Virus record (IMG/VR): IMGVR_UViG_3300032284_000337
Span: 1 to 28,745 of that record
Reading direction: 5' to 3' (one strand)
Origin: a virus
DNA: 28,745 nt
Made by a program: the position numbers and the translations under genes. This document shows positions 1 through 28,745 of the stretch, piece by piece; positions within the stretch are counted from its first letter, which is position 1, and each line of letters starts with the position of its first letter. The notes under the pieces were generated by a model. The model made no database searches and was not told the DNA's origin. It worked only from the letters and a program-made list of their open reading frames with translations.

Positions 1-500
1 AGGCCAAATTGGCTTAGATCAAAATCGTTGTCGTTGACACGATACAGGGTGCGTAAGGTATAGATACTAGTATCATATTTTCTATCTCTATTCTCTAAGA
101 ACAATAAATCTTGGATATTAAGAGCTGAATTGTTTAATGCAGGTGGACTAGTAGAATCTGTATAAAACTGTATTACAGATCCTGTAGGAATTAATGTAGT
201 AACTGGTTTTGATAAGGTAACAGTTGATGCATCTTTAGCAATAACAGTAGTACCTACGGGTATGCCAGTACCCTGCACAAACTGACCCAAATTAACAGCG
301 GCGGCATTGGCAAAAGCCAATACATCTGTAGACATGGCTGTATCTGCTGTGGTTGTAATTCCAGAGCTTTGATCTATAGGACCTAGATATTTGTGTATGT
401 TTACATCGGTGCCGCCCACAGTAAACAATTCTGATATTCTTCGGTCAAAAAATTTATAATCATTGCCCTTGTTTGGGCGCCATAAACTTAGACGGGGCAT
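1..500 (-). CDS. T4-like virion structural protein, N-terminal part (cut by window edge)
   Basis: An open frame starts with ATG at 500 on the minus strand and runs uninterrupted off the window edge, giving 166 residues. It begins MPRLSLWRPNKGNDYKFFDR, then FTVGGTDVNIHKYLGP (about residues 27-42), and near the edge reads DLLFLENRDRKYD and NDNDFDLSQFGL. From memory this pattern belongs to a structural protein common in marine T4-like phages and found near neck and tail genes, but I am not sure which T4 gene number applies. Residues about 57-115 (Ala/Thr/Gly/Val-rich, with GTGIPVGTT) look like a beta-rich insertion splitting the conserved text. A weak AGGA Shine-Dalgarno and an upstream CTAAATA late promoter support the start. 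It is transcribed away from the rest of the window. The function beyond virion structure is inferred. Confidence 0.6.
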   Translation of the reverse strand, partial: MPRLSLWRPNKGNDYKFFDRRISELFTVGGTDVNIHKYLGPIDQSSGITTTADTAMSTDVLAFANAAAVNLGQFVQGTGIPVGTTVIAKDASTVTLSKPVTTLIPTGSVIQFYTDSTSPPALNNSALNIQDLLFLENRDRKYDTSIYTLRTLYRVNDNDFDLSQFG

Positions 501-523
501 TACTTATTCCTAATAGTAACTAG

Positions 524-530
524 TATTTAG
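524..530 (-). promoter_or_regulatory. late promoter (CTAAATA) for the leftward structural gene
   Basis: The minus strand reads GGCTAAATACTAG. CTAAATA is a variant of the T4 late promoter core TATAAATA. Its last A lies 24 bases before the ATG at 500, leaving a leader of about 18 nt that holds an AGGA ribosome site. It lies 6 bp from the rightward sigma-70 promoter at 536, so this gap is a divergent promoter region. Confidence 0.5.
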
Positions 531-535
531 CCGTA

Positions 536-564
536 TTGACTTTGGTACCAAATAGTGTTATACT
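536..564 (+). promoter_or_regulatory. sigma-70 type promoter, TTGACT-N17-TATACT
   Basis: TTGACT at 536-541 and TATACT at 559-564 are separated by exactly 17 bp. With normal spacing, transcription would start at about 571, which is the A of the next ATG. It probably drives the small gene at 571 early in infection from host RNA polymerase. Confidence 0.75.
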
Positions 565-570
565 AACGGT

Positions 571-837
571 ATGGAAATTAAGACAAGTCTAGACTGGCAA
601 AAGGTTTATCTAGAATTAAATAAACAGACCAGTGGCGCTAGTTTTGCCTATAAACCTGACATGGTTAAACTAGCTTCTGCCATAAGCAGCATGGTTCAGG
701 AGTTGAGTATGGAAGAAATTAACTGTAGAAGGCAGCACAAACAGACTAAAAAACATAAAGAATTACTTGACAAGATCAATGAACAAATACATAATTATGA
801 GACCATGGTAACTTTTGGTTTGCTGTTAACCAAATAA
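571..837 (+). CDS. small protein of unknown function (88 aa)
   Basis: I do not recognise this protein. It has 88 residues, is soluble, and has a Lys/Gln/His-rich stretch (about residues 52-75) likely to be helical, with no membrane segment or Cys cluster. It has a strong sigma-70 promoter of its own, and the predicted transcription start coincides with the ATG, so there is no room for a Shine-Dalgarno and the message may be leaderless. The next Met is at residue 31, and starting there would lose a third of the protein. The promoter type suggests early expression. It is followed after only 4 bp by the promoter of the next gene. Confidence 0.6.
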   Translation: MEIKTSLDWQKVYLELNKQTSGASFAYKPDMVKLASAISSMVQELSMEEINCRRQHKQTKKHKELLDKINEQIHNYETMVTFGLLLTK

Positions 838-841
838 CCGG

Positions 842-870
842 TTGACAAAATTGGTAGTATCATGTATAAT
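842..870 (+). promoter_or_regulatory. consensus sigma-70 promoter, TTGACA-N17-TATAAT
   Basis: TTGACA at 842-847, a 17-bp spacer and TATAAT at 865-870 match the housekeeping consensus at all 12 positions. The predicted start is about 877, giving a 20-nt leader with an AGGAAAGG ribosome site before the ATG at 897. Confidence 0.85.
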
Positions 871-896
871 TACAGTTATTAATAGGAAAGGTATAT

Positions 897-2081
897 ATGG
901 CAATTAAAATTGATGGCATGAAGAAAAAAGTCAAGGCTAAGAATCTTGGATTTGCTGATGAAAAGTACACTGGATCTGAACCTATATGGGATTATGACCG
1001 TGCCCTGACATTTAGTGATCAGGAGTTTGATCATCATTTGCGTCAAAGCCTACGCTATTACAACTATTATTACAGCACTAAAGATCTAAAGAAATATCTA
1101 GTAGATTGGCTACGCAAAAACACAGAACAAAACCATAAAATGGACAAGCAGACCATAGATAGATATGCAAAATCTCCGGACAGTCTTACACCAATGACAG
1201 CATGTGCTCTAATTAAAGCGCACGAAAGAGGCATGCCATTAAGAGACAGACATGTAGAATATATTTTAGACATGGTAAGAAAAGTCATAGTAATGGAAGT
1301 AGACCAGGAAGAGCAAACCGCAGTAGAAGTTGTTAAAAAATCTGAGGTAAAAGTAGTTACTATCCAAGATAGGATGAACGAATCTGTTAAAAAACATATA
1401 CTGTACTTTGAGGTATTAGAAGACACCTTGTTTATGGGCGAAACAGTAGATCCTAAAGCATATGAATATCTTATAAAAAACAGTGTACCCCAAGCTCTAA
1501 TAGGTAAAATCCAGGCGGTGTTTGAACCACGCTATGCTGAACTTAAAGAGGCACGCAAGGGTGAAGACGAGCAATTAAAAGAAGCCTACAGTCATTACAA
1601 AGCCTCAGACTACAAACGCTGTGAGGCATTTTATGATAAACTATTTGCCGACCTTACTGCTTACAATCAAACTAAAAAAGCAACTAAGAAAGCCTCGGTG
1701 CGTAAACCACCGCAAAAAGAAAAAGTAGTAGCTAAACTACAATATCTTAAGATGGATGCTGGTCTAAAATTAGTCAGTGTTAATCCTGTAGATATTATAG
1801 GGGCAGAACAGCTATGGGTGTACAATGTTAAGAGTCGTAAGATTGGCAAATATGTTGCTGAAGCAATGGGTGGCGTATTGGGTGTTAAAGGTACTACTAT
1901 TACAGGCTATGATGCCAATAAGAGCACACAAAAGACACTGCGTAAGCCACAAGAACAATTAAAATCTTTTCAAGCATGTAGCAAAGTAGAATTACGCAAG
2001 TATTTAGATTCAGTAAAAACCACTGAAATTAAACTAACGGGTCGTATTAACAGCGACACTATACTGCTGAAAGCACTGTGA
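897..2081 (+). CDS. conserved marine T4-like phage protein of unknown function (394 aa)
   Basis: A 394-residue protein with a strong Shine-Dalgarno (AGGAAAGG) and a perfect sigma-70 promoter. From memory, similar proteins of unknown function occur widely in cyanophages and pelagiphages. Recognisable conserved blocks are FDHHLRQSLRYYNYYYSTKDLKKY (written here only as the block around residues 45-67), an MTACALIKAHERGMPL stretch near residue 100, and a C-terminal part (about 280-394) containing ADIIG-like text, ELWVYN-like text and LKLTGRINSDTILLK-like text. A Lys-rich linker at about 260-278 joins two domains. No catalytic motif is evident. The early-type promoter suggests a role in host takeover or replication rather than the virion. 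I cannot assign a function. Confidence 0.75.
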   Translation: MAIKIDGMKKKVKAKNLGFADEKYTGSEPIWDYDRALTFSDQEFDHHLRQSLRYYNYYYSTKDLKKYLVDWLRKNTEQNHKMDKQTIDRYAKSPDSLTPMTACALIKAHERGMPLRDRHVEYILDMVRKVIVMEVDQEEQTAVEVVKKSEVKVVTIQDRMNESVKKHILYFEVLEDTLFMGETVDPKAYEYLIKNSVPQALIGKIQAVFEPRYAELKEARKGEDEQLKEAYSHYKASDYKRCEAFYDKLFADLTAYNQTKKATKKASVRKPPQKEKVVAKLQYLKMDAGLKLVSVNPVDIIGAEQLWVYNVKSRKIGKYVAEAMGGVLGVKGTTITGYDANKSTQKTLRKPQEQLKSFQACSKVELRKYLDSVKTTEIKLTGRINSDTILLKAL

Positions 2082-2106
2082 TAACCTAAAATATCCTTAC
2101 ATAGGG

Positions 2107-2114
2107 CATAAATA
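2107..2114 (+). promoter_or_regulatory. late promoter CATAAATA
   Basis: CATAAATA matches the T4 late promoter core. The predicted start is about 2120, 15 nt before the gp13 ATG, with AGGA in the leader. Confidence 0.7.
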
Positions 2115-2134
2115 TATGATACAGGATATTAATA

Positions 2135-3043
2135 ATGGCCACAGCAACTGGTAACCTAACACCTAACCTAAGTTTAACCACAGACAGTCTCTATAATCCA
2201 GCTACTGGATCAGGTGCTGGACACATCGCACTTGACACAAGTTCTCTTGTTTTAGCAGATACAAAAAGAGCAGATATTATTGATTATATTCGTCTACGTT
2301 TAGGTTATGGCATTATTGATGTAGAGGCAGACAAAGAACACTTTGAAATGGGCATTAAACAAGCCCTCATTCGTTATAGACAACGCAGTAGCAATAGTGC
2401 AGAAGAAAGCTATGCTTTTTTAGATCTATTACCAGAAACACAAGAATACATATTGCCTCAAGAAATTACAGAAGTTAGACAGATTTTTAGACGTGGTATT
2501 GGCAGTGTAAGTGGTACAACAGCTAGTCAATTCGAACCATTTGCAAGTGGTTACTTAAACACTTATATGTTGGTTGCTGGACGGGTAGGTGGCTTAACAA
2601 ACTACGAACTATTTGTAGACTATCAAAAACTAGCTATGACAATGTTTGGCGGCTACATGAACTTTACTTGGAACCGTGTTACTAAGAAGTTATCAGTGGT
2701 ACGTAAAATGCCTTATGGATACGCAGGTTCTACCGGCGGTGCCGGGGTAACAGGTGATCAGTTCGAGAGTGTGTTGTTATGGATTACTAACTATAAACCA
2801 GATGTCGTGCTATTAAATGACAACATGTGTTTTCCTTGGATCCAGGATTATGCATTGGCATTAGTCATGATATCCATTGGTCAAGCACGTGAAAAATTCG
2901 CTAGTATCGCAGGCCCACAAGGTGGCACTAGCTTAAACGGCACAGCACTTAAACAAGAAGGACAGGCATTGTTAGACAAACTAGACGATGAAATCAAACG
3001 CTATGTAGATGGCGGTCAGCCCCTAACCTGGATAACTGGTTAA
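2135..3043 (+). CDS. 13: neck protein gp13 homologue
   Basis: Homologue of T4 gp13, which with gp14 closes the packaged head and makes the site where the tail joins. It has 302 residues, close to T4 gp13 at about 309. The family pattern is clear: a Ser/Thr-rich N-terminus, then IIDYIRLRLGYGIIDVE (about 49-65), ALIRYRQRSSNSAEESYAFLDL, an ITEVRQIFRRG segment near residue 112, and the C-terminal block with IAGPQGGTSLNG (about residues 250-261) and LDKLDDEIKRY. A late promoter precedes it, as expected for a virion gene. gp14, which usually follows gp13, is not in this window; a nucleotide kinase gene follows instead. Confidence 0.85.
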   Translation: MATATGNLTPNLSLTTDSLYNPATGSGAGHIALDTSSLVLADTKRADIIDYIRLRLGYGIIDVEADKEHFEMGIKQALIRYRQRSSNSAEESYAFLDLLPETQEYILPQEITEVRQIFRRGIGSVSGTTASQFEPFASGYLNTYMLVAGRVGGLTNYELFVDYQKLAMTMFGGYMNFTWNRVTKKLSVVRKMPYGYAGSTGGAGVTGDQFESVLLWITNYKPDVVLLNDNMCFPWIQDYALALVMISIGQAREKFASIAGPQGGTSLNGTALKQEGQALLDKLDDEIKRYVDGGQPLTWITG

Positions 3044-3101
3044 AAAACTCTAGATTTATTCTTGATACTACTATACAATATTTGTATTGCAAGGAGTTTC
3101 T

Positions 3102-3782
3102 ATGAGTCAAATTATTGGTATTGTGGGTTTTATTGGCAGTGGTAAGGACACTATTGCCGACTACTTAGTCAACATACACGGTTTTCGAAGAGAAAGTTTT
3201 GCTAACAGCTTAAAAGATGCCGTAAGTGCTGTGTTTGGTTGGGACAGGATTATGTTAGAGGGTAGAACTAATCAAAGCAGAGAATGGCGTGAAACTGTTG
3301 ATGAGTTTTGGGCTAAACGCTTAAAAATGCCTAAATTAACACCTAGATGGGTCCTACAGTACTGGGGTACCGAGGTATGTCGTAGCAACTTTCACAATGA
3401 TATATGGGTTGCTAGTTTAGAAAATAGACTGTTAAAAAGCACAGATGATGTTGTAATTACAGATTGTAGGTTTCCCAATGAAGTTTCTGCCATACGCAAG
3501 GTAGGTGGCAAAGTAATTAGAGTTAAGCGAGGCCCAGAGCCAGACTGGTATGCTGATGCCCTAACTGTTGCTAAAGGTGAGAAACATTTTGGTTATAAAC
3601 CTGCTCATGCTAGATTACTGCGTAAAAAGGTACACGCAAGTGAATACAGTTGGGTAGGCAGCAAGTTTGATTATGTTATTCCCAATGACGGTACACTAGA
3701 TGAACTATACCAACACTTTGAACAACAGGTTCTTAAAAGTCAGGCACAAGATCGCCCTGACGCCAACCCAATCCCTCATTAG
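3102..3782 (+). CDS. 1: deoxynucleoside monophosphate kinase (T4 gp1-like)
   Basis: A P-loop kinase that transfers phosphate from ATP to deoxynucleoside monophosphates to supply phage DNA synthesis. It has 226 residues against about 241 in T4 gp1. The Walker A motif GFIGSGKDT lies at residues 9-17, and DCRFPNEVSAIRKVGG (mid-protein) is a second family signature. The start is set at 3102 because AAGGAG lies 7 bases upstream; an in-frame ATG at 3087 would lie before this ribosome site and add five unlikely residues. The last 50 bp overlap the tail end of an HNH gene on the other strand. Finding this metabolic gene between gp13 and the sheath gene is unlike T4. Confidence 0.85.
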   Translation: MSQIIGIVGFIGSGKDTIADYLVNIHGFRRESFANSLKDAVSAVFGWDRIMLEGRTNQSREWRETVDEFWAKRLKMPKLTPRWVLQYWGTEVCRSNFHNDIWVASLENRLLKSTDDVVITDCRFPNEVSAIRKVGGKVIRVKRGPEPDWYADALTVAKGEKHFGYKPAHARLLRKKVHASEYSWVGSKFDYVIPNDGTLDELYQHFEQQVLKSQAQDRPDANPIPH

Positions 3783-4083
3783 CTATCTCAATCTGACAGT
3801 TAGTGCAGACGGTTTTAAGGTTAGACCAACTAGCATTAGATAGATTGCCATCTACGTGATATACATTTAACTGCTCTTTATACTTGGCCTTAAAGCCACA
3901 TTTTTCACAGTTAGGTTTACGTTTATATCCGGATTTATACCAGGTTGGTATAGGTGGTTTTATGCCTCTTTTTTTGCGTTTACAACTGTCACAGTGGGTT
4001 CTAAAATAGACTTTGCCATGTCTATAATAATTAATGGCTGCTACTTTTTTCCTGCATAATTGACACAAAGGACGCTGTTTCAT
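3733..4083 (-). CDS. HNH-family zinc-finger endonuclease
   Basis: A 116-residue protein with four Cys pairs (C7/C10, C31/C34, C59/C62, C93/C96) and an HNH-like core: YHVDGNLSNASWSNLK, with H76, N80 and N88, followed by C93-x2-C96. HNH proteins cut DNA with a metal ion. Small free-standing ones in T4-like phages are often homing enzymes, but some assist DNA packaging. It is the only complete minus-strand gene and overlaps the 3' end of the dNMP kinase gene by 50 bp tail to tail. A CTAAATA late promoter directly abuts its start. Insertion between two conserved gene blocks fits a mobile gene. Activity is inferred from the motif only. Confidence 0.75.
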   Translation of the reverse strand: MKQRPLCQLCRKKVAAINYYRHGKVYFRTHCDSCKRKKRGIKPPIPTWYKSGYKRKPNCEKCGFKAKYKEQLNVYHVDGNLSNASWSNLKTVCTNCQIEIANEGLGWRQGDLVPDF

Positions 4084-4087
4084 ACAG

Positions 4088-4094
4088 TATTTAG
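4088..4094 (-). promoter_or_regulatory. late promoter (CTAAATA) abutting the HNH gene
   Basis: The minus strand reads ACTAAATACTGTATG, so the last A of the motif is five bases before the ATG. With T4 late geometry the transcript would start at or next to the start codon. Confidence 0.5.
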
Positions 4095-4143
4095 TGTCGA
4101 ACCTTTAAAGTGCAGCCATAGACGCAGGTTTTTGAGCTATACT

Positions 4144-4151
4144 TATAAATA
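4144..4151 (+). promoter_or_regulatory. late promoter TATAAATA for tail sheath
   Basis: An exact match to the T4 late consensus TATAAATA. The predicted start is about 4157, with AAAGGA in the leader before the gp18 ATG at 4185. Confidence 0.85.
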
Positions 4152-4184
4152 AGTTAAAGTATTATTATTAAAGGATACTATACT

Positions 4185-7100
4185 ATGGCACTAATTTCCC
4201 CAGGCGTACAAGTAACGGTAATCGACGAAAGCACCTACCAACCAACGGCAGTAGGTACAGTTGCTTATGTGTTGCTTGCTACAGGACAAGATAAACAAAA
4301 CCCAAGCGGTGTTACAGCCTCTTACACAACAAAATCAAATGCTAACAAATTATTTGCAGTTAGCAGTCAGAGAGACCTAGTTACTAACTATGGTTTACCA
4401 AACTTTGTACAGGATTCATCAGGCAGCCCAATTCATGGTCATGAACTTAATGAATATGGCTTACTAGCAGCTTACAGTGCATTAGGCGTTGCAAGCAGAG
4501 TATATGTACAACGTGCAGATGTTAACCTTACACAATTAAAAGGTACAGGTAACAGACCACATGGTACACCAGTAGATGGTACATATTGGTTAGATCTCAG
4601 TAACACTAACTTTGGTGTATACGAATTCAATGACAATGCATTTACTCTACAAACACCAGCAATTCTTACAGATGCTTCTCAAATCGACAACGGCAAACCA
4701 CGTTTTGGTGCCATTGGCAGTTACGCTGTTGTAGCAAGTAGTTCTAGAAATCCACTTTTCTACAAACGTGGTGGTGATACGACTGATCAATTAAACAATA
4801 CATGGGTATTGGTTGGTAGTGATGATTGGAAAATGGCTGTACCTACTATTGTTGGTACTATTTCTAATCCAACACTAGGCGCAAGTGACAGACTTATAAT
4901 CAATGGCACAAACGTACAAGTTGGTGGTACAACTGTGGGTTCAGCTAGAGATTCTATTAACAATGCAGGCATCCAAGGTGTTATGGCAACAGTTAATGGT
5001 TTAGGTCAACTTGAAATTAAGATTGACAGTACATCAGCAAGTACCGGCAATACGGCTTTGGCAGATGGCGCAGTTAGAATCAGCAAGTATACATATGGTG
5101 ATTACAATGATGCGGCAGCTAACCTTGGCTTATTCACTACGGCTATCGATGGTTCAGCTACAAATAAGAAACTTTACGCACCAGCTTTAACATTTGCACC
5201 AAGTAATCAACATCCAGCATGGCTAAACAAAACATCAACTATTCCAGGTGATGCAACACCAAGACCTTATGGTTCAGTTTGGTTAAAAACTACTGCACAA
5301 GGCAATGGTGCTAGCTATGCAATGGACGAATACCAAGCATTAGCAGATAGTTGGACACCAACTCCGGCTCCATTATATCAAGATGACAATGCAGCAATCT
5401 ACGGACTAGATCCAGTAGGTGGTGGTATTGATTTAAAAGTTGGTACATTGTACATTAAATATGACAGCTACGCAGAAGGCACAGCTACATTTAAACCTTA
5501 TATTAAAACAGTTAAAGGTTTATTAAAAATAACAGGCAGTATCTTAACAGGTGCTAACCCATTTAACAGTGGTGATACATTTAGCTTAGAAGTAAGCGTG
5601 CCTGGATCAGCTTCTACAGTAAGTGCAACTATAACTCTAAGTAGCACCACAAGTGCAAGTTTTGTAGCAGATATCTTATCTGCTAGACTTCCTAATGTAG
5701 TTGCTATAGTTGAATCTAGCGGTGCAATTAGTCTAAGTCATCTAGCTGGTGGCACTATTAAGTTAATGGATGTTTTAGGTACACCATTAGTAACAGCTGG
5801 TTTAACAACAGACACAAGTCTTGTAGTTACACCACACGTACAACAAGTTAAGGATAGTATGGGTAATACAATGTATTATCTTGCTAGTCCATTTGTTGCT
5901 ATGGATTTAACAGGCGTTCCTTATATACCATCTATAACAGCACCTTTTAGTAATCCAGCAGACGGCACTCTATGGTACTATAGCGATCCACTAGCTGTTG
6001 ACATCATGATGAATGATGGCAGTGGCTGGAGAGGATATAAGAATGTACAACAAGATGCACGTGGTTATGACTTAACATTAACAGATTCATTGGGTCCAAT
6101 ACTAAGCGCATCTGCACCAACAACACAAGTTAACGGTGCACCTCTAGTAGCTGGTGATTTATGGGTAGACACAAGTATGTTAGACAGCTATCCTAATATC
6201 TATAGATTTACAGATGGTAGAGTGTGGTCTTTAATTGACAATACAGATCAAGTTAGTGTAAATGGTATCTTGTTTGCAGATGCACGTTGGAGTTACAATG
6301 GTACAACAAATCCAATTACAGATGCAAAACCTGATGTGATAGCATTACAAGGCAGTGACTATATTGACAGTGATTGTCCTGATTACAGACTATATGCACG
6401 TGGTACATTATTATTCAACACACGTCGTAGCGGATACAATGTAAAACGTTTTGAAAGCACATGGTTTGCAGATAAACCGTTTGAAACAGATGGATCATAT
6501 CCAAGTGTATTAAGCGCATGGGTATCACATAGTGGCAGAGACGAAAATGAAGTTCCATACTTTGGTCATAAAGCACAACGCAGTGTTGTTGTTACAGCTC
6601 TTAAAGCGGCAATTGAAAGCAGCACAGACTTAAGAGAAGAACAAACACAGTTTAACTTAATTGTTTGCCCAGGATATCCAGAATTAATGCAAAATATGAT
6701 CACCTTAAATGATGATCGTAAACAAACAGCATTTATTATTGGTGATACACCTATTGACTTATCTTCTAGTTCTAATGGACTAATGCAATATACAAGTAAT
6801 GCATTACTAGCTCAAGACAACGGTGAGAAAGGTTTAGTAAGCACAAGCGAATATTTAGGTGTGTTCTATCCAAGTGGTCTAGCTACTAACTTAGATGGTA
6901 ATAGTGTTGCAGTGCCTCCAAGCCATGCTATGCTAAGAACATTTATACGTAGCGATAACGTAAGTTATCCATGGTTTGCACCAGCTGGTGTACGTCGTGG
7001 TTTAATTGACAATTTAACAGCTATTGGATATGTTGACACAACAGACAACAATGCATTCCGTAGCATTGGTGTAACTAACAGTTTACGTGATATACTTTAT

Positions 7101-7511
7101 GAAAATAGAGTTAATCCATTGACAGTATTACCAGGCGTAGGTCTAGTAAACTATGGTCAAAAAACACGTGCTGCAATGACATCAGCAATGGATAGAATCA
7201 ACGTTGCAAGACTTGTTTGTTACTTACGTTTGGTTTTAGCACAAACAGCGGCGCCATTTATATTTGAACCCAATGACACGATTACTCGTAATCAAGTTAA
7301 AGGTGCATTCGAAGCAGTACTTAATGATGTAGTGGCTAAACGCGGTATTTACGACTACTTAGTAGTTTGTGATACTTCTAATAACACTCCTGATCGTATT
7401 GACCGAAACGAACTTTGGGTTGATATTGCAATTGAACCTGTAAAAGCAATCGAATTTATCTACATTCCAGTTCGTTTGAAAGCAACAGGCGCAATAGCTA
7501 AGGGAATATAA
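4185..7511 (+). CDS. 18: contractile tail sheath protein gp18
   Basis: The sheath forms the outer tube that contracts to drive the tail tube through the host envelope. The N-terminus ISPGVQVTVIDES and the C-terminal part (SDNVSYPWFAPAG, the NPLTVLPGVGLVNYGQKT region and the closing IYIPVRLKATGAI) are typical of gp18. At 1108 residues it is far longer than T4 gp18 (659). The extra length sits in the middle (about residues 100-720), in Thr/Ser/Gly/Asp-rich beta-type stretches, including WLDLSNTNFGVYEF-like and LWVDTSMLDSYPNIYRF-like segments that look repeated. These are probably surface domains facing outward. It is preceded by a perfect late promoter and followed by a strong hairpin. Confidence 0.92.
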   Translation: MALISPGVQVTVIDESTYQPTAVGTVAYVLLATGQDKQNPSGVTASYTTKSNANKLFAVSSQRDLVTNYGLPNFVQDSSGSPIHGHELNEYGLLAAYSALGVASRVYVQRADVNLTQLKGTGNRPHGTPVDGTYWLDLSNTNFGVYEFNDNAFTLQTPAILTDASQIDNGKPRFGAIGSYAVVASSSRNPLFYKRGGDTTDQLNNTWVLVGSDDWKMAVPTIVGTISNPTLGASDRLIINGTNVQVGGTTVGSARDSINNAGIQGVMATVNGLGQLEIKIDSTSASTGNTALADGAVRISKYTYGDYNDAAANLGLFTTAIDGSATNKKLYAPALTFAPSNQHPAWLNKTSTIPGDATPRPYGSVWLKTTAQGNGASYAMDEYQALADSWTPTPAPLYQDDNAAIYGLDPVGGGIDLKVGTLYIKYDSYAEGTATFKPYIKTVKGLLKITGSILTGANPFNSGDTFSLEVSVPGSASTVSATITLSSTTSASFVADILSARLPNVVAIVESSGAISLSHLAGGTIKLMDVLGTPLVTAGLTTDTSLVVTPHVQQVKDSMGNTMYYLASPFVAMDLTGVPYIPSITAPFSNPADGTLWYYSDPLAVDIMMNDGSGWRGYKNVQQDARGYDLTLTDSLGPILSASAPTTQVNGAPLVAGDLWVDTSMLDSYPNIYRFTDGRVWSLIDNTDQVSVNGILFADARWSYNGTTNPITDAKPDVIALQGSDYIDSDCPDYRLYARGTLLFNTRRSGYNVKRFESTWFADKPFETDGSYPSVLSAWVSHSGRDENEVPYFGHKAQRSVVVTALKAAIESSTDLREEQTQFNLIVCPGYPELMQNMITLNDDRKQTAFIIGDTPIDLSSSSNGLMQYTSNALLAQDNGEKGLVSTSEYLGVFYPSGLATNLDGNSVAVPPSHAMLRTFIRSDNVSYPWFAPAGVRRGLIDNLTAIGYVDTTDNNAFRSIGVTNSLRDILYENRVNPLTVLPGVGLVNYGQKTRAAMTSAMDRINVARLVCYLRLVLAQTAAPFIFEPNDTITRNQVKGAFEAVLNDVVAKRGIYDYLVVCDTSNNTPDRIDRNELWVDIAIEPVKAIEFIYIPVRLKATGAIAKGI

Positions 7512-7516
7512 TATAC

Positions 7517-7555
7517 GTTGTTAATGGGGAAATTAAGCCTTCCCCATTTAGCAAC
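7517..7555 (+). terminator. hairpin after the sheath gene
   Basis: AATGGGGAA (7523-7531) pairs with TTCCCCATT (7540-7548), and the stem can be extended by GTTG/CAAC with one bulged base. It lacks a clean U-run, so it may slow transcription or protect the abundant sheath message 3' end rather than terminate fully. Confidence 0.6.
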
Positions 7556-7561
7556 AAATAT

Positions 7562-7569
7562 GCTAAATA
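7562..7569 (+). promoter_or_regulatory. late promoter GCTAAATA for tail tube
   Basis: GCTAAATA, a late promoter variant, lies 18 bases before the gp19 ATG, with an AAGGGA ribosome site between. It gives the tube gene its own late transcript. Confidence 0.6.
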
Positions 7570-7587
7570 TATAAAAGGGATATTAAG

Positions 7588-8205
7588 ATGGCAACATCAT
7601 CATTAAGCAAATTTACGGTACCGTTAAGCACAAACCAATCAGCTTCAGCTCAAGGTTTGTTAATGCCAAAACTAAAGTTCCGCTTTCGCGTGACTTTCCA
7701 AAATTTTGGGGTAAGTCAACCGTCGACAGAACTTACAAAACAAGTAGTGTCATTTAAACGTCCTACTGTTGAATTTGAACCAATAACACTAGATGTTTAC
7801 AACAGCAAAATCTACTATGCAGGCAAGCCAACATGGCAAGCTGTTACATGCCAATTACGTGATGATGCAGTTGGTGAAGTATCTAAACGTGTAGGTGAAC
7901 AACTACAGAAACAATTCGACTTCATGGAACAAGCATCAGCTTCTAGTGGTATTGACTATAAATTCCTTACTAGACTTGAAGTACTTGATGGCGGCAATGG
8001 CGCAAGCACACCAAACGTTCTTGAAACATGGGAAATGTATGGTTGCTTCTTAGCAAGTGCAGACTACGGCGAGGCAGCTTACAGCAACAATGAAGCAATG
8101 ACTATCGATTTGAATATTAGATATGACAATGCTCTTCAAGTTCCAACAGGTTCAGGCGTTGGTGCTACAGTAGCAAGAACATTAGGTTCTATTACAACTG
8201 GCTAA
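7588..8205 (+). CDS. 19: tail tube protein gp19
   Basis: Forms the inner tube of the contractile tail through which DNA passes. It has 205 residues against 163 in T4. Family features are an N-terminal tail, the beta-strand KLKFRFRVTFQNFG (about residues 28-41), VVSFKRPTVEFEPITLDVYNSKIYYAGK in the centre (about 52-79, quoted in part as FKRPTVEFEPITLDVYNS), and a C-terminal strand MTIDLNIRYDNA. It lies directly after gp18 as in T4. It has its own late promoter and a strong terminator, so it is a one-gene transcription unit, which fits its need in high copy. Confidence 0.88.
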   Translation: MATSSLSKFTVPLSTNQSASAQGLLMPKLKFRFRVTFQNFGVSQPSTELTKQVVSFKRPTVEFEPITLDVYNSKIYYAGKPTWQAVTCQLRDDAVGEVSKRVGEQLQKQFDFMEQASASSGIDYKFLTRLEVLDGGNGASTPNVLETWEMYGCFLASADYGEAAYSNNEAMTIDLNIRYDNALQVPTGSGVGATVARTLGSITTG

Positions 8206-8221
8206 TAGCCAATAAAAACTT

Positions 8222-8252
8222 AAAAGCCCGTTACTAAAAACGGGCTTTTTTA
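8222..8252 (+). terminator. rho-independent terminator after gp19
   Basis: AAAAGCCCGTT (8222-8232) pairs perfectly with AACGGGCTTTT (8239-8249) around a 6-base loop, and the 3' arm continues into TTTTTTA. An 11-bp stem and U-run make this a convincing intrinsic terminator. Confidence 0.9.
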
Positions 8253-8264
8253 TTGACATAAATA
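8253..8264 (+). promoter_or_regulatory. TTGACATAAATA: late promoter fused to a -35-like box
   Basis: CATAAATA (8257-8264) is the late core, and TTGACA (8253-8258) overlaps it. The last A of the late motif is six bases before the ATG at 8270, which places the predicted late transcription start on the ATG itself. Confidence 0.6.
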
Positions 8265-8269
8265 ATAGT

Positions 8270-9604
8270 ATGGCCGGCTTATTTAATAACTTTCTTAATC
8301 AATTTAGCAGTGGCGATAGTCTACGTGATTATCGTCACGCTACACGATTATTCGTAGATGGTCTGTATAGGCTAAGTCCTAAATTAAACAATCTTTTCCA
8401 TGTTTTTATAGATTTGGATCCAACTATAATTATGGATAGTACTACTCAAACAGAGATAGGCATGATGGCTAAGGAAGTGCAATTACCTAAGTTTACTGTG
8501 ACTACTAAAACGTATAATGCATACAATAGGAAAAATATTGCACAAGAAAAGATATCATATGATCCTGTGCAATTTACATTTCATGATGATAGCAGCGATG
8601 TAGTACGTAATTTTTGGTATAGCTATTACACATATTACTATAGAGATGCAGATCATATGGAGGCAGCTTATGAACAAGCATACAAATACCAACCACGTAC
8701 AATACAGAATTGGGGTTTTACCAAAGCATCTCGTAGCGCAAATGCATCTAATTTTATTAGGAGCATACGTATCTACAGCCTTCACCAAAAGAGCTTTAGC
8801 AGTTATATTTTAATCCATCCAATTATAAGCAGTTTTTCTCATGGACAGCATGCTGCAGACGGCGGTTACAGTCCAATGACTCATACTATGACAGTGAATT
8901 ACGAAGCAGTGCATTATGAAACTGGTTATGTAAGTGATGGTACTGTTAGAGGATTTGGCGGCATACATTATGACCATCATCCTAGTAGTCTTGCTGGATT
9001 GGGTACCGGATTAAACAACATATTTGGAGTAGGTGGTCTTGTTCAAGGAATAAATGCAACAGTAAATAACCTACAAAATGGCAATTATCTAGGAGCAATA
9101 TTAAGTGGTGCGCAAACTCTAAACAATGCTACTAATCCAAATTATAGTCCATTAGCAACAGGTAGTCTATCGCAAATTGGTACTAATATACTACGTGGTC
9201 AAAATCCAACTAGCAGCGTGTTTGTACCTACAGCAGGTAGTTTACAACAGGGTATGTCTAGAGCAACTACAAGTATGGCATTGCCAGGCAGTATAGATAC
9301 AAGTTTAAGTTACCAGAGCAGTGGTTTACCTAGCCAACCCACAGCTACTCCTGATGTAGGTAGTACCAGTAACTTTACAGCACCAGCCGTGGGTGATATT
9401 ACACCTATTGGTCCTAACTATAGTGTCAGTGCATACGCAGATGTAACTAATAGTATAGGCGGTGCACAAGCAGTAACAACTTCAGGTACATCAGTTGCAC
9501 CTGACTTTACACCTATTAGTGTTGCAGGCAATCAACTAGCAGGGGATGCTGCAATAACGAATACAGATGCTACAATAGCACCCGACTTTACTGCTACAGC
9601 ATAA
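8270..9604 (+). CDS. tail-tube-like baseplate/tail protein with Ser/Thr/Ala-rich C-terminal extension
   Basis: A 444-residue protein. Its first 230 residues look like a distant relative of the tail tube fold: LFHVFIDLDP (about residues 41-50), MAKEVQLPKFTVTTKTYNAYNRK (about 66-88, the same position as the VSFKRPTVEFEP strand of gp19), FTFHDDSSDVVRNFW, and a final HTMTVNYEAVHYETG strand. In T4 the tube-like proteins besides gp19 are gp48 and gp54, which cap and start the tube on the baseplate, so this is probably one of those roles. The second half (about 240-444) is low complexity, rich in Asn, Thr, Ser, Ala and Gly, with PDFTPI- and PDFTA-type repeats. It could be an extended tail fibre- or tape-like arm. 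Role inferred. Confidence 0.55.
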   Translation: MAGLFNNFLNQFSSGDSLRDYRHATRLFVDGLYRLSPKLNNLFHVFIDLDPTIIMDSTTQTEIGMMAKEVQLPKFTVTTKTYNAYNRKNIAQEKISYDPVQFTFHDDSSDVVRNFWYSYYTYYYRDADHMEAAYEQAYKYQPRTIQNWGFTKASRSANASNFIRSIRIYSLHQKSFSSYILIHPIISSFSHGQHAADGGYSPMTHTMTVNYEAVHYETGYVSDGTVRGFGGIHYDHHPSSLAGLGTGLNNIFGVGGLVQGINATVNNLQNGNYLGAILSGAQTLNNATNPNYSPLATGSLSQIGTNILRGQNPTSSVFVPTAGSLQQGMSRATTSMALPGSIDTSLSYQSSGLPSQPTATPDVGSTSNFTAPAVGDITPIGPNYSVSAYADVTNSIGGAQAVTTSGTSVAPDFTPISVAGNQLAGDAAITNTDATIAPDFTATA

Positions 9605-9613
9605 GGATAAAAT

Positions 9614-9976
9614 ATGATAGCTGGAAATTTACCACCTAAAGATAATAACAATCCAACCACTACGTACTTTAACAATTTCTTTACACAACCATATAATGTT
9701 AGTCAAGGTGTAGATGATGCTGTTGTTGGTTATTTTCAAGAACTTACAGGCGACAACGATACTGGTACTACACTTGCAGCCGCAGTGTTATATACGGCGG
9801 TAACACAAAAAATTGATCCAATGGCTTTAATAGATGAGTTTAGAAGACTACAGAGAAATCAGTTAAATGCCTATCTTACAATGTTTTTAAATCTTAACAG
9901 AGTTAACACAAGTCTACTAGGATTAAGCAATAGTCCTAGTACAAACAAATATATAGCAAGAGCTATCCTACCATAA
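9614..9976 (+). CDS. small conserved T4-like phage protein of unknown function (120 aa)
   Basis: A 120-residue protein, AAGGATAA ribosome site, ATG at 9614. I recall close relatives in marine T4-like phages beside tail and head-completion genes, always without a function. Conserved-looking blocks are VVGYFQELTGD (about residues 38-48), the helix with ALIDEFRRLQRNQLNAYLTMFLNLNR (about 75-100, in part) and the end SNKYIARAILP-like text. It is helical, with no membrane segment. Its stop codon overlaps the start of the gp4-like gene (TAATG), so the two are translationally coupled, and a virion or assembly role is likely. Confidence 0.65.
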   Translation: MIAGNLPPKDNNNPTTTYFNNFFTQPYNVSQGVDDAVVGYFQELTGDNDTGTTLAAAVLYTAVTQKIDPMALIDEFRRLQRNQLNAYLTMFLNLNRVNTSLLGLSNSPSTNKYIARAILP

Positions 9977-10407
9977 TGGGCAAGTATGCATCAGGCAAGT
10001 ATAAGGTAAACCATCCCGAAAAATACATGGGCAAACATGCGCCTACATACAGAAGCAGCTGGGAATACACATTCTGTACTTTTTGTGATAACAATCCATC
10101 CGTAGTTAATTGGGCAAGTGAAGCAGTATCTATACCCTATAGAAATCCTGTCAGTGGCAAACAAACTATATACGTACCGGATTTTCTTATAGTATATGTA
10201 GACGCTAATGATAAAAAACACACAGAACTAGTGGAAATTAAACCACTTAAAGAGGCAACCATGGAAAGCGCCAAGTCCTTAAGGGACAAACTTAGTGTAG
10301 CAATAAACATGGCAAAGTGGGCTGCTGCTGATAACTGGGCTCGCGCTAATAACATACGTTTTAGAGTCTTAACAGAATTTGATATCTTTAAGAATATGAA
10401 ACGGTAA
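9976..10407 (+). CDS. 4: head completion protein / nuclease, T4 gp4-like
   Basis: T4 gp4 (also called gp50/65) finishes the packaged head before neck attachment, and its relatives carry a TnsA-like PD-(D/E)XK nuclease fold. This protein has 143 residues against about 150 in T4. It shows the family pattern: THAPTYRSSWEYTFCTFCDNN at about residues 20-40 (quoted in part as YRSSWEYTFCTFCD), VVNWASEAVSIPYRNPVSGK, then YVPDFLIVY (PD at about 66) and LVEIKPLK (E-x-K at about 86). PD followed by E-x-K is the catalytic layout of the fold. Its start overlaps the previous stop codon. Confidence 0.8.
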   Translation: MGKYASGKYKVNHPEKYMGKHAPTYRSSWEYTFCTFCDNNPSVVNWASEAVSIPYRNPVSGKQTIYVPDFLIVYVDANDKKHTELVEIKPLKEATMESAKSLRDKLSVAINMAKWAAADNWARANNIRFRVLTEFDIFKNMKR

Positions 10408-10410
10408 ATA
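10403..10410 (+). promoter_or_regulatory. late promoter variant GGTAAATA
   Basis: GGTAAATA spans the gp4 stop codon and ends 9 bases before the gp16-like ATG. A transcript from it would have a leader of only about 3 nt. Confidence 0.4.
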
Positions 10411-10418
10411 ACTTTACC

Positions 10419-10919
10419 ATGACACAAAAACTACAAGAACTTTTTAATCTACCACCTGCTGAAGGCCAGACACCTGAACAGGCAGAACAGGCAGAAAAAA
10501 CAATAGCAGAAAATCAAGCTATTATTAAAGATGTAGATACTGCAATAGATAAGATAGATGCAGCATTGCCATTTGTAGACAGCTTAGATATCAGCGATAA
10601 AGAGCTAGATGATCTCAGCGACCTTGCTAAAGAAAAATTCCAGGACCTAATTGATCTAGGAATGAACGTTGAAGCACGCTTCAGCGGACACATCCTAGCC
10701 ACAGCAGGCACACTGCTAGGACATGCTATTACAGCCAAGCAGGCCAAGCTGGATAAGAAGCTAAGAATGGTTGATTTACAGCTGAAAAAAGCACGTTTAG
10801 ATGCTCAAAACACTAAAAACGACGGCGAAAAAATCATAAATGCTGCTGATGGCAAAGCAGTAATATTAGACAGAAATGAGCTGTTAAAGCAGATTTTAGG
10901 CGAAAAACCCAAGACTTGA
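10419..10919 (+). CDS. 16: terminase small subunit gp16 (probable)
   Basis: The small terminase recognises viral DNA and regulates the gp17 packaging motor. This protein has 166 residues, almost the length of T4 gp16 (164). It is all-helical: an acidic N-terminal half with EQAEQAEKTIAENQAII (about residues 20-36), then DLIDLGMNVEARFSGHILA (about 70-88) and a basic coiled helix with AKQAKLDKKLRMVDLQLKKARLD (about 105-127, in part). I recall this central pattern from small terminases of marine T4-like phages, but similarity to T4 itself is low. Unlike in T4, it is separated from gp17 by five other genes. No ribosome site is obvious (TTTACC before ATG). Confidence 0.6.
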   Translation: MTQKLQELFNLPPAEGQTPEQAEQAEKTIAENQAIIKDVDTAIDKIDAALPFVDSLDISDKELDDLSDLAKEKFQDLIDLGMNVEARFSGHILATAGTLLGHAITAKQAKLDKKLRMVDLQLKKARLDAQNTKNDGEKIINAADGKAVILDRNELLKQILGEKPKT

Positions 10920-10921
10920 TA

Positions 10922-10951
10922 TTGACAAATTAGCATAAATAACACTATACA
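10922..10951 (+). promoter_or_regulatory. composite promoter: TTGACA, CATAAATA, TATACA
   Basis: TTGACA (10922-10927) and TATACA (10946-10951) form a sigma-70-like pair with an 18-bp spacer, and a late CATAAATA core (10934-10941) lies inside the spacer. It could serve both early and late transcription of the head-protein block. Confidence 0.5.
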
Positions 10952-10964
10952 GGATCCCAATAGT

Positions 10965-11585
10965 ATGAAGAATTTTATTGAACATTTATCAGAAGCACAA
11001 AAGACATATGACTTCCGTATTAAAGTAGCTAACTTTGATCCAAAAGATTCAATGGATCGTTTAGAAAATGCTTTAAATGCATATGGCTTAGAAAGCATTA
11101 CTAAACCCAAAACTTTGCCTATACAAGAAAACGCAATAGATTTTCCTAGTATGGGACCAACAGAAATCTATGTAATAGATGCAGTGCTAAAATATCCAGT
11201 AAATGATCAACAGCTTGGTGCTATTATTGCAGAACGTGCTGGCTTTCCACTTAATAGCGTAAGAGTAATTCCCCGTAATCATCCAGAAGAACTTTGGAGA
11301 AACAACGAAGGCGAACTACGTGAATTTGTACAAGGCGAAGCAGTTCTAGATAAACCGTATGAAGACAGTGCAGAGGGAAAAGCCTTAGGCAAAATGTACG
11401 CTGAAAAAGGTGTACTATTAAAAGAATTAAGCAAAGTGCAGTGGGAAATTGCAGGCAAGGACAACACTATTGGTGGTGGATCTAATGCATCAACAGGCAA
11501 AACATTAAATGATATTCCACAAGGCATAACAGATCCAGTCGGATCAAATCAAAACAAAATACCAAGTCCAGTTAAAGGAAACTAG
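10965..11585 (+). CDS. putative internal head protein with capsid-targeting leader (206 aa)
   Basis: The first 11 residues, MKNFIEHLSEA, align without gaps to the T4 internal protein leader MKTYQEFIAEA, which targets proteins into the prohead core and is cut after the Glu by gp21. Here LSE|A provides the L-x-E site after residue 10. The rest has a compact domain: YDFRIKVANFDPKDSMDRLE (about 15-34), then TEIYVIDAVLKYPVN and ERAGFPLNSVRVIPRN, and a Gly/Asn/Pro-rich C-terminal tail. I recall similar virion proteins in marine myoviruses, but the function is unknown. It starts a block of co-directional genes spaced by 0-4 bp. Confidence 0.6.
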   Translation: MKNFIEHLSEAQKTYDFRIKVANFDPKDSMDRLENALNAYGLESITKPKTLPIQENAIDFPSMGPTEIYVIDAVLKYPVNDQQLGAIIAERAGFPLNSVRVIPRNHPEELWRNNEGELREFVQGEAVLDKPYEDSAEGKALGKMYAEKGVLLKELSKVQWEIAGKDNTIGGGSNASTGKTLNDIPQGITDPVGSNQNKIPSPVKGN

Positions 11586-11588
11586 CAT

Positions 11589-13937
11589 ATGAGCAATAAT
11601 ATTTACGACATCTTAGGCAGACTAACAGGCCTAGAATTTACGAACAAACCAGCAACTACTGATCAAGGTACTGAACAAGTATATGAAAGTGTAGAAGCTA
11701 AGGGTGATATAATGGAGGCAGTTCGTAGCTTAGAAGAAAAGTATATGGGCTTTAAGGCAGTTGAAAAAGCAGCTAAGAAAGGTGGCGCTGAAGATCCAGC
11801 TGCGGTGGCTGCAAGTATTGGTCGTGAAAAATATGGCAAAAAGAAATTCCAAGCTGCAGCTGCTAAGGGTAAGAAACTAGGCGAAAGCGATTGGGATGGT
11901 CCTACAGATTTATCAAGCCGAGTTATACATGCTATCATGCATCAAGCTGAAAAAAAGAACAGTAGTAGATTAACAAAAGCTGACTTAGAAGAAATCGCTG
12001 CTAACATTGGTAATAGATTCACTGCTGCTGATGTTAAAGAAATCATAACAAGCCCAGGTTGGAATAAGAAATTAAGAGACTATCGAAAACATGTTGATAG
12101 CCTAATTAGTTTACCAACTTACGAAAGTAAGAAACTAGGCGAAAGCGAGCATTGCGATAAATGTGATTGTGCTAAATCAGACTGCAAATGTGAAAGTCTC
12201 GAAGAAGGCAAAGAATTTAAATCTAAAGAAGAGTTTGACAAATTTGCTAAAACAGGCGACACTTATAAAACTGAAAAAGGTACTGTAACCAAAACAGACA
12301 GTGGTTTTAAGCATGAACGCAACTATAATTCAGACAAGAAAGATTCTGACGACTTAGATGAAGGTGCTAAAGTTGACCGCTTTGTTAAACATGTTAAAGA
12401 CAGCGAAAAGAAAGCAGGCAAAAGTGATAAAGAGGCTGAGAAAATTGCTTGGGCAACAGCTAACAAGAAAGGTATGTTAGAAACTGTAACAGAGGGCAAA
12501 GATGGTATTCGCAATCATCCTATCTATACAACACAAGAGGCATGGGATCATTATAAAAAAGAATTAGACGAAATGACCAAACTTGCAGGTATGCAAGTAC
12601 ATGAAGCTAAATGCCCATCTTGTAATTGCGCACCTTGTAAATGTGAAGAGAGTGCTGTTATGGAAAGTTCAGCAATCATTATTGATGGTAAGGAAGTAGA
12701 TGTACATAGTCTTACTGTAGATGGTGTAGAAACTAGTGACTATCCTGATTTTTCCGATGCATATTTAGATTCTGGTTTATTTGTGGATGGCACACCATTA
12801 ACAGATGCACAACTAGAGCAACTAGCAGATCAACATCCTGATTTAGTTAATGAACTAGCATCAGAGAATGTAAATGATAGAGGTGATGATGCTTATGACA
12901 GATGGAAAGATAGCCAAATGGAATTTGAAGGCAAAGAGTGTGATTCATGCAAAAAAATGCCTTGTGAATGCGTATATGAAGACGCAGACTTAGATGAAGC
13001 AGTAAGTCGTAAAGATTTCCGTATGGTAGCTGATCTACTTAAAAATATTCCAGACAAGGAAAAACGTAAAGAGCTAGCACATCATCATGCAAGTATATTT
13101 AAACAACAAAACCCACGTTTTAAACATGATGTGTTCTTTAAAGCTGCTGGTTTAGATGAATGTGATTGGAACATGGAACCTAAATTAACACCAGTAGAGG
13201 AAGATGCAAGCCAAGATGCGCTTAAAGAGTTAGGCACATTAGAACAAGCAAGTGGATTAGAGGACCAACATCCTTCAATTACTAAACTTGCAGCTAAGAA
13301 AATTGGTAATACAATTAAATTAGCTTATAGTGATAAAGAAACAGGCAAGAGCCATATTGCTTCATTTAATATTAACAGTGATGGCAAAACAGGTGGCTAT
13401 GAAGGTAACCCAGATGCAGACTTTGATACACCAGCAGATGCTATTGCAAAATTAAATGGTTTAACAGAGGAAGAAATGGAAGAGGGTAACGAATTTACTA
13501 AAGCAAGACTAGATGCTATTAAAACTGGTGCTAAAGAATTTGAGGTAGATGGTAAACAATATAAAGTTACTGGCGATACTTCAGATGAAAAAGCACAAGT
13601 TAAAGAAGATATTCAAGTTAATATTACTGCGCAAGGTGAGGAGGATGCAATTAATCTAATCCGTAAACTAGCAGGCATGCAAGTTGTTGCAGTTGCAGAA
13701 GAAGCATTAGAAGAAGATGGTGCAAATGTTAAGAGTGAGGAACCTCGCGACATCGAACATTTAAACACACCACGTGAGCAAGTTGCCGGCACAGATGCAG
13801 CTATTCCAAGTGGTACAGATCTTCATGCAAGTAAAAAACAATATAGAAAAGAATATCCAGGTGACAATCCTAGTGCTGTTAAAGAAGAGGCACTTTGGAA
13901 CGCATATGAAAGCATGATTAACGACGTTAAAAAATAA
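11589..13937 (+). CDS. large modular acidic protein with three Cys-rich clusters; putative internal-head polyprotein
   Basis: A 782-residue hydrophilic, acidic protein built of modules. They include a GAEDPAAVAASIGREKYGKK basic module (about 59-78), a DRFVKHVKDSEKKAGKSDKE module (about 259-278), an IRNHPIYTTQEAWDHYKKEL helix, a KEFEVDGKQYKVTG strand pair and a C-terminal helix. Three Cys clusters occur: CDKCDCAKSDCKC (189-201), CPSCNCAPCKC (342-352) and CDSCKKMPCEC (451-461), each suited to binding metal. Modules are separated by L/M-x-E sites followed by Gly, Ser or Ala (LGE-S, LEE-G, LDE-G, LDE-A, MEE-G), like gp21 cleavage sites. LAGM(Q) helices occur at 324-337 and 687-698. It may be a prohead core component. 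No exact family assigned. Confidence 0.6.
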   Translation: MSNNIYDILGRLTGLEFTNKPATTDQGTEQVYESVEAKGDIMEAVRSLEEKYMGFKAVEKAAKKGGAEDPAAVAASIGREKYGKKKFQAAAAKGKKLGESDWDGPTDLSSRVIHAIMHQAEKKNSSRLTKADLEEIAANIGNRFTAADVKEIITSPGWNKKLRDYRKHVDSLISLPTYESKKLGESEHCDKCDCAKSDCKCESLEEGKEFKSKEEFDKFAKTGDTYKTEKGTVTKTDSGFKHERNYNSDKKDSDDLDEGAKVDRFVKHVKDSEKKAGKSDKEAEKIAWATANKKGMLETVTEGKDGIRNHPIYTTQEAWDHYKKELDEMTKLAGMQVHEAKCPSCNCAPCKCEESAVMESSAIIIDGKEVDVHSLTVDGVETSDYPDFSDAYLDSGLFVDGTPLTDAQLEQLADQHPDLVNELASENVNDRGDDAYDRWKDSQMEFEGKECDSCKKMPCECVYEDADLDEAVSRKDFRMVADLLKNIPDKEKRKELAHHHASIFKQQNPRFKHDVFFKAAGLDECDWNMEPKLTPVEEDASQDALKELGTLEQASGLEDQHPSITKLAAKKIGNTIKLAYSDKETGKSHIASFNINSDGKTGGYEGNPDADFDTPADAIAKLNGLTEEEMEEGNEFTKARLDAIKTGAKEFEVDGKQYKVTGDTSDEKAQVKEDIQVNITAQGEEDAINLIRKLAGMQVVAVAEEALEEDGANVKSEEPRDIEHLNTPREQVAGTDAAIPSGTDLHASKKQYRKEYPGDNPSAVKEEALWNAYESMINDVKK

Positions 13938-13938
13938 T

Positions 13939-14748
13939 ATGAAAACACTTAAAGACTATTTTTCAGAAGCAGAATTTGCTGCTAACCACCCGGTTGCCGG
14001 CGATGTATTAGACATTATAATCAATGAAGAATTGGTTATTGAATGTGCAGTTACAGAGCTAGGTCACAAAGGTATAATGTTAAGTCTAGATGAAACTGCT
14101 GTTAGTATACTAGAACAAGTTGAGTTATATGAAAATTTTGCTCCAATGGCACCTGCAGATTCTGATAGTCCATTAACACACACAACTCACGACGAGAAAC
14201 TAGAGGAAGGTCGTGAAGAAGTTGACAAATGGGCACAAAAAATGTTTGATGAGATTGAAGAACGTCATGGTTGGGCAGTAGCAGAACAGTTTGAAGATAT
14301 CTACTATGCGAAAGATGTAGAACAGATTGAAGATGCACATCTAAATGTCAACGCATTAAATCTAATATTAAAAACACTTAAATCAGTTGGTCCAAGAGAT
14401 GACTATGCTGAAGATTGGCAAAGACTTGTGGGATTAATTGAAGAATACCTAGGACCTAAAGATGTTGACGAAGCAAAATACCATGGTAAAGAAGTTAAAC
14501 TTGGCAAACCAATGCAAGGCGACGTTAAAAAATTTAAAGTATATGTAAAAGATCCTAAAACAGGCAAAGTTAAAAAAGTAAACTTTGGCAAAGTTGGCAT
14601 GGAAATTAAAAGAGACAATCCAACTAGACGCAAAAGTTATCGTGCAAGACACAACTGTGCCAATCCAGGTCCAAGAACAAAAGCCAACTACTGGTCATGC
14701 AGAATGTGGTCTAAAAAACCAGTTAGCAAAATTATCAAAGGCAAATAA
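13939..14748 (+). CDS. putative internal head protein with capsid-targeting leader and basic C-terminal domain (269 aa)
   Basis: The leader MKTLKDYFSEA has the same length and layout as the T4 capsid-targeting sequence MKTYQEFIAEA, with Phe in place of Leu/Ile before S-E|A. An LEE-G site near residue 90 could be a second cut. The middle (about 92-178) is acidic and helical. The C-terminal 90 residues are strongly basic: VKVNFGKVGMEIKRDN-like text, then RRKSYRARHNCANPGPR and YWSCRMWSKKPVSK. I recall this Arg/Cys/Trp domain from many tailed-phage structural and core proteins. It could bind DNA inside the head. The gene starts 1 bp after the previous stop and ends directly against the next start. 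Confidence 0.6.
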   Translation: MKTLKDYFSEAEFAANHPVAGDVLDIIINEELVIECAVTELGHKGIMLSLDETAVSILEQVELYENFAPMAPADSDSPLTHTTHDEKLEEGREEVDKWAQKMFDEIEERHGWAVAEQFEDIYYAKDVEQIEDAHLNVNALNLILKTLKSVGPRDDYAEDWQRLVGLIEEYLGPKDVDEAKYHGKEVKLGKPMQGDVKKFKVYVKDPKTGKVKKVNFGKVGMEIKRDNPTRRKSYRARHNCANPGPRTKANYWSCRMWSKKPVSKIIKGK

Positions 14749-15159
14749 ATGAAAATCCGAGAAATTATTGTAGAGGCTAAAGTTAAAACTATAGATAGAG
14801 ACAGCGATGGTCTACCTGACTCACATGTTACAGCTACTCCTGGCATGAAAACACATCCGCAGTTAGATAACAGTAGTCCTTATGCACCTTGGCGTTTTGC
14901 AGCACACTACCTACCAGGTGCAGGTAATAAAGATGGATCTTGGGATCATGAACCTAAAAAAGACGGCCCAATAGGCCAAAAACTAGTTACTGTTGCGTAC
15001 AGTGAAGCAGATGAACATATTATTAATATGGCTGAAAAGAAATTTGGTGCTAAATCAACTAGAATTACACCTAACGGCAGCAGTGAAGAAACAGATGTTA
15101 CTAACACAAGTCCAGTACCTCACAATGCTGGTGCAAAGCGCAATAAGCCCAAAAACTAA
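14749..15159 (+). CDS. putative internal head protein with capsid-targeting leader (136 aa)
   Basis: The N-terminus MKIREIIVEA resembles the T4 capsid-targeting peptide and ends in IVE|A, a match to the (L/I)-x-E rule for gp21 cleavage. The body contains DSDGLPDSHVTATPGMKTHP (about 20-39), LDNSSPYAPWRFAAHYLPGAG and a segment GPIGQKLVTVAYSEADEHII, text I recall from conserved unknown proteins of tailed phages. Ser/Thr/Asn/Lys-rich C-terminus. The ATG follows the previous TAA without a gap, so translation is probably coupled. A second long frame overlaps its 3' half but has no ribosome site and no family resemblance. Function unknown. Confidence 0.6.
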   Translation: MKIREIIVEAKVKTIDRDSDGLPDSHVTATPGMKTHPQLDNSSPYAPWRFAAHYLPGAGNKDGSWDHEPKKDGPIGQKLVTVAYSEADEHIINMAEKKFGAKSTRITPNGSSEETDVTNTSPVPHNAGAKRNKPKN

Positions 15160-15161
15160 TC

Positions 15162-15398
15162 ATGGAATTAGATTCTATACAAGAAATCAAAAGACTTGCC
15201 GGCTTAAACGATCTTAACGCAGGCAAACTACAAGAGTATAAAGGCCCAGGCAGCATTAGCACAGAAGGCAGTAATATAACTAAAACCGCTATGGAAAAAG
15301 TAAACTACCAGAACGAAAATAATGTTCAACCTGGTACACCAGAATGGTTCAAATTATGGTTCTCTAAACCATATCTAACAGGCGAAAAGCCCTGGTAA
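15162..15398 (+). CDS. small head-region protein with IKRLAGL motif (78 aa)
   Basis: A 78-residue protein whose N-terminus SIQEIKRLAGLND closely matches the C-terminal SIQ-like IQDIKRLAGLK of the gene at 17017 and the LAGM helices of the 782-residue protein. The C-terminal part, QPGTPEWFKLWFSKPYLTGE, is a compact Trp/Phe-rich motif that I have seen in small phage proteins near terminase genes. It sits between the internal-protein block and gp17, two bases after the preceding stop. KLQE-Y at about residue 25 could be a protease site. Probably a structural or core component; not assigned further. Confidence 0.6.
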   Translation: MELDSIQEIKRLAGLNDLNAGKLQEYKGPGSISTEGSNITKTAMEKVNYQNENNVQPGTPEWFKLWFSKPYLTGEKPW

Positions 15399-15420
15399 TT
15401 TAACTACAAAAACCTGCCAA

Positions 15421-15428
15421 GATAAGTA
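15421..15428 (+). promoter_or_regulatory. weak late promoter variant GATAAGTA
   Basis: GATAAGTA differs from the late core at two positions. Its last A is six bases before the gp17 ATG at 15434, the same spacing as at 8270 and 17017. On its own the match is weak. Confidence 0.3.
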
Positions 15429-15433
15429 TTACT

Positions 15434-17002
15434 ATGGCAACAGCAAAAGGCACAGACAGCGTTCTAGTAAAAAAACCTCATCAGCAAGAGGCATTTACAG
15501 AACAACAATTAAAAGAATTTGCTAAGTGTGCAGATCCAGTCACGGGTCCTGAATACTTCATGAGCAACTACTTCTATATACAGCATCCTACTCGAGGTAG
15601 AATGTTGTATAAGCCGTTTGACTATCAGAAACGATTGATACACACATACCATGCTTATCGATTCAGCATCTCATTGATGCCTCGGCAAACAGGTAAGTCA
15701 ACAAGTGCCGCAGGTTACTTGTTATGGTACGCTATGTTCGTACCAGACAGCACTATCCTAATTGCCGCACACAAATACACAGGCTCACAAGAAATCATGC
15801 AACGTATCCGCTACGCTTATGAAAGCGTGCCGGACTTTATACGTGCCGGTGCTGTGAGTTACAACAAAGGTAGCATAGACTTTGACAATGGTAGTAGAAT
15901 CGTAAGCTCTACAACTACTGAAAACACTGGTCGAGGTATGTCAATATCACTACTATACGCAGATGAGTTTGCATTCGTCCGTACTACTATAGGTCGTGAG
16001 TTTTGGACTTCAATTAGTCCAACACTAGCAACTGGTGGTAAATGTATTATCACCAGTACGCCAAACAGCGATGAAGATCAGTTCGCTACGCTTTGGAAAG
16101 GTGCTAATAAATGTGTAGATGATTACGGCAATCCAACAGAATTAGGCATAAATGGGTTTAAGGCATTTCGCAGCTATTGGAACGAACATCCAGACCGTGA
16201 CGACAAATGGGCAGTAGAAACCCGTAGTCAGCTAGGTGATGAACGATTCCGTCGTGAGATGGATTGTGAATTTATTATATGGGATGAAACATTAATTAAT
16301 CCCAGTCATCTAATAGACATGCGTGGTATAGACCCTTTAGAAAATCAGGGGCAAGTACGCTGGTACAAACGACCTGATCCTAAGTCTACATACTTAGTTG
16401 CACTAGATCCTAGTTTAGGTACAGGCGGAGATCCTGCCGCTATACAGGTATTTGAATTGCCAGGTTTTGTGCAGGTAGCAGAATGGCAACATAATAAGAC
16501 CGTCATACAAAAGCAAATAGCCATATTAAGTGAAATTACAAAATATCTCAGTGAAACGGTACCGATTAATAACATATATTACAGCGTAGAAAACAACAGC
16601 ATAGGCGAAGCTGCTCTAATATGTATAGCAGAAATAGGTGAAGAAAACATTAAAGGTACCATGCTGAGCGAACCCAGCAGTATGGCTAGTGGTAGACGCT
16701 TTAGAAAGGGATTTAACACAACAAATAAGAATAAGATTGCCGCTTGTAGTAAACTAAAAAATCTTATAGAAAGCAAGAGACTGACAGTTAATAGCAGAAA
16801 CCTAATCAGTGAATTAAAGACTTTTGTAGCGCATGGTGCAAGTTACGCCGCCAAGCCAGGTGACAAAGATGATCTAGTAATGAGTGTGATATTAATAATT
16901 AGAATGGCGCAATTCCTACAGAAATATGATGCTACACTAGATAGCCATATGCGAGATACCCTAGAAGAAGCTATAGAACCCATGCCATTTATCATGCTAT
17001 AA
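15434..17002 (+). CDS. 17: terminase large subunit gp17 (packaging ATPase and nuclease)
   Basis: Motor that pumps DNA into the prohead using ATP and cuts the concatemer. It has 522 residues against 610 in T4, similar to marine relatives. N-terminal ATPase: MPRQTGKST (Walker A, K88), LLYADEFAF (Walker B, D177 with catalytic E178) and a coupling-type IITSTPNS. C-terminal nuclease: VALDPSLGTGGD (D325), then VENNSIG and GDKDDLVMS (D479/D480), the expected acidic cluster of the RNase H-like fold. No Shine-Dalgarno precedes the ATG, and a late-like motif ends six bases upstream. The small subunit candidate lies 4.5 kb upstream instead of adjacent. Confidence 0.93.
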   Translation: MATAKGTDSVLVKKPHQQEAFTEQQLKEFAKCADPVTGPEYFMSNYFYIQHPTRGRMLYKPFDYQKRLIHTYHAYRFSISLMPRQTGKSTSAAGYLLWYAMFVPDSTILIAAHKYTGSQEIMQRIRYAYESVPDFIRAGAVSYNKGSIDFDNGSRIVSSTTTENTGRGMSISLLYADEFAFVRTTIGREFWTSISPTLATGGKCIITSTPNSDEDQFATLWKGANKCVDDYGNPTELGINGFKAFRSYWNEHPDRDDKWAVETRSQLGDERFRREMDCEFIIWDETLINPSHLIDMRGIDPLENQGQVRWYKRPDPKSTYLVALDPSLGTGGDPAAIQVFELPGFVQVAEWQHNKTVIQKQIAILSEITKYLSETVPINNIYYSVENNSIGEAALICIAEIGEENIKGTMLSEPSSMASGRRFRKGFNTTNKNKIAACSKLKNLIESKRLTVNSRNLISELKTFVAHGASYAAKPGDKDDLVMSVILIIRMAQFLQKYDATLDSHMRDTLEEAIEPMPFIML

Positions 17003-17003
17003 G

Positions 17004-17011
17004 CATAAATA
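17004..17011 (+). promoter_or_regulatory. late promoter CATAAATA abutting the start codon
   Basis: CATAAATA begins 2 bases after the gp17 stop codon. Its last A is six bases before the ATG at 17017, so the predicted late transcript starts on the ATG. Confidence 0.65.
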
Positions 17012-17016
17012 TCTAT

Positions 17017-18915
17017 ATGAGAGAAATCAACAAAATATCCGAAGCATTATTTGAAAAAATCCGCAGTAGATTTGAGGACGTAAGCCTAGGCAACGATAAA
17101 GCACAGGCTACTAGCGATCCTGAACAGGCGAGATTCTTTAATTTTGACTTTACAGTAGGCGACGAAAACTGTGGCAATGTAACATTAAGCCTAGCGGATG
17201 AGCTTACTCTTAAAATATATTACAGCAAAAACATGAGCCAAGACCTTAGCCAAGAATCTAAAGAGGCATGGGAGGGATTCTTGAGAGAATTAAGACATTT
17301 TAGTAAACGTAATCTATTGGGTTTTGAACCAAGAGATATCACTAGAAGTCTTAAACTAAAAGACTTAAAACAAGCTAGTCACAACGACAATACCTATTCA
17401 AAAGACGACATTGCACTAGGCGAAAGCAGAATGTATGGTACAAGCAAAAGCAGCTATCAAAAATTTGGTCCAGTTAAAATTATAGTAAGACATAGTAAAC
17501 CAGTAACAGACGAACAACGTGGCAGCAGAGCAAGAAACATAAACAGTATTTTTGTAGAAAACGATCAAGGTGAAAGATTTAGAATGCCTTTCCGTAGACT
17601 CAGTGATGCTAGAGCTATGGCAAGACATATTAGTGCAGGTGGTACAGTAAACGATGATCTAGGTAAACATATATGTGAAATGGCAGAGGAATGCAACAAA
17701 CTACGTCCTTTTCTACGTAATGTAAGACATAGAACATTTGAAGACACTCAAACCCAAGACATGATAGAAGCAGCTTTCCAATATCACGGACTACTAAGAC
17801 ACACACTTAACAAGATGAAAGGCAAAAAAGGTTATATAGATTGTAAAGAACAATTTTCAGCAACCAGCACAAGTTTTATACCAGAAGACGCTAAAGAACT
17901 AGATGAGATTAAAGATAGATTTACTAAGCGTGTTATGGATGAAAAAGTAGCAGAGGCGCTACCAATCGTTCAAAAGGCATACGAGATGAAAAAAGACAAT
18001 AAATGGGCAAGTAAATTTGAAACATGGGCACAACAAGTATCTGAAGGTACTTGGGCACTGCCTGAAACAGAAGAAGATAAAAAACATCTAATAGATCTAA
18101 TGAGTGAAAAACTACCAGTAGGTGTTGATGCTCAGAATGCTACAAATGCATTATATAATATATTTGGTGATGATAGACTATTTGATGAACTAGAAGAATT
18201 AGCAAATAACGATCCTGAAGCAGATGCAAGGGAAGTTATTATGAATCACCTTATGGAAAAAAATCCAGAAATGTATCAAGCTATCCTAACTGATATAGGC
18301 GATCAAGAACCACACGAGCCTGCAGAACCAGCAAGCGAGGCTAATACTTATGGCACCACAGGCATGGATGAACCAGTTGTTGAAACACAAGAACACGATG
18401 AAGACGAAGAGGCACCAACTTTTAACAGCATTAAACGTAGAATATTACTTCAGCATTCTGATTTATTAGGTAAATATGGTCCAGAGGCAATATTACAAGC
18501 AATTAGAGATGAGGCAGAAAGAGTAGGCGAAGTTGATGAAATTGGATCAAGTGATGTTAGTGCCTGGGTAAACAATGTATGTAGAGAGTTAGAATCAGGC
18601 TCATATGATCATTTGGTTGAAGGTTGGAAATCTGTTGCCGCCGGAGCTGCATTAGCAGCAGGTATGGCAGGTAATGCATTTTTAGATCAACAGACATACA
18701 ATGCAAGTCCGCAATTAAAACAACTTGAACAATATCACACACAGGCATTACAAGCAGGCGACAAGGCTAAAGCTAAAGAATTAGAAAGACGAATAGAAGA
18801 TCATAAGACAAGGCTAAGTTTAGGTAAAGGTGACGTTTTAGATTCACACGGTGAACCTAAACAAGTTACATATGAAGGCATACAAGATATCAAACGATTA
18901 GCAGGCTTAAAATAA
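17017..18915 (+). CDS. large virion protein with capsid-targeting leader and releasable hydrophobic C-terminal peptide (632 aa)
   Basis: The leader MREINKISEA ends in ISE|A, a gp21-type site. The body contains GESRMYGTSKSSYQKFGPVK (about residues 135-154) and a basic segment with MPFRRLSDARAMARHIS (about 190-206); both match my memory of conserved virion proteins in marine myoviruses. A long acidic helical region follows (about 290-470). Near the end LVE-G precedes SVAAGAALAAGMAGNAFL (539-556), an Ala/Gly-rich hydrophobic stretch that could enter a membrane, then a charged helix and the terminal IQDIKRLAGLK motif. It is followed by an intrinsic terminator. Packaging inside the head is inferred from the leader; exact function unknown. 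Confidence 0.65.
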   Translation: MREINKISEALFEKIRSRFEDVSLGNDKAQATSDPEQARFFNFDFTVGDENCGNVTLSLADELTLKIYYSKNMSQDLSQESKEAWEGFLRELRHFSKRNLLGFEPRDITRSLKLKDLKQASHNDNTYSKDDIALGESRMYGTSKSSYQKFGPVKIIVRHSKPVTDEQRGSRARNINSIFVENDQGERFRMPFRRLSDARAMARHISAGGTVNDDLGKHICEMAEECNKLRPFLRNVRHRTFEDTQTQDMIEAAFQYHGLLRHTLNKMKGKKGYIDCKEQFSATSTSFIPEDAKELDEIKDRFTKRVMDEKVAEALPIVQKAYEMKKDNKWASKFETWAQQVSEGTWALPETEEDKKHLIDLMSEKLPVGVDAQNATNALYNIFGDDRLFDELEELANNDPEADAREVIMNHLMEKNPEMYQAILTDIGDQEPHEPAEPASEANTYGTTGMDEPVVETQEHDEDEEAPTFNSIKRRILLQHSDLLGKYGPEAILQAIRDEAERVGEVDEIGSSDVSAWVNNVCRELESGSYDHLVEGWKSVAAGAALAAGMAGNAFLDQQTYNASPQLKQLEQYHTQALQAGDKAKAKELERRIEDHKTRLSLGKGDVLDSHGEPKQVTYEGIQDIKRLAGLK

Positions 18916-18943
18916 TTCCCCGGGATGGGAAGGCAGTGATAGG

Positions 18944-18967
18944 ACCCACTTCGGTGGGTTTTATTTT
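18944..18967 (+). terminator. rho-independent terminator with TTCG loop
   Basis: ACCCAC (18944-18949) pairs with GTGGGT (18954-18959) around a TTCG tetraloop, followed by TTTATTTT. It ends the head/packaging block. Confidence 0.88.
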
Positions 18968-18997
18968 GCCAGAACGGTAAAAATATCACTTTTCTTG

Positions 18998-19027
18998 TTG
19001 ACAGCATAAATAATAATAGCGTATTAT
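18998..19027 (+). promoter_or_regulatory. composite promoter before gp32: TTGACA, CATAAATA, TATTAT
   Basis: TTGACA (18998-19003) and TATTAT (19022-19027) form a sigma-70-type pair with an 18-bp spacer, and a late CATAAATA core (19005-19012) lies inside the spacer. This fits a replication protein needed in quantity throughout infection. The leader to the ATG at 19083 is about 50 nt and could hold a translational operator, as in T4 gp32 autoregulation, though I see no clear pseudoknot. Confidence 0.6.
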
Positions 19028-19082
19028 GTTTAAATGCATATACGTTATAGGCATATTAAAGACCAACTTAAGGAGAAATACC

Positions 19083-20096
19083 ATGGCAACAAGTTTAGCA
19101 GAAATCCGTGCAAAGTTACAAGCACAAGAAACACGCAGTTCAGGTAGTAATTCATCACAGGGCGGTGACAACGCCATCTACGCACACTGGAATATTGACG
19201 AAGGTGCAACAGCACGTATCCGTTTCCTTCCAGACGCAAACACTAAAAACACATTCTTTTGGGTAGAACGAGCAATGATCAATTTACCATTTGCTGGTGT
19301 TAAAGGCCAACCAGATAGTAAACCAGTCACTGTACAAGTACCTTGCGTTGAGATGTGGGGCGAAGCATGTCCAATCTTAGCAGAAGTACGTACTTGGTTT
19401 AAAGATCCTAGCCTAGAAGACATGGGTCGTAAGTATTGGAAGAAAAGATCATACTTATTCCAAGGTTTTGTGCGTGAGAATCCTTTAAAAGATGATCAAA
19501 CACCTGCAAATCCAATCCGTAGATTTATCATTAGCCCACAGATTTTTAATCTAGTTAAAGCGGCATTGTTAGATCCTGAGTTAGAAAACTTACCAACAGA
19601 CTACCAAGGTGGTTTGGACTTTACAGTTACTAAAACAAGTAAAGGTGGGTACGCAGACTATTCAACAAGTAAATGGTCTCGTAAGGAAAGTGCTCTAACA
19701 GTAGAAGAAGCTGGCGCTATTGAACAGTTTGGTTTATATAACCTAGCTGATTTCTTACCTAAAAAACCAAGCGAAGTTGAATTAAAGGTAATGAAAGAAA
19801 TGTTTGAAGCATCAGTGGATGGACAGGCATATGACGCAGATCGTTGGGGTAACTACTATAAACCAAGAGGTGTAACAGTGGTTGTGGCAGAATCTGCAGC
19901 ACCAACAACTACAGCACCAACAACTACAGCACCAACAACTACAGCACCACAAGTGTCGGCAACTGCACCAGCAGACGAACCATTTGAGGCTGAAGAAGTT
20001 TCGGCTCCTACAGCGCCAGTGGCAACACCGGCAGCAGGCAGTCAGCGTGCTGAAGACATCCTAGCGATGATTCGCAATCGTCAAAAGACAACGTAA
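19083..20096 (+). CDS. 32: single-stranded DNA-binding protein gp32
   Basis: Coats single-stranded DNA in replication, recombination and repair. It has 337 residues against 301 in T4. The start is set at 19083 (MATSLAEIRAKLQ) because AAGGAGAAATACC precedes it; an upstream in-frame ATG at 19026 lies at the promoter edge and is unlikely. The basic/helical N-terminus, the OB-fold core (ARIRFLPDAN, FFWVERAMINLPF, VPCVEMWGEACPI, RRFIISPQIFNLVKAAL) and a separate acidic tail match the family. Only C88 and C96 remain visible where T4 has a four-ligand zinc site, so zinc binding is uncertain. The linker before the C-terminus contains three APTTT repeats. The end, EDILAMIRNRQ, is probably a protein-contact helix. 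Confidence 0.92.
   Translation: MATSLAEIRAKLQAQETRSSGSNSSQGGDNAIYAHWNIDEGATARIRFLPDANTKNTFFWVERAMINLPFAGVKGQPDSKPVTVQVPCVEMWGEACPILAEVRTWFKDPSLEDMGRKYWKKRSYLFQGFVRENPLKDDQTPANPIRRFIISPQIFNLVKAALLDPELENLPTDYQGGLDFTVTKTSKGGYADYSTSKWSRKESALTVEEAGAIEQFGLYNLADFLPKKPSEVELKVMKEMFEASVDGQAYDADRWGNYYKPRGVTVVVAESAAPTTTAPTTTAPTTTAPQVSATAPADEPFEAEEVSAPTAPVATPAAGSQRAEDILAMIRNRQKTT
19899..19949 (+). repeat. 15-bp tandem repeat inside gp32
   Basis: GCACCAACAACTACA occurs three times exactly in tandem (19899, 19914 and 19929), followed by a 6-base partial copy. It encodes A-P-T-T-T repeats in the flexible linker before the acidic tail. The identical copies suggest recent slippage, and copy number may vary between strains. 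Confidence 0.95.
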
Positions 20097-20103
20097 TTAA
20101 ACA

Positions 20104-20128
20104 AGGGGGCGCCTAGCCCCCTACTTTT
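20104..20128 (+). terminator. rho-independent terminator after gp32
   Basis: AGGGGGC (20104-20110) pairs with GCCCCCT (20116-20122) around a 5-base loop, with ACTTTT after it. The U-run is short, so some read-through into uvsX is likely; no separate strong promoter for uvsX is visible. Confidence 0.75.
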
Positions 20129-20148
20129 CGATTAATAGAGGATATTCT

Positions 20149-21231
20149 ATGGCAAAACCATTTGACATTAGTAAATTTAGAAAGAACCTAACCAAATCTA
20201 TAGACGGATTAGGTTTTGGTTTTAATGATCCAACAGATTGGATCAGCACAGGCAATTACGCACTTAACTACTTAATCAGTTCAGACTTTAACAAAGGCAT
20301 ACCATTGGGTAAAGTGACCGTGTTTGCAGGTGAATCGGGTGCAGGAAAAAGCTATATCTGTTCAGGCAATATAATTAAGAATGCACAAGAACAAGGCATC
20401 TATGTTATTTTAGTTGACAGCGAAAATGCACTTGATGAAAGTTGGTTACACGCATTAGGTGTAGACACAGATGAAAGTAAATTACTTAAACTAAGTATGG
20501 CCATGATTGATGATGTAGCAAAAACTATATCTACGTTTATGACTGATTATAAAGCATTACCAGACGGTGAACGTCCTAAAGTATTGTTTGTAATAGATAG
20601 TTTAGGCATGTTACTAACACCAACAGACATAAACCAGTTTGATGCAGGTGATTTAAAAGGTGATATGGGTCGTAAACCCAAAGCACTAACCGCACTGGTG
20701 CGTAACTGTGTAAACATGTTTGGTAATTTTAATGTAGGTTTAGTCTGTACTAATCATACATACGCAAGCCAAGACATGTTTGATCCCGATGATAAGATTT
20801 CGGGTGGTCAGGGTTTTATCTATGCATCAAGTATAGTTGTAGCGATGCGTAAATTAAAACTTAAAGAAGATGAAGATGGTAACAAGATATCTGAAGTACG
20901 TGGTATTCGTTCCGCTTGTAAAGTAATGAAGACTAGATATTGTAAACCATTTGAAAGTGTACAGGTTAAGATTCCATATGAAACAGGCATGAATCCTTAT
21001 AGTGGATTAGTTGACTTAGCTGAAGGCAAAGGGTTACTCGCTAAGGATGGAAACAGGCTTGCATACAAAGCATTAGATGGCACAGAATTTAAACTATTCC
21101 GTAAAGCATGGGAAAGTAATGAAGACGGTTGCTTAGATGCTGTAATGAAAGATTTACAAAAGAACCCAAATCTGCTAAGTACTCAAGAAGAGGCAACGGA
21201 TGTTGCTGTCATTGAGGAGATAGCAGAATGA
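20149..21231 (+). CDS. uvsX: UvsX, RecA-like recombinase
   Basis: Forms filaments on single-stranded DNA and promotes strand exchange, which drives recombination-dependent replication. It has 360 residues against about 391 in T4. Walker A is GESGAGKS at 61-68 (K67). It continues with VILVDSENALDESWL, a Walker B-like VLFVIDSLGML, and LVCTNHTYASQDMFDPDDKISGG-type text around residues 200-220 typical of UvsX. The C-terminus is acidic, as in RecA-family proteins. Ribosome site AGAGGATA. It lies between gp32 and uvsY, its two functional partners. Its stop overlaps the next start (ATGA). Confidence 0.93.
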   Translation: MAKPFDISKFRKNLTKSIDGLGFGFNDPTDWISTGNYALNYLISSDFNKGIPLGKVTVFAGESGAGKSYICSGNIIKNAQEQGIYVILVDSENALDESWLHALGVDTDESKLLKLSMAMIDDVAKTISTFMTDYKALPDGERPKVLFVIDSLGMLLTPTDINQFDAGDLKGDMGRKPKALTALVRNCVNMFGNFNVGLVCTNHTYASQDMFDPDDKISGGQGFIYASSIVVAMRKLKLKEDEDGNKISEVRGIRSACKVMKTRYCKPFESVQVKIPYETGMNPYSGLVDLAEGKGLLAKDGNRLAYKALDGTEFKLFRKAWESNEDGCLDAVMKDLQKNPNLLSTQEEATDVAVIEEIAE

Positions 21232-21470
21232 GTGTTGAAGTAGATGTATTAAGCGAAATGTGGTTAACAGTTAAAGAGTATATTGCCGCTAAGGACAGAC
21301 AGGCAGTAGCTGATCATATTGTTAACGTAGTTGCAGATCACAGTATTACAGAGAGAGATCTTAAAGCATTTGGAGGCGCCGATAGTTACATTAAACGAGC
21401 AGTCGTTGAGTATCTAGGTGAGGAAGAAAGCGAAGAGCCAACTCTAGATGATGACGGCGACGAATACTAA
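21228..21470 (+). CDS. small acidic protein between uvsX and uvsY (80 aa)
   Basis: An 80-residue protein overlapping uvsX by 4 bases and uvsY by 1 base, so all three are translationally coupled. Helical N-terminus (LSEMWLTVKEYIAAKDRQAVADHI), a small domain with ITERDLKAFGGADSYIKRAVVEYL, and a very acidic tail (EEESEEPTLDDDGDE). I recall small proteins of this type at the same position in cyanophages, with no known function. The location suggests a role with the recombination machinery. Confidence 0.65.
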   Translation: MSVEVDVLSEMWLTVKEYIAAKDRQAVADHIVNVVADHSITERDLKAFGGADSYIKRAVVEYLGEEESEEPTLDDDGDEY

Positions 21471-21925
21471 TGTGGTATAACAAAGTAGTTCAAGACATTG
21501 CTGTATTGCCAGATTTTATAGACTACTATAATTCTGAGTTAGACACAGCTAAACGTGAGATCGGTATCTATGGTAACATAGAAAAGGGTCTTGCCAGTCT
21601 ACCAGGTATAACAGAACACCGTTTTAATCAATTACAAGAGATTGAAGCGGTGTTAAATCTGTTAAATATCCGTTTGCGTAAAATACGTAGAGGTCACTTT
21701 CAAAAATATCTAGAAAGTTATGCGAGAGCGTTAACCGCTAGAGATGCTGAAAAATATGTAGACGGCGAAGATGAAGTTATTGATATGGAAACTATTATCA
21801 ATGAGGTTGCCTTACTAAGAAACAAGTGGTTAGGCATAATGAAAGGACTTGAAAGTAAAAACTTCATGCTAGGCCACGTAACTAGATTACGTACAGCAGG
21901 TATGGAAGATGCAACAATCAGCTAA
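21470..21925 (+). CDS. uvsY: UvsY, recombination mediator
   Basis: UvsY helps load UvsX onto DNA already covered by gp32. This protein has 151 residues against 137 in T4 and starts MWYNKVVQDIAVLPDFIDYYNSE, followed by ELDTAKREIGIYGNIEKGLASLPGI in the T4-like order. It is helical throughout, with a basic helix NIRLRKIRRGHFQKYLESYARAL (about 63-85) and AEKYVDGEDEVI. It lies directly in the uvsX unit and overlaps the next gene by 17 bp. Confidence 0.88.
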   Translation: MWYNKVVQDIAVLPDFIDYYNSELDTAKREIGIYGNIEKGLASLPGITEHRFNQLQEIEAVLNLLNIRLRKIRRGHFQKYLESYARALTARDAEKYVDGEDEVIDMETIINEVALLRNKWLGIMKGLESKNFMLGHVTRLRTAGMEDATIS

Positions 21926-22169
21926 CATCAATGACCTACTAGAACAGTGGGAGCATATTAAAACAGTAAGTTGTCCTAAGGGCGATAGTTTAGACGAAGC
22001 CATTATACACGAACACGCAAAAAATCGTGTAGATCATCTTGCTTATTCTGTAAGACGTAGTAGATTAGAAAATGATCAATACAATGAACAACGCTACACT
22101 GACTTATTTGCACAGTCGTACAATGAATTTACTAGTAATTTTGTATATAGAGTATTAAAAAATGGATGA
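21909..22169 (+). CDS. small conserved protein downstream of uvsY (86 aa)
   Basis: An 86-residue helical, His/Arg-rich protein that begins within uvsY and ends within the methyltransferase gene (8-bp overlap). Blocks: NINDLLEQWEHIKT, DEAIIHEHAKNRVDHLAYSV, and a final YTDLFAQSYNEFTSNFVYRVL. I do not recognise a family, although T4 also has small genes beside uvsY. The overlapping layout and coding-like composition support it as a real gene. Confidence 0.6.
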   Translation: MQQSANINDLLEQWEHIKTVSCPKGDSLDEAIIHEHAKNRVDHLAYSVRRSRLENDQYNEQRYTDLFAQSYNEFTSNFVYRVLKNG

Positions 22170-23079
22170 AAGACACAGTTATAAAACGCTGGTACAGCTC
22201 AGTATATATACAGAATTTTTAGAAAGTATAGCTGCAGTTGCAGATATAGGATGTGGTAATGGCAAGGACATAGAATTCTTTGCTACCTTAATACGCAAAG
22301 ACAAACCCTTTATACCATACAATTTTAAATGTTATGCTGTAGATAAAAATCCTCATGCTTTAGATATGGTACCCAATCTAAAAAACATATTTAAATTAAA
22401 CAAGGACTTTAGTGATCAGTATATATTTCCAGTAAGCATAGATCTAATGCTGGCACATGATGTATTGCAATACAGTATAAGTCCATTACAGACATTAAAA
22501 AATTGGAATGAGGCTATGACAGTTAATGGCATGCTGTTAGTAACTGTACCAACCCATGTTGGTGTAGCCAACAATAGATTCTATAGCAGAACACATGATC
22601 TAAGTTATTACAATTTTACAGTGCCAAATCTTATATACATGCTGGCAGTAAATGGCTTTGATTGTAGAGACGCATATCTCCTAAAAAAATATGGTGATCC
22701 TTGGATACAGATGGCAGTATACAAATCAGATATTCCGCCAATGGATCCCAGTACAACCACCTGGCAGGATCTAATAGACAAAAAACTCATACACTTTAGT
22801 ATAGAGCAGAGCTATAGAGACAATGGCTATGTAAGGCAGGAAGATATATGTATGCCTTGGTTAGATAGGAGTATATATTATGTGGATTATATACAGCAAT
22901 GGACTGAGATTCCAGCAGAGGCAGGCGAACCAAGGATAGAGGGGGTATTTAATACTACTCAAGAAAGCAAAGCTAATACAATAATACAGGGACCCCAGGC
23001 TATTAGATCTACTAACCTGTTTGAACCTGTAGAGCTTATGAAAACACCCAAAAAGAGATTAGTCAAAGACAAAAAGTAA
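22162..23079 (+). CDS. SAM-dependent methyltransferase-like protein (305 aa)
   Basis: Class I methyltransferase fold: motif I VADIGCGNGKD at about residues 26-36 (D28, G30, G32, G34), CYAVDKNPHALDM as the acidic strand-2 motif, and LMLAHDVLQYS in the motif IV position, followed by MLLVTVPTH. The first 190 residues make the domain; the rest (about 190-305) is an extra domain rich in Trp, Tyr and Asp with a basic end. The acceptor could be a sugar, protein or small molecule; nothing shows DNA as the target (no NPPY/DPPY motif). Similar proteins are common in cyanophages. No late promoter is seen, so it is probably read with uvsX-uvsY. Confidence 0.75.
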   Translation: MDERHSYKTLVQLSIYTEFLESIAAVADIGCGNGKDIEFFATLIRKDKPFIPYNFKCYAVDKNPHALDMVPNLKNIFKLNKDFSDQYIFPVSIDLMLAHDVLQYSISPLQTLKNWNEAMTVNGMLLVTVPTHVGVANNRFYSRTHDLSYYNFTVPNLIYMLAVNGFDCRDAYLLKKYGDPWIQMAVYKSDIPPMDPSTTTWQDLIDKKLIHFSIEQSYRDNGYVRQEDICMPWLDRSIYYVDYIQQWTEIPAEAGEPRIEGVFNTTQESKANTIIQGPQAIRSTNLFEPVELMKTPKKRLVKDKK

Positions 23080-23091
23080 TTACTAGTTTAT

Positions 23092-23099
23092 GATAAATA
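23092..23099 (+). promoter_or_regulatory. late promoter GATAAATA
   Basis: GATAAATA ends eight bases before the ATG at 23107, so the predicted late transcript would have a leader of about 2 nt. Confidence 0.6.
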
Positions 23100-23106
23100 A
23101 CATATC

Positions 23107-24249
23107 ATGCGCAAATTAATAAACTTATTATTATCAGAAGCACCAGTAGACCTTAAGAAACAGGTTATTAATCTAGTACAACAGACATCAGATCAAGACT
23201 TATTAAACAAGGTTCTAGTTGCACTTAAATCCACCGACCTTTCATCTAAACTTAAAAAAGTATTAAGCACAGACAAAGATGCCAACAAAATGGTAGATAG
23301 ATTGGCTAAACTTATTATTAATGTAGATGGCACTGTGGCTGAAAAAGAAAAATTTGCAGATGATTTTAAATCGGGATTTGTAGATTCTGGTAAGTTATTA
23401 GATGGCAAACAACATACTTTTGATGAGATAATAACCCCAGGTTTTCCACAAAGAGTATTTGCTTTGTTAGCAACAGAACTTACAAGTCAGGGTGTTGGCC
23501 CAGGTGAGGTGGCTTTAGCTGTAATGAGTCCTAATATCAGTCACAGTGGCAGGGCTAGTGGTGGCGGGGACTTACAGATAGATGGCAAAGCAGTAGAAGT
23601 AAAAACCACAGTGAGTAAAGGTGGTAGATGGTCAGATGCCCGTAAAGGTGAACTGAACATGCAGGGCATTAAGAAAGAATTAACCACAGCTCTTGAAGGT
23701 AGTGGCATAGATTTACCACCTAGATTAGGCATTGGATTTTGGCTAACACAGGTACGTCCTTGGCTACAAGAAAATGGTAAAGATATAAAAAAAATAACCC
23801 AAGTAATGGCAGATGGTTTATTCAGTAAAACCAATAACAGTCAATACCAAAAAGCATTAGCAGAGGGTGATGCACAGGCTATACTAGATGCTATCTTACA
23901 GGTTGGTTATGACAATTACAAAGCATACAGTAAATTTGATGGCATGCTAATGATAGATATAAGGGGTGGCGGCACAGCACAATATTTTGGCACATACGAA
24001 GACATGCAGGGTAAAATTAAACCTAGTACAGCATATCTATATGCACCAGAAAGTGAAGCAATGCCACAGGTAGAACTTATAGCAACAGTAGGTGGTAGAG
24101 CAAAGGCATTAACTCCAGGCAAGACGGCGGCTGATAAAGCAGAGATAGACCAAAAGATCAGCGACATAAACAAACCAACTAGGGGCATAAGACCCAAACG
24201 TGCAGAACCTGCCGCTGCCAAAACCAGTTCAGTAAGAAAGAAACGTTGA
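23107..24249 (+). CDS. putative packaged PD-(D/E)XK nuclease with capsid-targeting leader (380 aa)
   Basis: The N-terminus MRKLINLLLSEA resembles the T4 capsid-targeting peptide and ends in LSE|A, a gp21-type cleavage site. Residues 20-100 are helical. A nuclease-like motif follows: SGRASGGGDLQIDGKAVEVK, with D155, then E164-V-K166 (GD-x8-E-x-K), the core of PD-(D/E)XK enzymes. Preceding PGEVALAVMSPN may hold another acidic ligand. After 170 come GRWSDARKGELNMQ, a helical domain, and a core ending with YDNYKAYSKFDGMLMIDIRGG. The C-terminus (about 350-380) is Lys/Arg/Ala-rich and probably binds DNA. It has its own late promoter. Together these suggest a nuclease packed in the head, possibly injected. 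Activity is inferred; no homologue was searched. Confidence 0.55.
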   Translation: MRKLINLLLSEAPVDLKKQVINLVQQTSDQDLLNKVLVALKSTDLSSKLKKVLSTDKDANKMVDRLAKLIINVDGTVAEKEKFADDFKSGFVDSGKLLDGKQHTFDEIITPGFPQRVFALLATELTSQGVGPGEVALAVMSPNISHSGRASGGGDLQIDGKAVEVKTTVSKGGRWSDARKGELNMQGIKKELTTALEGSGIDLPPRLGIGFWLTQVRPWLQENGKDIKKITQVMADGLFSKTNNSQYQKALAEGDAQAILDAILQVGYDNYKAYSKFDGMLMIDIRGGGTAQYFGTYEDMQGKIKPSTAYLYAPESEAMPQVELIATVGGRAKALTPGKTAADKAEIDQKISDINKPTRGIRPKRAEPAAAKTSSVRKKR

Positions 24250-24274
24250 CATTCACAAGCAATTCCGTTATACT
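24246..24274 (+). promoter_or_regulatory. sigma-70 promoter, TTGACA-N17-TATACT
   Basis: TTGACA (24246-24251), 17 bp, TATACT (24269-24274). It overlaps the stop codon of the preceding gene. The predicted start is about 24281, with AAGGGA in the leader before the ATG at 24308. Confidence 0.85.
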
Positions 24275-24307
24275 AGTTATACAAAAATCAGTATAAGGGA
24301 CTATCCA

Positions 24308-24547
24308 ATGAGCACAAAAACATCCGTAGAACTAGTTGATATAGACAGTTGTCTAAGAGCATTTGATGGCAACAGATTTAAGTTAATCCTAGGTGCTGCA
24401 ACACGAGCAAGAGAAATTGCAGGCACAAGGATAATGGCAGAGAAAAACAACGTTAAACAAAAACATCCTAATAAACCAATCGTAACCGCAATGATAGAAA
24501 TAGCAGATGGTAAGATTGGCAAAGAATATCTACAAAAAGTAAGATAA
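24308..24547 (+). CDS. rpoZ-like: RNA polymerase omega subunit-like protein
   Basis: Bacterial omega (RpoZ) clasps the beta-prime subunit of RNA polymerase and helps its assembly. This 79-residue protein (E. coli omega: 91) aligns along most of its length. DIDSCLRAFDGNRFKLILGAATRAREIAG corresponds to the [22 protein letters not shown] region of omega (each about residues 12-40; compare NRFKLILGAATRARE with [15 protein letters not shown]), and NKPIVTAMIEIADGKI corresponds to NDKTTVIALREIEEGLI. Phage omega-like proteins are not part of the classical T4 set. It is driven by a consensus sigma-70 promoter, so it is probably made early, and might change host polymerase for phage transcription. Identity is from recognition only. 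Confidence 0.75.
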   Translation: MSTKTSVELVDIDSCLRAFDGNRFKLILGAATRAREIAGTRIMAEKNNVKQKHPNKPIVTAMIEIADGKIGKEYLQKVR

Positions 24548-24558
24548 AAAGTTGCCGG

Positions 24559-24591
24559 CACTCCGGAGTGTCCCCGTACTGGGTAAGCGGG
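24559..24591 (+). other. GC-rich foldable region before a small gene
   Basis: The palindrome CACTCCGGAGTG (24559-24570) is followed by CCCCG, GGG and CGGG tracts that can pair in alternative ways (CCCG 24573-24576 with CGGG 24588-24591, or CCC with GGG 24581-24583). No U-run follows, so it is not a standard terminator. It lies in the leader of the gene at 24610 and stands out as GC-rich in an AT-rich genome. Confidence 0.4.
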
Positions 24592-24609
24592 ATTAACATA
24601 GAGGAAAAT

Positions 24610-24783
24610 ATGTCTGATAATTTAGAATATGATCAAGAAGCAGCAATAGCAGAATTCTTAGCTAAGGGTGGTGTTATACAGCAGATACCCAGAGGTGTAG
24701 GCAGTGAGCAAGCTACTACTAATTTCTGGGGTACACCCAAGAAAAAAAGCAAAGAAAAACCAGCCGAAACAGATCCAGAATAA
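24610..24783 (+). CDS. small conserved phage protein (57 aa)
   Basis: The start at 24610 is chosen because GAGGAAAAT precedes it; a longer frame from 24568 would run through the GC-rich hairpin region. The product begins MSDNLEYDQEAAIAEFLAKGG, continues VIQQIPRGVGSEQATTNFWG and ends with a Lys/Glu/Pro-rich tail. I recall a similar small protein in marine T4-like phages, of unknown function. It is probably transcribed with the omega-like gene. The stop codon overlaps a late-like AATAAATA motif. Confidence 0.6.
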   Translation: MSDNLEYDQEAAIAEFLAKGGVIQQIPRGVGSEQATTNFWGTPKKKSKEKPAETDPE

Positions 24784-24786
24784 ATA
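24779..24786 (+). promoter_or_regulatory. late-type motif AATAAATA before tRNA pair
   Basis: AATAAATA overlaps the stop codon of the small gene. The predicted start at about 24792 lies 4 bases before tRNA-Thr, so it might drive the tRNA pair late in infection. The motif alone is weak evidence. Confidence 0.4.
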
Positions 24787-24795
24787 GTTTTTCAT

Positions 24796-24871
24796 GCCGG
24801 TTTAGCTCAGCAGGTAGAGCAGCGCACTTGTAATGCGAAGGTCAACAGTTCGATTCCGTTAACCGGCACCA
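24796..24871 (+). tRNA. tRNA-Thr (anticodon TGT)
   Basis: Acceptor GCCGGTT pairs with AACCGGC, discriminator A, and CCA is encoded. The anticodon loop is CTTGTAA, giving TGT for the codon ACA, which is frequent in the phage genes here. D-arm TAGCTCAG and T-loop GTTCGATTC are standard. Confidence 0.95.
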
Positions 24872-24879
24872 CACAACAA

Positions 24880-24964
24880 GCCCTGGTGGTGGAATTGGTA
24901 GACACACTGGTCTTAGAAGCCAGCGATGCGAGTCATGAGAGTTCGAGTCTCTCCTGGGGCACCA
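24880..24964 (+). tRNA. tRNA-Leu (anticodon TAG)
   Basis: Acceptor GCCCTGG with CTGGGGC (two G-U pairs), discriminator A and encoded CCA. Anticodon loop CTTAGAA gives TAG, reading CTA, a common Leu codon in this window. The long variable arm is that of a class II tRNA. T-loop GTTCGAGTC. Confidence 0.93.
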
Positions 24965-24995
24965 AATTCGGTAACATATCTGTAATACCATTATA

Positions 24996-25003
24996 GATAA
25001 ATA
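24996..25003 (+). promoter_or_regulatory. late promoter GATAAATA
   Basis: GATAAATA lies 33 bases before the ATG at 25036, downstream of the tRNA pair. Confidence 0.6.
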
Positions 25004-25035
25004 ACCTTATATAATAATATTAGTTAGGTTTTTCA

Positions 25036-26091
25036 ATGAACAATGTCCTCTTTATTCTTAAAAGAAAAGAAAATTTTAATGCAGATGTAGACAAACACAT
25101 AGGTGTTACTACGGGTCTATATAATTCTGCGAATTTCATGCACCAGATGTTGCGTGATAATGGCATCGACAGTAATATGGAAATCGCAATGGACAACAAC
25201 TGTATTGACAGACTAGTAACCAAACATCGTCCTACACATGTTATTATAGAGGCATTATGGGTAGTGCCTAGCAAATTTATAATCCTATCAAAACTCCATC
25301 CCACTGTAACATGGATTATTAGATTACACAGTGAGATGCCTTTCCTGGCAGGTGAGGGCATAGCAATGGATTGGCTAGGAGATTATGCAGCATTCAAAAA
25401 TATCCTAATAGGCGTAAATGCTCCAAGAATGATGAGTGAAGTAACATTCTATCTACAACATAAATTTAATTGGACAGATGAGCAGACTAAAAGCAAGATC
25501 ATCTATATGCCTAATTATTATCCAACAGATTTTGTTACTAAACCATATCTAGTAGATAGCAAAGACACTGTAGATATTGGTTGTTTTGGTGCAGTCCGTC
25601 CATTAAAAAATCATATGTTACAGGCTATTGCGGCATTAAAGTTTGCTGAAAGTATGGGCAAGAAATTAAATTTCCATATTAACAGTGGTAGGTTAGAAAT
25701 GAAGGGTGAGCCAGTACTACATAATCTAAGAGGTCTTTTCCAACACCTATATGACAAAGGTCATCAATTGATTAGTCATGGTTGGACGCATAGAGATGAA
25801 TTCCTTAAGATAGTTGCTGAAATGGATATTGGCATGCAGGTAAGTTTCAGTGAAACATTTAACATTGTAGGTGCAGATTTTGTTAGTCAAGGTGTGCCAT
25901 TTTTAGGCAGCAGTGAAATACCATGGAGTAGCCCAGAGTTTAACAGTGATCCTGCTAGTAGCCAACATATATATGAAAAACTAAAGTATACGCACGAAAA
26001 CACAGGCAGAAACGTACAGCAGCATCAAGAACTTTTGGCTAAATACGTTACAGAAACCCAATCGATCTGGGTAGAATATTTTAAGGGATAG
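25036..26091 (+). CDS. GT-B type glycosyltransferase-like protein (351 aa)
   Basis: Probably transfers a sugar from a nucleotide-sugar donor. The N-terminal half has a Rossmann-like start (NNVLFILKRKENF) and SANFMHQMLRDNGI, typical of GT-B acceptor domains. The C-terminal half has IGCFGAVRPLKNH near residue 182 (the G-x-x-R/K loop of GT4 enzymes) and SFSETFNIVGADFVSQGVPFLGSSEIPW around 271-298 (quoted in part as SETFNIVGADF), the donor-binding motif. The usual E-x7-E pair is E273-x7-D281 here, so the second acid is Asp. The target (virion protein, host envelope or DNA) cannot be told. Late promoter upstream; no strong ribosome site. Confidence 0.75.
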   Translation: MNNVLFILKRKENFNADVDKHIGVTTGLYNSANFMHQMLRDNGIDSNMEIAMDNNCIDRLVTKHRPTHVIIEALWVVPSKFIILSKLHPTVTWIIRLHSEMPFLAGEGIAMDWLGDYAAFKNILIGVNAPRMMSEVTFYLQHKFNWTDEQTKSKIIYMPNYYPTDFVTKPYLVDSKDTVDIGCFGAVRPLKNHMLQAIAALKFAESMGKKLNFHINSGRLEMKGEPVLHNLRGLFQHLYDKGHQLISHGWTHRDEFLKIVAEMDIGMQVSFSETFNIVGADFVSQGVPFLGSSEIPWSSPEFNSDPASSQHIYEKLKYTHENTGRNVQQHQELLAKYVTETQSIWVEYFKG

Positions 26092-26095
26092 ACAC

Positions 26096-26338
26096 ATGAG
26101 TAAAAAACACCACGTCAAACAACATAAGTGGATTAATGGCATACTTAATATTGTAAGTCACACATTTGAAAGTTTAGAAGATGCTATGGCATTCGTAGAT
26201 CAAAAGCATCAACAACACAATCACAGTTACGGTAAACAACATCAAAGCATGTTTAAACAGCACATGAAGGTATATGACGATGCTGGTCAGATCGTACATG
26301 CAAGTGACAGTATTCCTACTGCTGATAACTACGCCTAA
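26096..26338 (+). CDS. small His-rich protein, first of two paralogues (80 aa)
   Basis: An 80-residue protein with 10 His. It starts 4 bases after the glycosyltransferase stop. It matches the next gene along its length: KKHHVKQHKWINGILNI with LHTVKLHVWFNGLLTI, an -EDAMAFV- helix with -EQAIWSA-, and MKVYDDAGQIVH with VKVYNESQELVY. The likely fold is a small beta-alpha-beta unit. I recall small proteins of the HKVK..WfNG type in marine T4-like phages, with no known role. The His runs may bind metal. Confidence 0.6.
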   Translation: MSKKHHVKQHKWINGILNIVSHTFESLEDAMAFVDQKHQQHNHSYGKQHQSMFKQHMKVYDDAGQIVHASDSIPTADNYA

Positions 26339-26340
26339 TC

Positions 26341-26562
26341 ATGGCTTTACATACTGTTAAACTGCATGTCTGGTTTAATGGTCTATTGACTATACAGGAA
26401 ACTGTATTTGATGACTACGAGCAGGCAATATGGTCTGCCCATGGTCTTATAGAAAATTTTACTAAAAATCATCCACATCTATCAGCTATTGTTAAGGTAT
26501 ATAACGAATCTCAAGAATTAGTGTATACCAATGATTTACCAAAAACACCAACCTACGCTTGA
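26341..26562 (+). CDS. second small paralogue (73 aa)
   Basis: Paralogue of the preceding gene, only 2 bases downstream, sharing the H-x-VK-x-H-x-W-x-NG-x-L start, the central acidic helix and the KVY strand, but with 4 His instead of 10. No Shine-Dalgarno is visible, so translation is probably coupled to the first copy. The stop codon region overlaps the -35 box of the tRNA promoter. Function unknown. Confidence 0.6.
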   Translation: MALHTVKLHVWFNGLLTIQETVFDDYEQAIWSAHGLIENFTKNHPHLSAIVKVYNESQELVYTNDLPKTPTYA

Positions 26563-26587
26563 TATTATAAAACAAATTTGTTATAAT
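26559..26587 (+). promoter_or_regulatory. sigma-70 promoter for tRNA pair, TTGATA-N17-TATAAT
   Basis: TTGATA (26559-26564), 17 bp, TATAAT (26582-26587). The predicted start at about 26594 is only 2 bases before the mature 5' end of tRNA-Ser. Confidence 0.75.
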
Positions 26588-26595
26588 TAACACAT

Positions 26596-26685
26596 GGAGA
26601 GTTGGCCGAGTGGTCGAAGGCAGCGGCTTGCTAAGCCGTCCTCCCAGTAATGGGAGCATAGGTTCGAATCCTATACTCTCCGCCA
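26596..26685 (+). tRNA. tRNA-Ser (anticodon GCT)
   Basis: Acceptor GGAGAGT with ACTCTCC, discriminator G (standard for Ser) and encoded CCA. Anticodon loop TTGCTAA gives GCT, reading AGC/AGT, the favoured Ser codons in the neighbouring genes. The variable arm CTCCCAGTAATGGGAG is a long hairpin, as in class II tRNAs. Confidence 0.95.
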
Positions 26686-26692
26686 ATTTTGT

Positions 26693-26767
26693 CGCGGGGT
26701 GGGGAAGTGGCAACCCGCTAGCCTCATAAGCTAGAGATCGGCGGTTCGAATCCGTCCCCCGCAACCA
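26693..26767 (+). tRNA. tRNA-Met (CAT), initiator-like
   Basis: Acceptor CGCGGGG with CCCCGC-A leaves C1 and A72 unpaired, the hallmark of bacterial formyl-Met initiator tRNA; the end CCCCCGCAACCA is the same as in E. coli fMet tRNA. Loop CTCATAA gives anticodon CAT. The anticodon stem is CTAGC/GCTAG, lacking the three G-C pairs (GGG/CCC) of normal initiators. CCA is encoded. Confidence 0.9.
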
Positions 26768-26792
26768 TAATATTATACCATAGCTGCCCAGC

Positions 26793-26800
26793 CATAAATA
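26793..26800 (+). promoter_or_regulatory. late promoter CATAAATA
   Basis: CATAAATA after the tRNA pair and 22 bases before the TTG start at 26822. Confidence 0.6.
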
Positions 26801-26821
26801 GATACAATACGGATAAATCAA

Positions 26822-27448
26822 TTGAAAAAGAAAAAACTTCTACATGTTGGCTGCGGGCCAAATAACAAAAAGCACACAACTGACTACTTTAATACAGATC
26901 AATGGGAGGAGATACGACTAGATATAGATCGTAAAGTAAAACCCGATATAGTTGGTACTATTACCGATATGCAGGATGTAAAAACTAGATCTGTAGATGC
27001 TATATTTTCTAGTCACAACATAGAACACATATACGCACATGAAGTACCTAAAGCATTAAAGGAATTTAAGAGAGTGCTTAAACCTAATGGTCATGTGCTT
27101 ATTATTTGTCCAGATTTACAGGGAGTTTGTCAGTTAGTGGCGGAAAATAAACTTACTGAAATGATGTATATGTCACCGTTAGGTCCTGTATGCCCTATAG
27201 ACACGCTGTATGGATTTAGAAAAGCATTATCCGAAGGCAATTATTATATGGCACATAAATGTGGATTTACAGCAAGTGCTTTACATGCATCTTTAACTGA
27301 GATTGGGTTTTTAACTAGTGTGGTTATGCGACGTCCACAACCGCATTATGATCTTATAGCTATCGCAACTAAAGAAGAAAAAAGCGAACAAGATATTATG
27401 TCTATATTCTCCTTACATTTTACAGATATACAGTACGTTAAAAAATGA
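26822..27448 (+). CDS. SAM-dependent methyltransferase-like protein (208 aa)
   Basis: Class I methyltransferase fold of the methyltransferase-11 kind: LLHVGCGPNN (residues 6-15, motif I), EIRLDIDRKVKPDIVG (acidic strand 2), VDAIFSSHNIEHIY (motif IV region) and EFKRVLKPNGHVLIICPD (motif VI). The start is taken as TTG at 26822 because motif I begins only a few residues in and no ATG lies upstream in frame; the ribosome site is weak. Target unknown, but the glycosyltransferase gene overlapping its 3' end by 4 bp (ATGA) suggests a shared sugar-modification role. Confidence 0.75.
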   Translation: MKKKKLLHVGCGPNNKKHTTDYFNTDQWEEIRLDIDRKVKPDIVGTITDMQDVKTRSVDAIFSSHNIEHIYAHEVPKALKEFKRVLKPNGHVLIICPDLQGVCQLVAENKLTEMMYMSPLGPVCPIDTLYGFRKALSEGNYYMAHKCGFTASALHASLTEIGFLTSVVMRRPQPHYDLIAIATKEEKSEQDIMSIFSLHFTDIQYVKK

Positions 27449-28308
27449 GCACCGCCGGCGTAGAACCAATAAAAAATCCTAAACTATATACAACAGTGCA
27501 TTATAGTGTTCAAACATGCGATATAGTATATAATAATTTAGCACCCGGTGCGCAGCGCATGGAAAGATTTGCATGTGCAACTAAGGATGAACTAGTTAGA
27601 AAGTGTCTAACGTCTTTCTTTGAATCACTTGAATACTGTGTAACAAAAATTCCGTATAGCCAGCATTATGTTAGGTTTTTTGATGATCACAGTACACCTA
27701 AAACTATTAAGTTTCTAAATAAATTAATAAAAAGATTTAGCAGCGACAACATACACATTGATCTAGTAAACCTTAAGAGGAGAGGCATAATGAACTCCAC
27801 TAAGAACTGTTTTAAATGGATGGATAAATCAGGCAAACAGTTAGTTTACCAAATTCAAGATGATTTTTTATTTAGACCCAACTGTATATTTGAAATGATA
27901 GATATCTTTAATTATGTGCTAAACGAAACAGAGAATCAAGAGCATATTATTGTATTGCCATTCAATGACCCTAGACATTGGTTGGGATATTACAAATATA
28001 AATTAATGCCTCGTATGGTGGTGCCAGGAAGACATCAATATTGGTTAACTGCCTATGATCTACCAAGCGGATTTATGACTAGTGTTGAACAATTCCGTAA
28101 GCACTGGGATCTATACGATGCTTTTTTAAAGATGGATAGTTTTGATCCTATGTTAGAACCAAAAACTATTAATAAGATATGTTATGAATATAGGGCTCAA
28201 GCTCTAAGACCATTTACGACTCTCGCATTTCACATGCAAACAGAATATGAAGAAGATCCCTACACCGACTGGCGCCCATACTGGGACGCAGTACAAGATA
28301 TAAAATAA
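27445..28308 (+). CDS. GT-A/GT2-like glycosyltransferase (287 aa)
   Basis: Probable sugar transferase. VRFFDDHST (about 76-84) suits the start of the nucleotide-sugar domain, and VYQIQDDFLFRPNC (about 134-147) has D139-D140 in the place of the metal-binding DxD motif, followed by a helix and FNDPRHWLG. No membrane segment. It overlaps the methyltransferase gene (ATGA), so the two are co-translated. No clear similarity to T4 DNA glucosyltransferases is seen, so a virion or host-surface glycan is more likely. The reaction is inferred. Confidence 0.6.
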   Translation: MSTAGVEPIKNPKLYTTVHYSVQTCDIVYNNLAPGAQRMERFACATKDELVRKCLTSFFESLEYCVTKIPYSQHYVRFFDDHSTPKTIKFLNKLIKRFSSDNIHIDLVNLKRRGIMNSTKNCFKWMDKSGKQLVYQIQDDFLFRPNCIFEMIDIFNYVLNETENQEHIIVLPFNDPRHWLGYYKYKLMPRMVVPGRHQYWLTAYDLPSGFMTSVEQFRKHWDLYDAFLKMDSFDPMLEPKTINKICYEYRAQALRPFTTLAFHMQTEYEEDPYTDWRPYWDAVQDIK

Positions 28309-28311
28309 TAC

Positions 28312-28340
28312 TTGACTTTACCTAGTAACCACAGTATAAT
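28312..28340 (+). promoter_or_regulatory. sigma-70 promoter, TTGACT-N17-TATAAT
   Basis: TTGACT (28312-28317), 17 bp, TATAAT (28335-28340). The predicted start is G28347, two bases before the closing stem of the structured RNA. It probably drives that RNA and the three tRNAs after it. Confidence 0.85.
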
Positions 28341-28346
28341 ACTATG

Positions 28347-28478
28347 GTAAATTATTAGTGTAGGGTTTTCAGCCAACCAATTTATGATATATGCGGAGTA
28401 ATTCTAGATAGTACCTTCCGACGGGTCATAGCTGCTGGTGCAACAGCAGCACGAGAATCCTACACTAATAGTTTTATA
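28347..28478 (+). ncRNA. structured non-coding RNA in the tRNA cluster
   Basis: A non-protein stretch with a 22-bp closing stem: 28349-28370 pairs with 28453-28474, including the core ATTAGTGTAGGGTTTTC against GAGAATCCTACACTAAT, with three G-U wobbles and no mismatch. Inside are a 7-bp hairpin GCTGCTG/CAGCAGC (28431-28437 with 28444-28450) and a CGGAGTA...TAC-CT-TCCG hairpin (28394-28420, two-base bulge), giving a three-way junction. The 5' end is set by the promoter start and the 3' end by the tRNA-Ile 5' end, where RNase P would cut. No known RNA family fits (not tmRNA, SRP RNA, RNase P RNA or 6S). T4 also has two stable RNAs of unknown function in its tRNA cluster. Confidence 0.75.
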
Positions 28479-28555
28479 GGGCCTTTAGCTCAGTTGGTTA
28501 GAGCAAGCGACTCATAATCGCTGGGTCGCTGGTTCGAGCCCAGCAAGGCCCACCA
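28479..28555 (+). tRNA. tRNA-Ile (CAT, lysidine type, reads ATA)
   Basis: Acceptor GGGCCTT with AAGGCCC, discriminator A, encoded CCA. The anticodon loop is CTCATAA. The anticodon arm and T-arm (GCGACTCATAATCGCT, then GGTCGCTGGTTC) match E. coli tRNA-Ile2 as I recall it, so the CAT anticodon is probably modified to read ATA, rather than this being elongator Met. Confidence 0.85.
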
Positions 28556-28562
28556 AAAATAC

Positions 28563-28639
28563 CTGCCTTTAGCTCAGCTGGATAGAGCAAAGAGCTTCTA
28601 CCTCTTAGGTCAGTGGTTCGAATCCACTAGGGCAGGCCA
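28563..28639 (+). tRNA. tRNA-Arg (anticodon TCT)
   Basis: Acceptor CTGCCTT with AGGGCAG (one T-G pair), discriminator G and encoded CCA. Anticodon stem AAGAG/CTCTT and loop CTTCTAC give TCT for AGA. T-loop GTTCGAATC. Confidence 0.92.
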
Positions 28640-28655
28640 GTAGAACAAGTTTAAG

Positions 28656-28731
28656 GCTCCCATCGTCTAGAGGCCTAGGACACCCGCCTTTCACGCAGGT
28701 AACACGAGTTCGAATCTCGTTGGGAGTACCA
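28656..28731 (+). tRNA. tRNA-Glu (anticodon TTC)
   Basis: Acceptor GCTCCCA with TGGGAGT (first pair G-T), discriminator A and encoded CCA. Loop CTTTCAC gives TTC for GAA. T-loop GTTCGAATC. The last 14 bases of the window after it show no feature. Confidence 0.92.
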
Positions 28732-28745
28732 AATTTGCCCATGTG

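Follow-up and report, generated by a model that had tools for sequence, protein, structure and literature searches.

The 380-residue protein encoded at 23107-24249 (+) of IMGVR_UViG_3300032284_000337, a 28.7-kb record, referred to here as the window, from a large, uncultured T4-like phage, is probably one allele of a cassette locus for nucleases that travel in the phage head and, once ejected together with the genome, would act against non-self DNA. The anatomy of the gene, its conservation and the exchange of alleles at the locus could be demonstrated by comparison of sequences. A broader reading is put forward more tentatively, at somewhat less than an even chance: a multi-allelic locus for injected restriction-like nucleases, in which one promoter, leader and tail serve interchangeable cores of differing specificity, forming a head-borne polymorphic toxin system. 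The cassette consists of a late-type promoter at the start codon, a leader of 9-16 residues ending [LIV]-x-E, a nuclease-like core and, after a disordered linker, a basic C-terminal peptide. In the window these and the signature residues of the core are arranged as follows, with the basis for each given in brackets:

23107-24249 (+): open reading frame with ATG start, 380 aa, candidate head-targeted PD-(D/E)XK nuclease (reading frame, conservation, model)
23092-23099 (+): late-promoter-like element GATAAATA, of the NATAAATA type, 7 nt before the ATG (motif position, homologue clusters)
23107-23139 (+): capsid-targeting-like leader MRKLINLLLSE, codons 1-11, with a predicted prohead-protease cut at E11/A12 (leader conservation, unrelated cores)
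23290-24096 (+): modelled core, residues 62-330, pLDDT 92.8, pTM 0.87 (structure prediction)
23506-23508 (+): codon of E134, the invariant Glu of the helix preceding the strands, GVGPGE (alignments)
23569-23571 (+): codon of D155, GGGDL (alignments)
23596-23604 (+): codons of E164-V165-K166, E-x-K (alignments)
24067-24246 (+): disordered basic tail, residues 321-380, net charge +9, ending VRKKR (low pLDDT, charge, sharing)

The large terminase of the window matches those of T4-type large phages at up to about 53%, the best being PA5oct and Atu_ph07, and relatives of UvsX and UvsY lie directly upstream of the gene. The elements on which a preliminary description had based a head-carried nuclease are present in the reading frame, namely the N-terminus MRKLINLLLSEAPVD, which ends in L-S-E (residues 9-11, a leader closing in L/I-x-E) followed by A, the motif D155-LQIDGKAV-E164-V-K166 exactly as given, and a basic tail of 60 residues after residue 320. 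A DNA pattern for GGDxxxDG has a single match in the window and none in 100 shuffles. Directly downstream of the gene, 24308-24547 (+) encodes an RNA polymerase omega/Rpb6-type subunit (PF01192, E 1.2e-10, above the cut-off), and a similar small reading frame also follows the nuclease gene at the locus L001. Elsewhere in the window, 3733-4083 (-) is a zinc-ribbon/HNH-like reading frame whose Pfam matches are all sub-threshold.

The core resembles restriction endonucleases

Homologues were collected by pattern scans of IMG/VR, which gave 67 loci in the broadest run, 32-57% identical, and these fell into 22 clusters at 70% identity; the clusters are kin by descent and counts over them are not independent trials. 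Across a 39-row alignment of homologues reaching down to 32% identity, residues E134, D155, E164 and K166 are invariant, as are R174, R179 and K180. The first four are also retained in a divergent subfamily (P0007, L335) at about 23-25% identity, and an E-D-E-K set that stays invariant at about 25% identity is what a metal-dependent active site should show. Conservation of D155, E164 and K166 had been proposed earlier as a check on the nuclease reading, which it bears out.

The model of the core was built from the same alignment and shows a helix-strand-strand-strand order around the signature residues. Comparison with solved structures (VIA-align, 999 chains re-aligned) gave 11 rows with Z of at least 2. 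The best seven of the 11 were all restriction endonucleases (HinP1I twice, MspI, the N-domain of Eco15I, NaeI twice and MvaI), with Z from 4.1 to 2.8, 104-160 residues aligned and rmsd of 4.3-6.1, against Z of 2.0-2.1 for unrelated rows, on a scale where values below 8 can reflect merely a common arrangement. The order of helix and strands fits the PD-(D/E)XK fold proposed in the preliminary description, and so does the likeness to restriction enzymes, at scores that are weak. An earlier full-length model matched the same kinds of restriction enzymes; its best rows, designed helical proteins, were rejected as they covered residues 1-49 only, and its N-terminal region and tail were poorly modelled. 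Foldseek of the core against solved structures returned nothing significant (best E 0.22), a structure search of BFVD gave significant matches solely to unnamed proteins of uncultured phages, and DUF4420, a putative PD-(D/E)XK family, was a sub-threshold Pfam match in five of 24 members. As no row above background falls outside this one superfamily, and as the signature residues do not vary, the core of the window protein is likely, though not proven, to be a PD-(D/E)XK nuclease.

By sequence, nothing informative was found for the window protein in Pfam (best E 0.13), PHROGs, PADLOC or the PDB, nor in the PDB when searched with alignment profiles. Searches by tblastn with core-family members against 50,697 phage records gave nothing informative, in one case only noise, the family was not found in bacterial and archaeal genome contigs, and at the sensitivities used no relative of the window core was recognised in a cultured phage or prophage.

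A probable capsid-targeting leader

Among the 22 clusters, 17 carry [LI]xE within the first 16 residues, whereas shuffles gave a mean of 8.4 and none of 2000 reached 17; the background of the same motif is 10.6% of internal windows. With the relaxed motif [LIVM]xE the count rises to 20 of 22. In T4 IPIII, targeting is ascribed mainly to residues 4 and 7 and processing to residues 8 and 10 (PMC9026906). The 10-residue leader of relatives, MRKFIDLILEA, is hydrophobic at positions 4, 7 and 8 and has E at position 10; that of the window protein is one residue longer than in its nearest homologues, and in many relatives D replaces A after the cleavage glutamate. A gp21-type protease was found in the records of five of six large relatives. 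In one of 329 kb the gp23-like protein has L/I-x-E sites near its N-terminus, and leader-like starts occur in 12 of 408 reading frames vs five of 1520 internal methionines (Fisher p 1.5e-5).

Cores unrelated in sequence are preceded by this leader and promoter, as described below, which lends strong independent support to the capsid-targeting reading made in the preliminary description. That the leader is a mere first helix of the fold was rejected, since it is common to unrelated cores. Head targeting of the window nuclease is considered likely from these comparisons.

Leader-like starts are also present on four further proteins of the window, which are candidate head-packed proteins: MKNFIEHLSEA at 10965-11585, MKTLKDYFSEA at 13939-14748, MKIREIIVEA at 14749-15159 and MREINKISEA at 17017-18915, all on the + strand. 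The last of these, of 632 aa, ends IKRLAGLK. The gp22-like scaffold of the 329-kb relative (G001 321119-322216) ends VVEIKRLAGLK, and other proteins end MRKLAGLK or MRRIAGI; this type of shared ending is possibly a second, C-terminal head-core signal. The 329-kb relative further encodes a 454-aa protein (L141:11495-12859; G001 206495-207859) with the leader MRIIDLLTEA, then a VYHYTNLDAAAKIL segment and a ParB-like end. The segment recalls ADP-ribosyltransferases, with nothing significant in Pfam, and the protein is a possible Alt analogue. In the very large phage contig IMGVR_UViG_3300049988_000286 (499,572 b), three different proteins (L372, L356 and L396) carry the same promoter and an MRNFI[DN] leader.

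A late-promoter-like motif travels with the gene

For cyanophage S-PM2, NATAAATA has been published as the late promoter (PMC2984593). The 7-mer ATAAATA is present in 10 copies on the + strand of the window and none on the - strand, and lies no more than 50 nt upstream of nine of the 31 window genes, vs 0.49 expected at random positions. In 21 of the 22 homologue clusters TAAATA ends 4-21 nt 5' of the ATG, where the background is 0.9% per 25-nt window. Unlike ATAAATA, the T4 consensus TATAAATA, searched for with up to one mismatch, does not exceed its chance frequency in the window, and it was discarded as promoter evidence. The private late promoter described earlier is consequently upheld as late, of the NATAAATA type, with the exact T4 form TATAAATA given up, and the word private proved apt, as the motif accompanies the gene at two genomic locations among the 22 clusters.

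The late-promoter-like motif suggests that the gene is expressed late. Given the position at which transcription starts at T4 late promoters, a motif that in many cases lies only 4-8 nt from the ATG would yield a nearly leaderless message. In the window, copies at 23092-23099, 8257-8264 and 17004-17011 (+) end 5-7 nt ahead of the start codons of some late genes, whose messages may accordingly be leaderless.

Fixed ends and exchanged cores

The alleles L337 and L001 share 82% DNA identity over 2.5 kb upstream, and this identity ends at codon 8. Their cores have no DNA match and only 24% protein identity, and from the last five codons onward the DNA is again 83% identical. A scan for the promoter followed by the pattern MR[KN][LF]I[ND] yielded 67 loci, of which 37 belong to the window nuclease family including divergent subtypes. 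Most of the remaining 30 fall into core groups 2, 3, 4 and 6, which are unrelated in sequence, and a few are singletons or short fragments. All 24 proteins of these four groups have [LIV]xE in the leader, and the complete ones end in a basic peptide. Flanking DNA is 63-91% similar between different core types; in many pairs the similarity enters the gene by 9-36 nt (3-12 codons), then stops, and it can resume in the last codons. When profiles were aligned with hhalign, the leader alone aligned between the window family and cores 3 and 4, and likewise between core 2 and cores 3 and 4; a 19-column stretch between the window family and core 2 was taken as spurious. A tail of 31 aa is 67-87% identical among a core-2 protein, a core-4 protein and members of the window family.

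The scan selected for the leader, and its presence in those 67 matches is in itself no evidence. The case for a cassette is made by features that the search pattern did not contain: the common locus, the tails and the conservation of [LIV]xE. From these comparisons of genomes that are fragments from uncultured viruses, promoter, leader and basic tail form a predicted delivery cassette at one locus beside UvsX and UvsY, which is a new point, and its middle is replaced by at least four cores unrelated in sequence. The single head-carried nuclease of the preliminary description is retained in that nuclease activity and head targeting are both likely, and revised in that the gene is not single and instead represents one allele of a swappable cassette.

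Cores 2 and 6 match PHROG 3560 and PHROG 12709, respectively, neither of which has a known function. In core 2, E111, D246, S260 and K262 are invariant, including in homologues from cyanophages and a Desulfovibrio phage; core 3 contains D-VVVGANKY-SVK with an upstream GE, and core 6 contains KADVVL...ISIK. Cores 2, 3, 4 and 6 may be [S]xK variants of the PD-(D/E)XK superfamily, a nuclease reading drawn solely from E...D...[S]xK-like invariants and two methylase-adjacent relatives. One of the latter is the core-2 homologue of Synechococcus phage ACG-2014f, which adjoins a Dam methylase gene, and the other a weak core-3 match in Atu_ph07 that overlaps an adenine-methyltransferase gene. Both gene pairs resemble restriction-modification pairs and support the nuclease reading.

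Distribution and neighbours of the gene

In most alleles UvsX and UvsY immediately precede the gene, and the divergent subfamily (P0007, L335 and L337, about 23-25% identity) occupies the same locus. In a second group the gene sits between genes read from their sequences as clpX/clpS and clpP. A basic tail of the same kind is present in 20 of the 22 clusters. One cluster, L233 (three contigs), has neither leader, promoter motif nor basic tail and is the sole promoterless cluster of the 22; because all three are lost jointly, they behave as a unit there, and the cluster shows at the sequence level that the core can exist apart from its presumed delivery parts. In the divergent pair L246 and L247 the leader is present and the tail absent, and L247 has the promoter motif.

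Of the 39 nearest UvsX relatives whose records extend 3.5 kb or more downstream, only one has the window core, and six of seven longer records are without it anywhere in the record. A late-promoter-plus-leader protein of any kind was detected by regex search in only four of 80 such UvsX loci, in records that are mostly fragments chosen by UvsX similarity, so that these are not unbiased frequencies. This rarity among UvsX relatives makes a core replication or packaging role unlikely, and by its distribution the gene is an accessory gene.

The genes downstream vary among the 22 clusters, with no conserved small reading frame, no conserved neighbour able to serve as an inhibitor and, among neighbours annotated only in part, no conserved adjacent DNA methyltransferase recognised. 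A toxin paired with a neighbouring immunity gene was rejected because no neighbour is conserved. A cognate methyltransferase elsewhere in the genome was likewise rejected, as the candidate DNA methylase of the 329-kb relative is present in three of 14 records independently of core type. In the same relative, the gene for the terminase large subunit (L132; G001 20484-23506) is apparently split by an intein- or homing-endonuclease-like insert.

Proposed mechanism and alternatives

In the proposed mechanism the nuclease would be made late and docked by its leader in the prohead core, in the manner of T4 capsid-targeting sequences, where a gp21-type protease of the phage would cut after the leader glutamate. 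It would then be packed with the genome, the basic tail helping, and be ejected at infection, with resident plasmids, prophages, co-infecting phages or the host chromosome as its non-self targets. The DNA of the phage itself could be spared through the choice of recognition site, through modification or by an enzyme that is inactive in the head. In T4, staphylococcal nuclease packed into the head destroys the phage DNA once calcium is added (PMC9026906). A natural packed nuclease would for this reason depend on metal control, on avoidance of its sites or on modified DNA. As in polymorphic toxins, specificity would differ between relatives through the exchange of cores.

A head-packaged nuclease could instead act on the DNA of the phage itself, with UvsX and UvsY as partners, in recombination, in trimming of branches or ends during packaging, or in processing after entry. 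The position of most alleles would suit such a role, as would the affinity for DNA expected of a basic tail and the finding that endonuclease VII was not found in five of six large records. It is nevertheless unlikely, because the gene is accessory by each of the three counts given above, its second location lies among clp genes, and a needed step on self DNA should not tolerate replacement of the whole core by unrelated ones. That same exchange at one locus, together with the presence-absence pattern and crossovers in the gene ends, is what might be expected of a free-standing homing-type endonuclease that cuts sister phages lacking the core and so spreads its own allele, the leader being incidental or serving delivery into co-infected cells. 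A homing gene would need neither leader nor tail, yet both are kept and the promoter stays with the gene at two loci, and one core is replaced by another where an empty site should be filled; this account is accordingly judged improbable.

There is also little probability, slightly below that of homing, that the enzyme works late in the cytoplasm of the producing cell on host or superinfecting DNA, with the leader merely parking it in proheads and so sparing phage genomes. The late promoter accords with this, and L233 indicates that the core can work without head targeting; but leader and tail are precisely what unrelated cores retain, and a parked enzyme would be ejected with the DNA anyway. 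Least probable of all, and very much so, is that the protein is no nuclease and instead an internal head protein, structural or DNA-binding, whose restriction-enzyme-like fold has degenerated. The low Z values and the lack of a significant Foldseek match would permit it, and the internal proteins of T4 are basic and in part have no known enzyme activity (PMC9026906), whereas a full E-D-E-K set invariant at about 25% identity is hard to explain without metal-dependent catalysis.

If the reading of a head-borne nuclease cassette is true, virions are armed with a lineage-specific enzyme that cuts the DNA of hosts, plasmids or rival phages, and cores that differ in specificity could decide competition between phages and between phage and plasmid. 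It raises the question of how a nuclease packed against the phage genome spares that genome. T4 has been engineered to pack head nucleases, and the cassette would be a natural case with built-in exchange of cargo. The combination of late promoter, MR-x-L-I leader and basic end would also provide a simple sequence handle for phage-injected proteins, which are otherwise hard to predict.

Comparison with known systems

The inner-body and ejection proteins of phiKZ and SPN3US likewise belong to large phages that pack and eject processed proteins (PMC9026906, PMC13282480). These phages are of a lineage different from the T4-type lineage of the window, the cleavage motif in phiKZ is S/A-x-E, and the portions of the two accounts consulted mention no exchanged nuclease cargo. 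Type II restriction endonucleases such as HinP1I, MspI, MvaI and NaeI are the best structural resemblances of the modelled core (Z 2.8-4.1) and have a metal-binding active site of the same superfamily type. They differ in that there is no significant sequence match, that the window protein adds a head-targeting leader and a basic tail, and that no cognate methyltransferase was recognised beside the window gene.

The MuF polymorphic toxins of temperate phages also join a conserved delivery part to varying toxin domains, the majority of which are nucleases, and phage delivery has been proposed for them (PMC5576092). No MuF domain was found in Pfam scans of 24 window-family members and of the other cores. 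A small downstream reading frame accompanies 89% of MuF toxin genes (PMC5576092), whereas the window cassette has no conserved one; its conserved part is a short leader and tail, and its phages are T4-like with large genomes. Closest in delivery are the T4 internal proteins IPI-III and Alt, with which the window protein shares a short hydrophobic N-terminal leader ending L/I-x-E and a late-type promoter, and relatives of its phage have a gp21-type protease and gp23. In the T4 literature consulted, head nucleases appear only as engineered fusions (staphylococcal nuclease, EcoRI) and not as natural cargo. The window cassette differs from the T4 proteins in that its cargo is a predicted nuclease and in that the core is exchanged while leader and tail stay.

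Follow-up and report, generated by a model that had tools for sequence, protein, structure and literature searches.

Introduction

Several known RNAs offer points of comparison for a structured RNA placed beside phage tRNA genes. The packaging RNA of phage phi29 (RF00044) is built on a long end-to-end helix that opens into hairpins; the put RNA of phage HK022 and the rrn antitermination leaders are structured RNAs at the start of a transcript and are not known to include a long closing stalk; and the Y RNA YrlA (RF02553) pairs its 5′ and 3′ ends into a stem that bears a structured module. RNAs C and D of phage T4 are non-coding RNAs of 119-139 nt in the tRNA cluster, and two papers give their function as unknown (PMC9697503, PMC12685909). 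Both are reported to be of the late class in T4. In Listeria phage CKA15, abundant unannotated RNAs with TTGAC/TATAMT promoters lie near the tRNA genes, and the authors who described them suggest a Y RNA or sRNA (PMC12282133). RNA-mediated antitermination is an established mechanism of lambdoid phages (PMC6256539).

Here, we report on an element at the head of a run of tRNA genes in a 28,745-base stretch of phage DNA (the window), which constitutes a whole IMG/VR virus record. The element shares with T4 RNAs C and D its type, size and tRNA setting, but the predicted folds of the T4 RNAs lack a long closing stalk, and rnaC has a T-arm-like hairpin that is absent from the core of the element. 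The original prediction had placed RNAs C and D in similar positions; this likeness proved loose, as rnaD and then rnaC follow tRNA-Arg at the 3′ end of the T4 cluster rather than standing at its head. Homology was rejected on the basis of these folds and because model R2 gave no match on L312. The CKA15 RNAs, as published, resemble the element in place and promoter type; in the relative P100, no helix of the tRNA region exceeds 17 pairs, and most helices of that length fall within a repeat-like stretch downstream of the final tRNA. The put RNA and the rrn leaders share with the element their position at the transcript start. YrlA is like it in its paired ends, but no YrlA model match, tRNA-like module or TROVE gene was seen for the element. 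The phi29 packaging RNA recalls it in overall shape; however, its model does not match the element, and the TerL of the window phage is of the T4 type.

Results

The window UvsX was closest to those of jumbo myoviruses (70% identity with Sinorhizobium phage Phosso and 65% with Agrobacterium phage Atu_ph07), and an affinity with jumbo myoviruses also fits the tail sheath and TerL. A gene without known function ends at 28308, upstream of the promoter described below. For the neighbouring 287-aa protein, no relatives were found in viral contigs, and tblastn in phages gave no match. The CAT tRNA that follows the element is labelled Met(CAT) by ARAGORN; from its resemblance to the E. coli gene, we read it as a probable lysidine-type tRNA-Ile2, in agreement with the tRNA-Ile of the original prediction. 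Elsewhere in the window, an RNA polymerase omega-like gene (24308-24547; Pfam Rpb6, E 1.2e-10) adjoins a gene with a SutA-type RNA-polymerase-binding domain (24568-24783; E 4.3e-7), and a promoter-like site at 24246 precedes both; this gene set may serve to retune the host polymerase. A protein with a TnsA-like endonuclease domain (9976-10407; E 2.5e-21) lies amid the structural genes.

The features of the locus are listed in Table 1. A repeat search recovered two complementary arms of 22 nt each (86%), 82 nt apart, and a helix scan resolved them into 22 uninterrupted pairs with five G-C pairs, three G-U pairs and no mismatches, the length and the number of G-U pairs being those originally predicted. 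Among helices spanning at most 400 nt, this was the longest in the 28.7-kb window, the runner-up having 17 pairs. The minimum free energy of 28347-28478 was -49.6 kcal/mol, whereas shuffled sequences averaged -26.9 with an sd of 3.6 (z -6.24), none of the 200 being as good; the opposite strand folded less strongly (z -3.06). The predicted fold also contained the two further hairpins anticipated inside the helix (28383-28430 and 28431-28450), and the helix ended four bases before the tRNA, as claimed. When the element and its tRNA were folded as one transcript, they formed separate domains, with the tRNA part not drawn as a cloverleaf.

Table 1. Positions of the element, its flanking features and related features in other phages (window coordinates unless another record is named).
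Feature	Position	Strand	Basis or remark
Sigma70-type promoter, TTGACT-17-TATAAT, 11/12 match	28312-28340	+	same hexamers and spacing in L319 771-799
Predicted transcription start, 7-8 nt past the -10 hexamer	28347-28348	+	inferred from spacing; tRNA-Ser parallel
Closing stalk, 5′ arm	28349-28370	+	fold, repeat search, helix scan; pairing kept with double changes in L319
Conserved core	28371-28430	+	58/60 bases identical in L319; predicted fold
Core start: 12 single-stranded nt, then hairpin	28383-28388/28425-28430	+	predicted fold
Inner 5-pair hairpin, nested in core hairpin	28394-28398/28416-28420	+	predicted fold
3′ hairpin, 7 pairs (28431-28437/28444-28450), loop GUGCAA	28431-28450	+	predicted fold
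Closing stalk, 3′ arm	28453-28474	+	fold, repeat search, helix scan; L319 pairing
Linker from stalk to tRNA, 4 nt	28475-28478	+	sequence; likewise 4 nt in L319 (928-931)
tRNA, anticodon CAT	28479-28555	+	ARAGORN; Rfam tRNA
tRNA-Arg(TCT), next in same tRNA run	28563-28639	+	
tRNA-Glu(TTC), next in same tRNA run	28656-28731	+	record ends at 28745
TROVE (Ro60-type) proteins	W02 94308-95237 (Atu_ph07); W01 290343-291191 (Phosso)		
RNA of about 200 nt before tRNA-Pro	L192 3660-3885; L194 1029-1242; L122 8914-9130; L303; L310; L311; L195		

The -10 hexamer of the promoter ends 9 nt before the helix. The same spacing was found at a second promoter (26559-26587), where tRNA-Ser (26596) begins 9 nt after the -10, suggesting that in this phage genes for structured RNAs begin directly where transcription is predicted to start. 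Given that promoter, tRNA-Ser would be nearly leaderless. Promoter-like sites matching at least 11 of 12 positions numbered seven in the window, all on the + strand, as against 1.15 on both strands together in Markov sequences of the same length. A palindrome at the -10 (28328-28348) was considered as an operator and dropped, because it is absent from the promoter of the homologue described next.

The homologue was reached through a 17-mer taken from the unpaired stretch of the core, which had exact matches in two viral contigs. In one of these, L319, covariance model R1 located the homologue at 807-927 with 117 bits (E 2.7e-29). L319 is part of a 118,684-base phage record that is otherwise different from the window. 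Its element folds as strongly as that of the window (z -6.55) and has the same layout: the promoter, the stalk (807-927), 4 nt, and a CAT tRNA from 932. The two copies thus form a new RNA family with its own sigma70 promoter, a 4-nt gap and a CAT tRNA in both, and the promoter and tRNA boundaries originally proposed for the structured RNA recur in a second phage. An intrinsic-terminator-like site (739-772) lies just upstream of the L319 promoter, so that transcription probably begins afresh there.

Matches to the window UvsX and TerL were not detected in the L319 record (L325-L330), which encodes a DNA polymerase, a GroEL-like protein, a protease-like protein and a predicted tmRNA, the long tag of which looks doubtful. 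The window and this record share a tRNA-Ser that is 98.9% identical over 95 nt and a tRNA-Leu that is 97.8% identical over 89 nt. Also shared are the element plus its tRNA (82.5% over 206 nt) and part of one protein (76% over 83 aa). The near-identical tRNA genes lie at 24880-24968 (tRNA-Leu) and 26595-26689 (tRNA-Ser) in the window and at 1449-1633 in L325. The proteins of the two phages otherwise show hardly any match, and tRNA genes seem to be exchanged as cassettes.

To count pairs, window 28352-28471 was aligned with L319 807-927. Of 37 shared pairs, 28 were unchanged and 9 were changed; all 9 changed pairs were still standard pairs, and none was broken. Double compensatory changes accounted for 5 of the 9 (four in the stalk and one in the 3′ hairpin), and the 3′ hairpin had in addition one single-sided compensated change. 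When the partners were slid by 1-3 columns, no double changes were obtained and pairing fell to 37-48%. Shuffling is a weak control when there are two sequences: the observed values were reached in 20 of 500 shuffles. The argument therefore rests on the preservation of pairing at 9 of 9 changed pairs and on the controls with slid partners. Loss of the stem in alignments, which the original prediction had named as an outcome that would refute it, was not seen: 37 of 37 pairs were kept.

Identity between the two copies was 27/38 in the stalk arms and 58/60 in the core. Because the arms have diverged yet still pair while the letters of the core are kept, what is preserved in the stem is its pairing and in the core its sequence. 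The stem has been rewritten in a second virus without loss of pairing, which, judged from these two copies, demonstrates selection on the fold. A conserved core with a diverged stem is, on the same comparison, opposite to the pattern expected of a bare processing stem, and a DNA repeat would not show it. The element accordingly reads as a real non-coding RNA gene with two known members, and its description as a new structured RNA is supported by the L319 covariation together with the absence of an Rfam match for either copy.

In the Rfam scans, the window gave only tRNAs at gathering thresholds, the element alone had as its sole hit at E<=5 a meaningless mir-308 on the other strand, and the L319 element matched no family; mir-308, MIR781 and other low Rfam matches were dropped. 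The prediction that the RNA matches no known class therefore held for both copies. A search of viral contigs with the helix pattern gave no hits, and blastn of the element in phages returned 16 records, each with an E value of 5 and an alignment spanning no more than 20% of the query. For the L319 element, there was one phage hit (E 5) and one plasmid hit (E 1), neither taken as a relative. Model R1 found nothing in 47 related records, in 8 named jumbo phages or in 55 CAT-tRNA loci, and model R2 found no third member: the window and L319 stood alone in 88 loci, and only the record of L319 was found among 47 records. Contigs L317 and L318, matched by the other core 17-mer, were judged chance. 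The same verdict applies to L320 and to three bacterial contigs in which the stem pattern recurs, since R1 does not find them.

No ORF of 20 aa was present on the + strand of the window element or of the L319 element, and a coding region was therefore dropped as a reading. Neither an intrinsic terminator nor an attenuator (a G+C-rich hairpin with a T run) was found on the + strand of the element. As for a retron or DGR, no reverse transcriptase domain was seen in the Pfam-scanned window proteins of a record that stops 271 nt past the element.

Long helices were then counted in the tRNA regions of related phages. A helix qualified if it had 18 or more pairs, with no more than 4 G-U and no fewer than 2 G-C among them, and enclosed a loop of more than 10 nt. 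The tRNA strand (318 kb, 21 regions) had 12, of which six came from regions where they had previously been seen (the window, L192, L194 and L195) and six from 16 further regions, two of which overlap, with two of these latter six far from the nearest tRNA (5,952 nt and 1,364 nt); the control strands (800 kb, 20 regions, two of which contain one tRNA each) had 2. Helices of at least 20 pairs numbered 8 and 0, respectively. A second survey gave 27 near and 33 far from tRNAs; some phages were represented several times in it, which inflates the near count. When G-U and A-C were permitted on equal terms, all 42 stalks together had 72 G-U and 43 A-C (p 0.009); the 22 stalks near tRNAs and on the tRNA strand that still had at least 18 pairs after end trimming, some of them related to each other, had 35 G-U and 7 A-C (p 1.5e-5).

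In Phosso, a 19-pair stalk (18 in the fold) at 427977-428072 occupies the space between two tRNA-Leu genes, separated from the first by 3 nt and from the second by 5 nt, and a 26-pair stalk, in which A-C was allowed and none occurs, ends 4 nt before tRNA-Lys. Homologous stalk RNAs stand beside different tRNAs in L192 (4797-4908) and L310 (10666-10777), with 7 of 36 pairs double-changed. For the stalk before tRNA-Pro, 3 of 15 pairs had double changes across 7 sequences. These data support the conclusion that the tRNA arrays of such phages hold many stalk-closed RNAs, with common descent not implied: models R1 and R2 find none of the wider-class stalk RNAs, the likeness is in layout only, and likeness of the window stalk letters to those of other stalks was put down to chance.

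Some further RNAs were observed in these arrays. A conserved RNA of about 200 nt precedes tRNA-Pro in freshwater jumbo phages and consists of GGAAACGAGGTCC, ACGGGCGGA and then a stalk-closed module; it shows covariation and has no Rfam match. Its first part is kept in L224 and L211, where the stalk module is different. One contig, L242, holds two near-identical stalk RNAs (785-904 and 1311-1428), one overlapping the end of tRNA-Glu and one 8 nt before tRNA-Tyr. In L195, ARAGORN does not list a tRNA-like gene (about 4567-4643) that has a T-arm and terminates in CCA; Rfam gives this gene only a weak tmRNA score.

Discussion

The RNA-level constraint, the conserved core and the order of promoter, stalk, 4 nt and tRNA are common to both copies. 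The reading that we favour, at a probability of about 0.5, is that the leading part of a tRNA transcript is cut off to give a stable RNA that acts in trans; its stalk would guard the ends and its core would do the work. A small RNA gene of about 126-132 nt would be the first member of a transcript running on into the tRNA genes. Host sigma70 RNA polymerase would start within about 2 nt of the stalk, and the RNA ends would pair into a 22-bp stalk bearing the conserved 60-nt core and the 3′ hairpin. RNase P cleaves at the 5′ end of tRNAs, and a leftover RNA with paired ends should resist exonucleases. Such a cut, followed by trimming of the 4-nt linker (or RNase III action on the stalk), would free a discrete, nuclease-resistant RNA. 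The stalk would be required only to pair, and the core would be the working part in trans; its likeliest role in the infected cell would be that of a ribonucleoprotein scaffold or decoy. The transcription, processing, stability and trans action of this RNA are inferred. Support at the level of the class comes from the stalk-closed RNAs beside tRNAs in related phages, with their G-U excess and covariation, and from the abundant RNAs of phage CKA15.

The tRNA that follows is of the same kind in both copies, so that a role in cis also fits and is the main rival, possible though on balance doubtful. The element would then be a leader of the tRNA operon, comparable to the put RNAs or the rrn leader: its nascent fold would bind RNA polymerase or Nus factors and allow the polymerase to traverse a long, structured and untranslated transcript without a Rho stop, or it would guide processing of the first tRNA. 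That the element begins at the promoter agrees with such a role, and untranslated tRNA operons would be a plausible substrate of antitermination. However, a put-like element of about 70 nt and two hairpins needs no 22-bp stalk that closes after about 126 nt, and other stalk RNAs, although non-homologous, lie between or after tRNAs, as at Phosso 427977-428072. A simpler account, which we consider improbable, makes the stalk a mere processing or stability stem (an RNase III site or a tRNA-precursor end cap) and its inside filler. A helix of about two turns, 4 nt before a tRNA, would suit RNase III, but the inside is better conserved than the stem.

We likewise give little credence to the reading that the element works as a Y RNA does, as the partner of a Ro60/TROVE protein to which it would tether a nuclease. 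Phosso and Atu_ph07, the nearest named phages by UvsX, both carry TROVE (2 of 22 records), a stalk with a structured core recalls the Y RNA layout, and T-arm-like hairpins occur in some cores elsewhere. Yet neither the window element nor the L319 element matches YrlA, the core has no T-arm-like hairpin, TROVE is absent from the window and from the 118,684-base record (G056), both of which are fragments, and several of the 20 records without TROVE have stalk RNAs. A DNA-level miniature element with terminal inverted repeats, inserted before the tRNA, seems very improbable: the near-identical pair in L242 is what mobile elements would leave, whereas in the present family the arms have changed by compensation and G-U, the core and not the ends is conserved, and the excess of G-U in the 22 trimmed stalks is strand-specific.

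Beyond the trans-acting RNA itself, we tentatively suggest, as an unlikely extension, that the element belongs to a large undescribed class of fast-changing, stalk-closed RNAs in the spacers of jumbo-phage tRNA arrays. With several per genome, such RNAs would be excised by the enzymes that mature tRNAs and would then serve in trans as scaffolds or decoys of phage ribonucleoproteins, one conceivable target being host enzymes that attack tRNA in the infected cell.

By the tests run, the element is neither a homologue of T4 RNAs C and D nor a Y RNA. It represents a previously undescribed RNA gene between its own promoter and a tRNA in a large bacterial virus; a search of open-licence papers found no description of such RNAs in jumbo phages, which does not establish absence from print. 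Interest in phage tRNA arrays has centred on the tRNAs themselves, and the RNAs between them are hardly described. The conserved core, the second member and the recurring layout provide concrete targets for core mutants, partner pull-down and model searches.
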